A stretch of 64,000 nt of DNA, from positions 1 to 64,000 of the forward strand of contig NZ_SCUT01000020.1 of the NCBI RefSeq assembly GCF_004297265.1, written 5' to 3'. The notes below the pieces were generated by a model. It did no database searches, had not been told where the DNA came from, and saw nothing but the letters and a program-made list of their open reading frames with translations. Position numbers and translations under genes: made by a program. Positions 1 through 64,000 of this stretch are shown here, one piece after another; positions within the stretch are counted from its first letter, which is position 1; every line of letters begins with the position of its first letter. Source of the DNA: Reyranella sp. (GTDB lineage: Bacteria; Pseudomonadota; Alphaproteobacteria; Reyranellales; Reyranellaceae).

Positions 1-1
1 G

Positions 2-1441
2 AACATGGGCGCCCAGATGGTGCGCGAAGTGGCCTCGAAGACCAACGACATCGCCGGCGACGGCACGACGACGGCGACCGTTCTCGCCCAGGCGATCGTG
101 CGCGAAGGCGTGAAGTCGGTTGCGGCCGGCATGAACCCGATGGACCTCAAGCGCGGCATCGACCTCGCCGTCGACGCGGCGGTCGAGGACATCAAGGCGC
201 GCGCCAAGAAGATCACGGGCACGGACGAAGTCGCCCAGGTCGGCACCATCTCGGCCAACGGCGACAAGTCGATCGGCAAGATGATCGCCGAAGCCATGAA
301 GAAGGTCGGCAACGAGGGCGTCATCACGGTGGAAGAGGCCAAGAGCCTGGACACCGAGCTGGACGTCGTCGAGGGCATGCAGTTCGACCGCGGCTATCTC
401 TCGCCGTACTTCATCACCAACGCCGACAAGATGATCGCCGAGCTCGACTCGCCGTACATCCTGCTGTTCGAGAAGAAGCTGTCGGGCCTGCAGGCGATGC
501 TGCCGGTGCTCGAGGCGGTCGTGCAGTCGGGCAAGCCGCTGCTGATCATCGCCGAGGACGTCGAGGGCGAGGCCCTGGCGACCCTGGTCGTGAACAAGCT
601 GCGTGGTGGCCTGAAGATCGCCGCCGTCAAGGCGCCGGGCTTCGGTGACCGTCGCAAGGCGATGCTCGAGGACATGGCGATCCTGACCGGCGGTCAGCTG
701 ATCTCCGAGGATCTCGGCATCAAGCTCGAGAACGTCACGCTCGACATGCTCGGCAAGGCCAAGAAGGTCCTGGTCGAGAAGGAGAACACCACGATCGTCG
801 ACGGCTCGGGCAAGAAGGCGGACCTCCAGGCCCGCATCAGCCAGATCCGCGCCCAGATCGAGGAGACGACCTCGGACTACGACCGCGAGAAGCTCCAGGA
901 GCGCCTGGCCAAGCTCGCCGGCGGTGTTGCGATCATCAAGGTCGGCGGCGCCACCGAAGTCGAAGTGAAGGAGAAGAAGGACCGCGTTGACGACGCCATG
1001 CACGCCACCAAGGCTGCGGTGGAAGAGGGTGTCGTCGCCGGCGGCGGTTCGGCCCTGCTCTACGCGCTGCGCGCGCTGGACAAGGTCCGCACCTCCAACG
1101 ACGACCAGAAGGTCGGCATCGAGATCGTGCGTCGTGCGCTGCAGGCGCCCGTCCGCCAGATCGCCGAGAACGCCGGCTATGACGGCGCCGTCGTCGCGGG
1201 CAAGATGCTCGAGCAGAAGGACACGAACTTCGGCTTCGACGCCCAGAAGGGCGACTATGTCGACATGATCAAGTCCGGCATCATCGACCCGGTGAAGGTC
1301 GTCCGTACCGCCCTGCAGGACGCCGCTTCGGTGGCCGGCCTGCTGGTCACGACGGAAGCCATGATCGCCGAGAAGCCGGAGAAGAAGGCCCCGATGATGC
1401 CGCCGGGTGGCGACGGCGGCATGGGCGGCATGGACTTCTAA
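2..1441 (+). CDS. groEL: Chaperonin GroEL, 5' end cut off by the window
   Basis: This is the 60-kDa chaperonin that forms the double-ring ATP-driven folding cage with GroES in the cytoplasm. The frame is open from base 2. By comparison with E. coli GroEL, only about the first 67 residues lie outside the window. The nucleotide-binding motif GDGTTTAT, the hinge and apical domains, the VDDAMHATK segment carrying the ATPase aspartate, and the [15 protein letters not shown] motif are all visible. The protein ends in the typical flexible Gly-Gly-Met tail, GGMGGMDF. A strong intrinsic terminator follows 24 bases after the stop. groES should lie just upstream, outside the window. No heat-shock element can be judged here. 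Confidence 0.98.
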
Positions 1442-1465
1442 GTCCAGTCTTCTCAGAGACAACGG

Positions 1466-1493
1466 AAAGGCCGGGGAGCGATCCCCGGCCTTT
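1466..1493 (+). terminator. Intrinsic terminator of groEL
   Basis: A perfect 12-base-pair stem (1466-1477 with 1482-1493) encloses a GCGA loop. Its 5' arm begins AAAGG and its 3' arm ends CCTTT, so the hairpin ends in a short T run. It sits 24 bases after the groEL stop and separates groEL from the Nudix gene. Confidence 0.85.
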
Positions 1494-1498
1494 CTCAT

Positions 1499-1574
1499 TG
1501 GAGCGCGCCACTAAAGGGCGGAGACTACTCCGCCCGAAGTGGCGCATCATGAGCGCCACTGGAGTGGCGCGCGC
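1499..1574. repeat. Dispersed double-hairpin palindromic repeat, copy 1
   Basis: Two adjacent palindromes are present. The first pairs GCGCCACT (1505-1512) with AGTGGCGC (1538-1545) around an inner 8-bp stem GGGCGGAG/CTCCGCCC (1516-1523 and 1528-1535). The second pairs GCGCCACT (1553-1560) with AGTGGCGC (1563-1570). The linker ATCATGA and the lead-in TGGAGCGCGCCACT recur in a second copy near 30271-30326. The Nudix start codon lies immediately after the repeat, so the hairpins would be in its 5' leader. Confidence 0.7.
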
Positions 1575-1576
1575 TC

Positions 1577-1987
1577 ATGAGCTTGAATTACCCGACATCG
1601 ATCAAGGGCGTCGTCCTGCATCAGGGCCGCGTGCTGCTGCTCCTGAACGACCGCGGCGAATGGGATCTGCCCGGCGGGCGTCCCGATGCCAGTGAGGATC
1701 ATCGCGCGGCGCTGGTGCGCGAGGTGAGGGAAGAGACCGGGCTGGCCGTCGAGGTCGGCGCGCTCGTCGACGAGCATCTGTTCGAGGTGCTGCCGCAGCG
1801 CTTCGTGCGGATCGTGGCCTACGTCTGCAGGCTGCAGACCGAGGGCGCGATTGCCCTCAGTCACGAGCATCATGAAGCGAGCTGGGTCGACCTTGCCGCG
1901 CTCGGCGAGCGTACCGCCGGCCGGCCGTTGCCGGCGGGCTATCTCGGCGCGATCCGCCAGGCCGCCTGCCAGCCTTCGTCGCCGTAG
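1577..1987 (+). CDS. Nudix hydrolase
   Basis: This is a 136-residue pyrophosphohydrolase of the Nudix (MutT-like) superfamily, which cleaves nucleoside diphosphates linked to another group. The Nudix box is complete: GG-RPDAS-E, seven residues, then REVREETGL, with the metal-binding glutamates in REVREE. The size fits a single-domain cytoplasmic enzyme. The substrate cannot be read from sequence. Its start lies at the edge of a palindromic repeat and no convincing ribosome-binding site is visible, so the start is less certain than the domain. Its 3' end overlaps the convergent gene on the minus strand by 49 bases. Confidence 0.88.
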
Positions 1988-2997
1988 CTGCGGCTCGTCT
2001 CGACCTTGAGGAAGCGGTCGTGCGCCCCGGCGGCGCCGAGCCACAGCTCGTTCCAGGCGTCGAAGCCGGCCAGCGGATCGGCGAGCTGAAGCTCCCGGGC
2101 CAGCTTCCAGCCCTCCATGCGCAGGGTGACCGCGCCGTCCTTCTCCTCGGTGACGACCTCCTCGCCCTCGGCGGCGAGGATCGCCGCCAGCCAGCGGGCG
2201 AACAGGCGGGCGCTCTCGAGGTCGCCGGTCTCGACGTCGGTCGGCAGGTCGAGATCGCGCGCCGTCTCCTCGTGGAACTGCAGCCCGACGAGACGCGCCA
2301 CGCGGCCCATCTCGGTCTGTGCGTCCTTCGCGCCCAGAAGGTCCTGCAGCACCGGCAGCATGGTCTGCACGTAGCCCATCGCGTAGGAGCGGAAGGTGCG
2401 CAGCCGGCGTTCCTCGGGCCAGTTCGCCGTCTCGAGCCTCGGCTGGGTCTTCCAGTCGATGCGCGGCATCTCCTCGTCGTAGGCGAAGCGCACGCGCTCC
2501 TCCTCCTTCAGGGGGCGGCCGTAATCGCAATAGTAGCCTTCGAGGCCGGGCTTGCCGTCGACCGTCATACCCGTGCAGACGAAACCGAGGCCCGGGTTCT
2601 TCAACGATACGCCGTTGTGGCCGTGCCAGCCGTGCAGGAAGGCCGCCGACACTTCGTGCGGTACGGCCGCGATGGCCGTGCCCTTCCACATCCAGCGCGG
2701 CGGCGGGTAGCGCACCCAGGCTTTCGTGTCGCTCTCGCTCAGGTAGCCAGTCTTCACGCCGCCCAGCGCATTGGAGTGATAGTGATAGAGCGCGCAGGCC
2801 GGCGCATCCTTCTCGCCCGCGATGCCGAGCTTCTGCAGGCCGGGCAGGAACTTCTCGAGGTGCTGCCGGCGGAAGTGGCGGAAGATGTACTCGCGCGCCG
2901 TGTCGCTGCCGCGTCGCGAGACGAGGCCGAGGACCAGCGCCGTCATCAGCGCGTTGTAGAGCGTGCCGACCGCCCGGTAGGCGGCCGTGCTAGCCAT
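1939..2997 (-). CDS. Conserved hypothetical protein, about 350 residues
   Basis: I do not recognise this family. The 352-residue protein has a short hydrophobic stretch near residues 14-26 and an otherwise soluble composition rich in Trp, Tyr and charged residues. A His/Tyr/Gly-rich centre reads HGWHGHNGV and EGYYCDYG. The start overlaps the stop of the upstream DUF1330 gene by 8 bases, which suggests translational coupling and co-transcription with the DUF1330 and sulfurtransferase genes. Its 3' end overlaps the Nudix gene on the other strand. Codon usage resembles its neighbours. No function is assigned. Confidence 0.75.
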
Positions 2998-3283
2998 TAT
3001 GGCCGTCGATCAGGATCGCCTTGGAGTGGCCGGCCTTGAGCCGCATCGCGAGGACCGGCTTGTACTCCTCGGAATGATAGAAGCGCTCGGCCTTGGCGCG
3101 ATCGGGGAATTCCAGCACGACCACGCGCGCCGGAGTCCAGCCGCCTTCGAGGCTCGTGCAGTGGCCGCCGCGCACGATGAACTTGCCGCCGAACTTGGCG
3201 ACCAGCCCCGGCGTGTGCTTGCGGTACTCCGCCATCAGCTCTTCGTCCCTGGTGTCGATCTCGACGATGATATAGGCCGTCAT
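2990..3283 (-). CDS. DUF1330 family protein
   Basis: This 97-residue protein has the typical DUF1330 ferredoxin-like (dimeric alpha+beta barrel) sequence. It opens MTAYIIVEID, has a central FGGKFIVRGG and the segment ARVVVLEFPD followed by AKAERFYHSEEY. The family has no established reaction. The start at 3283 is supported by a GAGGGAG ribosome-binding site about 7 bases upstream. It lies 14 bases after the sulfurtransferase stop and its own stop overlaps the next start by 8 bases, so the three minus-strand genes probably form one operon. Confidence 0.9.
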   Translation of the reverse strand: MTAYIIVEIDTRDEELMAEYRKHTPGLVAKFGGKFIVRGGHCTSLEGGWTPARVVVLEFPDRAKAERFYHSEEYKPVLAMRLKAGHSKAILIDGHNG

Positions 3284-3297
3284 GTCTTGCTCCCTCG

Positions 3298-4161
3298 TCA
3301 GCCGGTTTCCATGGGCAGGGCCGGATCGTTGGCCCATTCCTGCATGGAATTGTCGTACACCGAGACGTTCCTGTGACCCAAGAGGGCGGTGAGGACGAAA
3401 GCGTCGAGCGTGGCGGCTATGCCGCCGCCGCAATAGACCAGCACCCGCTTGTCCGGCGCGGCGCCGACGCCCTCGAAGGCGGCGCGCAGCTCGGCGATCG
3501 GCTTCAGCGCCTTGTCCGGGCCGAACAGGCTGGCGGCCGGCACGCAGGAAGAGCCCGCGACGCGTCCCGCACGGCCGTAGACTACACCGCCCGCGCCGCT
3601 GTGCTGGTCGTGGCTCAGCGCATTGAGGGTCAAGGTCGAGGCGTCGCCGATCGCGCCCTTGATCGCATCCTTGTCGACGAAGATCTCCGGCCGGCCGCGC
3701 AGCGACAAGGTGGCCGGAGGATGGGTGACGGGGGCGGTCGACAGCGGGCGGCCTTCGGCCTTCCACTTGTCGAGGCCGCCGTCGAGGATCGCCACCTCGT
3801 CGAAGCCGACGGCGCGCAGCATCCACCAGATGCGGCTCGCCCAGACCGGCGAGGCATGGCTGTAGAGCACCACGAAGGTGCCGTGGCCGACGCCCTTGGC
3901 CGCGAAGGCCTTCGTCAGCTCTTCGAGCGAGGGAAGCGTGAAGCGCAGCTTCGAGCTCTTGTCGGAAAGATCGGCCTGGAGATCGAGATACGCCGCGCCC
4001 GGGATGTGTCCCTTGTCGTAGTTGGCGCGCCCGCTTTCGGCGATGTAGCGGCCGTCGGGGCCGGGCTTCAGATAGGTGGTGCAGTCGAAGACGCGCAGCG
4101 CCGGCGCGCCGAGCTGGCGCGCGAGATCATCCGTTGTGATCAGATTGGCCGAATGGGCCAT
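3298..4161 (-). CDS. sseA: Sulfurtransferase, rhodanese-type (3-mercaptopyruvate or thiosulfate)
   Basis: This is a 287-residue two-domain rhodanese. The N-terminal inactive domain contains the family signature RANYDKGHIPGAAYLDLQ. The C-terminal domain holds the active-site loop YCGGGIAA with the persulfide-forming Cys at about residue 244. Family members move sulfur from 3-mercaptopyruvate or thiosulfate to cyanide or thiol acceptors. The loop CGGGI deviates from the usual CGSGV/CGTGV, so substrate preference is open. A GGGAG ribosome-binding site precedes the ATG. It is the first gene of a three-gene minus-strand operon with DUF1330 and an unknown protein. Confidence 0.88.
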   Translation of the reverse strand: MAHSANLITTDDLARQLGAPALRVFDCTTYLKPGPDGRYIAESGRANYDKGHIPGAAYLDLQADLSDKSSKLRFTLPSLEELTKAFAAKGVGHGTFVVLYSHASPVWASRIWWMLRAVGFDEVAILDGGLDKWKAEGRPLSTAPVTHPPATLSLRGRPEIFVDKDAIKGAIGDASTLTLNALSHDQHSGAGGVVYGRAGRVAGSSCVPAASLFGPDKALKPIAELRAAFEGVGAAPDKRVLVYCGGGIAATLDAFVLTALLGHRNVSVYDNSMQEWANDPALPMETG

Positions 4162-4221
4162 GTCGCTCTCCCGGGTTGGGGGAGCGGAGACTAGCGCGGT
4201 TCGGGCGAACCGTGCCTCAGC

Positions 4222-4572
4222 TTAAATCGTCTTGGACGGCAGCGGCGGAACGCTGACCGGGCCGGAGGACGGCGCGGCGGCGGTCGGCGCCGGCGCGGAA
4301 GCCGGCGGAAGCTGGCCCATCTCCGGCGACTTCGGGGCGGCCGGCGTGGTGGTGGTCTTCTTTGTCTTCTTGGACGGAGCCTTCGCGACCTGGACCTTCT
4401 TCAGGCAGGCGCTGCGCTGCGAGCTGCTCTTGATCTTGTTGCAGGAGGCGGTCGTCGGCGCCTTCGGCTTGGCGGTGGGGGTCGGGGTCGGCATCGTCTC
4501 GTCCTGCGCGAAGGACGGGGCGGCAAAAGAGACCGCAGCCAGGGCGGCCATGCTGGCGATCAAAAGACGCAT
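4222..4572 (-). CDS. Small secreted Pro/Thr-rich protein, PsiF-like
   Basis: The 116-residue product has a clear Sec signal peptide (MRLLIASMAALAAVSFAAPSFA, cleavage before QDE). A short segment follows with two cysteines, CNKIKSSSQRSACLKK, which resembles the repeat of PsiF-type periplasmic proteins. A long low-complexity Pro/Ala/Thr/Lys tail completes it. The likely location is the periplasm. The two cysteines could form a disulfide. PsiF function is unknown, so no role is assigned. A good sigma-70-like promoter lies upstream on the minus strand, sharing its space with the divergent AEC permease gene. Confidence 0.75.
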   Translation of the reverse strand: MRLLIASMAALAAVSFAAPSFAQDETMPTPTPTAKPKAPTTASCNKIKSSSQRSACLKKVQVAKAPSKKTKKTTTTPAAPKSPEMGQLPPASAPAPTAAAPSSGPVSVPPLPSKTI

Positions 4573-4630
4573 GATTATCTCCCGGGCCGCTTGCGGTGAG
4601 GGGCGGGTGCGGCCTCGCTATATCTCTAAA

Positions 4631-4660
4631 ATGCTATGGGATTTGTGCCGTTTATGTCAA
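4631..4660 (-). promoter_or_regulatory. Sigma-70-like promoter for the PsiF-like gene
   Basis: Reading the minus strand, TTGACA (bases 4660-4655) is followed after 18 bases by TAGCAT (4636-4631), about 60 bases upstream of the ATG at 4572. The -35 box is a perfect consensus. On the plus strand the same bases hold a weaker divergent candidate for the permease gene, TTGTGC (4643-4648), 17 bases, TAATGG (4666-4671). Confidence 0.6.
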
Positions 4661-4698
4661 ATTCTTAATGGGTTAGAGCAACTGCAATCGGATGCGCC

Positions 4699-5637
4699 GT
4701 GCAGGCCATTTTCAACGTCGCCCTCCCGATCTTCGGCGTCATCCTGGCAGGCTTCCTGGCTGGTCGGTGGCGCATCCTGGGGCCGGAGGCGACTACGGCG
4801 CTCAACGCCTTCGTGAGCTACTTCGCCCTGCCGGTCCTGTTCTTCGGCACCCTGGCGCGCACGCCGGTGGCCGCCGTGCTTGATCCCAGCCTGATGGCGG
4901 GCTTCGGCATCGCCGTGGTCGCCACCTTCGGCGTCGCCATGATCACCACGCGGCTCGTTTCGCGAGGCGGTCTCGCCGCCATGAGCCTGCAGGGCATCGC
5001 GGCCTCGTGGGGCAATGTCGGTTACATGGGTGTGCCGCTCTGCCTGGCGGCCTTCGGCGAGCAGGGCCTGCCGCCGGCCATGCTGACGGTGATCGTGACG
5101 GCGGTCGTCTCGATGGTGTTCGGCGTCATGCTGATCGAACTCGAGGTGGCGGCAGGGCACGGCCCGGTCCGGACCTTCCTGCGCGCCGCCTTCAACGTGG
5201 CGCGCAATCCCCTGCCGGTCTCGATCGCGCTCGGCATCGTGGCGTCCTGGGTCGGTCTGCCGATCCCCGTGCCGGTCGAGAAGTGGCTCGACCTGATGGG
5301 CGCCGCGGCCGCGCCCTGTGCGCTGTTCGCCATCGGCCTGTTCCTGTCGGACAAGTCGATCAAGAGCGGTCTCGCCGAGGCCGGGCTCGCCACCCTGATC
5401 AAGCTCCTGCTGCAGCCGCTGGCGGCGCTGGTGATCCTGCCTTTGTTCGTGCCGATCGATTCGATCGCGGGCAAGGTAGCCTTGCTGATGGCTGCGTTGC
5501 CGACGGCCGCCAACGCCTTCGTGCTGGCCAAGCAGTTCGACGTGTCGGTCGAACAGAACACCGCATCGGTTCTGCTGTCGACGGCCTTCTCGGTGGTGAC
5601 GGTTTCTGCTCTGCTGGTGTGGCTGCGCGTAACCTGA
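4699..5637 (+). CDS. AEC (auxin efflux carrier) family permease
   Basis: This 312-residue integral membrane protein has about ten hydrophobic segments in two sets of five, as in the AEC/bile-acid-transporter fold used for small organic acids. It opens QAIFNVALPIFGVILAGFLAG, the usual first helix. The crossover region contains WGNVGYMGVPL and the C-terminal half has LPTAANAFVLAKQF, both typical of AEC carriers. The start is GTG at 4699; an ATG seven bases earlier is in another frame. The substrate is unknown. It is divergent from the PsiF-like gene and lies 21 bases upstream of mscL on the same strand. Confidence 0.88.
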   Translation: MQAIFNVALPIFGVILAGFLAGRWRILGPEATTALNAFVSYFALPVLFFGTLARTPVAAVLDPSLMAGFGIAVVATFGVAMITTRLVSRGGLAAMSLQGIAASWGNVGYMGVPLCLAAFGEQGLPPAMLTVIVTAVVSMVFGVMLIELEVAAGHGPVRTFLRAAFNVARNPLPVSIALGIVASWVGLPIPVPVEKWLDLMGAAAAPCALFAIGLFLSDKSIKSGLAEAGLATLIKLLLQPLAALVILPLFVPIDSIAGKVALLMAALPTAANAFVLAKQFDVSVEQNTASVLLSTAFSVVTVSALLVWLRVT

Positions 5638-5658
5638 CGACGAAACGGGAGAACACCC

Positions 5659-6081
5659 ATGCTTCAGGAATTCAAGAAGTTCGCGATGCGCGGCAACGTC
5701 GTGGATCTCGCCATCGGCGTGATCATCGGCGCCGCCTTCAGCAAGATCATCGACTCGCTGGTCGGCGACATCATCATGCCGATCATCGGCCGCATCGCCG
5801 GCGGGCTCGACTTCACCAACTATTTCATCGGCCTCACCCCGGCGGCCAGCCAGGCCACGACCTACGATGCGGCCAAGAAGGCCGGCGCGACCCTGGGCTA
5901 CGGCACGTTCCTGACGGTGACGGTGAACTTCCTCATCATTGCGTGGGTGCTCTTCCTGGTGATCAAGGGCATGAACCGCGTGATCAAGCAGGAAGAGGCC
6001 GCCCCGCCGCCGCCCGCGCCGCCGACCAAGGAGCAGGAGCTGCTGACCGAGATCCGCGACCTCCTGAAGGCGCGCGGCTAG
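5659..6081 (+). CDS. mscL: Large-conductance mechanosensitive channel MscL
   Basis: MscL forms a homopentameric inner-membrane channel that opens on membrane tension and releases solutes after hypo-osmotic shock. The 140-residue product carries the signature N-terminus [21 protein letters not shown], the first transmembrane helix, a periplasmic loop, the second helix ([20 protein letters not shown]) and the C-terminal bundle [20 protein letters not shown] site precedes the ATG. The stop codon overlaps the stop of the convergent DapA-family gene inside the sequence CTAG. Confidence 0.97.
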
Positions 6082-6962
6082 GCCGCCGTCCTCGCGCCGA
6101 ACATCGCGTCAAGCCGGCGGGCCAGCCCGTCGGAGATCCTCGTGAGCGGCAGCCGGCATTCCGGCGAGGCGATCAGCCCCTGTCGCCACAGGAGATGCTT
6201 GATCGGCATCGGGTTGGCTTCGGCGAACAGCATCGGCACGAAGCTCGCGAGCGGGGCCCAGGCCTTGCGGGCGCCGGCGAGATCGTCGGCCCTGAAGCAG
6301 CGCTCGACCTCGACGAAGCCCTGGGTCATCAGATGGCTGGCCGCCAGGATGCCGCCCTCGGCGCCGTTGGCGCGCATGGTGAAGAACAGCGCATCCTCGC
6401 CGGTCAGCACGGCGAAGTCGGCCGGCTTGCGGCGCAGCAGCTCGAGCGATTGCTCGACGCTGCCGGAACTGTCCTTCACGCCGACGATGTTCGGTACCTC
6501 GGCCAGCTCCAGCAGCGAGTCGTTGGCGAGGTTCACCGCCGTGCGATAGGGAATGTTGTAGATCACCACGTCGCGGTCGGTGGCCGCGGCGATGCGCCGG
6601 AAGTGCGCGATCAGCCCGTCCTGGCTCGGCCGGTTGTAGTAGGGGCACACCGACAGGATGCCGGCGATCGGCAGGTGGCGCAGCCGCTTCAGCTCCTTCT
6701 CGACCTTGGCGGTGGCGTTGCCGCCCACGCCCGCGAAGACCGGCACCCTTCCGTCGGCGACGGCCAGCGTGCGCTCGATCACAGCGGCGATCTCGTCCCC
6801 GTCCAGGGCGGGCGATTCGCCCGTGGTGCCGAGCGGCAGCAGCCCGTCGACGCCTTTGCCGATGTAGTGGTTCACCAGCCGGTCGTAGCTCGCGAAGTCG
6901 ATGGCGCCGTCCTTGAACGGCGTGATGAGCGGCAGCCAGAGGCCTGAAATCTTCGTGGTCAT
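6078..6962 (-). CDS. dapA: DapA/NanA-family Schiff-base lyase (dihydrodipicolinate-synthase-like)
   Basis: This is a 294-residue class I aldolase-fold enzyme. Motifs seen include [10 protein letters not shown] (pyruvate carboxylate binding), VIYNIPYRT with the catalytic tyrosine, and VGVKDSSG with the Schiff-base lysine. The family condenses or cleaves pyruvate adducts; true DapA makes 4-hydroxy-tetrahydrodipicolinate for lysine and peptidoglycan. Because it is paired with a divergent LysR regulator rather than lysine genes, it could instead be a catabolic 2-keto-sugar or N-acetylneuraminate-type lyase. The start is taken at MTTK (6962), because the upstream extension runs into the shared promoter region. 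Confidence 0.85.
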
Positions 6963-6980
6963 GGCGCCACGGTAAGGCTG

Positions 6981-7036
6981 TTCAATGAATAACAAAAACG
7001 AATGTTTTGGATGAGATCGTTCACAAGTGATTATAT
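6981..7036. promoter_or_regulatory. Divergent dapA/LysR control region with two inverted repeats
   Basis: The 74-base gap is A/T-rich compared with its surroundings. It holds the palindromes TTCA-A-TGAA (6981-6989) and TCAC-AA-GTGA (7021-7030), candidate LysR-type binding sites. A -10-like TTATAT occupies 7031-7036. A transcript started from it would begin at about 7043, exactly at an in-frame ATG, so the regulator mRNA may be leaderless. The -35 match (TTGGAT, 18-base spacer) is weak. Confidence 0.45.
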
Positions 7037-7915
7037 GTGGCTATGCGCAAGGATCTCGACATGGCGCTGGTGCGCGCCTTCCTCACCGTCGTCGAAGCGG
7101 GCGGCGTGACGCGTGCGGCGGCGGTGCTGGGCATGAGCCAGGCCGCCGCCAGCCAGCAGATCAAGCGGCTGGAGGAGGCGCTCGACTGCCGCCTGTTCAC
7201 GCGTCAGGGACGCGGGCTCGTGCTGGCGCCGGCGGGCGAACGGCTGCTCGAACAGGCGCGGCGCCTGGTGGCGATGAACGACGAGGTCTGGTCGTCGATG
7301 CGCGCGCCGCAGTTCGAGGGAGAGGTCCGCTTGGGCGTGCCCTACGATATCATCGGCAGCTTCGTGCCGGCGATCCTGCGGCGCTTCGCCAAGGCGCAGC
7401 CGCGGGTCCGGGTCAGCCTCGTCTGCGAGGATTCGCGCCTGATCCGCGAGGAGCTGAAGTCGGGCGGCGTCGATCTCGCCATGACGACCGAGACGGAATG
7501 CGGCCGCCACGGCGAGACCCTGCGCACCGACCGGCTGGTCTGGGTCGGCGCGCCGGACGGGGATGCCCATCTCAAGGATCCGCTGCCGGTGTCGCTCGGC
7601 GCGCCGACCTGCGTCTTCCGCCCCGTCGCCGTGGAGGCGTTAGGCAAGGCGCGGCGCGACTGGCGTGCGGTCTGCGAGGTGAGCCGGCTGGAGCCGGTCT
7701 ACGCCGTGCTGGAGGCGGGCCTGGCCGTGGCGCCGCTGCTGCGCTCCTCGGTGCCCGAACGCTTCGTGATCCTGGGCCGCGAGGCCCGGCTGCCGCCGCT
7801 GCCGGAGTTCCGCATCAACCTCTATGCGCCACCCGGCCTCGGTCCCGCCGCACGTGACCTGGCCGATCATGTGCGAGCGAGCTTTTCCGGGCGGTCACGG
7901 AACCTCAACAATTGA
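7037..7915 (+). CDS. LysR-family transcriptional regulator
   Basis: The 292-residue product has an N-terminal winged helix-turn-helix (residues 3-62, including GGVTRAAAVLGMSQAAASQQIKRLEE) and a C-terminal LysR substrate-binding domain. It probably controls the divergent DapA-family gene and itself. The start may be GTG at 7037 or ATG at 7043; the latter coincides with the transcription start predicted from the TTATAT box, and no Shine-Dalgarno sequence is visible. The effector is unknown. The stop is followed after a few bases by the structured region at 7921-8065. Confidence 0.92.
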   Translation: MAMRKDLDMALVRAFLTVVEAGGVTRAAAVLGMSQAAASQQIKRLEEALDCRLFTRQGRGLVLAPAGERLLEQARRLVAMNDEVWSSMRAPQFEGEVRLGVPYDIIGSFVPAILRRFAKAQPRVRVSLVCEDSRLIREELKSGGVDLAMTTETECGRHGETLRTDRLVWVGAPDGDAHLKDPLPVSLGAPTCVFRPVAVEALGKARRDWRAVCEVSRLEPVYAVLEAGLAVAPLLRSSVPERFVILGREARLPPLPEFRINLYAPPGLGPAARDLADHVRASFSGRSRNLNN

Positions 7916-7920
7916 TACCA

Positions 7921-8023
7921 AGCGCCCCCTGTGCGGAGGTCGCGCCGGCCCGTATCTTCGCGGGCATGGATTGACGCGGTTCGAGACATCGCCGCGGCGG
8001 CCGACGAGTTTAGAGGGGGCGTC
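7921..8023 (+). ncRNA. Candidate structured RNA (leader or sRNA) before a terminator
   Basis: The non-coding stretch folds by eye into a long-range closing helix, CGCCCCCT (7923-7930) with AGGGGGCG (8014-8021). Inside it is a second helix, GTCG-CGCCG (7939-7947) with CGGCG-GC-CGAC (7995-8005). An inner hairpin GCCCG/CGGGC follows at about 7949-7965. The 5' strand of the closing helix can also pair with GGGGGC at 8025-8030, the 5' arm of the terminator. It does not match small SRP RNA, and I see neither tRNA nor tmRNA features. It could be a leader of the acetyltransferase gene or an independent small RNA. No convincing promoter was found. Confidence 0.4.
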
Positions 8024-8024
8024 T

Positions 8025-8065
8025 GGGGGCCTGGAGAGTGTAACAACTCTCCGGGCCCTCTTTTT
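8025..8065 (+). terminator. Strong intrinsic terminator between LysR and GNAT genes
   Basis: The stem pairs 8025-8039 with 8046-8060 (15 pairs including two G-U wobbles) around the 6-base loop GTAACA. Five T residues follow. The hairpin lies 60 bases upstream of the acetyltransferase start, so it ends either the LysR transcript, the candidate RNA at 7921-8023, or an attenuated leader. Confidence 0.85.
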
Positions 8066-8128
8066 GTGCTGACATGAAAGGGTCATGGAGGCGTGTTTGA
8101 TCCGGTCGTCTCGAAGGAGGAGCGGGTG

Positions 8129-8713
8129 ATGTCTGCAACGAGCGAGTCCGTGCTCGAAAAGCCACGCGGCGCCGTCGTGGTCCGGCCGTCGACCGAAAAC
8201 GACGTGCCGGCCATGATTGCGATCTACACGCACCACATCACACGGGGCGTGGGCGACGTCGATATCGAGCCGACACAGGCCGACGACATCAAGCGGCGAC
8301 GCAAGAACATGCTGCGGCGCCGGTTGCCGCACCTCGCCGCGGAACGCGACGGCGTGATCGTGGGCTATGCCTATGCGGTGCCGTTCCGCAAGCGCCCGGC
8401 CTATCGCTATGCGGTGAAGCACTCGATCTATGTCCATCCCGACCATGTCTCCACCGGGATCGGCCGTCTGCTCCTGCCGGCGCTGATCGAGGCCTGCGCC
8501 AGTGCGGGTTATCGCCAGATGTTCGCCTATGTCGACGCCGACAATGTCGCGTCGCTCAGCCTGCACGAAGCTCACGGCTTTCGCCGCGTCGGCCTGCTGG
8601 AAGGCGTCGGCTTCAAGTACGGCAAATGGGCCGACAGCGTGCTGATGCAGCGCGCCATCGGCCCGGGCAGCACGACGCCGCCCGTCGAGATCGCCTACTC
8701 GCGCACCACGTAG
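8129..8713 (+). CDS. GNAT N-acetyltransferase, phosphinothricin-acetyltransferase-like
   Basis: The 194-residue protein is a single GNAT domain. The acetyl-CoA pyrophosphate loop reads STGIGRLLLPALIEACASAGYRQM (only its core is diagnostic), and the C-terminal part SLSLHEAHGFRRVGLLEGVGFKYGKW resembles the Pat/Bar family, which acetylates small amines such as phosphinothricin or methionine sulfoximine. Start 8129 is chosen for its excellent AAGGAGG site 8 bases upstream; a GTG at 8093 is an alternative. It sits downstream of a terminator and possible structured leader. Its 3' end overlaps the convergent decarboxylase by 19 bases. A polyamine or decarboxylase-product substrate is conceivable but unproven. 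Confidence 0.87.
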   Translation: MSATSESVLEKPRGAVVVRPSTENDVPAMIAIYTHHITRGVGDVDIEPTQADDIKRRRKNMLRRRLPHLAAERDGVIVGYAYAVPFRKRPAYRYAVKHSIYVHPDHVSTGIGRLLLPALIEACASAGYRQMFAYVDADNVASLSLHEAHGFRRVGLLEGVGFKYGKWADSVLMQRAIGPGSTTPPVEIAYSRTT

Positions 8714-11031
8714 GTGAGGAAGCGCACGCGGCCGTCCTTGTCGATCTCGCGATAGATGCCCTGGATCTCGACGTCGAAGCCGGGGAACAGGTTGGCCGAC
8801 TTCTCGAACATGCGCAGATAGTCGAGCATCGGCTTGGCCCGCTCGTCGAGCCGTTCGCCGGGCACGATGCTGGCGATGCCGGGCGGATAGACCACGAACA
8901 TGGTGGTGGCGATGCGACCCGCCGCTTCTTCGATCGGCACATAGTCGACATTGTTGCGCACGAGCTGGCGCACCGCCTCGTGCGGCGCCATCGCCGGCTC
9001 GGGCAGATGCTCGGGCATGAACTGCGCGCGCTGCATCAGGCTGACGTTGCTCTCGCGGAAGAAGGCGTGCATCTCGGCGCAGAGATCGCGCAGGCGCATG
9101 CCGGCATAGCGTGCCGGCCGCTTGCGAACGAACTCGCCAATGACGTCTTCCAGCCGCGCATTGTCGTCGTGCAGCCGCTTGAAGATCACGAGCGCGCTCA
9201 GCAAGGTGCCGGCCTTGCTCGACTCGACGCCGGGCGTCATCAGGAAGAGCAGCGAGTTGAGGTCGTTCTTCTCCGGCACGATCTGGTTCTCGCGCAGATA
9301 CTGCGCCACCACGGGGGCGGGGATACCATGGCCGGCATAGCCACCTGTCTCGCGGTCGAAGCCCGGCGTCAGCACGATCAGCTTGTTGGGATCGGTGATC
9401 GCGTAGCCCGGGGCCACGTGCTTGAAGCCGTGCCAGCGCCGCTCCGGCGCCAGCTCCCAGTATCGCGCGTGCGTCGCCAGATCGTCGGTTGGAACCTCCT
9501 CCCAGAGCTGCTCGCGGTCGCCGACCATGACGCGGTTGGGAATGAAGGGTTCGAAGAACCAGCGCCGCGCCGGGTCGCGCTCCTTGTCCTCGAACTCGCG
9601 GCGGATGGCGCGCATCTTCTTGCGGATCTCGATGCCCAGACGAATCGTGTCGTCCCACAGAACCTCGCCCGACCGCCCCTTCATCATCTGCGCGCCGACG
9701 TCTAGCGAGGCGAAGATCGGATAGAAGGGCGAGGTCGAGGCGTGCAGCATGAAGAACTCGTTGAAGCGGCGATGCTCGATGCGCCGGCGCTGGCCCTTGA
9801 TGTGGCGATCCCGGACGTGGATCTGCGAGGCCTGGCTGAAGCTCGCGAGCTGCTTGTGCGCCGACTGGGTCGCAATGATGCCGGGACTGTCCGGGCCGAG
9901 ATTGGTCAGGCCCATGGCGAAGCGGCCGGCATAGAGCGGGTGAAACTTCATGAAGCCCGCCCAGGCCTCGTCGAACAGGATGTAGTCGCAGAGGTGGCCG
10001 ATCTTCTCGACGATCAGGCGCGCGTCGTTGATCGTGCCGTCGTAGGTGCACTGCTCGATGACGGCGACGCGGAATGGCCGCTCGCGCTTCCATGCCTCCT
10101 TGTCCTGGACCAGCGGATTGGTGCGGATCTTCTCGCGGATGGCCTGCTCGTCGAGCGCCTCGTGGAAGATCGGCCCGATCAGCCCGTGGGCGTTGCGGTC
10201 GGTCTCGAGATAGATCGGGATGCCGTTGCCGAGGAACAGCGCTCCGTGATGGGCGGCCTTGTGGTTGTTGCGGTCGAACAGCACCAGGTCACTTTCCGCG
10301 ACCAGCGCCTGCAGCACGATCTTGTTGGAGGAGGAGGTACCGTTCAGCACGAAATAGGTCTTCTCCGCGCCAAAGATCGCGGCAGCCTCCTTCTGCGCCT
10401 TGAGCGCCGGGCCCTCGTGGACCAGCAGGTCGCCGAGATCGAGCACCGAATTGTCGAGGTCGTCGCGGAACACCGCCTCGCCCAGATGCTCGACGAAGAT
10501 CCGACCGATCGGGCTCCTGTTGTAGAAGATGCCGCCATTGTGCCCGGGACAGGTCCAGAGCTGGTTGCCTTCCTCGGCATAATCGACGAGCTCGCCGAAG
10601 AACGGCGTCTTCAGCGTCTCGGCGTACTGCTTCAGCCGACTCACCAGGTTCTTGGCGATGAACTCCGGCGTTTCCTCCGAGAGGAAGATATAGCCGTCGA
10701 TATAGTCCATCACTTCGACCGGGATGTCCTCCAGCCGCTTGCGGCGCACCAGGATGACGATCGGCATTTCGAGGCCGCGCCGCCGCATCATGTTGATCAT
10801 CGCGGCGGCCTTTCCGTCGAGGCCCTTCTTGCCCCAGTCGACGACCATGCAGCCGATCGCGGCATCGGTCTGGACCACCATCTCGGCATCCTCGATGCGG
10901 CGGGCCCGCACGACCTGGAAACCCATCTTCTCGATGGAAACCGTGATCTCGCCCAGCCGGAGGCCTTCGAGATCGTCGGCGTCGAAAGCCGGAGCGCAGA
11001 CGAGGAACGTGAAACGCCTGAAGAAATCCAT
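8695..11031 (-). CDS. Orn/Lys/Arg decarboxylase, PLP-dependent, AdiA/LdcI/SpeF type
   Basis: This is a 778-residue fold-I decarboxylase. An N-terminal receiver-like wing domain (about residues 1-140) is followed by the PLP domain with ATQSAHKQLASFSQ (Schiff-base Lys near 393) and FDEAWAG (Asp near 354), then a C-terminal domain. Family members decarboxylate arginine, lysine or ornithine to agmatine, cadaverine or putrescine and consume a proton, often in acid resistance. The length is closest to arginine decarboxylase AdiA, but specificity is not decided by sequence alone. Its ATG overlaps the TGA of the upstream polyphosphate kinase gene (TGATG), so the two are translationally coupled. No cognate antiporter gene lies in the window. 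Confidence 0.92.
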   Translation of the reverse strand: MDFFRRFTFLVCAPAFDADDLEGLRLGEITVSIEKMGFQVVRARRIEDAEMVVQTDAAIGCMVVDWGKKGLDGKAAAMINMMRRRGLEMPIVILVRRKRLEDIPVEVMDYIDGYIFLSEETPEFIAKNLVSRLKQYAETLKTPFFGELVDYAEEGNQLWTCPGHNGGIFYNRSPIGRIFVEHLGEAVFRDDLDNSVLDLGDLLVHEGPALKAQKEAAAIFGAEKTYFVLNGTSSSNKIVLQALVAESDLVLFDRNNHKAAHHGALFLGNGIPIYLETDRNAHGLIGPIFHEALDEQAIREKIRTNPLVQDKEAWKRERPFRVAVIEQCTYDGTINDARLIVEKIGHLCDYILFDEAWAGFMKFHPLYAGRFAMGLTNLGPDSPGIIATQSAHKQLASFSQASQIHVRDRHIKGQRRRIEHRRFNEFFMLHASTSPFYPIFASLDVGAQMMKGRSGEVLWDDTIRLGIEIRKKMRAIRREFEDKERDPARRWFFEPFIPNRVMVGDREQLWEEVPTDDLATHARYWELAPERRWHGFKHVAPGYAITDPNKLIVLTPGFDRETGGYAGHGIPAPVVAQYLRENQIVPEKNDLNSLLFLMTPGVESSKAGTLLSALVIFKRLHDDNARLEDVIGEFVRKRPARYAGMRLRDLCAEMHAFFRESNVSLMQRAQFMPEHLPEPAMAPHEAVRQLVRNNVDYVPIEEAAGRIATTMFVVYPPGIASIVPGERLDERAKPMLDYLRMFEKSANLFPGFDVEIQGIYREIDKDGRVRFLTYVVRE

Positions 11032-11954
11032 CAGTAGACCGCCGGGACATAGAGTTCGGGAGCGACCGGCGTGCGCGCATAGTCGGGCTTGTGTTCGCGC
11101 TTGGGCAGGACGATCGGTTGGTGTTCAACGTCGTTGTAGGGGACTTGTTGCAGCAGGTGATGGATGCAGTTGAGGCGCGCGCGGCGCTTGTTGTTGCCCT
11201 CGACCACCCACCAGCGTGCCTCGGGAATGTGCGTCCGCGCCAGCATCTCCTCCTTGGCCTTGGTGTACTCCTCCCAGCGCCGCCGGGATTCCAGGTCCAT
11301 GGGGGACAGCTTCCACTGCTTCATCGGATCGTGGATGCGCATCAGGAAGCGCATGTTCTGCTCCTCGTCGGTGATCGAGAACCAGTACTTGAGCAGGATG
11401 ATGCCGGACCGCACGAGCATGCGCTCGAACTCAGGGACCGTCTCGAAGAAATCCCGGACGTCGCTTTCGGTGCAGAAGCCCATGACCCGCTCGACGCCGG
11501 CGCGATTGTACCAGCTGCGGTCGAACAGCACGATTTCGCCGCCCGCCGGGAGGTGCGAGATGTAGCGCTGGAAGTACCACTGGGTGCGCTCGCGCTCGGA
11601 CGGCGCCGACAGGGCGACGGTGCGGCAGACGCGCGGGTTCAGGCGCTGGGTGACTCGCTTGATCACACCGCCCTTGCCCGCGGCGTCGCGACCCTCGAAC
11701 AGGACCACGACCTTGAGCTTCCGGGCGATCACCCAGTCCTGCAGCTTGATCAGCTCGCGCTGCAGCCGCAGCAGCTCGGTGAAATAGAATTTCCGGTCGA
11801 TGCCTTCGCTCTGCGGCAGGTCGCCGTCGCCATGCTCGGGCAGGCGGGCCAGCATCTCGTCGCCCAGTTCGAGCTCGAGATCCTCATCGATACTGTCGGC
11901 CAGCTCCCGGCGGACGCGATCTTCCAGCGCCTTGCGGTCCCCATCGCTCTGCAT
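11031..11954 (-). CDS. ppk2: Polyphosphate kinase 2 (PPK2)
   Basis: This 307-residue cytoplasmic kinase transfers phosphate between polyphosphate and nucleoside di- or monophosphates. Seen are the Walker A loop GRDAAGKGG, the PPK2 motifs RTQWYFQRYISHLPAGGEIVLFDRSWYNRAGVE (only the core is given) and the lid segment. Start 11954 is supported by GGAGG 8 bases upstream; the in-frame ATG at 12005 has no such site. It is the first gene of a two-gene unit: its stop overlaps the start of the Orn/Lys/Arg decarboxylase. Class I activity (NDP to NTP) is likely from the length but not certain. Confidence 0.93.
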   Translation of the reverse strand: MQSDGDRKALEDRVRRELADSIDEDLELELGDEMLARLPEHGDGDLPQSEGIDRKFYFTELLRLQRELIKLQDWVIARKLKVVVLFEGRDAAGKGGVIKRVTQRLNPRVCRTVALSAPSERERTQWYFQRYISHLPAGGEIVLFDRSWYNRAGVERVMGFCTESDVRDFFETVPEFERMLVRSGIILLKYWFSITDEEQNMRFLMRIHDPMKQWKLSPMDLESRRRWEEYTKAKEEMLARTHIPEARWWVVEGNNKRRARLNCIHHLLQQVPYNDVEHQPIVLPKREHKPDYARTPVAPELYVPAVY

Positions 11955-12048
11955 GCCCACGCCCTCCGTTGCCGTCCAGAATGGCCGGGAAAGTGAGGGG
12001 CGCATATGACAATTTGACGACAGCCGGGCTACGTCGCGAAGAGCACCC

Positions 12049-13140
12049 TCAGGAACGTGGCAGCAGCTCCTTCTGCTGCATCTCGGCGAAGCATTTCCGG
12101 AACATCGCCTCGGTGTCCATCACCTCGGTGAAGCCGGCCTGCATCAGCTTGATGGTCGAGACGATCGCCGCGGGTCCCGGCTCCGTGCGGCCGTAGCCCA
12201 TCGTGTAGTCGGCATATTCGAACGACAGGCCGACGAACTCCTTCAGCGTGCCCGACCTCAGTCCGTGGGCCGCGCGGATCTCGGCCCATTCGTCCTCGCG
12301 CGGCCGGATCTCGCGGTCGAGCGCCAGGGGCACGTGTGCGCCCGGCTCGAAGCCCAGCGCATCGGCGATCGCGGGCCAGACATTGGGCCACACGAAGACG
12401 TCGCCGTTGGTGACGTTGAAGATCTCGTTGCGCGCCGCCTCCGCCTCACCCGACCAGGCGATGGCGCGGGCCAGCAGATCGGCATCGACCGCCTGGGCCA
12501 CACGGCCGACGCCTCCGGGATAGTCGAGCTTCTTGCGGCCGGCCCGGCGCATGAAGGCGGCATAGACTCCCAGTGCCGGAATGACGTTCATGGCGCTGCC
12601 CACCGAATCGCCCACGATCAGCACGGGCCGCAGGATCGACCAGCTCCAGCCCTTGCCCTGCTGGCGCTCGCGCAGGAACCGTTCCTGGTTCCAGTAGAAG
12701 TTCGGCTGCTCGTGCATCTCCGAACGGTTCTCGCGCGCCGGGACGGCGAGCGGGCGGACATGGACGCCATAGGCCTTGGTGCCCTGCAGCAGGGCCACGT
12801 GCCGCAATCCTGACGCCGCTCGTTCGAGCGGGGCCATCAGATTGCGCAGCATCAGGTCGTTGGTGCGGATCTGCTCCTCTTCCTGCCATCCTGCGACCAG
12901 CCCCAGCCGTTCATGGAGGGCGGCATAGACGAGGTGCGTCACGCCCGCGAACTCGGCCGCCAGCGCCTCGCAGGCCGCCCGGTCGGTGAGATCGAGCGGC
13001 AGCCAGCGCGCGCCGTAGGTTTCGTCCGGCCGACGACGCGACACGGCAATCACCTCGCAGCCCTCGACGGCAGCGAAGTGTTTCAGGGCTGCATGGCCGA
13101 CGAGGCCCGTGGCCCCGGCGACCAGAACTTTCTTTTTCAT
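12049..13140 (-). CDS. NAD(P)-dependent reductase of the PRISE-like SDR group
   Basis: This 363-residue extended SDR begins KKKVLVAGATGLVGHAALKHF, a Rossmann GxxGxxG loop. It carries LLQGTKAYGVH and NFYWNQERFL, which replace the usual YxxxK by the asparagine-phenylalanine-aromatic motif of the PRISE (progesterone 5-beta-reductase/iridoid synthase-like) group. Such enzymes reduce activated C=C bonds of enones. The start is taken at MKKK (13140); the longer reading starts in unrelated sequence. The gene stands alone between ppk2 and a palindromic repeat cluster. The physiological substrate is unknown. Confidence 0.85.
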   Translation of the reverse strand: MKKKVLVAGATGLVGHAALKHFAAVEGCEVIAVSRRRPDETYGARWLPLDLTDRAACEALAAEFAGVTHLVYAALHERLGLVAGWQEEEQIRTNDLMLRNLMAPLERAASGLRHVALLQGTKAYGVHVRPLAVPARENRSEMHEQPNFYWNQERFLRERQQGKGWSWSILRPVLIVGDSVGSAMNVIPALGVYAAFMRRAGRKKLDYPGGVGRVAQAVDADLLARAIAWSGEAEAARNEIFNVTNGDVFVWPNVWPAIADALGFEPGAHVPLALDREIRPREDEWAEIRAAHGLRSGTLKEFVGLSFEYADYTMGYGRTEPGPAAIVSTIKLMQAGFTEVMDTEAMFRKCFAEMQQKELLPRS

Positions 13141-13203
13141 GGGTGGCCAGCGTAGCGCATGAGGTCGAGGGAACAAACGCGTTGGCTCAGACCTCGTGCG
13201 TTG

Positions 13204-13312
13204 CTTTCCCCCTCCCGGCCTCCCCCGTATGACGGGGGAGGTGTTATAAAATTGAGCTCAGCTTGCCTCCCCCGTCACACGGGGGAGGTGGCCGCAGGCC
13301 GGAGGGGGAGAG
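13204..13312. repeat. Inverted pair of C/G-run palindromic repeats
   Basis: Two copies of one palindrome lie head to head. The left copy is near 13219-13242 (CCTCCCCCGT, 3 bases, ACGGGGGAGGT) and the right copy near 13266-13289. Outer arms CCCCCTCCCGGCC (from 13208) and GGCCGGAGGGGG (ending 13309) are complementary, so the whole 109 bases can fold into one large stem enclosing both hairpins. The A/T-rich spacer is about 20 bases. Elements of this kind are common between genes in alphaproteobacteria. It lies between two genes that read toward the minus strand. Confidence 0.75.
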
Positions 13313-13332
13313 CTACAGTCGCGGCGTCTTCG

Positions 13333-14328
13333 CTACTCCACCTTGGCGCCCGACGCCTTGATCACGGGCGCGAGCTTCTTTTCCTCGGCGGCGCGGTAGG
13401 CGGCGGTTTCGGCCGGCGTCATCCAGATCTGGGTGGCGCCCTGCTGATCGAAGGCGGCCTTCACGCTGGGCTTCTGCAGGGCCTGCTTGGTCAGCGCCGA
13501 GAGCTTCTCGACCATTGCCGGCGGCACGCCGGCCGGCGCGCAGACGCCGCCCCACGAGGTGATCTCGAAGCCCGGCAGGAATTCCCCGAAGGTCGGCTTG
13601 TCGGGCACGGCGGGATGACGATCCTTGGATGTCACCGCGAAGCCCTTGACCTTGCCGCCCTTCATCAGGCCGAGCGGGCCGGGAATGTTGTCGAACATCA
13701 TGTCGACCTGGCCGGCTAGGATGTCCTGGTGGGCGGGCGCGCTGCCCTTGTAGGGTACGTGCAGCAGGTTGACGCCGGCCATCTGCTTGAACATCTCGCC
13801 GGTGAGATGCGGGCTGGTACCGGCGCCCGACGAGGCGAACGAATACTTGCCCGGATTGGCCTTCGCCAGCGCAATCAGTTCGGGGATGGTGTTGGCCGGG
13901 AAATCGAGCCGGGTCATCAGCATGTTGGGCACCGACCACAGCATCGCGACGCCGGTGAAGTCCTTGCCTGCATCGAACGGCAGCTTGGCGTAAAGCGTGG
14001 GCGCGATGGCATGCGCGGCGATCGTGTAGAGGCCGATCGTGTAGCCGTCGGGGGCCGACTTGGCGATGAAGTCTGCGCCGATATTGCCGCCGGAGCCGGC
14101 GCGATTCTCGATGATGAACTGCTGGCCCGTCAGCTCGGAGAGCTCCTGGCAGACGATGCGCGACAGCGTGTCGGTCGGACCGCCGGCCGGAAATACCACG
14201 ATGTATTTCACGGGCCGGTTGGGCCAGTCGCTCTGGGCACGGGCAATGCCCGAGGCGATCATCGGGGCGGCGAGCGCGCCGCCAGAGAGAAGCAGTGCAT
14301 GCCTGCGCGGAATCATGACCTTGGTCAT
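13333..14328 (-). CDS. Tripartite tricarboxylate transporter (TctC/Bug) substrate-binding protein
   Basis: The 331-residue protein has a signal peptide with paired arginines (PRRHALLLSGGALAAP) cleaved near ARAQSDWP. The mature TctC fold follows: YIVVFPAGGPTDTLSR, IENRAGSGGNIG, ASSGAGTSPHLTGEMF and HVPYKG. Such periplasmic proteins bind carboxylates or other small organics and normally feed TctAB-type permeases, but no tctA or tctB lies nearby. Start 14328 is preceded by AGGAGG at a slightly long spacing. The ligand is unknown. Confidence 0.9.
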   Translation of the reverse strand: MTKVMIPRRHALLLSGGALAAPMIASGIARAQSDWPNRPVKYIVVFPAGGPTDTLSRIVCQELSELTGQQFIIENRAGSGGNIGADFIAKSAPDGYTIGLYTIAAHAIAPTLYAKLPFDAGKDFTGVAMLWSVPNMLMTRLDFPANTIPELIALAKANPGKYSFASSGAGTSPHLTGEMFKQMAGVNLLHVPYKGSAPAHQDILAGQVDMMFDNIPGPLGLMKGGKVKGFAVTSKDRHPAVPDKPTFGEFLPGFEITSWGGVCAPAGVPPAMVEKLSALTKQALQKPSVKAAFDQQGATQIWMTPAETAAYRAAEEKKLAPVIKASGAKVE

Positions 14329-14411
14329 CTTGAACGTAGCCTCCTGTGCTTTCTTGATTGGGAGGCACTCTAGCGGAGTCGTTCCGCTGTTCAATATGTC
14401 CGGCGCCGATC

Positions 14412-14798
14412 TCAGTCCGTGATGATCACCGTATAGGCGGCTGTCGTGCCATCGGGCACAACGATGTCGACCTGCATGCCCCTGGACGCCGGCTTGGCGC
14501 GGTGTTTCTGAGGCTTCACCGTCTTGGCGGAGATGGGGATCAGCGCGATGCCCCATCCGCCGCTGCGCTTCAACAGCGCCAGGGGAAGCTTGGTCCCCGC
14601 TTCGATGCTGTAGGGACCCGGCCGCATCTCCTTCACCACGAAGGCGCCGCGCGTGTCGGTAACGGTCTCGATGATGACGCGGCCGTCAGCTTTGCTGCGG
14701 ATGATGACGTCGATGCCGGTGACGGGCTCGTTGGCCGCCCTCGCGATGGCGACGGGCAAGAAGGCGAGCACTATTGACGCCAGCAGCGTCCCAAGCAT
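14412..14798 (-). CDS. Secreted protein with carboxypeptidase-regulatory/prealbumin-like fold
   Basis: This is a 128-residue protein whose first 22 residues (MLGTLLASIVLAFLPVAIARAA) form a Sec signal peptide. The mature part, VIIRSKADGRVIIETVTDTRGAF followed by MRPGPYSIEAG, resembles the beta-sandwich of CarboxypepD_reg/SpaA-like domains, which often act as structural or binding modules. The basic C-terminal half ends in VPDGTTAAYTVIITD. The start is placed before the signal peptide; a longer in-frame reading to 14852 adds an Arg-rich extension. It is divergent from the SDR gene at 14951. No specific role is assigned. Confidence 0.65.
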   Translation of the reverse strand: MLGTLLASIVLAFLPVAIARAANEPVTGIDVIIRSKADGRVIIETVTDTRGAFVVKEMRPGPYSIEAGTKLPLALLKRSGGWGIALIPISAKTVKPQKHRAKPASRGMQVDIVVPDGTTAAYTVIITD

Positions 14799-14950
14799 CC
14801 GCACCCTGTTCGCTCTCCCTGTCCCGTTCTGTCGCCGACGTTTGCGTCGCATGATGGCGGCAATTGCTACCATTCTCCATGTAAATTTCGTTAGCGATTG
14901 ATTTGCCGTGCACCGATCGCCACGGTGGCGACCGCAAAAGGAGATGAGCA

Positions 14951-15697
14951 ATGAAACTGGATTTCGCGGGCAAGAAGGCGATCGTCTGCGGTGGCAGCCG
15001 CGGCATCGGCAAGGCCATCGCTATGGGCTTCGCGGCCTGCGGTGGTGATGTCTCGATCTGCGCGCGCGATCCCAAGACGCTCGAAGAGACCCGCGCGGAA
15101 CTCGCCAGGCACGGCCACAAGACCCATGCCGCCAGCGCCGATCTTGCCCAGGGCGACGCGGTGCGCGGCTATGTCCGCGAGGCGATCGGGGCGCTGGGCG
15201 GCGTCGATCTCCTGATCAACAACGCCTCGGCGTTCGGTTCCTCGGACGATGACAAGGGCTGGACCAGCAACCTTGCGGTCGACATGCTCTCGATCGTGCA
15301 TGCGACGCAGGAGGCCCTGCCGGAACTGAAGAAGTCGCAGGGCAACGTGGTCAACATCTCCTCGATCTCCGCGCTCCATCCGGCGGCCCGCCAGCCCCCG
15401 TACGGCGCCATCAAGGCGGCGGTGATCCACTACACGGTCACCCAGGCGGCGATGTACGCGAAGGATCGCATCCGCGTGAACTGCATTGCGCCCGGCTCGA
15501 TCGAGTTTCCCGGCGGCGTCTGGGACAGGCGCAAGACCGACAATCCCGCCTTGTACAATGGTACGCTGGCCTCGATCCCGTTCGGCCGCATGGGGCATGC
15601 CGAGGAAGTGGCGAACGTCGCGCTGTTCCTCGCCTCGCCGCTCGCTTCCTGGGTGACCGGCCAGACCATCGCCGTGGCCGGCGGACAGGGGTTGTAA
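14951..15697 (+). CDS. Short-chain dehydrogenase/reductase
   Basis: This 248-residue classical SDR has the NAD(P) loop GGSRGIGKA near the N-terminus, INNAS in the core, and the catalytic serine and tyrosine-lysine pair in NISSISALHP and PPYGAIKAA. The C-terminal VTGQTIAVAGGQGL is typical. A GGAGATGAGCA site precedes the ATG. Five bases after its stop begins the D-2-hydroxyacid dehydrogenase gene, so the two oxidoreductases probably form an operon acting on hydroxy- or keto-acids. The substrate is not known. Confidence 0.9.
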   Translation: MKLDFAGKKAIVCGGSRGIGKAIAMGFAACGGDVSICARDPKTLEETRAELARHGHKTHAASADLAQGDAVRGYVREAIGALGGVDLLINNASAFGSSDDDKGWTSNLAVDMLSIVHATQEALPELKKSQGNVVNISSISALHPAARQPPYGAIKAAVIHYTVTQAAMYAKDRIRVNCIAPGSIEFPGGVWDRRKTDNPALYNGTLASIPFGRMGHAEEVANVALFLASPLASWVTGQTIAVAGGQGL

Positions 15698-15702
15698 CGT
15701 CC

Positions 15703-16668
15703 ATGGCCTCGACGAACCGCGCCCACGTCCTGCTTTGGACCGACTCCCCGACGGCCTATCTCGACGCAATCCAGGCGGCCGGTCTCGCCGAGCGCGTCGC
15801 CGTCGACACGCTGGCGCGCAAGGAGAAGCCGTCGGCCGAGCAGCTCGCCCGCACCGAGGCCATGATGGCAGGCGCGGTGCCGGCGGGACTGCTGCCCGCC
15901 ATGCCGAGGCTGCGCTGGGCGCAGGCAATGAGTGCAGGCGTCGACAACTGGCTGGCGCTGCCCGACCTGCCGGCAGGCCTCACGCTGACCTGCGCGCGCG
16001 GCACGCACACCGAGTCGATGCCGGAGAACATCATTGGCGCGCTTTTCCACGTCGCGAAGCCCTACGCGCAGGTTGCCGAGCACCAGAAGCAGAGCAAGTG
16101 GGTCCACACGGTAGCCGAGCCGCTGACGGGCAAGACGCTCGGCATCCTGGGCCTGGGCGCCATCGGCCAGGAGGTGGCGCGCATCGCCGTGGCGCTGGGC
16201 ATGCACGTGATCGGCACCAAGCGCCGGCCGACACGCATCCCGAACGTGGCCGAGGTGCTGGCGCCGGAGCAGACCGACGAAGTGCTGGCGCAGTCGGACT
16301 TCGTCCTGCTGCTGCTGCCGGCGACCCCGGAGACCGAGAACTTCATCGACGCGAGGCGGCTGGCGAAAATGAAGCCTTCCGCGTGGCTGCTGAACTTCGG
16401 CCGCGGCCAGATCGTCAACGATGCCGATCTCATGGCCGCCACGCGGGAGAAGAAGATCGCCGGTGCCCTGCTCGACGTCTTCCGGCAGGAGCCCTTGCCG
16501 GCCGACAATCCGTTCTGGACGGCTCCGGGCATCATCGTGCTGCCGCATATCGGCGGACCGCACCCGCAGCGCGACCGCTTCGTGTCCCGCCTGTTCGTCG
16601 AGAACCTGAAACGCTTCCTCGACGGGGACCCGCTAAAGGAAGTGGTCGACCGCGCCGCAGGCTACTAG
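15703..16668 (+). CDS. D-isomer-specific 2-hydroxyacid dehydrogenase
   Basis: The 321-residue enzyme reduces 2-keto acids to D-2-hydroxyacids with NAD(P)H, or the reverse. The nucleotide loop is LGILGLGAIGQEVAR. The catalytic triad is visible as Arg in NFGRGQIVND, Glu in FRQEPLP and His in LPHIGGPH. HPQRDRFV resembles the glyoxylate/hydroxypyruvate-reductase-like subgroup. It follows the SDR gene by 5 bases with no good ribosome-binding site of its own, suggesting coupled translation. Downstream lies a 9-base tandem repeat rather than a clear terminator. Confidence 0.9.
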   Translation: MASTNRAHVLLWTDSPTAYLDAIQAAGLAERVAVDTLARKEKPSAEQLARTEAMMAGAVPAGLLPAMPRLRWAQAMSAGVDNWLALPDLPAGLTLTCARGTHTESMPENIIGALFHVAKPYAQVAEHQKQSKWVHTVAEPLTGKTLGILGLGAIGQEVARIAVALGMHVIGTKRRPTRIPNVAEVLAPEQTDEVLAQSDFVLLLLPATPETENFIDARRLAKMKPSAWLLNFGRGQIVNDADLMAATREKKIAGALLDVFRQEPLPADNPFWTAPGIIVLPHIGGPHPQRDRFVSRLFVENLKRFLDGDPLKEVVDRAAGY

Positions 16669-16703
16669 ATAGAGCGTCCCGACGACCCGTCAGGCTACAT
16701 AAG

Positions 16704-16739
16704 CGAAACAAACGAAATAAACGAAACAATCGAAAGGAA
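16704..16739. repeat. 9-base tandem repeat CGAAAYAAW, four units
   Basis: Four units start at 16704, 16713, 16722 and 16731: CGAAACAAA, CGAAATAAA, CGAAACAAT, CGAAAGGAA. The exact 9-base period and A-rich content stand out from the high-GC surroundings. A shorter two-unit version, TGAAATAAT then CGAAATGCT, occurs at 18344-18361 on the other side of the TPR gene. No hairpin forms from it. Confidence 0.7.
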
Positions 16740-16867
16740 AAAAGCCTCCCCCTGGACAGCGATCCCCCGGGGGGTGGCTGCGCGGTATTTTGCGCGGTGC
16801 GTGTTTTTATTGGCCTTGGGGGGTCGGCCTGCGCAAAGCCGTCGACTTGGGCTGACCGAGCCGGACG

Positions 16868-18232
16868 CTACTTCAGGCCGAAGGGCGCGAACTGCTGGGC
16901 GACCTCGGGGTCGAGTATCAGGGCGGCGGCCTTGTCGCCCTCGCCCTCGCGCGTCTCACCGATCATGATGCGCGCGATGCCGCGGCCGTAGAGCGCCAGG
17001 GGGCGGTTGGGATCGACGTCCAGGGCGTCGTCGTATTCCTTCACCGCGAGGCGGGGATCGCCCAGCTTCAGGTAGATGAAGCCACGCGTGTCGCGGACAT
17101 CGAGGTTGAGTGGCATCAGCTTCTGCGCGGTGTCGCAGTCCTGCAGGCCGGCGACCAGATCCTTGCCGGTGATGGCGCGGATGAGGCAGCGGTTGTTGTA
17201 GGCGCGCCCCATGCCGGGTTCCAGCTTGATGGCGGCATCGTAATCGGCCAGCGCCTTGGCGTACTCGTGCTTGGCGAAGTGCGCGTAGCCGCGATTGTAG
17301 TAGGCGACGGGATTGTCGGAATCGGCCTTGATCGATTCGTCGAGATCGCTGATCGCCTGGTCGTACTTTCCTTCCTCGGAAAGAAGGGCGGCGCGATTGG
17401 CCAGCGCCTGCGAATAGCGCGGCGCGTACCGCAGGGCCGTATCGTAGTCCTGCATGGCGAGCTGTTTCTGGCCGCGCCGGTTGTTGGCGAGGCCGCGGAT
17501 CACGTAGGCTTGGGCATTGTTGGGGGCGAGCTGTATGGCGCGGTCGAGGTCGGCCAGCGCGCGGCCGTTGTCACCGAGCTGGCTGTAGGCATTGCCGCGG
17601 GCGATCAGGGCGTCGACATTGTCCGGCTGCAGCACCAGAACCTTGTCGAAATCCTCGATGGCGCGATTGAAGGAGCGCTTGCGGGTCGCCAGCAGGACGC
17701 CGCGACCGAGATAGGCGAGCGAGTTGCTCGGGTCGACGCGGATCGCGTCGCCATAGTCGGAGAGGGCCCGGTCGGTTTCTCCCATCGCATGCAGCGACGT
17801 GGCACGGCGGTAGAGGTTCAGCGAATCGGGATTCCGGGGATCGATGGCGCCGTCATAGTGCTTCAACGCCTCCGAGTAATCCTCGGCCGCCAGCACCCTG
17901 TCGCCCAGGGCCGTACGGGCAATGCCGCGCGTCAGCCGGGCGAGCGCGATCTGGTCGGGCTTGAGCTGGCGGGTCTGCAGCGCCTTCGAGCAGGCGGCTG
18001 CCCGCACGTCCGCGTCCTTGACCGTGGGCCAGGCGCCGCGCACGCACTCGTCATAGAGCTGGTCCACCGACGGGCCGGGGGGCGCGGAAAGGGGAGGGGC
18101 GGGAGCCGGGGTTGCCGACTGCCGGTCGCGCACCGAGGGCGGCGGGTAGAGGTGATAGGCAAAGCCATAGATCCCGGCTCCACCGGCCAAGAACGCCGCG
18201 GCGGTAATCAGGAGCTTGGTCGAAAGGCGCAT
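16868..18232 (-). CDS. Membrane-anchored TPR-repeat protein
   Basis: The 454-residue product starts with a signal-anchor helix (LSTKLLITAAAFLAGGAGIYGFA core) and a Pro-rich linker. About nine tetratricopeptide repeats follow to the C-terminus. Repeats are easily seen, for example LAYLGRGVLLATRKRSFNRA, DALIARGNAYSQLGDNGRA and VAYYNRGYAHFAKHEYAKA. Such proteins scaffold protein-protein contacts, probably on the periplasmic side here. The start at 18232 is chosen because an upstream extension would run into the next gene's promoter region. Short 9-base repeats lie on both sides of the gene. No enzymatic domain is visible. Confidence 0.87.
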   Translation of the reverse strand: MRLSTKLLITAAAFLAGGAGIYGFAYHLYPPPSVRDRQSATPAPAPPLSAPPGPSVDQLYDECVRGAWPTVKDADVRAAACSKALQTRQLKPDQIALARLTRGIARTALGDRVLAAEDYSEALKHYDGAIDPRNPDSLNLYRRATSLHAMGETDRALSDYGDAIRVDPSNSLAYLGRGVLLATRKRSFNRAIEDFDKVLVLQPDNVDALIARGNAYSQLGDNGRALADLDRAIQLAPNNAQAYVIRGLANNRRGQKQLAMQDYDTALRYAPRYSQALANRAALLSEEGKYDQAISDLDESIKADSDNPVAYYNRGYAHFAKHEYAKALADYDAAIKLEPGMGRAYNNRCLIRAITGKDLVAGLQDCDTAQKLMPLNLDVRDTRGFIYLKLGDPRLAVKEYDDALDVDPNRPLALYGRGIARIMIGETREGEGDKAAALILDPEVAQQFAPFGLK

Positions 18233-18343
18233 GGGCAAGGGCTCGATCCGGGAGAACGTCGTCTCGTGTCGGGCGCTTGTACCAGACAGGGCGTAGGGCG
18301 GACAGCGTACGGCCCGCCCCGGGTCGGAGCGGGCCGCCACAAA

Positions 18344-18361
18344 TGAAATAATCGAAATGCT
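18344..18361. repeat. Two-unit copy of the 9-base repeat
   Basis: TGAAATAAT CGAAATGCT repeats the 9-base pattern seen four times at 16704-16739. It lies between the TPR gene and the glycine-rich gene and overlaps the last codon region of the latter. Confidence 0.45.
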
Positions 18362-18719
18362 AGCGGGTCGTCCCGGAGGCACCGCCCGTCACACCGCCCG
18401 AGCCGGACGGCGCCGGGGCCATGCCTTGGTTTACCGAACCGCCCCCGGTCGTATTGGCGCCGGCGCCTGCGCTGCCTCCTGGCGTCGTCGTCGGGCCGCC
18501 CGTCGTGGTGCCGCCGATCGTGGCGCCGCCGGTCGTGCCCGTGCCGGTCGTGCCGCCCGGACCCGACGTCGAGGCGCCTCCGCCGACCGAGGCGCCGCCA
18601 CTCGACGCACCGCCGCCGGTGCCAGCGCTGCCGCCTGCACTTCCGCCGCTCTGGGCCATCGCGGCGCTGCCGAAGAGCAGGGCGGCCGCCGTGAGGGCAA
18701 CGAGCTTGTTCGTGTTCAT
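18360..18719 (-). CDS. Small secreted Gly/Thr/Ser-rich protein
   Basis: This 119-residue protein has a clean signal peptide (MNTNKLVALTAAALLFGSAAMAQ). Its mature part is almost wholly low complexity: runs of GGS, GTGG, TTGG and PGG with no aromatic or cysteine residues. It may be a surface or periplasmic matrix-type protein; no family is recognised. The ATG is preceded by AGGAGG. It stands upstream of the TPR gene on the same strand, with a 127-base gap, and downstream of the helicase gene. Biased composition could mimic coding, but the signal peptide and ribosome-binding site argue for a real gene. Confidence 0.7.
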   Translation of the reverse strand: MNTNKLVALTAAALLFGSAAMAQSGGSAGGSAGTGGGASSGGASVGGGASTSGPGGTTGTGTTGGATIGGTTTGGPTTTPGGSAGAGANTTGGGSVNQGMAPAPSGSGGVTGGASGTTR

Positions 18720-18785
18720 GGGTTCCTCCTGTTGCGTTGCTTGATGCAGGAGAAACAGCCTGTCAGAGCGATCGTTGCAGCGATC

Positions 18786-21566
18786 TCAACTATCCAGAAA
18801 CCGCCTCGTTTCGGCCACCGCATCGGCCAGCCCGATGCGCTCGACGGTCACCCCCTGCGGGAAGGCGCTGAGCAAACGACTGGGTAACCGCGAATCCAGC
18901 ATCACGAAGACACCGCGATCGTCGGCCCGACGGATCAATCGTCCGTAGGCCTGCTTCAGTCGCAACCGCGCCAGCATGTCGTCGTAGCCGTTGGCGCCCG
19001 CACCGGCTGCCTTCCAGTGCGCCTTGCGCGCGCGGTGGAGAATGTCGGGGCGCGGCCAGGGTACGCGGTCGAACACGATCAGCCGCAGCGAGCGTCCCGG
19101 CACATCGACGCCGTCGCGCACGGCGTCGGTGCCGAGCAGGCAGGAATGCTCCTCGGCGCGGAAGATGTCGACCAGGGTCGCGGCATCCATGCCGCCGACA
19201 TGCTGGGCATAGAGCGGCAGGCCCGCTTCCTCGAGCACGGGCGCGATGCGCTGGTGCACGGCGCGCAGCCGGCCGATCGCGGTGAAGAGGCCCAGCGCGC
19301 CGCCGCCCGCCGCGAGGAACAGTTCGCGATAGGCAGCGGCGACCTGTTCGGCATCGTCGCGCTTCACGTCCTTCACGATCAGCACCTTGGTCGCGTTCGC
19401 GTAGTTGAATGGCGAAGCCATGGCCGCGCGCATGGCCGGTGCCGCGAGGTGCCGGGTGCCGGTGCGCGCCTCGGCGACCTTCCAGTCGGCCTGGGCGGCG
19501 ACGTCCTCGTCGTTGGCGGCCTGCGGGATGCCGAGCGAGTCGCGCAGGGTGGCCGAGGTGATCACCGCGCCGTGCGCCGGCCGGATCACCGCGTTCACGA
19601 ACGGCTCGGCCGGATCGAGATAGTGGCGATACATGCCGACGTCGTATTCACGGCCCTGCACCCTTTCGACCGCGAACCAGTCGACGAAGGCGGGGTCGGG
19701 ATCGTTGTGCATGCCGCGCAGCATGGCGCGCCAGGATTCCAGCGTCAGTTCGCAGCGGTTGGTGAGCGACCGCGCCACGCCTTCGATGCGGGCGCGCTGG
19801 CCGGAGTCGAGCTTGTCGGCCTCGCCTTCGAGCTTGGCGCGCAGCGCCTGGCGCAGCCGACGCACCGGCTGCAGCATCTTCTCCAGCGCCTCGGCAAGCT
19901 GGTCGGCCGCTTCGATCAGGCCGGGATTGAGCGGGCGCACGTCGCATTCCTGGCCAAATCCCTGGTCGTCGCCGGCCGATCGCGCACGCACCTGCTGGCG
20001 CACAAGTGCCAGGAACTCCTCGGTAGGGCCCAGAACCGTACCGTCGGCCAGGCGCGTCTGCCAGTTGGGGGAAGGAAGCTGTTGCGCAAGATCGAGCAGG
20101 CGGCGCAAGGCATTCTGCGCCTCGACGTCTTCGCCGAGGAGATCGCTCAGTCGGCGTTCCAGTCCGCGCGCGCGGCTGCCGCGTCGTCCCTCGGCGCCTA
20201 GCAGCCAGCGGCGCAGGTCCGAGGCCTCGATGCCGCTCAGATGCGCGCCGAACGCGCCGTCGGCGGCATCGAACAGGTGGTGGCCCTCGTCGAACACGTA
20301 GCGCAGCGGTCGCGTACCGTCGTCGAGCCCGCCCATCGCCGCCTGGATCATCACCAGCGCATGGTTGGCGATGACGATGTCGGCCTGCCGCGCGCGGCGG
20401 ATCGTGCGTTCGACGTAGCACTTCCGGTAATGTTCGCACGCCGAGTAGATGCACTCGCCGCGCCGGTCGGCGAGCCGCTGCACGCGGCTGCGACCCACCA
20501 GGTCGAGCAGCCAGGCCGGCAGGTCGCCGCCGATCATGTCGCCGTCGCGGCTGGCAAGCGCCCAGCGCGCCAGCAGGCCGAGGCCGACCGCATTCTCCGG
20601 CACCAGGCCGGTGCGCATCGCCGCCTCCTGGAAGTTCAGCAGGCAGAGATAGTTCTCGCGGCCCTTGCGGATGACGACGCGGCGGCGCTTCTCGGCAGAG
20701 TCGCGATGCAGCCGGTCGAGTTCGTTGTCGATCTGGCGCTGCAGGTTGCGCGTGTAGGTCGAGATCCAGACCGGCGCGCCGTTCTTCTCGGCCCACAGGC
20801 TGGCCGGCGCGACATAGCCCAGGGTCTTGCCGACGCCGGTGCCGGCCTCGACCAGAACGACATGCGGTTTGCCTTCTTCCTCGCGCGGCGCGAAGGCCGC
20901 GCTGGCGGCGGAGGCATAGTCGCTCTGCGTCGGCCGCGCCTCGGCCAGGTTGGCGCCGGCGGAAACGAGATGGGCCAGCCGCAGCCGCGCTTCGCGCGGT
21001 TCGACGGGCTGGCTGCCCGGCGGCGGCGCCGGTGGGGGCTCTTCCCAGACCGGCAGGCTCTTCCAGATGTCGAGGCCCGCGCCCGGGCGCGCTTTCTTGC
21101 CCCCCTGGTCGATGCCGAGGGCCGCCAGCACGGCATCGCCCCAGCTCCAGTGCCCACGCGCCATGGCAAGCGCCGTGTCCTTCATCTCCGACGAGGCGAG
21201 CGCTGCCATGTCGTCGAGCTCGTCGAGCAACGACCGGGCGATCCTGGGCAGGGCGGCAATCTCTTCTTCCGGCGTCGCCGGTACCGGCAGGTCGAGCGCC
21301 TCGCACAGGCCGCGCACCGTCGGCAGGCAGAAGCGCGCCGGCCGCACGAAGGCGAAGAGTTCCAGCAGGTCGTGTGCCGGGATCTCCTCAAGGCCGAGCC
21401 GCGCCGCTACCGCGGGAGCGTGGCAGACCAGCGGCGGGTTGCCGGCGGCCCGCGAGCCTGCATTGGCGCCCGAGAGACGCTCCAGCGTTCCGCCGGGCGC
21501 CCGCCACAGCGCGCCGCGGGCGGTCGCAACCAGGGCTGGCCAGGAGGAAATCGCCGGAATGGTCAC
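18786..21566 (-). CDS. ATP-dependent DNA helicase, DinG/XPD-like with Fe-S cluster
   Basis: This is a superfamily 2 helicase of about 926 residues. Walker A is EAGTGVGKT and Walker B is FDEGHHLFD. Between them lie four cysteines, one in YLCLLN and three in GECIYSACEHYRKC, the Fe-S cluster pattern of DinG/XPD proteins. The C-terminal half has motif VI-like QAYGRLIRRADDRGV. An extra N-terminal region of about 190 residues is typical of the alphaproteobacterial form. The most likely start is GTG at 21566; reading on to ATG 21644 would overlap the divergent gene. It probably unwinds damaged or structured DNA in the cytoplasm. Confidence 0.9.
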   Translation of the reverse strand: MTIPAISSWPALVATARGALWRAPGGTLERLSGANAGSRAAGNPPLVCHAPAVAARLGLEEIPAHDLLELFAFVRPARFCLPTVRGLCEALDLPVPATPEEEIAALPRIARSLLDELDDMAALASSEMKDTALAMARGHWSWGDAVLAALGIDQGGKKARPGAGLDIWKSLPVWEEPPPAPPPGSQPVEPREARLRLAHLVSAGANLAEARPTQSDYASAASAAFAPREEEGKPHVVLVEAGTGVGKTLGYVAPASLWAEKNGAPVWISTYTRNLQRQIDNELDRLHRDSAEKRRRVVIRKGRENYLCLLNFQEAAMRTGLVPENAVGLGLLARWALASRDGDMIGGDLPAWLLDLVGRSRVQRLADRRGECIYSACEHYRKCYVERTIRRARQADIVIANHALVMIQAAMGGLDDGTRPLRYVFDEGHHLFDAADGAFGAHLSGIEASDLRRWLLGAEGRRGSRARGLERRLSDLLGEDVEAQNALRRLLDLAQQLPSPNWQTRLADGTVLGPTEEFLALVRQQVRARSAGDDQGFGQECDVRPLNPGLIEAADQLAEALEKMLQPVRRLRQALRAKLEGEADKLDSGQRARIEGVARSLTNRCELTLESWRAMLRGMHNDPDPAFVDWFAVERVQGREYDVGMYRHYLDPAEPFVNAVIRPAHGAVITSATLRDSLGIPQAANDEDVAAQADWKVAEARTGTRHLAAPAMRAAMASPFNYANATKVLIVKDVKRDDAEQVAAAYRELFLAAGGGALGLFTAIGRLRAVHQRIAPVLEEAGLPLYAQHVGGMDAATLVDIFRAEEHSCLLGTDAVRDGVDVPGRSLRLIVFDRVPWPRPDILHRARKAHWKAAGAGANGYDDMLARLRLKQAYGRLIRRADDRGVFVMLDSRLPSRLLSAFPQGVTVERIGLADAVAETRRFLDS

Positions 21567-21634
21567 CGGCGGGTGAATAGCACAGGCCAAATGGCCGATG
21601 CAGCGACTGTCGGTTGCGCCTAAAATCACGCGCC

Positions 21635-22786
21635 ATGAAAGCACCGCCCGTCGTCAGGAAGACCACCGCCGTCTTCCACCAGTCCGGCGCCCTGCCAGTG
21701 GGCAGGGGCAAGATCACCGGCATTATTGCACTCACCTTGGGCGGCCTTGCCGTGCTGGCGGTGCTGGCCTTTCATTTCCCCGAGTATTTGACGACGCCGG
21801 ACCTGCGCAAGAAATACGACGTGGGCCTGCTGCGGCAGGTGTTGCTGGTCGGCATGGTGATCGCGGGCGGCATGGCGATCGCCAATCTGGTCCAGCGCCG
21901 CAATCGCTGGCTGAATGCGACGGCGCTCGCCCTGATCGCGTTGGCCGCCGCGATGGGCGGCCACCGGGTCCCTGTCGCCGACTTTCCCGACAACACGCCC
22001 TATGTCGGGCTCGACTGGTTCATCCTCGACCTGCTGGGCTCGAGCATGATCTTCATCCTGATCGAGAAGCTGGTGCCTCTCCATCGCGACCAGCCGGTAT
22101 TCCGGCCGGGCTGGCAGACGGACTTCACGCATTTCATCGTGAACCACCTCCTGGTGGGCCTGGCGTTGCTGATCGTGAACTTCGCCATTCATAGCCTGTT
22201 CGGCTGGCTGGTCTGGCCGCCCTTGCAGAAATGGGTGGGCGGGTTGCCGTTCTTCGCCGCGCTCTTCCTCGTGTTGCTGGTGGCCGACCTGGTGCAGTAC
22301 TGGACGCACCGTGCCTATCACGAGATTCCGTTCTTGTGGCGCTTCCACGCCGTGCATCACAGCGCCGAGTACATGGACTGGATGGCGGGCTCGCGGCTCC
22401 ACCTGTTCGAGCTTCTCACGACGCGCGTGTCGATCCTGGGCGTGCTCTACGTGCTGGGCTTCAGCCAGGCCGTCACCGACGTCTATATCGTGATCGTGGG
22501 CTTCCAGGCGGTGTTCAACCACGCCAATGTCCGGTTGCCCGCGATCTTCGGCAAGGCGCCGCTCAAGTGGCTGATCGTGACGCCCGACTTCCATCACTGG
22601 CATCACAGTTCCGAGCGCGAGGCGATCGACCGCAACTACGCCGCCCACTTCGCCTTCATCGACTACATTTTCGGCACCGCGGTGAAGTCAGATCGGCGCT
22701 TCCCCGGCAAGTACGGCGTGCTGGGCGACTACATGCCCAACGGCTTCGTGCGCCAGCAGCTCTTTCCCTTCACGTGGAAGGGCTGA
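21635..22786 (+). CDS. Sterol desaturase/fatty acid hydroxylase family membrane protein
   Basis: The 383-residue membrane protein has several hydrophobic helices and the histidine clusters of di-iron membrane hydroxylases: HRAYH, HAVHHS and HHWHHS, spaced as in ERG3/fatty acid hydroxylases. These enzymes insert oxygen into or desaturate lipid chains using O2. The N-terminal 120 residues add extra helices not present in the shorter paralogue at 28583. The start MKAPPVV at 21635 is chosen over an in-frame ATG at 21614. Its 3' end overlaps the convergent MFS gene by 17 bases. Confidence 0.88.
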   Translation: MKAPPVVRKTTAVFHQSGALPVGRGKITGIIALTLGGLAVLAVLAFHFPEYLTTPDLRKKYDVGLLRQVLLVGMVIAGGMAIANLVQRRNRWLNATALALIALAAAMGGHRVPVADFPDNTPYVGLDWFILDLLGSSMIFILIEKLVPLHRDQPVFRPGWQTDFTHFIVNHLLVGLALLIVNFAIHSLFGWLVWPPLQKWVGGLPFFAALFLVLLVADLVQYWTHRAYHEIPFLWRFHAVHHSAEYMDWMAGSRLHLFELLTTRVSILGVLYVLGFSQAVTDVYIVIVGFQAVFNHANVRLPAIFGKAPLKWLIVTPDFHHWHHSSEREAIDRNYAAHFAFIDYIFGTAVKSDRRFPGKYGVLGDYMPNGFVRQQLFPFTWKG

Positions 22787-23933
22787 CGGCCCGTCGCCTG
22801 GCCTCGGCCACCAGCGACAGGGCGGCCGCCAGGACCAGGGTGGCGACGGCGACCAGCAACGGCGTCGCGAGGCTGCCTGACGCGTCGTAGACGTAGCCCG
22901 CGAAGGCGGGGCCCAGGATCTGGCCGAAGCTGAACGACGCCGTCATCAGCGCGATGCGGCCGCGTGGATCGCCGCTGCCCGAGCGCGTGGCGACGAGGCC
23001 GAGTGCGGTCAGGCCCATGAAGGTGCCACCGACGAACACCGCCGAAATCACGATGCTGGCCGGATGGAGCCACAGCGCACTGGTCGCGACGCCGATTGCC
23101 TCGACCGCGCAGGCCACGGCATAGATCGGCAGGACGCCCCAGCGCCGTCCCAGCCCCGTCCAGACGGCGACCGAAGGTACGGCGCTGAGGCCGAACAGGA
23201 CCCAGATGTAAGGCTCCAGGTGTGCGAGCGTCGGCGAGCCGCGCACCATGTCGACGATGAAGGTCGCGGTGATGACATAGCCGAAGCCGAACAGGCCGTA
23301 GGAGAGGAGCAAGGCCGCGAAATCCGCCGACAGGCGCACGCCGACTGCCGTCTGCGCGGCCTGCGCGGGCGCCTCGTCGGGGGACACCAGCCAGCCAACG
23401 GCGAGGCTGGCGGCGGCGGCGATGGCAGCACTCGCGAACCAAAGTGTCGGCCAAGCAGCGCCGGCCCTGAGCAGCACCGCCACGATGAGCGCCGAGACGG
23501 CGATGCCGACGCCTACACCTGCGAAATGGATGGCGGAGAGCGCGCCTTGTCCTGTTGCGCTCAGCCGGTCGATGACGAGGGCCGAGCTGAAGATGAGCGC
23601 GAAGGCGCTCGCCGCGCCGGCGATCAGGCGCAGGCCGATGAAGGCGGGCATCACCGTCGTCAGACCCATCCCCAGAAGGCAAATCGCAGTGACCGCGAGC
23701 GAAGCCAGCAGCCAGACGCGGCGCGAGCCCGGCAGGCGAATGGCCGCCAGCAAGGCGCCGGCGAAGTATCCCACAAAATTTGCCGACGCGATCAGGCCGG
23801 CTTGCGCCTTGGTGAGTGGCACGGCTTCGACCATCGGCGGCAGGATCGGCGTGTAGACGAAGCGGCCGATACCGATCCCGGCCGCCATCGCAAGCAGCCC
23901 GCCGAAACTGAGCCAGAGTGCACGTTTGTTCAT
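22770..23933 (-). CDS. MFS transporter, YbfB/YjiJ family
   Basis: This 387-residue inner-membrane carrier has twelve predicted helices. The first helix ends in GIGIGRFVYTPILPPM, the hallmark of the YbfB/YjiJ subgroup, followed by LTKAQAGLIASANFVGY. Substrates of this subgroup are unknown; drug or metabolite efflux is often assumed. The start MNKRALWLS at 23933 is preferred because the longer reading adds a non-hydrophobic leader. It is convergent with the hydroxylase gene (17-base overlap) and divergent from lysK with a 70-base gap. Confidence 0.88.
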   Translation of the reverse strand: MNKRALWLSFGGLLAMAAGIGIGRFVYTPILPPMVEAVPLTKAQAGLIASANFVGYFAGALLAAIRLPGSRRVWLLASLAVTAICLLGMGLTTVMPAFIGLRLIAGAASAFALIFSSALVIDRLSATGQGALSAIHFAGVGVGIAVSALIVAVLLRAGAAWPTLWFASAAIAAAASLAVGWLVSPDEAPAQAAQTAVGVRLSADFAALLLSYGLFGFGYVITATFIVDMVRGSPTLAHLEPYIWVLFGLSAVPSVAVWTGLGRRWGVLPIYAVACAVEAIGVATSALWLHPASIVISAVFVGGTFMGLTALGLVATRSGSGDPRGRIALMTASFSFGQILGPAFAGYVYDASGSLATPLLVAVATLVLAAALSLVAEARRRAVSPST

Positions 23934-23965
23934 TGCGGACGCGGCACTTTGGGCTGTCCCTGCAA

Positions 23966-23994
23966 TTGACGCAAATGGCCCCCGCACCTAGTTT
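23966..23994 (+). promoter_or_regulatory. Sigma-70-like promoter of the lysyl-tRNA synthetase gene
   Basis: TTGACG (23966-23971), a 17-base spacer, then TAGTTT (23989-23994). Transcription would start around 24001-24004, at or within three bases of the ATG at 24004. There is no Shine-Dalgarno sequence before that ATG, so the mRNA is predicted to be leaderless. Confidence 0.6.
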
Positions 23995-24003
23995 GGCCAA
24001 TCC

Positions 24004-25605
24004 ATGTCACAGATTGATCGCACCCTTGCCGAGGCCGCGCGCGCGTGGCCGTTTGAAGAAGCCCGCAAGCTCGTCGCCCGCATCGGCGGCAAAGCGCCGG
24101 CGAAAGGCTATGTGCTGTTCGAGACCGGCTACGGCCCGTCGGGCCTGCCCCATATCGGCACGTTTGGCGAGGTCGTGCGCACGACGATGGTGCGGCAGGC
24201 CTTCCGCCGCCTGTCCGACGTGCCGGCGCGTCTGTTCTGTTTCTCCGACGACATGGACGGCCTGCGCAAGGTGCCGGACAACGTGCCGAACAAGGAGATG
24301 CTGGCGGGCCATCTCGGCAAGCCGCTGACCTCGGTGCCCGATCCGTTCAGCAACGAACATCCGAGCTTCGGTGCGGCGAACAACGCCCGGCTGCGCGCCT
24401 TCCTGGATTCATTCGGCTTCGAGTACGAGTTCCAGTCGGCGACCGACTGGTACAAGTCCGGACGCTTCGACGCGATGCTGCTCGCCATGCTGCGCCACTA
24501 CGACGAAGTGCAGGCGGTCATGCTGCCGACGCTCGGTGAGGAGCGCCGCGCCACCTACTCGATCTTCCTGCCGATCTCGCCCAAGACGGGCCGCGTGCTG
24601 CAGGTGCCGGTGATCAAGACCGACGCCGATGCCGGCACCATCGTCTATCGCGACGAGGACGGCTCGATGGTCGAAACGCCGGTCACCGGCGGCAACGTCA
24701 AGCTGCAGTGGAAGGCCGACTGGGCTGGCCGCTGGTTCGCCCTCGACGTCGACTACGAGATGTACGGCAAGGACCTGATCCCCTCGGCCGAACTCTCGGC
24801 GAAGATCGTGCGCATCCTGGGCGGCAAGCCGCCGGAGGGCTTCAATTACGAGCTCTTCCTCGACGAGGAAGGCAAGAAGATCTCCAAGTCCAAGGGCAAC
24901 GGCCTGTCGGTCGAGGAGTGGCTGCGCTATGCCTCCCCCGAATCGCTGGCGCTCTACATGCACCAGCAGCCGCGGCGCGCGAAGCGTCTCCATTTCGACG
25001 TGATTCCGCGCGCCATCGACGACTATCTCTCGCTGGTCGAGAAGCTGCCGAAGGAAGAGCCGGCGCGGGCGCTGGAGAACCCCGCGTGGCACATCCATGA
25101 CGGCACGGCGCCTGCCAACTCCGCGGCCGGGGTCACTTTCGGCATGCTGCTGAATCTCGCCGGCGTCGCCAACACCGAGGACAAGGATGTCCTCTGGCAG
25201 TATTTGCGCCGCTACGTGCCGGGCGCCACGCCCGAGAACGCGCCCTATCTCGACCGACTGCTGGCCGGCGCGGTCGCCTACTACCAGGACTTCGTGAAGT
25301 CCTCGAAGAAGTTCCGCCTGCCCACCGACCGCGAACGTCCGGCGCTGCAGGATCTGCTGGAGACGCTGCGCAAGTGCCCCGAGGATGCGACGGCCGAGGT
25401 CATCCAGGACGAGGTCTATGAGGCCGGCAAGCGCCACTTCGCCAAGGAAGAGCTGCGGCAGTGGTTCAAGACCCTTTACGAGGTGCTGCTCGGCAGCGAG
25501 CAGGGGCCGCGCATGGGCGCCTTCATCAAGCTCTACGGTCGCGACAACGTCGTGAAGCTGATCGAACGCGCGCTGGCCGGCGAGGATCTGAGCAAAGCAG
25601 CGTAG
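24004..25605 (+). CDS. lysK: Lysyl-tRNA synthetase, class I (archaeal type)
   Basis: The 533-residue enzyme charges tRNA-Lys. It is a class I synthetase: the HIGH-like PHIGT lies at residues 49-53 and the KMSKS-like KISKSKGN near residue 297, in a Rossmann core, followed by an all-helical anticodon-binding domain. This type is typical of archaea and many alphaproteobacteria, in place of class II LysS. The start lacks a ribosome-binding site, and a promoter places the transcript start almost at the ATG. The next gene starts 10 bases after the stop and may be co-transcribed. Confidence 0.96.
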
Positions 25606-25615
25606 GACCAGCGAC

Positions 25616-26272
25616 ATGCATGACGGCGTCGTCTTCGACTATCTCAATCCCGACGTGCCGGCCGGCCTGCGCCTGCTCGACGTTCCCCTGGTCCGCGCCA
25701 ACCGCGAGACCATCAAGGGCTATGGCGAGGTCGTGCGCGATCCCAAGAAGCAGAAGATCGAGATCGTACCCTGGCCGCTCACCGGCTCGCGCAAGCTCGA
25801 TGCCGGCACCGGCATCGAGGGCGGCACGGCCGAGGGCATCTTCACGTGCGAGTGGCGCGGCAACGAGCTGATCGGCCGCAACGAGGCGGTCGGCGGCCAC
25901 TATGTCATCGGCTTCCGCGACCTGCCAGAGACGGTGCGACCCGGCGTGAAGCTGAGCAAGGGGCGCGTGCTCCTGTGGCACTGCAACTATCACCCGGATG
26001 GCGGCCAGCTCTTCTGGCCGCTCGACGGCAAGCCGTTCGTCGTGCCGGCCGCGCTGCCGGGCGACGATCTCCAGCCCGAGTCCTTCAAGGCCTTCTGGTC
26101 CGACGGCAGCGTCGGGATCTACATCCACCCCGGCATCTGGCACGAGGGCGTCTTCCCGGTGAACGAGACCGGGCGCTTCTTCGACAAGCAGGGCAAGGTG
26201 CATGCGCGCGTGAGCTGCGACCTCGCGCGCGAGTTCGGCGTTCTGCTCAACGTGCCGCTGCCGCAGGGCTGA
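25616..26272 (+). CDS. Ureidoglycolate-lyase-like (AllA family) protein
   Basis: The 218-residue protein resembles the cupin-like AllA family, which cleaves ureidoglycolate to glyoxylate and urea. The C-terminal segment VGIYIHPGIWHEGVFPV is the most characteristic stretch, with histidines placed as metal ligands. RVLLWHCNYHPDGG may add more. It is longer than classical AllA (about 160 residues) and has an N-terminal extension, so it may act on a different ureido or amide substrate. It follows lysK by 10 bases. Its end overlaps the convergent TetR gene by 26 bases. No other allantoin genes are nearby. Confidence 0.7.
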   Translation: MHDGVVFDYLNPDVPAGLRLLDVPLVRANRETIKGYGEVVRDPKKQKIEIVPWPLTGSRKLDAGTGIEGGTAEGIFTCEWRGNELIGRNEAVGGHYVIGFRDLPETVRPGVKLSKGRVLLWHCNYHPDGGQLFWPLDGKPFVVPAALPGDDLQPESFKAFWSDGSVGIYIHPGIWHEGVFPVNETGRFFDKQGKVHARVSCDLAREFGVLLNVPLPQG

Positions 26273-26867
26273 AGCCCGCGGCCGCGCGGAAGACCCGCGA
26301 CAGGGCGGCGATCGCTTCCGGGCGTTCGATCGCGGCCTCGTCTTGGGCCAACATCTCCCAGACGGCTCCTTCCACCGCGGCGAGCGCCACGGCAAGCTGC
26401 CTTGTGTCGGCGGTCCCTGCGCCGGCCGCAGCGAGCTTGGCCTGGAGGGCGGGAACGAACCTTCGCCCTTCCTCGATGATCGCCTGGCGGCCCTGTACTT
26501 CGGGCAATGCGTCGCGAAGGGCGAGCGAGACGTCGAGACCCTTGCGCTTCTCGACGACGAAGGCCGCAATCGCGGCGTCGACGGCCTCTTCCGGCGTCGC
26601 AGCCGCTGACAGGTCGGCGGCGATGACGGCGGCCAGATAGATGCGGGTGCGCTGGCGGACGATCTCGACGGCGATCGCGTTGCGGTTGGGGAAGTACTGG
26701 TAGAGGGAACCGACCGAGACGCCGGCCAGTGTCGAGATGCGGGTCGTCGTACAGGCAGCCCATCCGTCCCGTCGCAGAATGCGAATGGTCGCCTCGACGA
26801 TGGCGTCCACCGTCACAGTGGAGCGGGCCTGGAGAGGCTTCTTGCGCGGTTTCAGGGCGGTCGGCAT
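26247..26867 (-). CDS. TetR-family transcriptional regulator
   Basis: The 206-residue product has a basic N-terminus and a TetR helix-turn-helix (TTRISTLAGVSVGSLYQYFPN core, about residues 42-62), followed by a ligand-binding helical domain. The start at MPTALKPRK (26867) has GGAGG upstream. The gene is divergent from a short-chain dehydrogenase gene, its probable target. A palindrome in the gap is a likely operator. Its 3' end overlaps the AllA-like gene. The ligand is unknown. Confidence 0.9.
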   Translation of the reverse strand: MPTALKPRKKPLQARSTVTVDAIVEATIRILRRDGWAACTTTRISTLAGVSVGSLYQYFPNRNAIAVEIVRQRTRIYLAAVIAADLSAAATPEEAVDAAIAAFVVEKRKGLDVSLALRDALPEVQGRQAIIEEGRRFVPALQAKLAAAGAGTADTRQLAVALAAVEGAVWEMLAQDEAAIERPEAIAALSRVFRAAAGFSPAAAAR

Positions 26868-26908
26868 GGCATGCCTCCGATGCGAATGGACGGTTAGCAA
26901 CCCGGTTT

Positions 26909-26921
26909 CCATTTTCAATGG
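26909..26921. promoter_or_regulatory. Candidate TetR operator
   Basis: CCATT-TTC-AATGG is a perfect inverted repeat with a 3-base centre. It lies 22 bases before the SDR start and 42 bases before the TetR start, the usual place for an autoregulated TetR-type operator. Confidence 0.45.
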
Positions 26922-26942
26922 ACCTCAGCCGGAGTCAAAGAA

Positions 26943-27890
26943 ATGACCGCCATCCATCTCGTCACCGGAGCCACGTCGGGGCTCGGCCTCGAACTTGTGC
27001 GCCTCCTGCTCGCGGAACCCGCGACGCGTGTCATCGCCGGTGCCCGCCGGCCTGCGGAGGCGCAGGCATTGCGCCATGTCGCGGGTGAAGAGCGCCTGCT
27101 TATCCTGCCGCTCGATCTCTCCTCGCTCGCATCGACGGTCGCGTTTGCCGACGCGGTGACGAAGCATCTCTCAGGCGGCCGTCTCGCCTCGATCGCCGCC
27201 AATGCCGGTGGCCAGAACGTGCGCACCCGGCACATGACGAAAGACGGCTACGAAGAGACACTGCAGGCGAACTGGTTGGCGCACGCGATGCTGGTCGAGC
27301 GGCTGTTGCCGTGCCTCGAGCGCCGTGCACCGATCGCTTTTACGGCAAGCGGAACGCATGATCCCGCTGACCCCGGGGCCCGCCGGTTCGGTTTCCGGGG
27401 CGGCATATATCCCGGAATCGAGCGGGTGGCGTACGGCGACCTCGATGCGAGCGTGCCGGCCAAGCAGCAGGGCATGGATCGCTATGCCACGTCCAAACTG
27501 GTGGCCATTCTGCATGTCTACGCCCTTGCACGCCGTACGCCCGCGGATGGTCCGCGCTGGTTCGCCTACGACCCCGGTCTGATGCCGGGCACTGGGCTGG
27601 CACGCACCCGCTCCGCCTTCGAGCGTTGGGCCTGGTCGACGATCCTGCCGGTGGTGGCCCGGACGATTCCCGGCGCCAGCACGCCGCGCCGGTCGGCCGC
27701 GACCTACGCGCGGCTACTTACGGGCCGCTTGTTCCCGCAGGAGACCGGTGTGCATCTCGATTTCTCCGGCCGCAGGACGGAAAGCTCGGCCGATTCAAAG
27801 CGCCGTGACTGGCAGGACGAAGTCGCTGCCTTTGCGGGCGCGATTTCTCAGGGCTGGGGAGCTGCAGCAGTAGAGACGGCCCCGAGATAG
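26943..27890 (+). CDS. Short-chain dehydrogenase, RDH/protochlorophyllide-reductase-like
   Basis: This 315-residue SDR has VTGATSGLGLELVR at the N-terminus, AANAGGQ in the core and RYATSKLVAI with the catalytic Tyr and Lys. The size and C-terminal extension are like the retinol-dehydrogenase/protochlorophyllide-reductase-like subgroup rather than 250-residue classical SDRs. It is divergent from a TetR gene, which probably represses it. Its last 43 bases overlap the second TetR gene on the opposite strand. The substrate is probably a lipophilic alcohol or ketone. Confidence 0.87.
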   Translation: MTAIHLVTGATSGLGLELVRLLLAEPATRVIAGARRPAEAQALRHVAGEERLLILPLDLSSLASTVAFADAVTKHLSGGRLASIAANAGGQNVRTRHMTKDGYEETLQANWLAHAMLVERLLPCLERRAPIAFTASGTHDPADPGARRFGFRGGIYPGIERVAYGDLDASVPAKQQGMDRYATSKLVAILHVYALARRTPADGPRWFAYDPGLMPGTGLARTRSAFERWAWSTILPVVARTIPGASTPRRSAATYARLLTGRLFPQETGVHLDFSGRRTESSADSKRRDWQDEVAAFAGAISQGWGAAAVETAPR

Positions 27891-28498
27891 GCGACGATCA
27901 TCCGCACGATCTCGTCCTCGAAGGCGCGGTTTGCGAGGAAGGGTTGCTCCTCCAGCACCGCGGCGCGGACGACACCCATGAGGGCGCGCGATACGACGAA
28001 GGCCTGTTCGCGGGTGAGGGGAGCGACCAGCGGGTTCGGCCCGCGCCCGACGGTCTCGTTCGCGCGGGCGATGAAAGCCGCGACGGGCGCGATCAGCTCG
28101 ATGCCGGCTCCCTGCGCCAGAAGCGCCTGCACGACGGCCTTGCGAGCGCGCTGCCGGCCGCGGAAGGCATGGACGATCGCCCGCACCATGGCGCGCACGC
28201 GTCCTTCGACCGAGGGATCGCCCTCGCCCCGCAGCGCCCGCCCGACCTCGCCGAGGGCGGTGTCCATCTCCTTACGGGCCAGCGCCATCAGCAGCGCGTT
28301 CTTGTCGGAAAAATACTGATAGAGCGTGCCGATGCTGACGCCGGCCCGCTCGGCCACGGCGTTGGTGGTGAAGGCGGCCAAGCCACCTCTTTCCAGAATC
28401 TGAGCCGCCGCCTCGACGATCGATGCGACGGTTTGCGCCGCGCGCGCCTGCCGCGGCGATCTCCGTTTGTTTTCAGCGACTTGGCGACGAGCGGCCAT
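27848..28498 (-). CDS. TetR-family transcriptional regulator
   Basis: The 216-residue protein has a long basic N-terminus (MAARRQVAENKRRSPRQARA) and a TetR DNA-binding domain with TTNAVAERAGVSIGTLYQYF at about residues 44-63. The C-terminal domain is like TetR_C regulators of lipid or xenobiotic genes. It is divergent from a membrane hydroxylase of the sterol desaturase family, its likely target. A perfect inverted repeat lies in the 84-base gap. It resembles the other TetR at 26247 in its recognition helix, which suggests related operators or paralogy. Confidence 0.9.
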   Translation of the reverse strand: MAARRQVAENKRRSPRQARAAQTVASIVEAAAQILERGGLAAFTTNAVAERAGVSIGTLYQYFSDKNALLMALARKEMDTALGEVGRALRGEGDPSVEGRVRAMVRAIVHAFRGRQRARKAVVQALLAQGAGIELIAPVAAFIARANETVGRGPNPLVAPLTREQAFVVSRALMGVVRAAVLEEQPFLANRAFEDEIVRMIVAYLGAVSTAAAPQP

Positions 28499-28533
28499 GG
28501 CGGCACCGGGTGCGGGAAGGCGAGTAACTGAAC

Positions 28534-28548
28534 ATGAGCATCACTCAT
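28534..28548. promoter_or_regulatory. Candidate TetR operator
   Basis: ATGAG-CATCA-CTCAT is a perfect 5-base inverted repeat with a 5-base centre. It sits in the 84-base gap between the TetR gene and the divergent hydroxylase gene, 34 bases before the latter's GTG start. Confidence 0.45.
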
Positions 28549-28582
28549 ATATTCGACGGCGACAAGTCACACGGAGGCCTTC

Positions 28583-29485
28583 GTGCAGTCCCTCGCCATT
28601 CTCTACCTCGTCATCCTGCCGCTCGTGCTCGTTGCGGCCTTGGTCGAAGGCATCTGGCAGGCACGGACGCGGGCCGAGGCCTACGACTGGAAATCGTGGG
28701 CCTGCTCCCTGGCTGACCTTGCCGGCCGCCGCCTGCTGGCCTTCATCCCCTACACGCTTGCCGCGCCCTGGCTCGACTGGATGTACGAGCACCGGCTGTT
28801 CACCCAGTCGCTCGACAGCGTGTGGTCGGTGCTGCTGCTCTTCATCGGCTTGGAATTCTTCTATTACTGGTTCCACCGCGCCAGCCACACCGTGCGCTGG
28901 TTCTGGAGTTCGCACTCGGTTCACCACTCGCCCAACGAGTTCAACTTCGCCATGGCCTACCGGCTGGGCTGGATCGGCCGCTTCACCGGCACGTCGCTCT
29001 TCTTCGTGCCGTTGGTTCTGTTGGGCTTCACGCCGCAGACCGTGCTGACGGCGCTGTTCCTGAACCTGCTCTACCAGTTCTGGATCCATGCCGACTGGAT
29101 CCCGAAGCTGGGTTGGCTGGAATACGTGCTCAACACGCCGTCCGCGCATCGCGTCCATCACGCGCGCAATCCGGAATATCTCGATGCCAACTTCGGCGGC
29201 GTCCTGATCGTGTTCGACCGGCTATTCGGTACCTATGTCGCCGAGCGCGACGAGGTGAGGTGCGACTTTGGCCTGGTCTCGCCGCAGGTGTCGTCGCGCA
29301 ATCCGCTGGTGCTGAACTTCGGCCCGTGGATGGGGCTCGTGAAGGACCTCGCCTCGGCGCGCTCGGCCCGGGAAGTCTGGATGTACCTGTTCGGTCCTCC
29401 GGGTTGGCGCGCCGACGGAAAAGGCCTTACGGCGGCTGAGCTACGCAAGGCTCACGTGCTGCAAACTCAGGAGGCCATGACTTAA
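28583..29485 (+). CDS. Sterol desaturase/fatty acid hydroxylase family membrane protein
   Basis: The 300-residue membrane enzyme carries the di-iron histidine clusters HRASH, HSVHHS and HRVHHA within about four transmembrane helices. It likely hydroxylates or desaturates a lipid using O2. The GTG start at 28583 has GGAGG about 6 bases upstream. It is divergent from a TetR gene. An SDR gene follows 56 bases after its stop, possibly acting on the oxidised product. It is only distantly similar to the hydroxylase at 21635, which has a longer N-terminus. Confidence 0.9.
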   Translation: MQSLAILYLVILPLVLVAALVEGIWQARTRAEAYDWKSWACSLADLAGRRLLAFIPYTLAAPWLDWMYEHRLFTQSLDSVWSVLLLFIGLEFFYYWFHRASHTVRWFWSSHSVHHSPNEFNFAMAYRLGWIGRFTGTSLFFVPLVLLGFTPQTVLTALFLNLLYQFWIHADWIPKLGWLEYVLNTPSAHRVHHARNPEYLDANFGGVLIVFDRLFGTYVAERDEVRCDFGLVSPQVSSRNPLVLNFGPWMGLVKDLASARSAREVWMYLFGPPGWRADGKGLTAAELRKAHVLQTQEAMT

Positions 29486-29541
29486 TCTCCCTTGAGCTGC
29501 GCAATCCCCGTCGACAGATTGGGCAGCAAAGGAGAAACGCC

Positions 29542-30267
29542 ATGGCGAGGGACAAAGTCTGCGTCGTGATCGGCGCGGGCGATGCGACGGGCGGTGCGAT
29601 CGCCCGCCGCTTCGCGCGTGAGGGCTATACCGCCGTCGTTACGCGCCGTAACGCCGACAAGCTTCAGTCGCTGGTGGCGCGCATCGTCGAGGAGGGCGGC
29701 AGGGTCCATCCCTTCGGCTCCGACGCCCGCGACGAGCCGCAGGTCGAGGCGCTGTTCCGGCAGATCGAGACCGAGATCGGCGAGATCGAGGTCTTCGTCT
29801 TCAACATCGGCGGCAACGTGCGCTTCGATATTCGTGACACGACCTCCCGCGTCTATCGCAAGGTCTGGGAGATGACCGCCTTCGCCGGCTTCCTGACGGC
29901 GCGCGAGGCGGCCAAGGCAATGGTGCCGCGGGGCCGCGGCACAATGCTCTTCACCGGAGCCACCGCCTCGATCCGCGGTGGCCGCGGCTTTTCGGCTTTC
30001 GCCGGCGGCAAGCATGCGGTGCGGGCGCTGGCGCAGTCGATGGCGCGCGAGCTGGGACCGCAGAATATCCATGTCGCGCACGTCATCGTCGACGGCGCGA
30101 TCGACACCGAATGGATCAAGGCCAACTTCCCCGACCGCTACAATGCCGGCCCCGATGCGATCCTCGATCCCGACGACATCGCTGAAACCTACTGGCAGCT
30201 CCACCGCCAGCGGCGCAGCGCCTGGACCTTCGAGATGGATCTGAGGCCGTGGAAGGAAAGCTGGTAG
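29542..30267 (+). CDS. SDR-family protein with Phe in place of the catalytic Tyr
   Basis: This 241-residue SDR has an atypical dinucleotide loop, IGAGDATGGAIARRF. The active-site region is FTGATASIRGG then FSAFAGGKHA: the usual Tyr-x-x-x-Lys is Phe-x-x-x-Lys (Phe about 153, Lys about 157). The serine is kept. GPQNIHVAHVIVDGAID is characteristic of a recognised SDR subgroup that shares this substitution. It may act as a reductase with altered proton donation, or be non-catalytic. It probably belongs with the upstream hydroxylase gene. A GGAG site precedes the ATG. Confidence 0.83.
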   Translation: MARDKVCVVIGAGDATGGAIARRFAREGYTAVVTRRNADKLQSLVARIVEEGGRVHPFGSDARDEPQVEALFRQIETEIGEIEVFVFNIGGNVRFDIRDTTSRVYRKVWEMTAFAGFLTAREAAKAMVPRGRGTMLFTGATASIRGGRGFSAFAGGKHAVRALAQSMARELGPQNIHVAHVIVDGAIDTEWIKANFPDRYNAGPDAILDPDDIAETYWQLHRQRRSAWTFEMDLRPWKESW

Positions 30268-30270
30268 CAA

Positions 30271-30326
30271 TGGAGCGCGCCACTCCGGTGGCGCTTCAAG
30301 ATCATGAGCGCAACCAGAGTTGCGCG
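30271..30326. repeat. Dispersed double-hairpin palindromic repeat, copy 2
   Basis: Two hairpins follow each other: GCGCCAC/GTGGCGC (30277-30283 with 30288-30294) and GCGCAAC/GTTGCGC (30308-30314 with 30319-30325). The start TGGAGCGCGCCACT and the linker ATCATGAGCGC match copy 1 at 1499-1574. It fills the 62-base gap between two convergent genes and may serve as a bidirectional terminator, though it has no T run. Confidence 0.7.
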
Positions 30327-30329
30327 CTG

Positions 30330-31298
30330 CTATGAAGCCGCCCGCAGCTTCAGCAGTGCCAGCATCATGTCGTTGGTCGGTGTCGCGACGCCCGCGAGTT
30401 CGCTGAGGTCGGCGATCGAATCGGCGAGCGCGTCGATCTCGAGCGGTTTGCCGGACTGAAGGTCGGTCAGCATCGACATCTTGTGGTCGCCCAGGCCGAC
30501 CGTGAATTCGATGCGCTTTTCCATCGGCGTCGCCATGGTCGCGCCAAACCTGGCGGCGACGGCCTCGGCCTCGGTCATCATGCGCCGCGCGATCTCGACG
30601 GCACCGGCGCTGCGCCCGATCCCGCCATTGTCGGCCAGAGTCAGGACCGCGATCGGATTCCAGGTCAGGCTGTTGATCATCTTGGTCCAGATTTCGGCGC
30701 GGATGTCGTGCTTGACCGGCGCCTTGAGCCCCGCCTCGTTCATTGCCGCGCTCAGCGCGATGACGCGCGGCGAGTTCGAGCCGTCGGGTTCGCCCAGCGG
30801 CAGGTAGCAGACCTCGTTCTCGAGATGCGCCACCCCGGGTTCGGGCACGACGCCGCCCGCCCAGTAGGCGCAGCCCAGCGCACGCTCGGGCCCGAACATC
30901 GACCATTGCTTGCCGCCCGGGTCCATGCGCTTCAGGCGGCTGCCCTCGAACGGGCCAGGCAGCTTGTGAAAGAACCAGTAGGGTGCGCCGGTGGTCGGCG
31001 GGATCAGTGCCGTCTGCGGACCCAACAGCGGCACGACCTTGTCGAGAACCGAAAGGTACTGGTGCGTCTTCAGGGTGATGAACACGACATCCTGTGGGCC
31101 GAGTTGGGCCGGATCGTCGGTCGCATTCACCCTGACCGTGAAATCGTCGTGCGGGGAGATCAGGCGCAGGCCGTTGCGCCGGATGGCGTCGAGATGGGCG
31201 CCGCGTGCAATCAGGCTCACCTCGACGCCTTTCACGCGTGCGAGGTGGGCGCCGATGATCCCGCCGATCGAGCCGGCGCCGTAGAGGCAGATCTTCAT
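30330..31298 (-). CDS. Ketopantoate-reductase family oxidoreductase (PanE/ApbA-like)
   Basis: The 322-residue protein has the N-terminal Rossmann loop YGAGSIGGIIGAHLA and the C-terminal ApbA_C helical domain. The catalytic lysine region (WTKMINSLTWNPI) is also present. True PanE reduces 2-dehydropantoate to pantoate for CoA synthesis. This protein is longer than E. coli PanE and stands away from other pantothenate genes, so it may reduce another 2-keto acid. It is convergent with the SDR gene and divergent from the FMN-binding protein gene at 31391. Confidence 0.85.
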   Translation of the reverse strand: MKICLYGAGSIGGIIGAHLARVKGVEVSLIARGAHLDAIRRNGLRLISPHDDFTVRVNATDDPAQLGPQDVVFITLKTHQYLSVLDKVVPLLGPQTALIPPTTGAPYWFFHKLPGPFEGSRLKRMDPGGKQWSMFGPERALGCAYWAGGVVPEPGVAHLENEVCYLPLGEPDGSNSPRVIALSAAMNEAGLKAPVKHDIRAEIWTKMINSLTWNPIAVLTLADNGGIGRSAGAVEIARRMMTEAEAVAARFGATMATPMEKRIEFTVGLGDHKMSMLTDLQSGKPLEIDALADSIADLSELAGVATPTNDMMLALLKLRAAS

Positions 31299-31390
31299 GG
31301 TGCCCAGCCTAGAGGCTTCATGGTCGCTGTGGAACTGGCGTCCCCTGCGGTCGTTGTGTCGCGAATCCTGAAGAGAAAGGAGGCGCCTGC

Positions 31391-31894
31391 ATGACTGCGC
31401 AGACCGTCGATACCAGCAAGCTCTGGGACATGATCAAGGACATCCGGTTCGGCATGCTGACCGTGCGCGGCGCCGACGGACGTCTCCATTCGCGCCCGTT
31501 GACCACCCAGAACGGTGACGCAGATCGTGGGGGGGTCATCTGGTTCTTCATGTCGCGTTCGGGCCAGCCAGCGGCCGACCTCGCAGTATCACACGACGTG
31601 AATGTGGCCTACGCTGATCCCAATGCCGACATGTACGTATCGGTGAGCGGCATGGCCCGCATCGTCGAGGACCCTGTGAAGAAGCAGGAGTTATGGACTA
31701 TGGCGGCCAATGCCTGGTTCCCCGGCGGTGTCGAGGACCCCGATCTGGCCCTGGTCGCAGTCCTCGCCGCCGAAGCGGAATATTGGGATGTGAAGGCCAA
31801 CAAGGCCGTCCAGATCTTCAAGCTTGCCAAGGCCGCGCTGACCGGCGAGGAGCCGGCCGACCTGGCCAAACATCGCCGCGTCCGCATGCGCTGA
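31391..31894 (+). CDS. Pyridoxamine 5'-phosphate oxidase-like FMN-binding protein (general stress type)
   Basis: The 167-residue protein has the split-barrel fold of the PNPOx-like/general stress protein 26 group. FGMLTVRGADGRLHSRPL at the N-terminus and VIWFFMSRSGQ in the core are typical. Members bind flavin or deazaflavin. A very good AAAGGAGG site precedes the ATG. It lacks the full PNPOx C-terminal domain, so vitamin B6 synthesis is unlikely. It is convergent with the small lipoprotein gene, with a 15-base gap. Confidence 0.85.
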   Translation: MTAQTVDTSKLWDMIKDIRFGMLTVRGADGRLHSRPLTTQNGDADRGGVIWFFMSRSGQPAADLAVSHDVNVAYADPNADMYVSVSGMARIVEDPVKKQELWTMAANAWFPGGVEDPDLALVAVLAAEAEYWDVKANKAVQIFKLAKAALTGEEPADLAKHRRVRMR

Positions 31895-31909
31895 CGCGGG
31901 CGGAGGCCG

Positions 31910-32119
31910 TCAGCGGCGTGGCGTCGTTGCCGCGCCGACGCCGGCACCCACGGCACCACCCACCAATGCGCCCGGCAGCAGCCCGATCGGCGTGAGGGCG
32001 CCGATCAGCGCACCGGTCCCCGCGCCGATGCCGCCGCCCGTCACGGCCCGCTGACCCCATGTGTCGCCGCAGGCGGCGAGGGTGAGAGCCAGAAGGGAAA
32101 TGCCGACGACCTTCATCAT
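31910..32119 (-). CDS. Small glycine-zipper lipoprotein
   Basis: The 69-residue product begins MMKVVGISLLALTLAAC, a lipoprotein signal peptide with lipobox LAAC. After GDTWGQ it carries a glycine-zipper segment (GGGIGAGTGALIGAL and GALVGGAVGAGVGAA), as in the SlyB/OsmB-type outer-membrane lipoproteins. A GGAG site lies 8 bases before the first ATG; the second ATG directly follows and could also be used. Its role is probably in envelope maintenance. It is divergent from the secreted protein gene at 32177. Confidence 0.8.
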   Translation of the reverse strand: MMKVVGISLLALTLAACGDTWGQRAVTGGGIGAGTGALIGALTPIGLLPGALVGGAVGAGVGAATTPRR

Positions 32120-32176
32120 GTGGTCAACTCCGTTGCGTGCACGAAAATGCCTTTCGATCTGACAAGGTTTCCATAA

Positions 32177-32743
32177 ATGGCCCGTCTGCGGTGTGTCCTC
32201 CTGGTGACCTTGGCATGCCTCGGCCTCGCAGCGCCGCTCCGGGCACAGACAGTGGGAGGCTTCGACTACGCCCCGGAATACGACTTCTCCGAGTTCTGGG
32301 CGGCGACCGACGGCCGCCTCTTCCAGGTGATCGTGGCGGGAAATCCCTTTCCGCAATGGCCGGTGGAGTTGGTGAAGCAGCGGCTCCTGCCGGTGATGCA
32401 GGCCAACAAGCCGAGGCCGGCACTTACCTTCACCTACCAGTCGCCGGCCGAGGAGCTGCGGCCGAACTACCGTCTGGTGCTGGTCTTCGATCCCGCCAAC
32501 GATCTAACGGCGGCGCGCGTCTGTGCCGGACAGTATTTCCTGAAGCCGCCCACACCCGGCCGGGTCTATGTGTTCGGGGTCTATTGCCGCAACGATCTCG
32601 CTCTGTCCCAGACGACGGCGTGGACCCAAGCGACCGGGCCGGACGATCCGAGGCTCGGCCAGATGTTCGCGCAGCTTTTCCTGGTGCTGTTCGACGACCG
32701 GCGCTGGCAGCGCTTCCCCTTCAATCCGTGGTTTGCCCGCTAG
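32177..32743 (+). CDS. Secreted hypothetical protein
   Basis: The 188-residue protein has a Sec signal peptide (LRCVLLVTLACLGLAAPLRAQ core). Its mature domain is rich in aromatic residues, with AARVCAGQYF and FGVYCRNDLALS containing two cysteines that may form a disulfide. I do not recognise a family. It is divergent from the glycine-zipper lipoprotein and lies 40 bases before a small two-helix membrane protein gene on the same strand, so the pair may be co-expressed in the envelope. Confidence 0.7.
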   Translation: MARLRCVLLVTLACLGLAAPLRAQTVGGFDYAPEYDFSEFWAATDGRLFQVIVAGNPFPQWPVELVKQRLLPVMQANKPRPALTFTYQSPAEELRPNYRLVLVFDPANDLTAARVCAGQYFLKPPTPGRVYVFGVYCRNDLALSQTTAWTQATGPDDPRLGQMFAQLFLVLFDDRRWQRFPFNPWFAR

Positions 32744-32783
32744 CCGATCCGGCCTAAGAGAAGGGCAGCAACAGGGAGATCTC

Positions 32784-33077
32784 TTGGGTACCGACGTTGA
32801 AATCTGGATGCTCTTCGCGCCGTTCTGGCTTCTGGGCATGTTCGCGGCGCTGGGCGCGCTTTGGCACTTCCTGCAGTTCCTCAGCGTGCACGGCAAAGCC
32901 CATGCAGCCGGGCAGATCTCAAAGAAATATGAGTTCGGGATGCGCCTCCAGCCGCATGAGACCACGGCGCGGGGGCGTCATCATTTTACGCGGGCCAGAA
33001 CCGCCTTGCTGCTGTTTATCGGATTCACGGCACTGGGACTGGTGGCCGGCATCCTATGGACGCTCTGGCGGGGCTAG
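32784..33077 (+). CDS. Small two-helix membrane protein
   Basis: The 97-residue product has two transmembrane segments: WMLFAPFWLLGMFAALGALW near the N-terminus and ALLLFIGFTALGLVAGILW at the C-terminus. A charged cytosolic loop of about 40 residues lies between them. The chosen start is TTG at 32784, five bases after AGGGAG; ATG at 32808 is possible but would cut into the first helix. It is a hypothetical protein with no family recognised. It lies downstream of a secreted protein gene. Confidence 0.6.
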   Translation: MGTDVEIWMLFAPFWLLGMFAALGALWHFLQFLSVHGKAHAAGQISKKYEFGMRLQPHETTARGRHHFTRARTALLLFIGFTALGLVAGILWTLWRG

Positions 33078-33086
33078 TCCCTGCCG

Positions 33087-33218
33087 TCATTCGGCCACCA
33101 GCCCCACGACCTCATAGTGACCCGGATCCGGAGACGGACCGGCGATCAGAACCTGCTGGTCACACGCGGTCAGGATCAGAACCAGAAGACCGAGGGACGC
33201 CAAAACCCTGCGGAACAT
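33087..33218 (-). CDS. 43-residue lipoprotein
   Basis: A short minus-strand frame reads MFRRVLASLGLLVLILTAC, a complete lipoprotein signal peptide with lipobox LTAC. It is followed by only 24 residues, DQQVLIAGPSPDPGHYEVVG plus LVAE. A strong GGAGG lies 8 bases upstream of the ATG. Such tiny lipoproteins are easily missed in automated annotation. The function is unknown. It is convergent with the small membrane protein gene, 9 bases away, and divergent from the channel gene at 33330. Confidence 0.7.
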   Translation of the reverse strand: MFRRVLASLGLLVLILTACDQQVLIAGPSPDPGHYEVVGLVAE

Positions 33219-33329
33219 GACGAATACCTCCATCTGGCATACTAACGCCGGCCATTTGCCTTTGGTTGCCGCGTTTTGCAGTCTGTCTGCCGGACATTGG
33301 GGACAGCCGGGGCGGGAGCCCTATGTAAG

Positions 33330-34013
33330 ATGACAAGACACCGTATGCTGCGCCGCATCGCCTATGTACGGCGCAATCGCTGCAGTGCCCTCGTGGGTGT
33401 CCTGTGCTTTTTAATTCTGCTCACCCCGCTGCTTGCCGGCTCGGCGATCGGCGGCTCGATGTTGGGCGTGGCGCTCTTCGTGGTGCTCGTCCTGGCAGTC
33501 TGGGCGCTGCGGCTCGAACGGCCCGTTCTCTGGGGGCTGGGGGTGTTCGGCTTTATCACCGTCGATACCCTGATCGCCGACCGCATGGGCTACAGCGGGC
33601 TGCGTCCGATCGCGCTGGGGGCAACGGCGATCTTCGTCGGCGCCATCACCATTGCGTTGTTGCGTTACGTGCTCGACCGCCGACCCATCACAACCGACAA
33701 GGTGTTCGGGGCCGTGGCGGCCTACATCCTGATCGCGTTGTCCTTTGCCAGCCTGTTCGGCTTCCTGCAGGTCTTCGAGCCCGACGCCTTCACGGCCACG
33801 ATCGCGCATGGTCCGGACGGCAAGCTCAACTGGTCGGACCTGATGTACTTCTCCTTCACCGTGCTCACCTCCACCGGCTTCGGCGAGATCACGCCGGCGA
33901 CGCCGATGGCGCGGTCGCTGATCGTGATCGAGCAGGTGCTGGGCGTCATGTATGTCGCCTTCCTGATCGCGCGGCTCGCCAACCTGTACGGCTCGCCGAA
34001 GCCCTTGCGCTAG
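33330..34013 (+). CDS. Potassium-channel-like membrane protein (pore-loop channel)
   Basis: This 227-residue protein has about six hydrophobic segments; the last two flank a pore loop. FTVLTSTGFGEITPATP aligns with the ion selectivity filter (TVGYGD in classical K+ channels). Here it reads TGFGE, so selectivity may be altered or relaxed. The upstream four hydrophobic segments are not voltage sensors, as no regular Arg pattern is visible. The start at ATG 33330 is preferred; ATG 33345 is close by. It is a cell membrane cation channel or regulator. It follows the tiny lipoprotein on the opposite strand. Confidence 0.82.
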   Translation: MTRHRMLRRIAYVRRNRCSALVGVLCFLILLTPLLAGSAIGGSMLGVALFVVLVLAVWALRLERPVLWGLGVFGFITVDTLIADRMGYSGLRPIALGATAIFVGAITIALLRYVLDRRPITTDKVFGAVAAYILIALSFASLFGFLQVFEPDAFTATIAHGPDGKLNWSDLMYFSFTVLTSTGFGEITPATPMARSLIVIEQVLGVMYVAFLIARLANLYGSPKPLR

Positions 34014-34095
34014 CGACCTCCAATCTCGCACTGCGCATCGTCGAAAGGCCTCCGGCCGCGCTATACTGTTCCGTAAAATCAGATGAGGAACGCCA

Positions 34096-35760
34096 ATGGC
34101 TATCGCGGCTGAAGCGACACGGACAAGCGAGACCGGCAACATTGCCGAGCCCGGCATTCTCGAACACTGGGACGTCATCGTGATCGGTGCCGGCCTTTCG
34201 GGCATGTACCAGCTCCTGAAGCTGCGCCAGATGGGCTTCAAGGCGCGGGTCTACGAGGCGGGGGGCGGTGTCGGCGGCACCTGGTACTGGAACCGCTATC
34301 CTGGCGCGCGCTTCGATTCCGAGAGCTGGACCTACGGCTTCTCCTTCTCGCCCGAGGTGCTCGCGGAATGGGACTGGAAGGAGCATTTCTCCGGTCAGCC
34401 CGAGAACCTGCGTTACTGCGAATTCATCGCCGACAAGTTCGACCTGCGCCGCGATATCACCTTCAATGCGAGGGTGAAGGCCGCACACTGGGACGAGGCG
34501 GGCAACGAGTGGGAGGTGACCTTCGAAGCGGGTGGCCGCGCCCGCGCCCGCTTCCTCGTCACGGCGATCGGGCCGTTGTCGTCGCCCACCATGCCGACCA
34601 TTCCCGGCATCGAGGATTTCAGGGGCGAGTCCTGGCACACCGGCCTGTGGCCGCATCACCCGGTCAGCTTCGCGGGCAAGAAAGTCGCCGTGATCGGCAC
34701 CGGCGCCTCGGGCGTGCAGGCGATCACCGAGATTGCCAAGACGGTGGGCGAGCTCACCGTGTTCCAGCGCACGCCCAACTGGTGCACGCCGCTGCGCAAC
34801 AGCCGGATCGAACCGGAGACCATGGCCGATATCCGCTCGCGCTACGACCGGATCTTCGCGCAGTGCCGGGAGAACTGGGGCTGCTTCGTCCACACCGCCG
34901 ATCCGCGCCATTCGACCGACGTGACGCCGGAAGAGCGTGAGGCCTTCTTCGAGAAGCTCTACAACACGCCAGGATTCGCCTTCTGGCAGGGCAATTTCCG
35001 CGACGTGCTGATGGATCAGGCTGCCAACGACGCGCTGACGGAATTCGTGGTCAGGAAGATCCGCGCCCGCGTGAAGGATCCGAAGATCGCCGACAAGCTG
35101 ATCCCGACCAATCACGGCTACGGCACGCGCCGCGTCCCGCTGGAGAGCGGCTACTTCGAGGTCTACAACCAGCCGAACGTGAAGCTGGTCGACATCCGCG
35201 AGACGCCGATCGAGCGCATCACCGAGACCGGTCTGAGGGTCGGTGGCGTCGACTACGACTTCGACATGATCATCTACGCGACCGGGTTCGACGCCATCAC
35301 CGGCGCCTTCGACCGCATCGACTTCCAGGGTCGCAACGGCGAGAAGCTGCGCGACAAGTGGGCCGACGGGCCGCACACCTATCTCGGCCTGAACGTCGCA
35401 GGTTTTCCCAACATGCTGACCCTGGTCGGCCCTCACAATGCGGCCACCTTCTGCAACCTGCCGCGCTGTATCGAGCAGAATGTCGAGTTCGTGTCCGACC
35501 TGCTGGGCTACATGCGCGACAAGGGCCTCACCCGTATCGAGGCGACCTCGGAGGCCGAGGCGGCCTGGACCGCCCATGTCTACGACACGGGATCGCGCCT
35601 GCTGCTCACCAAGGTCGATTCCTGGATGACCGGCGTGAACAAGAACGTCCCCGGCCGCCTCAAGCGCACCTTCATGGCCTATGCCGGCGGCGCGCCGAAA
35701 TATCGCCAGAAGTGCGAAGAGATCGCGGCGAACGGGTATGAGGGATTCGCGCTGCGCTGA
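34096..35760 (+). CDS. Flavin-containing Baeyer-Villiger monooxygenase
   Basis: This 554-residue type I BVMO inserts oxygen next to a ketone carbonyl using FAD, NADPH and O2. FAD loop IGAGLSGMYQ is near residue 31 and the NADPH loop GTGASGVQA near 197. The BVMO fingerprint FRGESWHTGLWPHH lies between them, with the hallmark histidine. The N-terminus is close to cyclohexanone/steroid monooxygenases (GGTWYWNRYPGARFD). A GAGGA site 6 bases upstream and a possible -10 TATACT at 34062 precede it. It is convergent with the D-aminoacylase gene, only 4 bases apart. Confidence 0.95.
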   Translation: MAIAAEATRTSETGNIAEPGILEHWDVIVIGAGLSGMYQLLKLRQMGFKARVYEAGGGVGGTWYWNRYPGARFDSESWTYGFSFSPEVLAEWDWKEHFSGQPENLRYCEFIADKFDLRRDITFNARVKAAHWDEAGNEWEVTFEAGGRARARFLVTAIGPLSSPTMPTIPGIEDFRGESWHTGLWPHHPVSFAGKKVAVIGTGASGVQAITEIAKTVGELTVFQRTPNWCTPLRNSRIEPETMADIRSRYDRIFAQCRENWGCFVHTADPRHSTDVTPEEREAFFEKLYNTPGFAFWQGNFRDVLMDQAANDALTEFVVRKIRARVKDPKIADKLIPTNHGYGTRRVPLESGYFEVYNQPNVKLVDIRETPIERITETGLRVGGVDYDFDMIIYATGFDAITGAFDRIDFQGRNGEKLRDKWADGPHTYLGLNVAGFPNMLTLVGPHNAATFCNLPRCIEQNVEFVSDLLGYMRDKGLTRIEATSEAEAAWTAHVYDTGSRLLLTKVDSWMTGVNKNVPGRLKRTFMAYAGGAPKYRQKCEEIAANGYEGFALR

Positions 35761-35764
35761 CGCC

Positions 35765-37486
35765 TCAGCGAGCGCCGCGCACGAGCCGGCCCGGTCGCGC
35801 GCCGGTGAATTCACCGTCGCGATAGGTCACCTCGCCGCTCACGATCGTGGCGCGATAGCCCTCGGCCTTCTGTTCCAGGCGGCGGCCGCCGCCCGGCAGG
35901 TTGTGCACCGGACGCGGCGCCGACACCTTTAGCCGGTCGAGGTCGATCACGTTGAGGTCGGCTTTGTGCCCTGCCTGCAATCGTCCGCGATCGCCGAGGC
36001 CGACCGTGCGCGCTGGCACGTCGGTGAGCTGTTGGATCGCCCAAGGCAGGGACCAGCGCTCGCCCTTGCGGTCGCGCGTCCAATAGGTGAGGGCGTGCGT
36101 CGTGTAGCTCGCGTCGCAGATCAGCCCGTAATGCGCGCCACCGTCGCCCAGCGCCATCACCGTATGCTCGTGGCGCAGCATGCTGGCCATGTTGGCGTCG
36201 GAACAGTCCGTGTAGTTGGCGCCGGGATGGAACAGGATGGTGCGTCCGTCGCCACTCACCAGCAGGTCGTAGGCCAGTTCGAGCGGCGTGATGCCGAGCC
36301 CGGCTGCGCGGGCATCGAGCCGCTGGTCGGCCGGCGGCGTGTAGTCGGGCGGATCGCCCAGCACGAACATGTTGGCGACGCTGCGCATGAAGGCCAGCAT
36401 CTGCGGATTGCGGTAGGTCGGCTGTTCCGCGAGCAGCTTTGCCTTCATGGCCGGATCGCGCAGCCGGGCGAGCTTGGCCTCCAGCGGCAAGGCTTCGATC
36501 TCACAATAGCTCGGGCAGGTCGAGAAAGGATGGAACGAGAGTTCCAGCCCGTAGAGCACGGCGACGGGCCGCGCCGCGACCTGGCCGCGGATCGGCAGCC
36601 CGTCGCGATGGGCCCATTCGATCTCGCGCAGCAAGGTCTGCCAGCGTCCGGGGTAGAGCGAAAGATCGAGCAGCGTGAAGGAGAGCGGCCGGCCGGACAG
36701 TTCGACCAGCCGGCGCAGCATCGCGAACTCGGTGGCGCCCTCGGCGGTGGTGTCCGCGAAATCGTCGAGGAGCTGGATCACGCCCTTGCCGGCGCGCCGC
36801 ATGCCACGCGCGATCGCGGCCAGCTCCTCTTCGCCGGCGGTGATGGTGGGCGTGAGCGCACCATCGGGCGTGCGGTGGAACAGCGAGCGCGAGGTCGAGA
36901 AGCCTAGCGCGCCGGCATTCAGCCCTTCCTCGACGAGCTTCGACATCTCGACCATGTCCGACGCGTTGGCGGGTTCACGGTCGACGCCGCGCCGGCCCAT
37001 CACGAAGACGCGCAGCGGCGCATGCGGCACCTGCGTGGCGAAGTCGATGTCGCAATGGCGCTTCGACAGCGCGTCGAGATAGTCGGGAAAGCTCTGCCAG
37101 TTCCACGGCACGCCCTCGCGCATCACCAGCTCGGGAATGTCCTCGACGCCTTCCATCACGTTCATCAGTGTGTCGCGGTCCTGCGGGCGACAGGGCGCAA
37201 AGCCAACTCCGCAGTTGCCCATCAGCACCGTCGTCACGCCATGACCGGAGGAGGGCGAGAAGCGGTCATCCCAGGTCACCTGGCCGTCGTAGTGGGTATG
37301 AATGTCGACGAAGCCCGGCGTCACGGCCAAGCCCCTTGCATCGATCTCCTCACGGCCGCTGCCGGCGATGCGGCCAACCCCGGCGATCCTGCCATCCTGG
37401 ATTGCGACGTCCGCTTCGCGCGGTTCGGCTCCGGTCCCGTCGATCACCGTTCCGTTGCGTACGATCAGATCGTATGAGGCGGCCAT
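35765..37486 (-). CDS. N-acyl-D-amino-acid deacylase-type amidohydrolase
   Basis: The 573-residue metal-dependent hydrolase belongs to the D-aminoacylase subgroup. HTHYDGQ gives the first metal ligands (His about 63 and 65), MGNCGVG the bridging Cys (about 92), and LGDGGAHYG the catalytic Asp. It probably removes acyl groups from N-acyl-D-amino acids or related imides. The start MAASYDL at 37486 has GGGAGG upstream. It is next to the monooxygenase gene on the opposite strand; a functional link is possible only if the esters or amides are shared. Confidence 0.9.
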
Positions 37487-37554
37487 GGCGTCCTCCCGCA
37501 AGAGTTGCTCCCGATTGCCTAGCATTCCGGTCGCGGTAAGTGAAACGCCGACAC

Positions 37555-37583
37555 GAAAACGCCGGAACCTCGCGGTCCCGGCG
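37555..37583 (-). terminator. Intrinsic terminator of the exported protein gene at 37608
   Basis: On the minus strand a 10-base-pair stem (37583-37574 with 37569-37560, one G-U pair) encloses a GCGA loop and is followed by TTTTC. It lies 24 bases after the stop at 37608 and before the start of the amidohydrolase gene. Confidence 0.75.
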
Positions 37584-37607
37584 CTGCCGTTAGATATGCA
37601 GAAACGT

Positions 37608-38243
37608 TCAGCGGATGATCGTGACCTGGAGCGCGGTCTGAACGCTGTACACCGTGGTGATCAGCGTGCCCGGCTTGATCGTCTTCAGCGCGGCCTTGCC
37701 CGCTTCGCTCACGATCTGCGGCATCTGGATGACTTCGCCGCTGTCGGGCGAGGGCTTGTCGGGCTCGCCACCGGAGGCGTTGATCAGGAACACCGTGTTG
37801 GTCGCGAGGTCGACCTTGGTGCACATGCCGGCCATCGACCAGAGGCGGATGCGCTCGCGCGCGCCGGGGATGCCCTCGATGCGGGCGCCCTGGGCCATCA
37901 TCGCCTTGGCGCGCGCCGTCACGGCGGGCGTGGTCGGCGCGATCAGGAAATCGACATAGTCGTACCACTGCACGTCGACGATCTGGCCGACGCGGAGTGC
38001 CCCGTAGTTGGTGACCAGGTCGGCCGCCTTCATCTTCACCCGGCCGAGATCCTGCCAGACGATGACGAAGCCGCGCGTCTTCTCGTCCAGGCTGTGGATC
38101 GTGCCGCGCTTGAAGTTCTGGTAGGCCGACGAAACGAACAGATCTTCCTGTGCGGCGGCGGAGAACGGCAGGGCGGGCAGCGCGGCTGCCGTCAGCGCGG
38201 CGCCTCCAAGCAGCTTCAGGGTCGAACGACGATCAGCTTGCAT
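37608..38243 (-). CDS. Tat-exported hypothetical protein
   Basis: The 211-residue protein begins with a twin-arginine signal, DRRSTLKLLGGAALTAAALP, cleaved near AAAQED. The mature part has beta-rich segments such as FKRGTIHSLDEKTRGFVIVWQ and YGALRVGQIVDVQWYDYVDF. I do not recognise the family. Tat export suggests folding or cofactor loading before export. A GGGGGAG site precedes the ATG, a promoter candidate lies at 38321-38349, and a clear terminator follows. It is divergent from the polyketide synthase gene. Confidence 0.72.
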   Translation of the reverse strand: MQADRRSTLKLLGGAALTAAALPALPFSAAAQEDLFVSSAYQNFKRGTIHSLDEKTRGFVIVWQDLGRVKMKAADLVTNYGALRVGQIVDVQWYDYVDFLIAPTTPAVTARAKAMMAQGARIEGIPGARERIRLWSMAGMCTKVDLATNTVFLINASGGEPDKPSPDSGEVIQMPQIVSEAGKAALKTIKPGTLITTVYSVQTALQVTIIR

Positions 38244-38320
38244 AAAACTCCCCCTTCTCGTCGCGCAGGATGTTCGGCTCCGGCGCGTGCGTGCTGGTTC
38301 GCCCCCGAACAGACCCGCGC

Positions 38321-38349
38321 GTTATGCCGACGAAAGTTTTTCCCGGCAA
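38321..38349 (-). promoter_or_regulatory. Sigma-70-like promoter of the Tat-exported protein gene
   Basis: On the minus strand TTGCCG (38349-38344), a 17-base spacer, then CATAAC (38326-38321), about 78 bases before the ATG at 38243. The rest of the gap 38244-38487 contains a small hairpin (CGAATA/TATTCG near 38390-38411) and nothing else I can name. Confidence 0.4.
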
Positions 38350-38487
38350 CTCCATTTGCAGCACTTCTGCGCCTAGCTGGACGCGAATAATCTTTCGCTA
38401 TTCGTGCACAAAAAGATCGTCAGGAAAACGTGACTTGAACCTGCGACAGTCAGGGGTGGTTATGGCGGTCGAAGAAGGAATCACCGC

Positions 38488-39546
38488 TTGTCCCCATCAA
38501 TCGCCCTTCTGTCCGTTGCTCACGCCTTGCCGCCGCACCGCCTCCTGCAGTCCGAGGCGGCCGAAGCCGCACGTGGAATCTTCGCCGGTCGCTATGCCGC
38601 CTTCGAGCGAATGGCACCGGTCTTCACCACGGCCGGCATCGAGGCGCGCTATACGGTGAGGCCGCTCGACTGGTACCTGTCTTCCCTGGGGTGGCCGGAG
38701 CGCAACGCGGCCTATCTCGAAGGCGCGCAGGAACTGTTCGTCGGGGCCGCGACGCGGGCGCTCGCAGCCGCGGGGATACCAGCCTCCGATGTCGACACGA
38801 TCGTCACCATCTCCTCGACCGGCATTGCGACGCCGAGCCTCGAGGCACGCGTTGCCGGGCGCATGGGCTTTCGCTCCGACGTCGAACGCGTGCCGGTGTT
38901 CGGTCTCGGCTGTGCCGGGGGTGTCTCGGGCCTGGCCGTTGCCAGCCGTCTGGCGGCGGCCCGGCCCGGCGCGACGGTGTTGCTGGTCGCCATCGAGATC
39001 TGCACTTCGGCCTTCCGAATGGACCAGCTCACGCCCGCCAATATGGTGGCGACCGCCTTGTTCGGCGACGGCGCGGCGGCCTGCGTCGTGCGCGCCGGCT
39101 CGGGTGGGGAAGGCGTCGCCCGGATCGAAGGGGCCGGCGAGCATCTCTGGCCCGACACGCTCGACATCATGGGCTGGAAGGTTGATCCGACCGGCCTCGG
39201 CGTCATCTTCGATCGCTCGATCCCGCCCTTCGCCGAGCAGGAAGTCGGGCCAGCGGTCGAGACCATCCTGTCTCGCATCGGTGTGGCGCGCGGCTCGGTC
39301 GATCGCTTCGCCTGTCATCCAGGCGGCGCCAAGGTGATCACGGCACTGGAGACGACGCTGCGTCTCGACCAGGGTGTGCTCGATCACGAACGCGAGGTGC
39401 TGCGCCGGTATGGCAACATGTCGGCGCCGACGGTGCTGTTCGTGCTGGAGCGCCTGATGGAAGCCGGCCTGCCGCGGCGCACGGTGCTGACGGCGCTGGG
39501 GCCGGGCTTCACCTGTAGCTGCCTGTCCCTGGCGCGAGCCGCCTGA
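38488..39546 (+). CDS. Type III polyketide synthase (chalcone-synthase-like)
   Basis: The 352-residue enzyme has the thiolase fold with the catalytic triad: Cys in GLGCAGG (about 142), His in FACHPGGAK (about 277) and Asn in YGNMSAPTV (about 310). It condenses malonyl units onto an acyl-CoA starter, giving pyrones or resorcinols. The start is TTG at 38488 with AAGGA about 10 bases upstream. The next gene begins 7 bases after its stop and encodes an isoprenylcysteine-methyltransferase-like protein, the same pairing as the alkylpyrone system BpsA-BpsB of Bacillus subtilis. Products may be methylated alkylpyrones. Confidence 0.92.
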   Translation: MSPSIALLSVAHALPPHRLLQSEAAEAARGIFAGRYAAFERMAPVFTTAGIEARYTVRPLDWYLSSLGWPERNAAYLEGAQELFVGAATRALAAAGIPASDVDTIVTISSTGIATPSLEARVAGRMGFRSDVERVPVFGLGCAGGVSGLAVASRLAAARPGATVLLVAIEICTSAFRMDQLTPANMVATALFGDGAAACVVRAGSGGEGVARIEGAGEHLWPDTLDIMGWKVDPTGLGVIFDRSIPPFAEQEVGPAVETILSRIGVARGSVDRFACHPGGAKVITALETTLRLDQGVLDHEREVLRRYGNMSAPTVLFVLERLMEAGLPRRTVLTALGPGFTCSCLSLARAA

Positions 39547-39553
39547 GCCTGCC

Positions 39554-40060
39554 GTGATCGACTGGGCGGTTCTCATCCTTGCGCTCGTTACGGCGCAGCG
39601 ACTGGGTGAGCTCGTGCTGGCACGTCGCAACACCCGTCGCCTGCTGGCGCGGGGCGCGCACGAGGCGGGCGCGGCGCACTATCCTCTGATCGTGGCGCTG
39701 CATGCCGCATGGCTGCTGGGCCTGTGGTATCTCGCGGTGTATCGCTCGCCGGCGGAGCAGGGCATCAACCTGCTCTGGATCACGGTCTTCGTCGTCCTGC
39801 AGCTGGCTCGCGTCTGGGTGATCGTGTCGCTGGGAGAGCGCTGGACGACGCGCATCATCATTCTGCCGGATGCGCCACTGGTGCAGCGCGGTCCCTACCG
39901 CTTCCTCTCCCATCCGAACTACTGGGTGGTGGCGGGCGAGTTCCTCGTCCTGCCGCTCGTCTTCGGGCTGGCATGGTACGGCCTTGCCTTTACGCTGCTC
40001 AATGCGGTGGCGATGTGGATCCGGATTCGGGCCGAATCGGCGGCGCTCGGGTCTCAATAG
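39554..40060 (+). CDS. ICMT/PEMT-like membrane methyltransferase
   Basis: This 168-residue membrane protein has about four helices. The C-terminal motif RGPYRFLSHPNYWVVAGEF is the S-adenosylmethionine-binding signature of the isoprenylcysteine carboxyl methyltransferase family. Placed 7 bases after a type III polyketide synthase gene, it probably O-methylates the polyketide product, as BpsB does with alkylpyrones. The start is GTG at 39554 with no strong ribosome-binding site, consistent with coupled translation. Its 3' end overlaps the convergent glutaminase gene by 7 bases. Confidence 0.85.
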   Translation: MIDWAVLILALVTAQRLGELVLARRNTRRLLARGAHEAGAAHYPLIVALHAAWLLGLWYLAVYRSPAEQGINLLWITVFVVLQLARVWVIVSLGERWTTRIIILPDAPLVQRGPYRFLSHPNYWVVAGEFLVLPLVFGLAWYGLAFTLLNAVAMWIRIRAESAALGSQ

Positions 40061-41895
40061 GACGCCAGTACCTCGATCTTGTGATTGGCGACGATCAGGC
40101 GCTTGGCAAGCAGGCGGGCAAGGCTGGCCATGATCTTCTCGCCGGCATGCGGGTACCGGTTGCGGAAGCCATTGAAGGCGTCGAGAGACAATTCGAGGCA
40201 GGCGACATGCGTGTCCGCCCAGACATCGGCCGACCGATTTGTCTCCAGCAGCGCCATCTCGCCCACCGCCATGCCGGCGGACAAGGTGGCAAGCCGGACG
40301 CCGCTGTGCAGGCGGACGCTGACGACCCCGCTCTCCACGAACATCACCGACGACGCCGGATCTCCGGCGGAAATCAGGCGCTCGCCAATTCGATACTCGC
40401 GCCGGACCATAGAGCTGGCGAGGACAGCCAGTTCGGCCGCGTCCAGTCCAGCCAGCAACTCCTGCTCGGCAATGTCGACCGACTGGCCGCGATAGAGATC
40501 CCCGTCCTGGCTCTGGATGATGCGGTCCTCGGCCCACTCGATGGCTTCGTCCAGCAGCCCGATGACGTGCACGCTTGGCCGGTCGGCCAGCCAGCTGCGA
40601 AGAGCTTGTTCGGCGGGAGTTCCCTTGGGGATTCCGCTGAATACCATCTCGACGCGTCCGGATGCGAGGTCGTCGAAGATATCGGCAAGCAACCGCAGCG
40701 CCGCATCGCTGACGGAGGGCACGCGCCGGAAGTCGAGGATCAGGTAGTTCAGGTCCCGGCGAAGGCTGCTGATGCGCCGCGATACATACTCGACGTTGGC
40801 GAAGCTCAAGGCGCCGGTGAGCTCGAGGATGGCACACTCCAGGTGATGTGCTTCGAGGATGGCCTGCTCGCGCGCCGGCCGGCTGCGGCGCGACGAGACG
40901 CTACCGACATTGTAGCCGGCGGCAATGCAGGTCTGCGCGTCGCCGACCCGGTTGAGCATATGCAGGCCGAAATGCGTGGACAGCGCCTCGCAGGTGCGCA
41001 GGCCACGGATGCTGTTTCCCTGATCGTCGATGCGCGGCGAATAGGTGCCGAGGCCGAGCTGCGAGGGAAGGGCGGCGACGATGCCGCCGCCGACGCCGCT
41101 TTTGGCGGGAATGCCGACGCGGTAGACCCAGCCACCGGCCGAATCGTACATGCCCGAGCTGGTCATGACGGAGAGCGTGCGGGCCACCGCATAGGACGAT
41201 GCGACCTGCTCGCCGGTCAGCGGATTGCGGCCCTTGTTCGCGAGCGTCGCCGCCATGACGGACAGGTCCCGCGCGGAGACGCGAAGCGCGCATTGGCGGA
41301 AATAGACGTCGAGCACCTTGTCCACGTCACCCAGCAGGACGCCGTGATTGCGCAGCAGGTAGGCGATCGCCCGGTTGCGGTCGCCGCTTTCGCGCTCCGA
41401 CCGGAACGTGGGTTCGTCCACCTCGAGCCGGCGTCCGGCAAAGCGACCCAGCGTGGTTCGCACGCGCTCGAAGGCGCCGTCGGCGTCGCTTTCGCAGATC
41501 AGCCCGACGCAGGCGATTGCGCCCGCGTTGACCATCGGGTTAAAGGGCCGGTTGTCCGAGCGCAGGCGGATGGAGTTGAACGCGTCGCCGCTCGGCTCGA
41601 CACCTACGATCGCCTCGACCCTGTCGGCGCCGACCGCTTCGAGGGCGAGCGCGAAGACGAACGCTTTCGAAATCGACTGGATGGTGAACTCGACCGTGCT
41701 GTCGCCGACTTCGTAGACGAATCCGTCGACCGTCGTCGCGGCAATGCCGAAATGCTGGGGATCGGCAAGTGCCAGCTCGGGAATGTACGAGGCGACCTCT
41801 CCGCTATCGTCCTTGGAGAAGTCCGCATGGCAGTGCGCCAGGAATCGCGCCAGGGGGAGTTCGGTGGACGACATCGGTTTATCCATTCTGTTCAT
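40054..41895 (-). CDS. glsA: Glutaminase fused to STAS and cyclic-nucleotide-binding domains
   Basis: The 613-residue protein has three domains. Residues about 10-315 are a serine-type glutaminase (GlsA): SISK catalytic motif (Ser about 74, Lys about 77), NPMVNAGAI, and PAKSGVGGGI. Glutaminase converts glutamine to glutamate and ammonia. Residues about 345-455 are a STAS domain (VECAILELTGALSF-like start). Residues about 480-600 are a cyclic-nucleotide-binding domain with the phosphate cassette GEMALLETNRSAD, keeping the key Glu and Arg. Starts at 41895, 41886 and 41874 are all possible. It follows a hybrid histidine kinase gene by 34 bases. Allosteric control by cyclic nucleotide is inferred. 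Confidence 0.9.
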   Translation of the reverse strand: MNRMDKPMSSTELPLARFLAHCHADFSKDDSGEVASYIPELALADPQHFGIAATTVDGFVYEVGDSTVEFTIQSISKAFVFALALEAVGADRVEAIVGVEPSGDAFNSIRLRSDNRPFNPMVNAGAIACVGLICESDADGAFERVRTTLGRFAGRRLEVDEPTFRSERESGDRNRAIAYLLRNHGVLLGDVDKVLDVYFRQCALRVSARDLSVMAATLANKGRNPLTGEQVASSYAVARTLSVMTSSGMYDSAGGWVYRVGIPAKSGVGGGIVAALPSQLGLGTYSPRIDDQGNSIRGLRTCEALSTHFGLHMLNRVGDAQTCIAAGYNVGSVSSRRSRPAREQAILEAHHLECAILELTGALSFANVEYVSRRISSLRRDLNYLILDFRRVPSVSDAALRLLADIFDDLASGRVEMVFSGIPKGTPAEQALRSWLADRPSVHVIGLLDEAIEWAEDRIIQSQDGDLYRGQSVDIAEQELLAGLDAAELAVLASSMVRREYRIGERLISAGDPASSVMFVESGVVSVRLHSGVRLATLSAGMAVGEMALLETNRSADVWADTHVACLELSLDAFNGFRNRYPHAGEKIMASLARLLAKRLIVANHKIEVLASY

Positions 41896-41929
41896 TGGAA
41901 GCGAATTGCCGGTTTCTCGTCGCTGCGGG

Positions 41930-44920
41930 CTATGGCGCCTCGATGATTTCGCGCACCCGCGTGGCAACCGCTTCCATAGTGAAGGGTTTGGTGATGAGCG
42001 TCATGCCGGGCTCGAGCGAGCCGGCGGCGAGCACAGCGTTCTCGGCGTAACCCGTCATGAACAACACCCTGAGATCGGGGCGAAGGGCGCGGGCTGCGTC
42101 CGCGACCTGCCGGCCGTTCAGCCCGGGCAACCCGACATCGGTGATCAGCAGGTCGATGCGCTGCGGCGACTGCACGATCTCCAGGCCCTGAGGGCCGTCG
42201 GCCGCCTCAATGGCGCGGTAGCCGAGATCGGCCAGCACTTCGACGACCAAGCCGCGGACCACCGGCTCGTCCTCGATGACCAGGACGGTCTCGCCGGTTT
42301 CGGCTGGCACGGCCCTGGTCGCATCCGGGGCAGCCTCGTCGCTGGCTTCCCCCTCGAAGCGGGGCAGGCAGAGATGGACGATCGTGCCCCGGCCGGGCTC
42401 ACTCTCTATCTCGACATGGCCTTCTGACTGGCGCGCAAAGCCATAGATCATGGACAGGCCAAGGCCGGTTCCCTGGCCGATCGGCTTGGTCGTGAAGAAC
42501 GGCTCGAAAGCACGGGCGACCGTCTCGGCATCCATGCCGGTGCCGCTGTCAGCGACCGAGACGCGTACATAGTCACCGGACACCCTTTCTGCATGCGCAG
42601 CGGCCGTCACCTCATCGACCGCCCGGTTGACGGTCTCGATGACAAGTTGCCCGCCCTCGGGCATGGCGTCCCGCGCGTTGATGGCAAGGTTCAGGATGGC
42701 GGATTCCAGCTGGTTGGTGTCGCAGCGCGTCAACCAGAGGCCGCCGGCCAGCCTCAACTCGAGATCAATCCGCTCACCCAGCGTCCGCCGCAGCAGCTCT
42801 TCCATCGAGCCAACCAGAGGATTGACGTGGACGGGCCGGGGATCGAGGGGCTGCCGGCGTGCGAAAGCCAGCAGGCGATGGGTGAGGGCGGCGGCCCGAT
42901 TGGCCGACGTCATGGCGCCCGTGATGAAGCGGTCGAGGTCGCCAAGCCGGCCCTGGCTGATGCGCCGCTGGACGAGGTCGAGGCTGCCAGTGATGCCCTG
43001 CAGGAGGTTGTTGAAGTCATGGGCGATGCCGCCGGTGAGCTGGCCGATCGCCTCCATCTTCTGGGCCTGGCGCAGAGCCTCCTCCGCCGCCCGCAGTTCG
43101 GCGGTCCGCGCTTCGACCCGCGCTTCGAGCGTGGCGTTGAGCGCGCGCAGCGCTGCCTCCGCCTCGTCGCGCTCGATCACCTGGCGGGTCCGCTCGGCGA
43201 CCTCCTCCATGAAGGCGACCTCGTCGGCTTGCCACTGACGGATCGGCCGGTCGTTCAGATAGACGATGGTGCGCAGGCGGCCGGCACGCACGAAGGGCAC
43301 GACGAGGATGGCCCGCGTATCCACGGAGCGGGCCGTGTCACGCGTCTCCGGCTCGTCGCTCAATGGATCGGTCTGCAGGTCGCTCACCACGACGGTCTCA
43401 CCGGCGCTGAGCTTGGTCACGATCTTAATGCCGAAGGCGCGCGCGGGTACCCGGCCGAGCAGCGGCTGGGCATGGCCGTCGGTCCAGCAGACCGAATAGT
43501 CGAAGACGTCCTCAACCGGATCGAGATGGCCGTAGCCCACGCGGCTGACGCCGAAGAAGCGGCCCATCAGGGCGCAGGCGTCGTCCAATGCCTTGTTCGC
43601 ATCGTTGCCGCGTAGCGCGTCGCTGAGTTCGAGCATGAAGGCGTGTCGCGCCTCGGCGAGCTTGCGCGCGCTGATGTCGATGGCGGTACCCACGGCGCGG
43701 AAACATCTGCCGTCCGCGTCGAACAGGCCCTTTCCCTTGGCCGCGATCCAGCGGATCACGCCGTCGTCGCGCCCGATCGTCCGGTACTGCACGTCGTAGG
43801 TTGCCCGCAGCGCAGGGTCGAGGGCGGCGCCGAACGCCCGGCTGGTGGCATCACGGTCCTCGGGATGGAGGCCGGCGTAGAAGTCGTCGAGCGTGCAGAC
43901 GGCATCGGGCGAGAAGCCAAACATGGCCTTGGTACGCGGCGACCAGGTCAGCGTGTCGGTTGTGAAGTCGACGTCCCAAGTGCCGATCTCTGCCGCCTCC
44001 GTCGTGAGCCGGAGCGATTCCTCATTCAGCAGAGACTGACGCTCGGCTTCCTTGTGAGCCGTGACGTCGTGGCCGCCGACGAAGATGCCGTAGATCTCGC
44101 CCGCCTCGTCGCGCATCGGTTCATAGACGAAGTCGATGAAATGCGTGCTGGCCTCGGTCCTGAGGCGAATCGGCATGGCCCGGGCGATGAAGCGCTCGCC
44201 CGTGCGGTAGACCCGGTCGAGCAGCTCGTAGAAGCCTTGGCCCTCGAGCTCCGGCAGGGCCTCGCGCACGCTGAGGCCGAGGAAGTCGCGCTGGCCAGCG
44301 ATGGCGAGGTAGGCTTCGTTCACGTACTCGTAGATGTGGTCTGGGCCGCTCAGGACGGCGATGAAGCCGGGCGCCTTCTGGAACGTGCGGCGTTGGCGCT
44401 CGATCTCGGCCATCAGCCGCTGCTCGGTCAGTACCTTCTCGGTGGTTTCGCTGCAGACGACCAGTACCCCGCCCACGCCCTGCGGGGCGTCGGCCTCGTC
44501 GATAGGGCTGTAGCTGTAGGTCCAGTAGACGTCTTCGCGGCGGCCGTTGCGCGTGATCGGGACCAGGTGGTTCTCGTGCCACGTGGCGCCTCGGCCCGAC
44601 ATTACCTGCTCGATCTGGGGTCCGATGATGGGCCAGATCTCCTCCCACACGACCGGTCCCGGTTGGCCGAGAGAGGAGGGGTGGCGTTCCGGGCCGATCG
44701 AACGCCGATAGGCGTCGTTGTAAAAACTGATGAGGTCCGGACCCCACCAGATGTACATCGGGTGGCCGCAGTTCAACAGCAGCCGGACCGCGGTCCGCAG
44801 CGACTGCGGCCATGTGGCCGGGTTGCCGAGCGGCGTGCCCTTCCAGTCATGTGCCCGCATGAGCGCGCCCATCTCGCCGCCCCCGGCAAGAAAGGTCATG
44901 TCGCGCTCGGTCGAAGTCAT
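41930..44920 (-). CDS. Cytoplasmic hybrid histidine kinase (PAS-PAS-PAS-GAF-HisKA-HATPase-REC)
   Basis: The 996-residue protein has no transmembrane segment. It has three PAS-like domains (about 30-165, 180-290 and 305-420), a GAF domain (about 425-585) and a short coiled coil. The HisKA box is [12 protein letters not shown] with the phospho-His near 634. The ATPase domain has the N-box [14 protein letters not shown] and [14 protein letters not shown]-terminal receiver has its Asp near 928 ([10 protein letters not shown]). It should sense a cytosolic signal and relay phosphate internally. No separate response regulator is adjacent. The glutaminase-STAS-cNMP gene follows by 34 bases. Confidence 0.93.
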
Positions 44921-44972
44921 GGACGGACAGTATCGATTCGCGCCTGTCCCGCAAGGGAGGGGAAGCGGGGCC

Positions 44973-45830
44973 TCAGATCACCCGCTGTGTCCGCGCGAAG
45001 GCCATGTAGAGGTCGTGCGCGCGGGCGGCGATCGGACCGGGCTGCATGTCGCGGCCTTCGTAGCGGCTGACCGACTGCACCTTGCCGGCATTGCCGGTGG
45101 TGAACATCTCGTCGGCTTCCTCCAACTCCGCCGGACGGATCGTGCGCTCCTCGACCGTGATGCCGGCCGAGCGCAGGAGCCTGATCGTCCGATAGCGTGT
45201 GATGCCGGCCAGGAAGCTGCCGTTCGGTACGGGCGTTGCGACCAAGCCATTGCGGGCGATGAAGAGGTTTGAACTGCAGGTCTCCGCCACGTTGCCGAGC
45301 GGGTCGAGCACCACGCCGTTGTTGAAGCCGCGCTTCAGCATCTCGGCGACACCGCGCGAGGAATTGGGATAGAGGCAGCTCGCCTTGGCGTCGGTGGGCG
45401 CGGTCTCGGGCGCCGGCCGGCGAATGGACCGGCACAGGCCGAGCGTCAGCGGCGTGCCGGCGCGCATCGGCGAGATGTAGGTGCAGAGCAGGAACTGCGC
45501 GGAGTCCGGATCGACCGAGATGGGACCGGCGCCGCCCTTGCCGGCCCAGAACATCGGCCGGACATAGAGTTCGGCCTTGGGACCGAAGCGCCGCACGCTC
45601 TCGTGCATCAGCTTCAGGATCTCTTCCGGCGTCTGGGTCGGGTTCAGGCCGATGGCGCGGGCCGAACGCACGACGCGTTCCGCATGGAGGTCGAGGTCGG
45701 GGCCGCAGCCCTCGAACGCCCGCCCGCCGTCGAATACCATGGAGCCCAGCCAGAAGGCGTGGTCGCGGGGGCCCAGGATCGCCGGGTTGCCTTCGTGCCA
45801 GGTGCCGTTCCAGTAGGTGAGCGTGTCCAT
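44973..45830 (-). CDS. Class IV PLP aminotransferase (branched-chain type)
   Basis: The 285-residue enzyme belongs to the fold-IV aminotransferases (IlvE/D-amino acid aminotransferase). The Schiff-base Lys is in DAKASCLYPN; ETCSSNLFI and FLAGITRYR are typical cofactor-site motifs. It exchanges amino groups between branched-chain (or other) amino acids and 2-ketoglutarate. Start 45830 is preceded by GAGGA. It is upstream of the hybrid kinase (52-base gap) and glutaminase genes on the same strand, and divergent from an EamA transporter gene. Confidence 0.88.
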   Translation of the reverse strand: MDTLTYWNGTWHEGNPAILGPRDHAFWLGSMVFDGGRAFEGCGPDLDLHAERVVRSARAIGLNPTQTPEEILKLMHESVRRFGPKAELYVRPMFWAGKGGAGPISVDPDSAQFLLCTYISPMRAGTPLTLGLCRSIRRPAPETAPTDAKASCLYPNSSRGVAEMLKRGFNNGVVLDPLGNVAETCSSNLFIARNGLVATPVPNGSFLAGITRYRTIRLLRSAGITVEERTIRPAELEEADEMFTTGNAGKVQSVSRYEGRDMQPGPIAARAHDLYMAFARTQRVI

Positions 45831-45872
45831 TCTATCCTCGTCGTCCCTCGAAGCGCGCGGACATAGCAGACG

Positions 45873-46739
45873 ATGAGCGGCGCGGCCATCCTGGCCCTGG
45901 GTGCGGCATTCTGCTTCGCCCTGGCGCTGATCCTGACCCAGTTCGGACTGCGGACGATGCCGTCATGGCGCTCGCCACTCTATTCGATCGGCGGCGCGCT
46001 GGTCGTGGCCTGGCTGGCCGCCACCGTTTTCGTCGACTGGAGCACCTTCAATCTCGACGCGGCGCTGATCTTCGCCAGCGTCGGCTGCATCTTCCCTGTG
46101 GTGGTGTCGATCCTTTCGGTCCGCTCGAACGAGCGGCTAGGACCGGCGGTGGCCGGTGCCGTGGGCAATGTGACGCCGATCTTCGCGGTGCTGGGCGCGG
46201 TGCTGTTCCTCGGCGAGCATCTCGGCCTTCTGCAATTGGCCGGCCTGGCGATGGTGGTGGGTGGCGTGGCGTTGCTGGCGCTACGCGGTGGTACCGGTGG
46301 CCGGCGCTGGTCCGTCTGGGTGCTGGGCCTGCCGCTCGCCGCGGCGCTGGTGCGCGGCGCGATCCAGCCGGCGATCAAGACCGGGCTCGCTTTATGGCCC
46401 GAGCCGCTGGCCGCCGCCGCCATCGGCTATGCGCTCTCGACGGCAGTGATCCTGTCGCTGGTCGGACGTCGCGCGTTGCGGGAAGGGCCGGCGATCCGCA
46501 GCGGCGTGCTGTGGTTCCTCGGGGTCGGATTCGCCAACGGCAGCGCTACCTTCCTTCTCTATGCGGCACTCGGGCTGGGCTCCATCACCATCGTCGCGCC
46601 GCTGGTCGCGCTGTTCCCGCTGATCGGCGTGGTCATGAGCTGGCTCTTCCTGCGCGGCGAACGGCTTCATGTGATCGGGCTGCTCGGCATCCTCGTCAGC
46701 GTGGCCGGCGTCATTCTCCTGCTTCTGGGCGGTACCTGA
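45873..46739 (+). CDS. EamA/DMT-family transporter
   Basis: The 288-residue inner-membrane protein has ten hydrophobic helices in two EamA repeats of five. The start SGAAILALGAAFCFALALIL and the C-terminal GERLHVIGLLGILVSVAGV are typical. DMT members export amino acids or metabolites. It is divergent from the aminotransferase gene with a 42-base gap, so the two may share control and a substrate, but that is inference. The stop is followed by a gap to the altronate dehydratase gene. Confidence 0.88.
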   Translation: MSGAAILALGAAFCFALALILTQFGLRTMPSWRSPLYSIGGALVVAWLAATVFVDWSTFNLDAALIFASVGCIFPVVVSILSVRSNERLGPAVAGAVGNVTPIFAVLGAVLFLGEHLGLLQLAGLAMVVGGVALLALRGGTGGRRWSVWVLGLPLAAALVRGAIQPAIKTGLALWPEPLAAAAIGYALSTAVILSLVGRRALREGPAIRSGVLWFLGVGFANGSATFLLYAALGLGSITIVAPLVALFPLIGVVMSWLFLRGERLHVIGLLGILVSVAGVILLLLGGT

Positions 46740-46848
46740 GCGCAGGGCGGCCGGATCGATGCGATTCGCTCGCAACGCTTGTTGATCGGGAAGCAGTTGC
46801 TGCAGGCTGGGGGTGTACTAAGGTCGGCCGACTTCGGAGGAAACAACA

Positions 46849-48360
46849 ATGACGGCCCCGCTCACCATTCGCCTGCATCCCGCTGACAATGTCGTCGTCG
46901 CCCGCATGGACATCCTGCCTGGCACGAAGGTCGAGGGTGAGGTCGCGGCCGCGACGCGCGTGCCGCCGGGTCACAAGATTCTCACGAGGGCGGTGAAGCA
47001 GGGCGAGCCGCTGCGCAAGTACAACCAGATCATCGGCTTCGCGACCGAGGATCTGGCCCCCGGCACGCACATCCATACGCACAACTGCATCATGGGCGAC
47101 TTCGAGCGCGACTATGCTTTCTGCGCCGATGCCCATCCAACGGATTTCATCGTGCCGCCGGTCACTTTTCAGGGCTATCGCCGAGCCGACGGCCGCGCTG
47201 CGACGCGCAACTACATCGGTATCGTCACGACCGTGAACTGCTCGGCCGCGACCAGCCGCATGATCGCGTCACGACTCGAGCCGCTGCTGGCGCAGTTCGC
47301 CAACATCGACGGGGTCGTTCCCCTGACGCATGGTGGCGGCTGCGGCATGGCCGCGTCGGGCCTCGAGATGGACGTGCTGCGCCGCACGCTCGCGGGCTAC
47401 GCGAAGCATCCCAACATGGCGGCGGTCGTCGTGCTCGGGCTGGGCTGCGAAGCCAACCAGATCTCCGGCCTGATGAACGCGGAGGGATTGAAGGAGGGGC
47501 CGAAGCTCATTCCCCTGGCGATCCAGGACGAGGGCGGTGTCTCCAGGACCGTGATGCGCGCCGTGGGATTCCTGAAGGAGTTGCTGCCCGAGGCGAACGA
47601 TGTGCAGCGCGAGGCGATTCCCGCCAGCGAGCTGATTCTGGCGCTGCAATGCGGCGGCTCGGACGGCTATTCGGGCATTTCCGCCAATCCCGCACTGGGG
47701 GCGGCAGTCGATCTGCTGGTGCGCAATGGCGGCACGGCGGTTCTGTCGGAGACGCCCGAGATTTACGGTGCGGAACATCTGCTGACGCGTCGCGCCGTCA
47801 GCAAGGACGTCGGCGAAAAGATCGTCGATCGCATCCGCTGGTGGGAGGACCATTGTGCCCGCACCGGCGGTGAAATGAACAACAACCCGTCTCCCGGCAA
47901 CAAGGCGGGTGGCCTCACGACCATTCTGGAGAAATCGCTGGGTGCGGTCGCGAAGGGCGGCACGACGAACCTCGTCGACGTCTACAAGTATGCCGAGCCG
48001 ATCACCGCCAAGGGTTTCGTCTACATGGATTCGCCGGGCTACGACCCGGTGTCGGCCACGGGCCAGGTCGCGGGCGGTGCCAATGTCCTGTGCTTCACGA
48101 CGGGCCGCGGCAGCGTTTTCGGCTGCAAGCCCACGCCGTCACTCAAGCTTGCGACGAATACCTCTCTTTATAAACGCATGACTGACGACATGGACATCAA
48201 CTGCGGAACGATCATCGATGGAGAGGAAACGATTCAGGAGAACGGCCGGCGGATCTTCGACCTTATTCTTGCCACGGCCTCGGGCCAGAAAACCAAATCG
48301 GAGCTTTTGGGGATCGGGGACGACGAGTTCGAGCCGTGGAAGATAGGCGCAACAATGTGA
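46849..48360 (+). CDS. UxaA-family altronate/galactarate-type hydrolyase
   Basis: This 503-residue dehydratase has an N-terminal SAF-type domain (about residues 1-95, IHTHNCIMG at its end) and a large UxaA C-terminal domain with HGGGCGM, LGLGCEANQ and FGCKPTPSLKLATN. Family members remove water from altronate or galactarate in sugar-acid catabolism and need iron. A strong GGAGG precedes the ATG. No hexuronate isomerase or kinase genes are nearby, so the substrate is uncertain. Confidence 0.9.
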   Translation: MTAPLTIRLHPADNVVVARMDILPGTKVEGEVAAATRVPPGHKILTRAVKQGEPLRKYNQIIGFATEDLAPGTHIHTHNCIMGDFERDYAFCADAHPTDFIVPPVTFQGYRRADGRAATRNYIGIVTTVNCSAATSRMIASRLEPLLAQFANIDGVVPLTHGGGCGMAASGLEMDVLRRTLAGYAKHPNMAAVVVLGLGCEANQISGLMNAEGLKEGPKLIPLAIQDEGGVSRTVMRAVGFLKELLPEANDVQREAIPASELILALQCGGSDGYSGISANPALGAAVDLLVRNGGTAVLSETPEIYGAEHLLTRRAVSKDVGEKIVDRIRWWEDHCARTGGEMNNNPSPGNKAGGLTTILEKSLGAVAKGGTTNLVDVYKYAEPITAKGFVYMDSPGYDPVSATGQVAGGANVLCFTTGRGSVFGCKPTPSLKLATNTSLYKRMTDDMDINCGTIIDGEETIQENGRRIFDLILATASGQKTKSELLGIGDDEFEPWKIGATM

Positions 48361-48379
48361 AGAAAGGGACGCAGCCAAA

Positions 48380-48408
48380 TTGATCTGGCGGCGTTACGTT
48401 CCTCATAT
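48380..48408 (+). promoter_or_regulatory. Sigma-70-like promoter of cspA
   Basis: TTGATC (48380-48385), a 17-base spacer, then TCATAT (48403-48408). Transcription should start near 48415, giving a 5' untranslated leader of about 160 bases before the cold-shock gene, as is usual for cspA-type mRNAs. The rest of the 214-base gap shows nothing else. Confidence 0.6.
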
Positions 48409-48574
48409 GCGATCCTACGACTCACGAACTTGGCCATGCTTTGGCAGCCCAGCCCACAGCGGTCCCGGACTTTCCCCCGAGCTTTTACCCAAATTCCCGG
48501 TTGTCGAAGGCGGTAGCTGCGAGCGCTCCGCCAGCGCGCATTTGCTTGCTCGTTTAACTGCCCAGGAGAGAGAC

Positions 48575-48781
48575 ATGGCTACAGGCACCGTCAAGTGGTT
48601 CAACGCCACGAAGGGATTTGGGTTCATCCAGCCGAGTGACGGCGGCAAGGACGTGTTCGTCCATATCAGTGCAGTCGAGCGCTCGGGCCTGAACGGCCTC
48701 AACGAAGGCCAGAAGATCGGCTACGAGATCGCCACCGAGCGTGGCCGTTCGGCTGCCGTCAATCTCAAGGCGGCTGACTGA
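48575..48781 (+). CDS. cspA: Cold-shock protein CspA-type
   Basis: This 68-residue single-domain OB-fold protein binds single-stranded RNA and DNA and acts as an RNA chaperone. KWFNATKGFGFI (RNP1) and DVFVHISAVE (RNP2) are complete. The start at 48575 has AGGAGAG upstream; longer in-frame readings are not supported. A promoter at 48380 gives a long leader that could act as a thermosensor. A GNAT gene starts 6 bases after its stop, so they may be co-transcribed. Confidence 0.97.
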   Translation: MATGTVKWFNATKGFGFIQPSDGGKDVFVHISAVERSGLNGLNEGQKIGYEIATERGRSAAVNLKAAD

Positions 48782-48786
48782 AAGAC

Positions 48787-49245
48787 ATGAGAGTCGTTCC
48801 CCTCGTCGAACGCCCCGATCTGGCCGAACAGGTCTCGGTCTGGGGCTTCGACGAGTGGGGACACCTCAATCCCGGCCAGACGCTCGGCCAGCGCCGGGCC
48901 CGGGTTGAGGGAAAGATGAATGTCGATCGCCTTCCGATCGCCTTCGTCGCGCTGGGGGACGATGGCGGTATCGTCGGTACGGCGTCACTGATCTTCGACG
49001 ATCTCGAGGGCGATCCGCGCAACCCCTGGCTCGCGAGCGTCTTCGTTCCTGCCGAACACCGCAAGAAGGGTATCGCATCGGCGCTCGTTCGCGCCGTCGA
49101 GGATGCGGCTCGGCGCATCGGTTACGATCGCCTCTATCTTTTCACGCACTCGGCCGCCTCGCTCTATGCAGGTTTGGGCTGGAGGGCGCTTGAGCGGCGC
49201 GACTATCGCGGCGAACATATCCAGGTCATGGAGAAATCGCTGTGA
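48787..49245 (+). CDS. GNAT-family N-acetyltransferase
   Basis: The 152-residue single-domain GNAT protein has the acetyl-CoA loop HRKKGIASALVRAVEDAA and the C-terminal LFTHSAASLYAGLGW. The substrate is unknown. It begins 6 bases after cspA and is followed 11 bases later by an amidase gene, so the three probably form one unit. No ribosome-binding site stands out. Confidence 0.87.
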   Translation: MRVVPLVERPDLAEQVSVWGFDEWGHLNPGQTLGQRRARVEGKMNVDRLPIAFVALGDDGGIVGTASLIFDDLEGDPRNPWLASVFVPAEHRKKGIASALVRAVEDAARRIGYDRLYLFTHSAASLYAGLGWRALERRDYRGEHIQVMEKSL

Positions 49246-49255
49246 GGGAGTCTGT

Positions 49256-50650
49256 ATGCCATCCGACCTGCACTATCTGTCGCTCGACGAGGTCGCGCGG
49301 CGCCTGAAGGCGCGCAAGCTGTCGTCCGTCGAACTGACCGGATCGATGCTCGACCGCATCGGCAAGGTCGATCCCAGGCTCCAGAGCTATGCGACCGTGA
49401 CCGCCGACCGTGCGTTGGCCGACGCGGCATGCCTCGATGCTGAGACTGCGTCCGGCACCTCGCGAGGACCGCTGCACGGTGTGCCGATCGCGGTGAAGGA
49501 TCTTTGCAACACGGAGGGCGTCGCGACCGCGGCCGGCATGGAAATCCATCGCGGCAACGTGCCGACGCGGGACGCAACGGTGGTCGCGCGGCTCAAGCAG
49601 GCGGGAGCGGTGCTTCTCGGCAAGCTGCAGATGACGGAGGGCGCCTACGGCGCCCACCATCCGAACATTCCTGCGCCGCTCAATCCCTGGAACGCGGCCT
49701 ACTGGACAGGCTCATCCTCCTCGGGTTCCGGTGCGGCCACGGCGGCGGGCCTTTGCTACGCCTCGCTGGGTTCCGACACCGGCGGCTCAATTCGCTTCCC
49801 CTCGACCATGAACGGGCTGTCGGGCCTGAAGCCGACCTGGGGACGCGTGAGCCGCGCTGGCGTCTTTGCGCTGGCCGAGTCGCTCGACCATATCGGCCCG
49901 ATGACCCGCAACGCCCTCGACACTGCGATCGTGCTCGGCGTGATCGCGGGTGCCGATCCGGAGGACCCGACCTCGGTCGGCCTGCCGGTGCCCGACTATG
50001 TCGCCTCGATCGACCAGGGCGTGCGCGGCCGGCGCATCGGGTTCGCCACCAACATGCAGGGGCTCGATGAGGACGCGCGGCGCGCCCTCGACGGTGCGGT
50101 CGAGGCGCTGAAGAACACGGGTGCCTTGATCGTCGACGTGAAGCTGCCCGATGGTTTCGACCAGGGTGCCCGCGACTGGGTGCCTCTGTGTGGCGTGGAA
50201 GCGGCGGTGGCGCACGAAGTCACCTATCCGTCGCGGGCGGCCGAGTACGGTCCGGTACTCTCCGGCCTGCTCGATCATGGTCGTCGCCTTTCCGCGACGG
50301 AGGTCGCGAAGATGCAGCTCCGCCGCGCCGCGCTCACCGGCGAGCTCAATCGCCTGCTGGCGTCGGTCGATCTTCTGCTGATGCCGGTGATGGCCAGGGC
50401 CGTGTGGTCGACCGAGGCGCTGCAGGCGGCGGGGCGCGATCCCGAGACCGTCGCAGCGCGTCTGCGCTACACGGCGCCGTTCGACCTGAGCGGTCATCCG
50501 ACGCTCACTCTGCCAGGCGGCATGTCGGCGGACGGTGTGCCGGTGGGCTTCCAGGTCGTCGGAAAGGCCTTCGATGAAGGGCTGATCCTGGCGGCAGGCC
50601 ACGCCTACCAGCAGCGGACCGACTGGCATTCGCGGCGACCGCCGCTGTAA
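49256..50650 (+). CDS. Amidase signature (AS) family hydrolase
   Basis: The 464-residue enzyme hydrolyses amide bonds with a Ser-cisSer-Lys triad. The lysine is in PIAVKDLCN and the serines in the AS signature WTGSSSSGSGAATAAGL followed by LGSDTGGSIRFP. GatA-like members transamidate Glu-tRNA, but no gatC or gatB is nearby, so this is a free amidase of unknown substrate. The start MPSDLHY at 49256 has GAGGGAG upstream; a longer reading would overlap the GNAT gene by about 140 bases and is rejected. Confidence 0.92.
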   Translation: MPSDLHYLSLDEVARRLKARKLSSVELTGSMLDRIGKVDPRLQSYATVTADRALADAACLDAETASGTSRGPLHGVPIAVKDLCNTEGVATAAGMEIHRGNVPTRDATVVARLKQAGAVLLGKLQMTEGAYGAHHPNIPAPLNPWNAAYWTGSSSSGSGAATAAGLCYASLGSDTGGSIRFPSTMNGLSGLKPTWGRVSRAGVFALAESLDHIGPMTRNALDTAIVLGVIAGADPEDPTSVGLPVPDYVASIDQGVRGRRIGFATNMQGLDEDARRALDGAVEALKNTGALIVDVKLPDGFDQGARDWVPLCGVEAAVAHEVTYPSRAAEYGPVLSGLLDHGRRLSATEVAKMQLRRAALTGELNRLLASVDLLLMPVMARAVWSTEALQAAGRDPETVAARLRYTAPFDLSGHPTLTLPGGMSADGVPVGFQVVGKAFDEGLILAAGHAYQQRTDWHSRRPPL

Positions 50651-50734
50651 ATGCACGGCGGGACGGCGCGTGGACGCTGATTCTCCTTTCATTTATAGTG
50701 CTCCGATCACCTCCGGGACGTCCATCGCCGCGCA

Positions 50735-52849
50735 ATGACAAGCATCTTCGCGAAAAACCTGCGGCTGCGTCCGAGCATCCTGACGTTGTTCATTCTGCTG
50801 ACCGTGCCGGTCTTCTTCGCGATCGTTGCGGTGAACTACGTGTCGAACGAGAAGATCGCGCGCGACAATGCCGACGAACTGGTGGGGCGGTTCAGCGTCG
50901 AGGCCATCGAGAACATCCAGCACCTCTTCGATCCCATCAAGTCGCTCGTGCGCAGCGCCGCGGCACTGGGCTCCGAGCAACCCGATTTCTTCGATGACAA
51001 CCGCTCGCTGAAGTATCTCTTCAGCATCCTGCAACACAGCGATCGTATCATCAGCATGTATGTCGGCCTGAACGACGGCTCGTTCCGCCAGGCCCGGCAG
51101 ATCGATCCAGCTGTTGAGATCCAGGGCAAGCTCCCGCCGCCCGGAACGCGCTGGGCGGACCGATGGATCACGCCGCAGCGCGGGTCGTCGCCCGTGGACC
51201 ACTACCTTTTCCTCGACAAGGACCGCAAGGAACTGGGCCTCTCGGAGCAGACCACGTCCTACGACCCGCGTGCACGCCTGTGGTATGTGACCGCGCAGCA
51301 GACCCGCGACCTTTCGGTCAGCGACGTCGACGTCTTCGCCACCCTGGGGCTCGTCGGCTTCACCGTCGGCGCGCCCTTCTATGCCGACGGAGTGCTGCGC
51401 GGCGTCGCCGCCGCCGACATCACGCTCGACGGAATGTCGAACTATCTCGCCGAGCGCAAGATAAGTGCGGGCACGCTCTCCTACATCCTGGACCATCAAG
51501 GCCGGGTCATCGCCAATTCGGAGCGCACCAAGACCTATACGAGCCACAACGGCAGGGTCGAACTTCAGCACATCACGTCACTCGGAAACGACCTGCCGGC
51601 GATCGCCTTCAGCTTCCGACCCCGCGACAGCGAAAGGACGTTTTCGTTCGAGCGCGGCGGAAAGCACTACGTCGCGAGCCTTACGACCCTGCCGCCGACG
51701 TTCGGCAAGAAGTGGCAGCTCTTCGTCATCACGCCTCTGGCCGACTTCACCAGTGCCTTCGACGAGCAGAACCAGCGACTGGCCCTGTTCGGTGTGATCG
51801 CGATCGTCCTGCAGATCTGCATCATCTACTTCCTGTCCAGCGTCATCTCCTCGCCGCTCGAGCGGCTCGCGCTCAAGGTGGCGAGGATCCAGGACCTTGA
51901 GGGCGACAACCTGCCGCCTCTGCAGTCGCCAATCCGCGAGGTCGCGGTGCTCGCCCGCGCCATCGACACGCTCGATGCGGCCGTGAAGTCCTTCGCCGCC
52001 TTTGTGCCGGTGGGCCTCGTCCGCCAACTCCTCGACTCGGATCAAAAGCTGGTGCTGGGTGGCCACAGCCGCTTCCTCACGATTTTCTTCTCGGACCTCG
52101 AGGCCTTCTCCTCCATGTCGGAGGAAGTGCCCTCACAGAAGTTGCTGGCGCACGTGTCGGCCTATCTCGGCGTCGTGACCCATGCCGTCAATACGGAGCA
52201 CGGCACCATCGACAAGTTCATCGGCGATGGCGTCATGGCCTTCTGGGGGGCGCCGGCGCTGCTCGAGGACCATGCGCAGAGATCCTGCTTCGCGGCGCTG
52301 CGCATCCGCGAGGGCATGAAGGAACTGAACGCGGGTTGGGAGGCGACCGGCGCCAAGCCGTTGAAGGTCCGCATCGGCATCCACAGTGACGCCGTGCTGG
52401 TCGGCAATATCGGCTCAAAGGAGCGGATGAGCTACACCGTCATGGGCGACGGCGTGAACATCGCGGCGCGACTGGAGGGCATCAACAAGGAGTACGGCAC
52501 GGGCATCTGCATCAGCCATGCCGTCTTCAAGGAAGCTGGTGAACGCCTTTGCGTGCGTCCGATCGACGACGTCACCGTGAAGGGCCGCCGCTCGAAGGTG
52601 CCGATCTACGAGCTGGTCGGCGCCTACGGGATCGGACCGGAGTTCGAGCCTGACGAGGCGACGGTCCGCCTTTGCGAACTCACGCGCACCGCCTACAACG
52701 CGCTGGTCGCCGAGGACTATGGGACGGCGCTGTCGCGCTACCAGGAGATCCAGTCGGAATATCCCGACGATCCGGTGGCGCGGGCCATGGCGAAGCGGTT
52801 GGGAACGATCGATCCGTCGCGTCTCGTGCCGCTGCAGATGTCGCGCTGA
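50735..52849 (+). CDS. Membrane class III adenylate/guanylate cyclase with Cache sensor
   Basis: The 704-residue protein has a first transmembrane helix (about 15-35), a periplasmic double-Cache-type sensor domain (about 40-345), a second helix (about 349-371), a linker, and a class III cyclase domain (about 445-625). Metal Asp is in FFSDLEAFS, the core motifs are DKFIGDGVMAFWGAP and MGDGVNIAARLE. A C-terminal TPR-like tail follows. It should convert ATP (or GTP) to the cyclic nucleotide upon binding an external ligand. The methyltransferase gene starts 4 bases after its stop. Confidence 0.93.
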   Translation: MTSIFAKNLRLRPSILTLFILLTVPVFFAIVAVNYVSNEKIARDNADELVGRFSVEAIENIQHLFDPIKSLVRSAAALGSEQPDFFDDNRSLKYLFSILQHSDRIISMYVGLNDGSFRQARQIDPAVEIQGKLPPPGTRWADRWITPQRGSSPVDHYLFLDKDRKELGLSEQTTSYDPRARLWYVTAQQTRDLSVSDVDVFATLGLVGFTVGAPFYADGVLRGVAAADITLDGMSNYLAERKISAGTLSYILDHQGRVIANSERTKTYTSHNGRVELQHITSLGNDLPAIAFSFRPRDSERTFSFERGGKHYVASLTTLPPTFGKKWQLFVITPLADFTSAFDEQNQRLALFGVIAIVLQICIIYFLSSVISSPLERLALKVARIQDLEGDNLPPLQSPIREVAVLARAIDTLDAAVKSFAAFVPVGLVRQLLDSDQKLVLGGHSRFLTIFFSDLEAFSSMSEEVPSQKLLAHVSAYLGVVTHAVNTEHGTIDKFIGDGVMAFWGAPALLEDHAQRSCFAALRIREGMKELNAGWEATGAKPLKVRIGIHSDAVLVGNIGSKERMSYTVMGDGVNIAARLEGINKEYGTGICISHAVFKEAGERLCVRPIDDVTVKGRRSKVPIYELVGAYGIGPEFEPDEATVRLCELTRTAYNALVAEDYGTALSRYQEIQSEYPDDPVARAMAKRLGTIDPSRLVPLQMSR

Positions 52850-52852
52850 CCG

Positions 52853-53548
52853 ATGTTCGATGCCCGCAAGTCCTCTCCGGCGGTCGCGACGCTGCGGCCG
52901 AGCGAATATACGGCAGCGCTGATCCAGGTGCTTCGCGGGGAACCCAGTCGCGTGTGCGGCGCCAGGGTGCTCGAGATCGGGTGCGGAAGCGGCGTGGTCC
53001 TCGCCGTGCTGGGTGGTCTGGGGGCCGCCTCCCTCTGCGGGATCGACATCGAGGACGAGGCCATCGTCACGGGACAGGCGCTCCTGCAGGACCTCGGCCA
53101 CGAGGCGGAAATCCATCGCGGCGACATGTGGCAGCCGGTGGCGGGACGGCGCTTCGACCTCGTCGTCGCCAACCTGCCTCACTTCCCGATGGATCACTTC
53201 GAAGTGGCCGGACGCCTGTCGACCTGGAGCTCGGGAGGCATCGACGGCCGCGAACTGCTCGATCCGTTCCTCGAGGGCCTGTCGAAGCATCTCGCGATCA
53301 ACGGGCGAGCCCTCATCACCCACAATGCCTTCGTCGACGTCGGGCGCTCGCGCCGGATCCTCGAACGGTACGGTCTCGCGCTTCACATCGCGAAGACTGT
53401 GCTGGTCCACATTGCCAACGAGAAGATCGACCTGATGACACCTTCGATTCTGCGGGCGGAGGAGGGTCGTTCCATCCATCGCTATGGACCGCATGTCTTC
53501 GCCGACATGCACATCGTCGAAATCGCCGCGGCCGGGACGCGGAGCTGA
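52853..53548 (+). CDS. Class I SAM-dependent methyltransferase (HemK/PrmC-like)
   Basis: The 231-residue protein has the SAM-binding motif VLEIGCGSGVVLAVL (motif I), GIDIEDEA (motif II) and VVANLPHFP, a variant of the NPPY signature used for amide-nitrogen or amine methylation. It lies between the cyclase and a binding-protein/permease gene, with 3-base and 1-base gaps, so it is in an operon. The substrate is unknown. NPPY to NLPH suggests it differs from true release-factor methylases. Confidence 0.85.
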   Translation: MFDARKSSPAVATLRPSEYTAALIQVLRGEPSRVCGARVLEIGCGSGVVLAVLGGLGAASLCGIDIEDEAIVTGQALLQDLGHEAEIHRGDMWQPVAGRRFDLVVANLPHFPMDHFEVAGRLSTWSSGGIDGRELLDPFLEGLSKHLAINGRALITHNAFVDVGRSRRILERYGLALHIAKTVLVHIANEKIDLMTPSILRAEEGRSIHRYGPHVFADMHIVEIAAAGTRS

Positions 53549-53549
53549 C

Positions 53550-55220
53550 ATGGCGCTGCGTCGCGTTCTGTTCGTTGCGTTCGTGTGGTTCGTTGCATTG
53601 GCCGGCCTGCCGGCGCGCGCCGATACCCCGGATGCTGCGCTGGCGAAGCTGATCGACGAGGCGAAGGCCGCGGCGGTGGTGCCGGGTGCCTGCGAGCAAC
53701 CCGGTCTCGACCGGCTGGTCCGCATCTTCTGTGACGGCAGGATCCGCGTCGGCGTGCGCGAATACTATCCGCTGTTCGGGACTCGCGAGGGCCAGGTCCG
53801 CTCGGGCTACGACGTCGACGTGGCGCGCGAGATCGCCAAGCATCTCGGCGTTGAGCCGGCCTTCACGCGCGTCAACGCGGCGAGCCGCATTCCCCTGCTC
53901 GCCGACGACAAGATCGACCTCACCATCGCGACCATGGGCCACAATACCCAGCGCGACACCCAGGTGCGCTTCATCCGCCCGCACTACTATCGGTCGGAGA
54001 CGATCATCGTCGGGCCGAAGGGGCTGGCCATCAAGGACTGGCCAGATGTCGCGAGCCGCACGATCTGCGTCACGATCGGCAACGGCTCCAACGCTCAGAT
54101 CGTCTCGCACAATGCCCGCCTGATGCTGTTCGACGAGGCGGGCGTGTTGCCGGACAGGCTGCGCGATGAGACCTGCGCGCTGGTGGCGCAGGACGACAGT
54201 TTCTTCGACTTCTACTTCACCGAGCCTGCCTTTGCGCAAGCCTACGACAGGAAGTTCGGCTTCGCCCAGCTTCCCTGGGGCATGGCGGTTGCGCTGACCG
54301 GCAGTGATCGCCTCGCCCGGGCGCTCGACCTGATGAGCCAGATTTTCCATCGCGACGGCGTCTTCCTCGATGTGGCGAAGCAGAACCGAATCGGCCTCGG
54401 GTTTCTCGAACTCCAGCGCGCGGTCTGGAACCGGTCCGAGTGCAACACCGACACCGGCGCGGCCAATCCCGCCTGCGTCCTGCCGGCGCTGAGCGCGGTG
54501 CTCGAGCCCACGCGCTTTGCGCCCCAGGTGGCCGCCTTCGAGGCCTGGCTGGAAAAGCACACCGGCATCGCCGTGCAGCTGCCGATGTTCAAGACCATGC
54601 CCGCGTGGCAGCTGTTCAGAGCCGGCATCATCAACTCGCTGATCCTGGTGGCCGGCGCGTTGGTGGCGACCCTGCTGTTCGCGCTGGTGCTGGGCGCGCT
54701 GCAGAGTTCCCGGTCGTTCCTGCTGCGCTGGCCCGCCCGCGCCCTCACCATCGTGCTTCAATCCTCGCCGGTCGTGCTGACGCTCGTCATCTCCGCGGCC
54801 GTGGCGCTGGCGCTGTTTCCCTACTCGTCGGCCGTCGCGATCGGCGCGGCGATCGTGGCGCTCGGCCTGATGAACGGCGCGAATGCGGGGCAGGCAATCG
54901 GCGAGGCGATGCACACGCTGCGGACGGAGCGGGGAGGGCCGCCTGTGCCCACCGTCGACCTGTTCGGGCGCGCGGTCAGCCGCTCGGCGACCCAGATCGT
55001 GTCCTTCCTCGTCAACGCGGCGAAGGGCACGCCGATCGCGAGCTTCATCGGCGCACCCGAACTTCTGAGCGCGCTCACCGACATCACCTCGTTCGCCAGC
55101 GGCCGGGCCAGCACCTACTCGCTGCTGCTCGTCTTCTATGTCTGCGTGGTGATCGTCGTGGTGTGGTTGTGCGACAGGCTGAGGATCTGGCTCGAACGCC
55201 GGCAGATGGTGACGGCATGA
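53550..55220 (+). CDS. Fusion of an amino-acid-type (family 3) binding protein with an ABC permease domain
   Basis: The 556-residue protein has a signal peptide (MALRRVLFVAFVWFVALAG), then a family 3 solute-binding domain (about residues 40-290, with IRVGVREYYPLFG and DKIDLTIATMGHN). A linker follows, and from about residue 355 a permease domain with several helices and the conserved EAMHTLRTERGG-type EAA loop. Such SBP-permease fusions occur in polar amino acid ABC systems (GlnPQ type). The next gene, overlapping by 4 bases, encodes a second permease. No ATPase gene is present in the window. Confidence 0.85.
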   Translation: MALRRVLFVAFVWFVALAGLPARADTPDAALAKLIDEAKAAAVVPGACEQPGLDRLVRIFCDGRIRVGVREYYPLFGTREGQVRSGYDVDVAREIAKHLGVEPAFTRVNAASRIPLLADDKIDLTIATMGHNTQRDTQVRFIRPHYYRSETIIVGPKGLAIKDWPDVASRTICVTIGNGSNAQIVSHNARLMLFDEAGVLPDRLRDETCALVAQDDSFFDFYFTEPAFAQAYDRKFGFAQLPWGMAVALTGSDRLARALDLMSQIFHRDGVFLDVAKQNRIGLGFLELQRAVWNRSECNTDTGAANPACVLPALSAVLEPTRFAPQVAAFEAWLEKHTGIAVQLPMFKTMPAWQLFRAGIINSLILVAGALVATLLFALVLGALQSSRSFLLRWPARALTIVLQSSPVVLTLVISAAVALALFPYSSAVAIGAAIVALGLMNGANAGQAIGEAMHTLRTERGGPPVPTVDLFGRAVSRSATQIVSFLVNAAKGTPIASFIGAPELLSALTDITSFASGRASTYSLLLVFYVCVVIVVVWLCDRLRIWLERRQMVTA

Positions 55221-55840
55221 GCAGGATATCGCCCGACTTCGTGCCGCAACTTCTGGCCGGCATGGTGGTCAATTTCGAGATCGCCGCCATCGCGCTGCTG
55301 ATCGGCCTCGCCGTCGGCGGCCTGCTCACCCTGGCGAAGCTGGCGGGCGGCGTGCGCGGCGCGGTCGCCACGACGCTGATAGGCCTGATGCGCGCGGCGC
55401 CGACCTTCGTCGTCATGTTCTTCCTGCTGAACATCATCCCGTCGGACGCAACGCTGTTCGGCGTCCACGTCGCGCCGTCGGGCATCATGACGGTCGCCCT
55501 GTCGCTGGTGCCCTATGCCGCTGCCTATGTCGCAGACAACGGCAGCGAGGCGTTGCGGCAGTTGCGCGACGGCTCGCCGCTTGGGGCGCTGCTCTTTCTG
55601 CCCAACGTGACCCGTGCCTTTTTCGTGCTGGTCATGTCGTCGAGCGCCGGTGCCGCCATCGGCGTACCGGAAGGAATCGCGGTCATCCTGCGTGAGGCCG
55701 AGCTGATGCCGACGCTCGGCGACAAGATGGTCCTGTTCGCGATCGGCATCCTCTGTTTCGGGGTCACCCTGCAGGCGGGATTCGCGCTGATGCGCCTCCT
55801 GCAGCGCCATCTCGGCCGCCTCGCGCTGCGCGCCCGCTAG
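55217..55840 (+). CDS. Polar-amino-acid-type ABC permease
   Basis: This 207-residue permease has about five transmembrane segments and an EAA-type loop near ALRQLRDGSPLGALLFLPN. The start ATG overlaps the stop of the fusion gene (ATGA), so it is translationally coupled and should form the second half of a heteromeric membrane domain. AVILREAELMPTLGDKM is typical of the HisM/GlnP group. The ATPase partner must be encoded elsewhere. Confidence 0.85.
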   Translation: MSRISPDFVPQLLAGMVVNFEIAAIALLIGLAVGGLLTLAKLAGGVRGAVATTLIGLMRAAPTFVVMFFLLNIIPSDATLFGVHVAPSGIMTVALSLVPYAAAYVADNGSEALRQLRDGSPLGALLFLPNVTRAFFVLVMSSSAGAAIGVPEGIAVILREAELMPTLGDKMVLFAIGILCFGVTLQAGFALMRLLQRHLGRLALRAR

Positions 55841-55878
55841 GGTGTAGTCTCCTGCTCGAGAACGTGCGGGAGGAAGAA

Positions 55879-56850
55879 ATGAAGATTTCGCGGCGGCGCA
55901 CCCTTGGCGCGACGGCGGCCTTGGCCTGGGTGCCGGGGCTTGCACGCGCGCAAGCCTATCCCTCCAAACCGGTGCGGCTGATCGTGCCCTATTCGGCCGG
56001 CGGCGGCGCCGACACGACGGCTCGGCTGATCGCGCCCAAGCTTCAGGAGGCGCTGGGCCAGACGATCGTGGTGGAGAACAAGCCCGGCGCGGGCGGCATG
56101 ATCGGCGACGAGATCGTGGCCAAGGCCGCACCCGACGGCCACACACTGCTGATCGGCGCCTTTGCCCATGCCGTGAACCCGGCGCTGTTTCCCAAGATGC
56201 CGTTCCGCACGCCCGGGGATTTCGCACCGGTGTCGCTGCTGGTGACAGTGCCGGAGCTGATGGTCATCACGCCCTCGCATCCTGCCAAGACCGTGGCCGA
56301 GCTCGTGGCGCTGGCCAAGGCGCAGCCCGGCAAGCTCTCCTATGCCTCGTCGGGCAATGGCAGCGCCCAGCATCTCGCGGCCGAGCTCTTCAAGATGCGC
56401 ACCGGCACCGACATCCAGCACGTGCCCTACAAGGGCGGCGCGCTGGCGGTGGCCGATGTGGCGGCGGGTCACGTGCCCTTCTATTTTGGCAACATGAGCG
56501 CCGCCCTGCCGCAGGCGCGCGGCGGCCGCGTGCGGCCGCTCGCCGTCACCAGCGCCGCACGTTCGCCGGCGGCACCCGAGGTGCCGACCCTGGCCGAGGC
56601 CGGCGTGCCCGATTGCGAGATATCGGAATGGAACGCCCTGATTGCGCCGGCCGGCACGCCGCCTGCCGTGATCGCGCGCCTGCATGCCGAGATCGCGAAG
56701 ATCATGCGCATGGAGGAGATCAAGGCGAAGTTCGCCGATCTCGGTGCCGATGCGATCGGCTCGACGCCGGACGAACTTGCGGCCTTCCTGCGCGCCGAGA
56801 TGACCAAGTGGGCCGAGGTCGTGAAGGCCGCCAACATCAAGGTCGAGTGA
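55879..56850 (+). CDS. TctC/Bug-type periplasmic binding protein
   Basis: The 323-residue protein has a twin-arginine-like signal (MKISRRRTLGATAALAWVPG) cut near ARAQAYP. The mature part carries LIVPYSAGGGADTTAR, VENKPGAGGMIG, ASSGNGSAQHLAAELF and HVPYKGG. It binds an unknown carboxylate or aromatic acid. ATG 55879 is preferred to GTG 55864, since GGGAGG lies just before it. An SDR gene follows 4 bases after the stop, suggesting uptake and oxidation of the same compound. No TctAB permease is nearby. Confidence 0.9.
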   Translation: MKISRRRTLGATAALAWVPGLARAQAYPSKPVRLIVPYSAGGGADTTARLIAPKLQEALGQTIVVENKPGAGGMIGDEIVAKAAPDGHTLLIGAFAHAVNPALFPKMPFRTPGDFAPVSLLVTVPELMVITPSHPAKTVAELVALAKAQPGKLSYASSGNGSAQHLAAELFKMRTGTDIQHVPYKGGALAVADVAAGHVPFYFGNMSAALPQARGGRVRPLAVTSAARSPAAPEVPTLAEAGVPDCEISEWNALIAPAGTPPAVIARLHAEIAKIMRMEEIKAKFADLGADAIGSTPDELAAFLRAEMTKWAEVVKAANIKVE

Positions 56851-56854
56851 CCGG

Positions 56855-57727
56855 ATGACAGCCAGCGTGCGCTACGACTCGGTGTTCCGGCCGGGTCTCC
56901 TTGCCGGCAGGACCATCATCGTCACCGGTGGCGGGTCCGGCCTCGGGCGCTGCACCGCCCATGAACTGAAGTCACTCGGTGCACGCCTGGCGCTCGTCGG
57001 CCGCACGATGGAGAAGCTCGAGCGGGTGAAGGAGGAGCTGGGCGATCCCGACACCTTCGTCCACGCCGCCGACCTGCGCCGCGAGGACGAGGTCAAGGCA
57101 GCGATCGATGGCGTGATGTCGTGGGGCGGCCGCATCGACGGGTTGGTGAACAATGCCGGCGGCCAGTTTCCCGCACCGCTCAAGGACATCTCGCTGAACG
57201 GCTGGAACGCCGTGGTGGCCAACAACATGACCGCGACCTTCCTCGTATCCAAGGCGGTCTACCTGGCTTCGATGGAGGCCCATGGCGGCGTCATCGTGAA
57301 TGTCGGCGCCGACTTCGAGCTGGGCAATCCCGGCATGGCGCACAACGGCGCGGCCCGCGCCGGCCAGACCAACTTCACCTACAGCGCCTCGATCGAATGG
57401 GCGCATTCGGGCGTCCGCGTGAACTCGGTGATTCCGGGTTTCATCGCCTCATCGGGCTTCGACCGTTACCCCGAGCGCGCACACGAGGCGCTGCGTTCGG
57501 TGAAGGACCGCATTCCCGCCAAGCGCCATGGCACGGAGTCCGAGATCGCGGCGGCCATCGTCTACCTGCTGAGCGACGCGGCGGCCTACGTCACCGGCAC
57601 CACGCTGAGGGTCGACGGCGGATTGCACAACTATGGCAAATCGACCTTCTACCAGGTGCCCGATCACGACAAATCGAAGCCCTTCAACGGCTTTCCGCTC
57701 TACCGGCCGCCGAAGGTCCTGGAGTAG
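56855..57727 (+). CDS. SDR-family oxidoreductase lacking the YxxxK motif
   Basis: The 290-residue SDR has TGGGSGLGRCTA and VNNAGGQF, and ends in a long C-terminal tail. In place of the catalytic Tyr-x-x-x-Lys, the site reads MAHNGAARAG, as in the 2,4-dienoyl/enoyl-CoA reductase and citronellol-dehydrogenase-like subgroup. VNSVIPGFIASSGFDRYPE and GTTLRVDGGLHNYG match that group. It lies 4 bases downstream of a TctC gene. A likely role is oxidation or reduction of an acyl-CoA or terpenoid intermediate. Confidence 0.83.
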   Translation: MTASVRYDSVFRPGLLAGRTIIVTGGGSGLGRCTAHELKSLGARLALVGRTMEKLERVKEELGDPDTFVHAADLRREDEVKAAIDGVMSWGGRIDGLVNNAGGQFPAPLKDISLNGWNAVVANNMTATFLVSKAVYLASMEAHGGVIVNVGADFELGNPGMAHNGAARAGQTNFTYSASIEWAHSGVRVNSVIPGFIASSGFDRYPERAHEALRSVKDRIPAKRHGTESEIAAAIVYLLSDAAAYVTGTTLRVDGGLHNYGKSTFYQVPDHDKSKPFNGFPLYRPPKVLE

Positions 57728-57761
57728 GGTGGCGCCTCCTGACCAGACAACGGAGGAATCG

Positions 57762-58289
57762 ATGCGTATCGCCCGCGTGACGTGCAGCCTGATGGCTGTG
57801 GCCGGACTCGCCGCCTTCTCCCTTTCCGCCCGGGCCCAGAGCCCGACGGCGAAGGCGTCGCTCAAGGATGCCGCCGGCAAGGATGTCGGCAGCGTCCAGC
57901 TCGTCCAGACGCCGCACGGCGTGCTCCTCAAGATGGCGCTAAAGGGCGCTGTTCCGGGCGAACATGCGTTCCATATCCACGCCGTCGGCAAATGCGAGGC
58001 GCCGTTCACCAGCGCAGGCGGACACTTCAATCCGGCCTCGAAGAAGCACGGCATGGAAGCGGCCGAGGGCTCGCATGCCGGTGACATGCCGAACCTGCAC
58101 ATCCCGGCCAATGGCGAGCTGACGATCGAGATCGCCAATCCGATGGTCTCGCTGGTCAAGGGGCAGGCCAATTCGGTGTTCGATGCCGACGGCTCGGCGA
58201 TCATCATCCATGCCGGCGTTGACGACTACAGGACCGATCCGACCGGCAATGCCGGCGACCGCATCGCCTGCGGTGTCATCACGGAGTGA
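57762..58289 (+). CDS. sodC: Periplasmic Cu/Zn superoxide dismutase
   Basis: The 175-residue precursor has a signal peptide (MRIARVTCSLMAVAGLAAF) cleaved near ARAQSPT. Copper and zinc ligands are visible: HIH, GGHFNP, KHGM, HAGDMPNLH and IIIHAGVDDY. It converts superoxide to peroxide and oxygen in the periplasm. Cysteines in GKCEAPF and RIACGV form the conserved disulfide. The start at 57762 has CGGAGG upstream; longer in-frame readings overlap the SDR gene and are rejected. Confidence 0.95.
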   Translation: MRIARVTCSLMAVAGLAAFSLSARAQSPTAKASLKDAAGKDVGSVQLVQTPHGVLLKMALKGAVPGEHAFHIHAVGKCEAPFTSAGGHFNPASKKHGMEAAEGSHAGDMPNLHIPANGELTIEIANPMVSLVKGQANSVFDADGSAIIIHAGVDDYRTDPTGNAGDRIACGVITE

Positions 58290-58349
58290 CCTGACTGCTT
58301 CGTCCGCTGTGGCGGGCGAGGGCGCGTATTTCTACCTGGAGCCGATTGA

Positions 58350-59387
58350 ATGGACTTGTCTCGTTTTGCGCGTCGCATCTACACCAACGCGCCCACGCCT
58401 ATCGAACACCTGCCGCACTTCACCAAGGCCCTCGCCGCCAGCTGCCCGGGCGGCGCCGGCCCTGAGATCTGGATCAAGCGGGACGACATGCTGGGTCTGT
58501 TCCCCGGCGGCAACAAGACCCGCAAGCTCGAGTTCCTGGCGGGCGATGCGCTGGCGCAGGGATGCGACACGCTCGTCACGTGCGGCGCGCCGCAGTCCAA
58601 TCATTGCCGCATCACGCTCTCGGCGGCGGTGAAGGAAGGGCTGAAGTGCCGCTTCGTGATCGAGGAGCGCGTGCCGGGCTCGTACAAGAAAGAAGCCGGC
58701 GGCAATAATTTCATGTTCGAGCTGATGGGCGTCGAGGCGATCACGGTCGTTCCCGGTGGCACCAACATGGCCGAGGCGATGTCGAAGGTGGCGCAGGAAG
58801 TCGCTTCGCTCGGGCGCAAGGCCTATGTGATACCCGGCGGCGGTTCCAACGCCATCGGCGGCCTGGGCTATGTCGCCTGCATACAGGAGATGCAGGTCCA
58901 GTGGCTCGACATGGGCTTCTCGCCCGATGCCGTGGTGGTGGGGTCGGGCAGCTCGGGCACACATGGCGGCATGGTCGCGGGCTTCCTCGGCAACAACATC
59001 AAGGTCCCGCTGATCGGCGTCGGCGTCAGCCGCGACCCGGCCGACCAGGAGCCGCTGGTGCTCAAGGAAGCGCAGGCGGTCCTCGACCTGCTGGGCGTGG
59101 ACATCAAGGTGCCGGCGTCGGCCGTGAAGAGCTTCGGCGGCTTCTGGCAGCCCAAATATTCGGTGCCGAACAAGAAGATGGTCGAGGCGGTGCAGATGCT
59201 GGCGCGTACCGAAGGCATCCTGCTCGATCCGGTCTATACCGGAAAGATCATGGCGGGCCTGATCGGCCTGGCGCGGCAGGGCCACTTCAAGCCCGGCGCC
59301 AAGGTGCTGTTCATCCATACCGGCGGCCTGCCGTCGCTGCACGTCTACGAGGACGTCGTACTGGGCCGCACCCAGCTCGCCGACTGA
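58350..59387 (+). CDS. D-cysteine desulfhydrase/ACC-deaminase-family PLP enzyme
   Basis: The 345-residue fold-II PLP enzyme has GGNKTRKLEF with the Schiff-base lysine (about 56) and CGAPQSNHCR, the substrate-site motif of the D-cysteine desulfhydrase/L-cysteate sulfo-lyase/ACC deaminase family. GGGSNAIGGLGY and SGSSGTHGG bind the phosphate. It probably releases H2S or sulfite with pyruvate and ammonia from a C3 amino acid. Which of D-cysteine, L-cysteate or a related substrate is used cannot be decided from sequence. Confidence 0.85.
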   Translation: MDLSRFARRIYTNAPTPIEHLPHFTKALAASCPGGAGPEIWIKRDDMLGLFPGGNKTRKLEFLAGDALAQGCDTLVTCGAPQSNHCRITLSAAVKEGLKCRFVIEERVPGSYKKEAGGNNFMFELMGVEAITVVPGGTNMAEAMSKVAQEVASLGRKAYVIPGGGSNAIGGLGYVACIQEMQVQWLDMGFSPDAVVVGSGSSGTHGGMVAGFLGNNIKVPLIGVGVSRDPADQEPLVLKEAQAVLDLLGVDIKVPASAVKSFGGFWQPKYSVPNKKMVEAVQMLARTEGILLDPVYTGKIMAGLIGLARQGHFKPGAKVLFIHTGGLPSLHVYEDVVLGRTQLAD

Positions 59388-59393
59388 ACCGGC

Positions 59394-59449
59394 CGCCGGC
59401 TTCGCCGGCGACATTTCGATGAAGCATTGCGGTCATCGCGCAATGCTTC
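59394..59449 (+). other. Two hairpins in the 277-base gap after the desulfhydrase gene
   Basis: CGCCGG/CCGGCG (59394-59399 with 59405-59410) forms a short CTTCG-loop hairpin just after the stop. GAAGCATTGCG (59421-59431) and CGCAATGCTTC (59439-59449) form a perfect 11-base stem with a 7-base loop. Neither has a T run, so they may be weak terminators or mRNA stabilisers. The remaining bases to 59664 hold no convincing gene. Confidence 0.4.
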
Positions 59450-59664
59450 CTGCGCGCCACCGTCTGCGCAGAAGTTTCCACCGCCGTCACGCCGCAGATC
59501 GACGAACCCGTTTCATTGACCTGAAGCGGTGCGGCGGCCAGTTTCGATGCATGCTCTCCCGATCATTCATCCCTTCGTGTCGACGCTGACGCGCGACACC
59601 GTCTGATCCCGAAGCCCTTCAACGAACCCATCGCCCCGCACCTGCGGCGGCCAACGGAGAAGTC

Positions 59665-60645
59665 ATGCTCAAACGACGTCATCTGATGGCCGGTCTTGCC
59701 GGCACAATCCTGGCCGCGCCTCTCGTCGCGCGCGCCCAGGGAACCTATCCCAGCCGGTCCGTGAAGATCATCGTGCCGTGGCCACCGGGCGGCGGGGTCG
59801 ACGCCTTCGCGCGCGTCATCCAGGCGCCGCTCAGTGCCCAGCTCGGGCAGACGGTGATCGTCGAGAATATCGGCGGCAGCGCCGGCCGGGTCGGCACGCT
59901 GAACGCCTCGCGCGCCCAGCCCGACGGCTACACGATCGTCCTCGTGAACGACACGTTCGCGGCGACCGAGGCGCTGCCCATGGCGGGAACGCCGGCGCTC
60001 TATCCGGCCTTCCAGCCGGTGACGCTCGCCATCTCCGGACCGCAGGGGCTGTTCACCCATCCGCGTTCGGGCCTGGCCAGCGCCCAGGCCTTTGCCGCGG
60101 CGGCGAAAGCCAATCCCGGCAAGCTCAATGTCGGTGTCCCGGGCCTGGGCAGCAGCCAGCATCTGACGAGCGAACTGCTGCTGCGGGCGGCGGGCGATCT
60201 TCGCGTTACGCACGTGCCTTATCGCGGCGGCGGGCCGCTGCTGCAGGACCTGATCGCGGGCAACATCGATGCCGGTGTCGTCACCTTCGCGGCCGGCGCT
60301 CCGCAGGTGCGCGGCGGCCAGCTCGTGGCGCTGGCCATCACCAGTGAGCAGCGGTCCAAGGCGTTCGCTGCCGTGCCCACGGCAGCCGAGACCATCGCTC
60401 CGGGTTTCGTGCAGGCCACGTGGCAGGGGCTGCTGGCGCCCAAGGGGACGCCGGCTGCTGCAATCGAGCGCTTCCATAACGCCGTGCTGGCCGTCCTTCA
60501 GGACAGGGCCGTGATCGCGCGTCTCGCCGATCTTGGCTTCGATCCCGTGGGCGCCGACGGCAAGGTCTTCGGCCGGCTCTTCGACGAAACGGTCGACACG
60601 TTCGCCGGCATCGCCCGGGAAAGGGACATTGCGGCCGGCGATTGA
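59665..60645 (+). CDS. TctC/Bug-type periplasmic binding protein
   Basis: The 326-residue protein has a signal peptide MLKRRHLMAGLAGTILAAP cleaved near ARAQGTYP. The mature domain shows IIVPWPPGGGVDAFAR, GVPGLGSSQHLTSELL and HVPYRGGG. It is the third TctC-type protein in the window, all without TctAB genes. A GGAG site precedes the ATG (59665). The ligand is unknown. It is followed by a bidirectional terminator shared with the convergent branched-chain amino acid binding protein gene. Confidence 0.9.
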   Translation: MLKRRHLMAGLAGTILAAPLVARAQGTYPSRSVKIIVPWPPGGGVDAFARVIQAPLSAQLGQTVIVENIGGSAGRVGTLNASRAQPDGYTIVLVNDTFAATEALPMAGTPALYPAFQPVTLAISGPQGLFTHPRSGLASAQAFAAAAKANPGKLNVGVPGLGSSQHLTSELLLRAAGDLRVTHVPYRGGGPLLQDLIAGNIDAGVVTFAAGAPQVRGGQLVALAITSEQRSKAFAAVPTAAETIAPGFVQATWQGLLAPKGTPAAAIERFHNAVLAVLQDRAVIARLADLGFDPVGADGKVFGRLFDETVDTFAGIARERDIAAGD

Positions 60646-60654
60646 CGCACGAAG

Positions 60655-60690
60655 AAAATCGGGAGGCGGATGAACCGCCTCCCGTCTTAT
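60655..60690. terminator. Bidirectional intrinsic terminator
   Basis: CGGGAGGCGG (60660-60669) and CCGCCTCCCG (60675-60684) form a 10-base stem with an ATGAA loop. T-rich sequence TCTTATT follows on the plus strand, and AAGAAAAT precedes it, so TTTTCTT follows on the minus strand. It serves both convergent genes. Confidence 0.85.
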
Positions 60691-60701
60691 TCAGTCCAAA
60701 C

Positions 60702-61922
60702 CTACTTCTTCACCAGGGGGCAGCCGCCGTCCGCGATCGGACGGAAGGCCTCGGCCGCCGCGATGACGGCGCGCTGCTTGTAATAGTCCCACGGGCCCTT
60801 GCTCTCCGACGGCTTCTTCACTTCGAAGAGATACATGTCGTGGATCTTGCGGCCGTCGGCGCGGACGCTGCCCTTGCCGAACAATTTGTCGTCGGTCGGC
60901 AGCTCCTTCATCTTCGCGACCACGGCGGCGCCGTCGGTCTCGGACTTCAGCTCGTGCACCGCCTTGAGGTAGTGCATGACCGCGGAGTAGACGCCCGCCT
61001 GCACCATGGTCGGCATATTGCCCTTGTTGGCGGGGCCGAACTCCTTGGCGAATTCGCGGTTGGCGTCGTTGCCGTCCCAGTACCAGGCCTCCGTGAAGAT
61101 CAGCCCCTGTGCCGCCTTCAGGCCGAGCGCGTGCACGTCGGTGATGAAGACCAGCAGGCCCGCGAGATTCTGGCCGCCTGAGACGATGCCAAACTCTGCC
61201 GCCTGCTTGATGGCATTGGTCGTGTCGGCGCCGGCATTGGCCAGGCCGATGATCTTGGCCTTCGACGATTGCGCCTGCAGGAGGAACGAGGAGAAGTCCG
61301 GCGTCGGGAAGGGATGGCGGACCTTGCCCAAAACCTTGCCGCCGTTCTTGGTGACGACGGCCTCGGTGTCGCGTTCGAGCGCATGGCCGAAGGCGTAGTC
61401 GGCCGTCAGGAAGAACCAGCTATCGCCGCCCGTCTTGACGATCGCCTGGCCCGTCCCGTTTGCGAGAGACCAGGTGTCGTAGGTCCAATGGATCGTGTTG
61501 GGCGTGCAGTCCTTGCCGGTGATGTCGGACGAGGCGCCGCCCGAGACCAGCATGACCTTGTTCTTCTCCTGCGTGATCTTGTGGACGGCCAGCACCACCG
61601 AGGAGGTCGGCACGTCGACGATCACGTCGACCTTGTCGACGTCGTACCACTGGCGCGCGACGTTGGCGCCGATATCCGGCTTGTTCTGGTGGTCGGCGGC
61701 CACGATCTCGATCTTGTCGTGGCACTTGTTGGCCTTGCAGAAATCCTCGACGGCCTTGCGCGCCGCCCAGACCGAGCCCTGGCCCGAGAGGTCGGCATAG
61801 GTGCCGGATCGGTCGTTCAGGACGCCGATCTTGATCGTGCCGTCGCCGTACTCGGCCTGCGCCGGCGCGCCACCCAGCCCGAGCGCTGCCAGGGCGGCCA
61901 GGCTCCAAACTCCATAATGCAT
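60702..61922 (-). CDS. Branched-chain amino acid ABC transporter, substrate-binding protein (LivJ/K-like)
   Basis: The 406-residue periplasmic protein has a signal peptide MHYGVWSLAALAALGLGGAP cut near AQAEYG. A family I binding fold follows with IKIGVLNDRSGTYADLSGQGS and ADHQNKPDIGANVARQWYD. The ligand may be an amino acid, amide or aromatic acid. No LivH, M, G or F genes are in the window. A GGGAG site precedes the ATG. It is convergent with the TctC gene and divergent from the AsmA gene. Confidence 0.92.
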   Translation of the reverse strand: MHYGVWSLAALAALGLGGAPAQAEYGDGTIKIGVLNDRSGTYADLSGQGSVWAARKAVEDFCKANKCHDKIEIVAADHQNKPDIGANVARQWYDVDKVDVIVDVPTSSVVLAVHKITQEKNKVMLVSGGASSDITGKDCTPNTIHWTYDTWSLANGTGQAIVKTGGDSWFFLTADYAFGHALERDTEAVVTKNGGKVLGKVRHPFPTPDFSSFLLQAQSSKAKIIGLANAGADTTNAIKQAAEFGIVSGGQNLAGLLVFITDVHALGLKAAQGLIFTEAWYWDGNDANREFAKEFGPANKGNMPTMVQAGVYSAVMHYLKAVHELKSETDGAAVVAKMKELPTDDKLFGKGSVRADGRKIHDMYLFEVKKPSESKGPWDYYKQRAVIAAAEAFRPIADGGCPLVKK

Positions 61923-62027
61923 GCAAGCTACTCCCTATGAGGATGGACCGACCCTAGTCAGGCGCAGCGGCCGGTTCCACAGCAGAATGGCAGTGCAACC
62001 GAAAGGGGCGCACGTCGTTTCGCTCGA

Positions 62028-63935
62028 ATGAGGTCTGCCGCGAAAATCCTGGGGTGGACGGCCGGCATTCTGGCCGGCCTTCTGGTGATCGCCGCCACCA
62101 CCGTCTATTTCGTGGCCACGTCGGACTATCTCCGCGGCCAGCTCGAAGACAGGATCAGCGACATGACGGGCCGCCGGACGCAGGTCGCCAAGGTCGCGGT
62201 CGACTGGGGCTGGACGACCAACGTGAAGCTGGAGGGGATCGAGGTCGCCAACGCCAAGTGGGGCAAGGCGCCCTACATGCTCAAGGTCGAGCAGGTCGAC
62301 TTCGACGTCCGGCTTTGGCCGCTGCTGAGCGGCAATGTCATGCTGCCGCGTCTCGTATTGCGTAAACCGGAGGTACAGGTCGAGACTGGGGAGAATGACC
62401 AGCTCAATTGGAGTTTGGGGGAAACGCCCGTCGTCACGGGCGCCGCCAAGGCGCTGGAACCGGACAATCGCTTCGAGGCGCCGGTGATCGGCAGGCTCGA
62501 GGTCACGGAAGGCAAGCTTGGCTACCGCGATCCCAAGCGGAAACTGGAGCTTGATGGGACAGTCTCGACGGCCACGGGCAAGGCGGAGGACGAGGCCGAG
62601 CTGGCGCTCAAGGGAAAGCTCGAAGGACAGCCACTGGAAGTGCGCTTCGTCGGCGGCTCGGTGCTGATGCTGCGCGAGACGGAGCAGCCCTATCCGCTGG
62701 ATCTCGACGTAGCCTTCGGCGGCACGAAGCTGAAGATGAAGGGCAGGGTCCAGGATCCCTTCAAATGGACCGGCGCAAACGTCGACCTCACGCTCTCCGG
62801 GCCGAATCTTTCGGAGATTTACCCGCTCCTCGGCATTCCCGGACCGCCGACACCACCCTACACGATCAACGGCAAGCTGGACCGCGAGGCTGGACTCTGG
62901 AAATTCGTCCAGTCGAAGTGGCGCGTGGGTGAGAGTGACCTCACGGGCGAGGTCATCGTCGACGAGCGACGCAAGCCGAGATTCCTGACCGCCAAGCTCG
63001 TTTCACAGAAGCTGGTGTTCGAGGATCTGGCGCCGCTGGTCGGCGCGACGCCGGCTCGCAAGACCAACGTATCGCCTAAGCAGGCCCAGACCCAGGCCCA
63101 GCTCGAGGCGACGGGTGACCTGTTTCCCAACGTGCCGCTGCAGGTTGAGAAGATGCGGGCCATGAACATGGACGTGACGCTCGACGCCAAGCGGGTGATC
63201 GCGCCGCCCTGGTTACCGGTCCAGGCATTGGCCTTTCGGGTGCTGATCCACGACGGGAATGCGACAGTGAAGCCGCTCACCCTCGCAGTGATGGAGGGCG
63301 GAACGATCGCGGGCGAGATGGGGATCGACGCGAGGACCGACGATCCGAAGGTGAAGGCCAACCTCCGGGCGAGCGACATCGAGCTGAAGAACTTCTTTCG
63401 TGAATCCCGCTATTTCGACGCGACCCAGGGCAAGATCCAGGGCCGCGTGTCTCTCGCGGGCAGCGGCCGCTCGCTCGCCCATGTCATGGGTTCGGCCAAC
63501 GGCTTCATGGCCTTCTCGCTGGGGGGCGGGTCGGTCAGCAGCCTGATGGTGAGCCTGGCTGGGCTGCAGATCTTCGATGCGCTGGTGCTCTACGTGACCG
63601 GCGACAACCGCATTCCGATCAAGTGCGCGGTCGGCCGTCTCAATTTCCAGCAGGGCAACGTCGTCTTCGACCGCACTCTACTTGATACGCAGAAGTCCGT
63701 GCTCCATGTGAAGGGTCAGCTCTCGCTGAAAAGCCAGGCGCTGAACGCCGAGGTCGATGCCGATCCCAAGAGCTTCGACCTGCTCGATCTGCATGGCGCC
63801 GTGATGATCCAGGGCAAGCTGCGCTCTCCGCAGGTTTCGCTCGGCCGCGTGATCCCCATTCCCACGCCTGTCTTCGGCAATGCCAAGGACGTGCCCTGCG
63901 CGGGTCTCACACAGCAGATGCTCACGGCGCCCTGA
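62028..63935 (+). CDS. AsmA-family envelope protein
   Basis: The 635-residue protein has an N-terminal transmembrane anchor (ILGWTAGILAGLLVIAATTV core) and a large periplasmic domain of repeated beta-strands. The C-terminal part contains AsmA_2-like IQGRVSLAGSGRSLAHVMGSANGFM and GRLNFQQGNVVFDRTLLDT. AsmA-like proteins are bridge-like lipid transfer proteins between inner and outer membrane. It is divergent from the LivJ-like gene. The last 65 bases of the window show only a small GC-rich hairpin (near 63976-63990). Confidence 0.87.
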   Translation: MRSAAKILGWTAGILAGLLVIAATTVYFVATSDYLRGQLEDRISDMTGRRTQVAKVAVDWGWTTNVKLEGIEVANAKWGKAPYMLKVEQVDFDVRLWPLLSGNVMLPRLVLRKPEVQVETGENDQLNWSLGETPVVTGAAKALEPDNRFEAPVIGRLEVTEGKLGYRDPKRKLELDGTVSTATGKAEDEAELALKGKLEGQPLEVRFVGGSVLMLRETEQPYPLDLDVAFGGTKLKMKGRVQDPFKWTGANVDLTLSGPNLSEIYPLLGIPGPPTPPYTINGKLDREAGLWKFVQSKWRVGESDLTGEVIVDERRKPRFLTAKLVSQKLVFEDLAPLVGATPARKTNVSPKQAQTQAQLEATGDLFPNVPLQVEKMRAMNMDVTLDAKRVIAPPWLPVQALAFRVLIHDGNATVKPLTLAVMEGGTIAGEMGIDARTDDPKVKANLRASDIELKNFFRESRYFDATQGKIQGRVSLAGSGRSLAHVMGSANGFMAFSLGGGSVSSLMVSLAGLQIFDALVLYVTGDNRIPIKCAVGRLNFQQGNVVFDRTLLDTQKSVLHVKGQLSLKSQALNAEVDADPKSFDLLDLHGAVMIQGKLRSPQVSLGRVIPIPTPVFGNAKDVPCAGLTQQMLTAP

Positions 63936-64000
63936 GTTCTCATTTCCCAAGTGGAATGAGCGCTTGCCGCGGGGGCGCCGGGCGCCCATTTAGAGAAGGT

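Follow-up and report, generated by a model that had tools for sequence, protein, structure and literature searches.

The intergenic region downstream of a lysR-family gene in Reyranella sp. raises the question of whether it carries a switch that controls the next gene, which encodes a GNAT acetyltransferase, or an RNA gene of its own. Both possibilities had been put forward in an earlier note, made from a single sequence. We addressed the question by comparing the window (the whole stretch of DNA analysed, 64,000 nucleotides) with about 60 Reyranella genomes. The window genome belongs to a clade of 13 genomes, of which 12 members, window included, entered the clade alignment. Four-fold sites of lysR and of the GNAT gene, 22% of which are invariant in this clade, served as the neutral yardstick. 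With a probability of roughly 70%, we read positions 7909-8065 as an independent small-RNA gene, with its own promoter and a noncoding RNA of about 100 nt, whose ORF was deleted in the window's clade. In this same reading, the gene would descend from a dual-function RNA that encoded a membrane-like protein of about 71 residues in its 5' part, as is still the case in most Reyranella species. The features of the locus are as follows.

7037 to 7915, + strand: lysR-family regulator gene (Pfam HTH_1 and LysR_substrate), directly upstream of the RNA unit.
7909 to 7918, + strand: conserved upstream box CAATTGATAC, a putative activator site overlapping the lysR stop codon (16 of 16 positions invariant over 7907-7922 in 12 clade genomes).
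7923 to 7930, + strand: 5' switching strand of the earlier note, 3' of the box and reaching into the -35 element (at 7929-7930), judged to lie outside the RNA.
7929 to 7934, + strand: -35-like element CTGTGC (6 of 6 positions invariant in the clade).
7953 to 7958, + strand: -10-like element TATCTT, 18 bp from the -35 element (5 of 6 positions invariant in the clade).
7966 to 8065, + strand: predicted noncoding transcript of about 100 nt, deduced from promoter, terminator and ORF loss.
7966 to 7974, + strand: remnant start ATG GAT TGA, at the predicted transcription start (about 7966); the equivalent ATG of relatives opens the 71-aa ORF.
7975 to 7996, + strand: 5' hairpin of the predicted RNA (CGCGGUU..GCCGCG), obtained with RNAalifold on 12 predicted transcripts; weakly supported, with pairs mostly invariant.
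8010 to 8023, + strand: core motif TTAGAGGGGGCGTC, with GAGGGGGCG at 8013-8021, a candidate seed or protein site (18 of 18 positions invariant over 8007-8024 in the clade).
8025 to 8065, + strand: Rho-independent terminator (15-pair stem and T5), with genus-wide compensatory changes.
8066 to 8110, + strand: conserved PHO-box-like block, with CTGACAT-N4-GGGTCAT at 8069-8086 (71% invariant in the clade, compared to 22% for neutral sites).
8129 to 8713, + strand: GNAT acetyltransferase gene (Pfam Acetyltransf_1), with its own Shine-Dalgarno sequence AAGGAGGAG at 8114-8122, outside the RNA unit.

The lysR gene directly precedes the RNA unit in 59 Reyranella loci (59 genomes), and this linkage is constant, whereas that to GNAT is not: of 54 units, 20 are followed by a GNAT gene on the same strand and 34 are not. 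Three stretches are fully invariant among the 12 clade genomes, namely 7907-7922, 7929-7934 and 8007-8024, and the 18-nt spacer 7935-7952 evolves neutrally (22% invariant). We read this pattern as the footprint of a promoter with a conserved RNA element 3' of it, and not as a conserved long-range helix. The same elements are found across the genus. The CAATTGATAC box is present in 59 of 61 genomes, which exceeds the reversed-pattern control; 53 of 54 units have the CTG of the -35 element, whose distance from a CAATTGATAC-type box hardly varies; and T1, A2 and T6 of the -10 element are retained in 49 to 51 of 53 units, with a constant spacing of 18 bp. As part of the small-RNA reading, and with the same confidence, these elements would form a sigma-70-like promoter, preceded by a regulator box. 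To judge from sequence alone, the unit has the promoter of its own that is expected of an independent small RNA gene. Transcription would start at about 7966 and end at the terminator near 8065, and the adjacent LysR protein probably controls the gene via the CAATTGATAC box.

In the ORF-less unit of genome G071 (L062:2660-2725; also L189 and L302), the upstream box occurs in tandem, CGATTGATACCAACAATTGATACCAA. The box is also found ahead of another conserved Reyranella gene (L156, L171, L174, L190, L193, L210, L150), which has a long leader and encodes a membrane-like peptide of about 45 residues, GGGAGGGGTCC... This hints that the box serves a small regulon.

At the other end of the unit, the 15-pair terminator with its T run, first described from the single sequence, was confirmed. 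Its stem covaries genus-wide, with 64 double-changed cells compared to 29 in shuffles (35 sequences), as expected of a Rho-independent terminator under selection; a clear T run is missing from the G066 and G074 units. Ahead of the terminator, GAGGGGGCG is invariant over 35 sequences, in a set selected for the motif. A covariance model composed of the GAGGGGGCG motif and the terminator stem matched 53 of 65 Reyranella genomes, with one copy each except for a weak extra match in G062, and gave nothing convincing elsewhere in the class (385 genomes). Two non-Reyranella matches of this 3' element (E of 0.003 per genome) are expected by chance across 385 genomes. An Rfam search at gathering and relaxed thresholds returned nothing above chance, in agreement with the initial statement that no known class was recognised.

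Between promoter and motif, 37 of 59 loci contain an ORF of about 71 codons; in the initial search it was seen in 22 of 36 genus relatives. The encoded protein has a single hydrophobic stretch, is membrane-like and is restricted to Reyranella: no homologue turned up in other genera when 385 class genomes were searched, and no family was matched in Pfam and NCBIfam searches. In all 22 loci that were retrieved solely by similarity of the protein, GAGGGGGCG lies within about 50 nt of the ORF stop, and the terminator follows it wherever the contig extends far enough. Only this ORF-bearing set is free of motif selection, as it was the joint presence of box and motif that identified an ORF-less unit. 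Among the relatives, one group has its ATG 6 to 7 nt after the -10 element, which would imply a leaderless mRNA and, for the window, a transcript start at about 7966; other groups carry a leader. Translation from the equivalent ATG in the window clade gives between 2 and 44 unrelated residues, and close relatives differ by 1-nt indels; on these grounds we consider the reading frame dead. The unit is thus conserved without a conserved reading frame, which is degenerate and marked by 1-nt indels, while the motif is invariant. The combination of an ORF and a noncoding element, by which a dual-function RNA is defined, is found in most relatives and not in the window genome, where the ORF has been lost.

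The history of the ORF was placed on a lysR tree of the 59 loci (rpoB had no match in many assemblies). This tree requires six changes to account for the ORF-less state, and well-supported branches force at least three of them. The state occurs in the window clade of 13; in G021, G018, G030 and G075; in G071; in G066 and G074; in G006; and in G004. In the G004 unit (L180), an internal deletion of the ORF is visible, and the sister genomes keep the ORF. The lysR tree alone cannot polarise the changes, for which losses would be the natural reading, given the homology of the ORFs throughout the tree. Promoter and motif are retained in the ORF-less window clade and in about five other lineages. 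One locus offers an unusually clear natural series of intact ORF, internally deleted ORF and no ORF, with promoter and motif fixed, and this can be used to ask whether the coding or the noncoding half of a dual-function RNA is the one conserved. Within the small-RNA reading and at its level of confidence, the selected core that remains after ORF loss would be GAGGGGGCG(TC), which immediately precedes the terminator.

The motif is not confined to this locus. A second, unlinked small-RNA-like gene carries TTAGAGGGGGCGTC in the same sense, in the intergenic space between a ymdB-like gene and yebC (L339:702-868; G000:C60, about 164760-164930); the names are those we presume from the translations of the flanking genes. 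Further loci are L345, L319, L306, L353-L382 and L387, and in L319 a 6S RNA match that passes the gathering threshold lies in this neighbourhood. Of 65 Reyranella genomes, 63 contain this ymdB-yebC RNA gene. It combines a promoter-like region upstream with two tandem terminators, its motif is invariant in the 22 sequences inspected, and it had no match in Rfam. The sister genus G246 (L387) retains the motif block, and the surrounding RNA has diverged. Those of the other weak extra-family matches from the class-wide search that were inspected turned out to be terminator look-alikes, so that only G246 was convincing. Since one motif lies beside a terminator in two unlinked RNA genes, these observations argue for the motif as the working part.

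How the motif would work was approached by a target search in seven genomes. It yielded no mRNA site that is conserved between two close genomes and would pair perfectly with the motif over 10 nt. The sites kept between close genomes carry the motif itself and not its complement on an mRNA. Besides the ymdB-yebC RNA, they comprise a coding region, a Shine-Dalgarno site and a third candidate. The search thus gives no support to long perfect seed pairing; pairing may be shorter or imperfect, or else the motif may bind a protein.

The third motif-like site (L337 and L348; G000:C50:2846) is conserved in two close genomes and consists of GAGGGGGCGTCGGAA, located 3' of a strong hairpin GGCGCCGATCC..GGATCGGCGCC. 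It is possibly a further motif carrier. Genome G000 also contains dispersed REP-like palindromic repeats CTCTCCCCCTAGCGGGGGAGAGG (L318 and L332), with GACGCCCCCTC adjoining.

We consider it most likely that the product of the lysR-linked gene is a trans-acting small RNA that acts via its G-rich motif, which would either pair with mRNAs in trans or serve as a protein-binding site. An appreciable minority of our belief goes to an explanation in which the RNA is real, and GAGGGGGCG binds an RNA-binding protein or is a 3' decay or stability element instead of a pairing seed. The position of the motif beside the terminator in two unrelated RNA genes speaks for it, as does the failure to find a conserved, perfectly complementary mRNA site. 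Against it, we know of no Hfq feature that consists of sequence-specific G-rich sites of such length beside terminators. In addition, SgrS-type RNAs have their pairing region in exactly such a position (PMC4021124). More generally, the small-RNA reading is weakened in that the motif could act at the DNA level or bind a protein.

The same observations lead to a broader and more tentative proposal, to which we give somewhat less than even credit: a two-member RNA system in the Reyranellaceae, with a shared G-rich 3' motif TTAGAGGGGGCGUC, made up of the universal ymdB-yebC RNA and of a lysR-linked RNA that would have started out as a dual-function small-protein mRNA and lost its ORF repeatedly, with several stages of the loss still visible, and in which the motif would address common targets or a dedicated RNA-binding protein. 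If true, this would mean that there is either a common target set or an RNA-binding protein for TTAGAGGGGGCGUC that is not known elsewhere. The sharing of the motif with a second, universal RNA provides a handle on such targets or binding protein.

A further explanation is that the region is merely the 3' untranslated region of lysR, with its terminator and a decaying small-protein gene, and has no RNA function. The ORF is clearly lost, lysR could still make use of the terminator, and no other terminator lies between lysR and 8065; part of the signal could indeed belong to the lysR 3' end, via read-through into the same terminator. However, promoter elements and motif (18 of 18 positions) are invariant after ORF loss in 12 genomes, compared to 22% for neutral sites, and retention of a promoter is not expected of a dead gene. 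Moreover, other ORF-less lineages still carry this motif, as does the unlinked RNA gene. We therefore regard this explanation as improbable. The conserved promoter and terminator, and their retention after ORF loss, favour instead the independent small RNA that had been named as an alternative at the outset.

There remains the switch, which had been drawn as a long-range helix enclosing a nested one, with a 5' strand able to pair alternatively with the terminator arm. The complementarity of 7923-7930 (CGCCCCCT) to 8014-8021 (AGGGGGCG) is present and perfect over 8 bp, and pairing of 7924-7929 with 8025-8030 is possible in the sequence. For none of these helices did the clade alignment bear out a functional structure. 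Among the 12 members, the long-range helix shows no compensatory change and three of its eight pairs fail in some sequences; the nested helix (7935-7944 with 7998-8007) is paired in only 63% of cells; and the alternative helix likewise lacks compensatory change. Half of the positions of the 5' strand vary in the clade, and genus-wide the strand is not complementary (for example, GCGACACC in L024 and L025). The whole region does fold better than dinucleotide shuffles (z of -5.6, and -6.1 in a second run). Without the terminator the value is -3.2, and for the predicted transcript minus its terminator (7966-8024) it is +0.5; much of the folding excess comes from the terminator. Lack of conservation of the paired strands in homologues had been named beforehand as grounds against the proposal. 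It counts against the switch; conservation falls on other elements. A transcript reading through from lysR into the same terminator is possible, and the helix could form only there; nothing in the clade and genus comparisons suggests selection on the helix in such a transcript.

An attenuator or riboswitch in the GNAT mRNA leader, in which the 5' strand would toggle between an anti-terminator or aptamer helix and the terminator arm, can thus claim the perfect complementarity, a good folding energy and the presence of GNAT downstream in the window genome, but we reject it on present evidence as largely refuted and very improbable, given broken pairs without covariation, a switching strand that lies upstream of the predicted start and is non-complementary in relatives, the presence of GNAT downstream in a minority of genomes, and a separate conserved promoter-like block 3' of the terminator. 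This block (8066-8110) is probably a separate promoter region of GNAT, outside the RNA unit; in relatives it carries TTGACATCAAACCGTCAT ahead of GNAT, and its PHO-box-like sequence suggests separate, possibly PhoB-type, control of the GNAT gene. An inverted repeat, TCAAAC...GTTTGA, also accompanies the block in relatives.

Compared with known systems, the unit resembles riboswitch and attenuator leaders in having an intrinsic terminator at its end, with a gene beyond it, and in that alternative pairings can be drawn. It differs from them in having its own upstream promoter footprint, no conserved alternative pairing and no fixed downstream gene, so that neither the conserved mutually exclusive helices nor the linkage to a downstream gene that characterise such leaders was found. 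It shares with alphaproteobacterial trans-acting small RNAs, of which the AbcR and CcsR families are examples, a small size, presence in single or few copies, an own promoter, a core motif and a Rho-independent terminator. Loops of the anti-Shine-Dalgarno type in the alphaproteobacteria are typically C/U-rich; the Reyranella core GAGGGGGCG, in contrast, is G-rich and has no Rfam match.

The closest parallel in organisation is SgrS/SgrT of enteric bacteria, where the gene adjoins that of its regulator and has a 5' small-protein ORF and a short, nearly invariant stretch between ORF and terminator; some relatives without ORF, in Yersinia, keep a shorter RNA (PMC4021124). The Reyranella unit likewise combines regulator gene, 5' ORF, invariant stretch, terminator and ORF-less relatives. 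The two are not related in sequence, and no SgrS match was obtained in the Rfam search, at gathering or at E<=10. The regulator belongs to the LysR family in one case and is SgrR in the other, the Reyranella RNA is restricted to its genus and has a G-rich core, and its protein is unrelated to SgrT and longer (71 compared to 43 residues). In the literature library searched, there was nothing relevant on Reyranella small RNAs and nothing on the ymdB-yebC RNA. The lysR-linked gene probably represents an undescribed, genus-restricted RNA family, in which a transition from coding to noncoding is visible within a single genus.

Follow-up and report, generated by a model that had tools for sequence, protein, structure and literature searches.

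A conserved adenylyl cyclase and methyltransferase cluster of Reyranella includes a motorless relative of amino-acid ABC importers and may encode a receptor

The DNA analyzed here (the window) is a stretch of 64,000 nucleotides from Reyranella sp. (contig NZ_SCUT01000020.1). It contains a run of four open reading frames (ORFs) on the plus strand, separated by gaps of +3, +1, and −4 bases (Table 1). These gaps agree with those given in a sequence-only reading of the same DNA, which had proposed that the four genes form a combined uptake and signaling operon. For gene 3 we took the ATG at 53550 as the start; a longer upstream start at 53484 is also in the ORF list. The only promoter-like site near the run lies upstream of it, and none is found inside. 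We grade this site as weak because one was found where 0.5 were expected. Terminator-like sites at the run do not exceed the background (six found, 4.0 expected). Hence, on this point the sequence-only reading, which was to be given up if internal promoters or terminators split the run, stands.

Table 1. Positions of the genes, domains, and sites of the four-gene run in the window
Feature	Position	Strand	Size, content, or basis
Promoter-like site TGGACG-17-TATAGT	50671..50699	+	sole such site near the run; weak
Gene 1, dCache class III adenylyl cyclase	50735..52849	+	704 aa; Pfam
dCache_1 match, gene 1 residues 149–331	51179..51727	+	holds Y176, R181, W183, Y184, D228
Guanylate_cyc catalytic domain, gene 1 residues 448–625	52076..52609	+	Pfam
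Gene 2, class I SAM methyltransferase, HemK2/N6AMT1-like	52853..53548	+	231 aa; Pfam, NCBIfam, PDB profile
NLPH motif in place of NPPY, gene 2 residues 107–110	53171..53182	+	alignment
Gene 3, SBP_bac_3 fused to ABC-permease-like TMD-A	53550..55220	+	556 aa
TMD-A, about residues 346–556 of gene 3	54585..55217	+	no Pfam match
Gene 4, second ABC-permease-like protein, TMD-B	55217..55840	+	207 aa
Site of 20 missing EAA-loop residues, about residues 127/128 of TMD-B	55595..55600	+	anchor spacing

Gene 1 had been read from its sequence as a Cache sensor cyclase, and Pfam bears this out by finding a dCache_1 and a Guanylate_cyc domain. All seven positions that we checked for the catalytic site of a class III adenylyl cyclase are present (D454, K494, D498, T568, D572, N575, and R579), and they are invariant in the 66–67 aligned rows. 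We take these positions to be the two metal Asp, the substrate Lys/Thr, and the transition-state Asn/Arg. The five dCache residues listed in Table 1 lie at the spacing of the amino-acid motif of the dCache sensor PctA, which is Y121, R126, W128, Y129, and D173 (PMC10104139). Y, R, W, and D are kept in 66/66 rows and Y184 in 65/66. The motif is incomplete because the position of Y144 in PctA holds Asp in 53 and Glu in 13 of the 66 rows instead of an aromatic residue. Judging from these residues, the dCache domain of the cyclase is probably itself an amino-acid sensor.

Gene 2 matches the Methyltransf_25/MTS families in Pfam, and its best PDB profile match is HemK2/N6AMT1 (E = 1.7e-10). The PrmC/HemK glutamine methyltransferases carry the catalytic motif NPPY. 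Gene 2 has NLPH in its place, and all of its NCBIfam scores lie below cut-off. The sequence-only reading had already described the protein as an NLPH-variant methyltransferase. The variant turns out to be kept across 74 rows: N and P are found in 74/74, L in 73/74, and H in 70/74 (the last position is otherwise N in two rows and Q in two).

The N-terminal part of gene 3 is an amino-acid-binding domain of the SBP_bac_3 family (Pfam, E = 1.2e-19). Two of its residues, R135 and D215, are kept in 78/78 loci, and six cysteines are nearly invariant. We placed the pair by alignment to an ancestral amino-acid-binding protein; it falls where LAO-type proteins presumably hold the carboxylate and the amino group of the ligand. 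The structural model of gene 3 (pLDDT 79, pTM 0.64, with the loop 503–519 below 50) has its best fold match in 3vv5_A (Z 25.7, rmsd 2.0, 233 residues aligned), which concerns the binding domain only. Since the confidence of the model is moderate, we base no claim on its membrane half. The C-terminus of gene 3 has a sub-cut-off match to the amino-acid permease family TIGR01726 (NCBIfam), as does gene 4. Gene 3 is therefore a binding-domain/permease fusion. The binding-protein/permease pair of the sequence-only reading needs one correction: the binding domain is fused to a permease, so that the run holds two permease domains. The assignment of TMD-A to the type I permeases comes from this weak NCBIfam match only. 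No EAA motif is recognizable in TMD-A by alignment; a variable short loop is found in its place.

Gene 4 has no match in Pfam. Its AlphaFold2 model is of higher confidence (pLDDT 89, pTM 0.84) and is best matched in the PDB by 4yms_D, the permease of an amino-acid ABC transporter (Z 20.4, rmsd 2.7, 191 residues aligned). TMD-B hence has the fold of a type I permease. The ATPase of an ordinary ABC importer docks on its permeases at a cytoplasmic loop that carries the EAA motif. In TMD-B only 43 residues separate two conserved anchors that are 63 residues apart in 29/29 EAA-containing homologues. The spacing of 43 is found in 35/35 rows of the window family (34 chosen for diversity from the window and 80 related loci, plus L201), and it is 36–43 in 6/6 distant relatives. 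Thus, the EAA coupling loop of a type I amino-acid ABC importer is gone from TMD-B, and TMD-A has no recognizable EAA motif. The genome of the window also has ordinary amino-acid permeases (L215, L217, and L218); these have kept the EAA motif, with an ATPase in the same locus. TMD-B is 94–99% identical where the binding-domain/permease fusion is 88–91% identical, and conservation is highest in the membrane segments.

The search for the motor used an HMM that we constructed from 22 ATPases. Judged by position, 0/92 motorless loci have an ABC ATPase inside the cluster or as its immediate same-strand neighbor. Within the loci searched, the cluster hence encodes no ATPase with its permeases. Elsewhere in the locus, 14 of the 92 have some ABC-like match. 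The nearest are an exporter-like protein on the opposite strand beside L177 and a weak partial match (2e-7) in L112, some 1.3 kb beyond the cluster; all others are either at least about 2 kb downstream or part of divergent genes. Ordinary EAA-containing homologues have an ATPase within 1.5 kb in 25/27 cases (the exceptions are L230 and L249), a count that sums LSGGQ-type regular-expression scans and the ATPase HMM. These results do not support the uptake proposed in the sequence-only reading. We rejected a powered uptake operon because the EAA loop is gone and there is no ATPase in the cluster. For the same reason we would not class the run as an ABC importer; its origin is in that family, but two of the defining features are missing.

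What makes the run notable is the conservation of its order and not its tight packing, which is ordinary in bacteria. Genes 3, 4, and 1 have a strong match in 37/37 genomes of the window's genus, a few of them partial at contig ends, and gene 2 has one in 25/25. Among the 24 sampled genomes from outside the genus no comparable match to gene 4 was found (best 3e-6). A scan of named genome contigs with a gene 4 profile returned 96 relatives, of which 80 were kept. Cyclase, methyltransferase, binding domain, TMD-A, and TMD-B follow each other in this order on one strand in 69 of these 80 loci. The unit of Cache cyclase, NLPH methyltransferase, and binding protein/permease that the sequence-only reading had picked out is thus a conserved one, and lack of a conserved order, its other ground for withdrawal, does not apply. 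Identity across the loci goes down to about 45–50% for the methyltransferase and the cyclase. The ordered cluster occurs in Reyranella, Enhydrobacter, Nisaea, Rhodobacteraceae, Rhizobiaceae, and others. The loci include Reyranella massiliensis, R. aquatilis, R. soli, Enhydrobacter aerosaccus, and two Nisaea species, as well as Ruegeria, Chachezhania, Marinibacterium, Flavimaribacter, and Acidisphaera.

Of the other 11 loci, five set in only within the cluster, at a contig end or close to one, and six lack the cyclase only. In three of these six a contig end interrupts the locus. The other three, L167, L177, and L180, have room for a cyclase yet have none, which means that the cyclase is not obligatory; reading the ORF starts by eye, we recognized no other output enzyme in these three loci. 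The spacing between cyclase and methyltransferase, measured from hit to hit, ranges from −12 to 948 bases (median 59).

More distant loci were reached through the gene 4 profile: L202, L203, L204, L211, L212, L261 and L262 (on two contigs of G690), and L257 (Vibrio sp. THAF191d). Follow-up was mostly confined to matches at E values of about 1e-10 or below. Profile searches beyond the family returned mostly ordinary EAA-containing permeases. In plasmid searches the Vibrio record was the only motorless relative followed, and an Ancylobacter record proved to be an ordinary importer with its ATPase. The distant loci share the fused binding domain and permease and the second, EAA-less permease. Their neighbors are different signaling genes. 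A HAMP-SpoIIE phosphatase is found beside the permease pair in four loci. It adjoins TMD-B in L203; in L204 a single ORF joins TMD-B to an RsbW-like domain (HATPase_c_2) and is followed by a HAMP-SpoIIE protein; L261 has HAMP-SpoIIE and STAS; and in L202 the assignment comes from the SpoIIE motif GGDFYD in an ORF downstream, and a STAS gene precedes the methyltransferase by about 3 kb. Within the window's four-gene run Pfam finds no SpoIIE phosphatase, RsbW kinase, or STAS protein. In the Vibrio locus a dCache protein overlaps TMD-B. The C-terminus of this protein has no match to a pentameric channel among solved structures (one unrelated match, E = 0.8), and Pfam names no channel there at E values up to 10. 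No recognized output enzyme is adjacent in L211 and L212.

Both main lineages have a class I methyltransferase immediately upstream, but it belongs to one family in the window family and L201 and to another in the distant loci. This second family is found directly upstream in L202, L203, L211, and L257, and there is no methyltransferase match in L204 and L212.

One locus seems to be intermediate. The permeases of L260 (genome G272) contain the EAA motif and are still recognized by BPD_transp_1. The ABC ATPase of this locus, whose signature reads LSAGQ, lies on the opposite strand between an RsbW-like protein and a methyltransferase of the second family, followed by HAMP-SpoIIE and STAS. In its sister G171 (L259) the loop is intact, and we saw no ATPase of its own beside it (two ABC-like matches lie in other genes). 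When 41 permeases are placed in a tree, 21 EAA-containing rows, including L238 and L239, are split from 20 EAA-less rows by a single branch (support 96/92); the root serves for drawing only, 15 of the 38 inner branches are well supported, and the branch to the window family is very long. Together, this split and L260 fit a single loss of the EAA loop in a lineage that was already among signaling genes.

What could such a cluster do? We suggest that the four genes form a membrane signaling module, whose ligand receptor derives from an amino-acid ABC importer without its motor. From the comparisons above we consider this to be somewhat probable. The cluster is probably a signal receptor rather than a pump because there is no ATP motor, no part that could grip one, and because the order is conserved. 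The linkage of relatives to other signaling enzymes also points to sensing rather than powered uptake. The periplasmic binding domain would capture an amino-acid-like ligand and dock both on the TMD-A to which it is fused and on TMD-B. These two would then pass on a conformational change instead of pumping, and this signal and the neighboring dCache cyclase would together set the level of cAMP. The methyltransferase would be a constant cytoplasmic partner that perhaps modifies the receptor for adaptation, or else a small molecule. In chemoreceptors, adaptation is served by CheR methylation. The sequence-only reading had suggested that perhaps one ligand is both sensed and imported. Import finds no support here, but it is plausible that the dCache and the binding domain see the same class of ligand, given the dCache motif and the fully conserved Arg/Asp pair.

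If the module is a receptor, the best reading is that its output enzymes would be exchangeable between lineages, with the methyltransferase remaining associated. One could go further and argue for a new receptor class, which would have arisen by a single ancestral excision of the EAA loop and loss of the ATPase in an importer beside signaling genes; the output enzyme would have been swapped later and the methyltransferase kept as part of the core. We put this forward tentatively, as a possibility that falls somewhat short of being probable. The swapped outputs would be the adenylyl cyclase, the SpoIIE phosphatase with RsbW and STAS, and the dCache membrane protein.

Several points speak against the receptor reading. 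Three window-family loci have no recognized output enzyme, and two distant loci have none adjacent. L204 and L212 show no methyltransferase match, the amino-acid motif of the dCache domain is incomplete, and an orphan ATPase may lie elsewhere in the genome. The very high conservation of the membrane domains would also suit a channel. One could indeed argue that the binding domain and the TMD pair let an amino-acid-like solute pass independently of ATP, as a carrier or channel, while the cyclase senses the same solute nearby. TMD-B has retained the type I importer fold, and the membrane segments are what is conserved best. Yet we think that such a carrier is rather unlikely, as the relatives adjoin phosphatases, STAS, and an RsbW-like domain and not metabolic genes, and we know of no precedent for type I importer TMDs that work without an ATPase. 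It is even harder to uphold that the cluster is a normal importer and shares the ATPase of another locus in the genome. Some sugar importers do share ATPases, and the genome has ordinary amino-acid ABC loci with ATPases (L215, L217, and L218). But TMD-B is 20 EAA-loop residues short in each of the 35 window-family rows measured, TMD-A has no EAA motif, and the ordinary permeases of the same genome retain the loop, which makes this explanation very unlikely.

The methyltransferase could also be the new driving force, if its methylation of the ligand on arrival in the cytoplasm traps it there. The presence of a class I methyltransferase directly upstream in both main lineages, and from different families, would be in line with such a methyl-group translocation. 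The enzyme is also present in L260, though, where ATPase and EAA loop remain, and is missing from L204 and L212; we regard this as the least probable of the explanations. Finally, the genes may be mere neighbors with separate functions. Neighbors could well differ in their cyclase–methyltransferase spacing as much as is seen here, and three loci do without the cyclase; that the order nevertheless persists in most loci down to such low identities makes mere neighborhood distinctly unlikely.

If the receptor reading is true, then ABC importers, among the largest families of membrane proteins, have yielded dedicated receptors by losing their motor, much as pseudokinases came from kinases. The cluster would be a cAMP system that responds to amino acids and has a methyltransferase dedicated to it, and it would allow tests of how the signal of a ligand passes through an ABC transmembrane core when no ATP is involved. 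Uptake would also be over-predicted in such genomes, because the genes look like, and would be named, amino-acid transporters. In the open-access literature we found no description of such a combined system, and for Reyranella and adenylate cyclase only a coral microbiome paper.

The cyclase, the methyltransferase, and the binding domain each belong to, or are close to, known families. Amino-acid type I ABC importers of the His/Glu/Gln/Arg type, such as 4YMS, have the same SBP_bac_3 domain and permease fold, and in GlnPQ the binding domain is fused to the permease as it is here. Unlike in these importers, there is no ATPase gene in the cluster, the EAA loop is lost, and a cyclase and a methyltransferase are linked. 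Gene 1 shares dCache_1, Guanylate_cyc, and all seven checked catalytic positions with class III adenylyl cyclases that have dCache sensors, but its constant genomic partners are a motorless transporter pair and a methyltransferase. Gene 2 has the GG-DGR region in common with HemK2/N6AMT1 and PrmC, in agreement with its best PDB profile match; it differs in having NLPH for NPPY and in being linked to a membrane pair. The partner switching of RsbU/RsbW/STAS has a parallel in the HAMP-SpoIIE, HATPase_c_2, and STAS genes beside the distant relatives only, whereas the window's cluster has a cyclase as its enzyme and none of those genes. Receptors derived from transporters exist in other transporter families. 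In the SLC5-type histidine kinases a transporter fold is used together with a signaling enzyme; here, by contrast, the scaffold is the core of an ABC importer with a binding domain of its own.

L204 holds a distant relative of the motorless pair (the EAA-less ABC-permease-like genes of the run). Here, an EAA-less ABC-permease-like domain and an RsbW-like HATPase_c_2 domain share a single uninterrupted ORF. In this ORF a transporter scaffold is fused directly to a signalling domain. In the sister lineage L260, an intact amino-acid ABC importer, with EAA loop and ATPase (signature variant LSAGQ), lies in a cluster that also holds RsbW-like, SpoIIE, STAS and methyltransferase genes.

In the window's binding domain six cysteines (48, 61, 173, 209, 298 and 309) are nearly invariant, a pattern of conservation that suggests periplasmic disulphides. 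The Vibrio locus L257 encodes a protein with a dCache domain, and its C-terminal part, several apparent membrane helices, received no assignment from Pfam or a solved-structure search. Some loci of the window family carry a distant second class III cyclase-like match (24–31% identity) downstream, at a few kb from the cassette.

The run is followed in the window by two TctC-like solute receptor genes. Two lineages unrelated to each other have an NMT1/TAXI-like protein, carrying an N-terminal membrane anchor, beside the motorless pair; the assignment is by Pfam in L211 only, and in L180 by eye, from likeness to the L211 protein.

Coordinates of the features discussed
Feature	Location	Basis
Permease-like/HATPase_c_2 ORF	L204:6406-7560	
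Importer and signalling cluster	L260:4416-13012	
Binding domain with six cysteines	window:53550-54584	
dCache protein	L257:9111-11189	
Second cyclase-like match	L131, L137, L144, L146, L148, L156, L157, L158, L162: about 10-13.7 kb	
First TctC-like gene	window:55864-56850	Pfam
Second TctC-like gene	window:59665-60645	likeness in ORF list
NMT1/TAXI-like protein	L211:4298-5587	
NMT1/TAXI-like protein	L180:6498-7799
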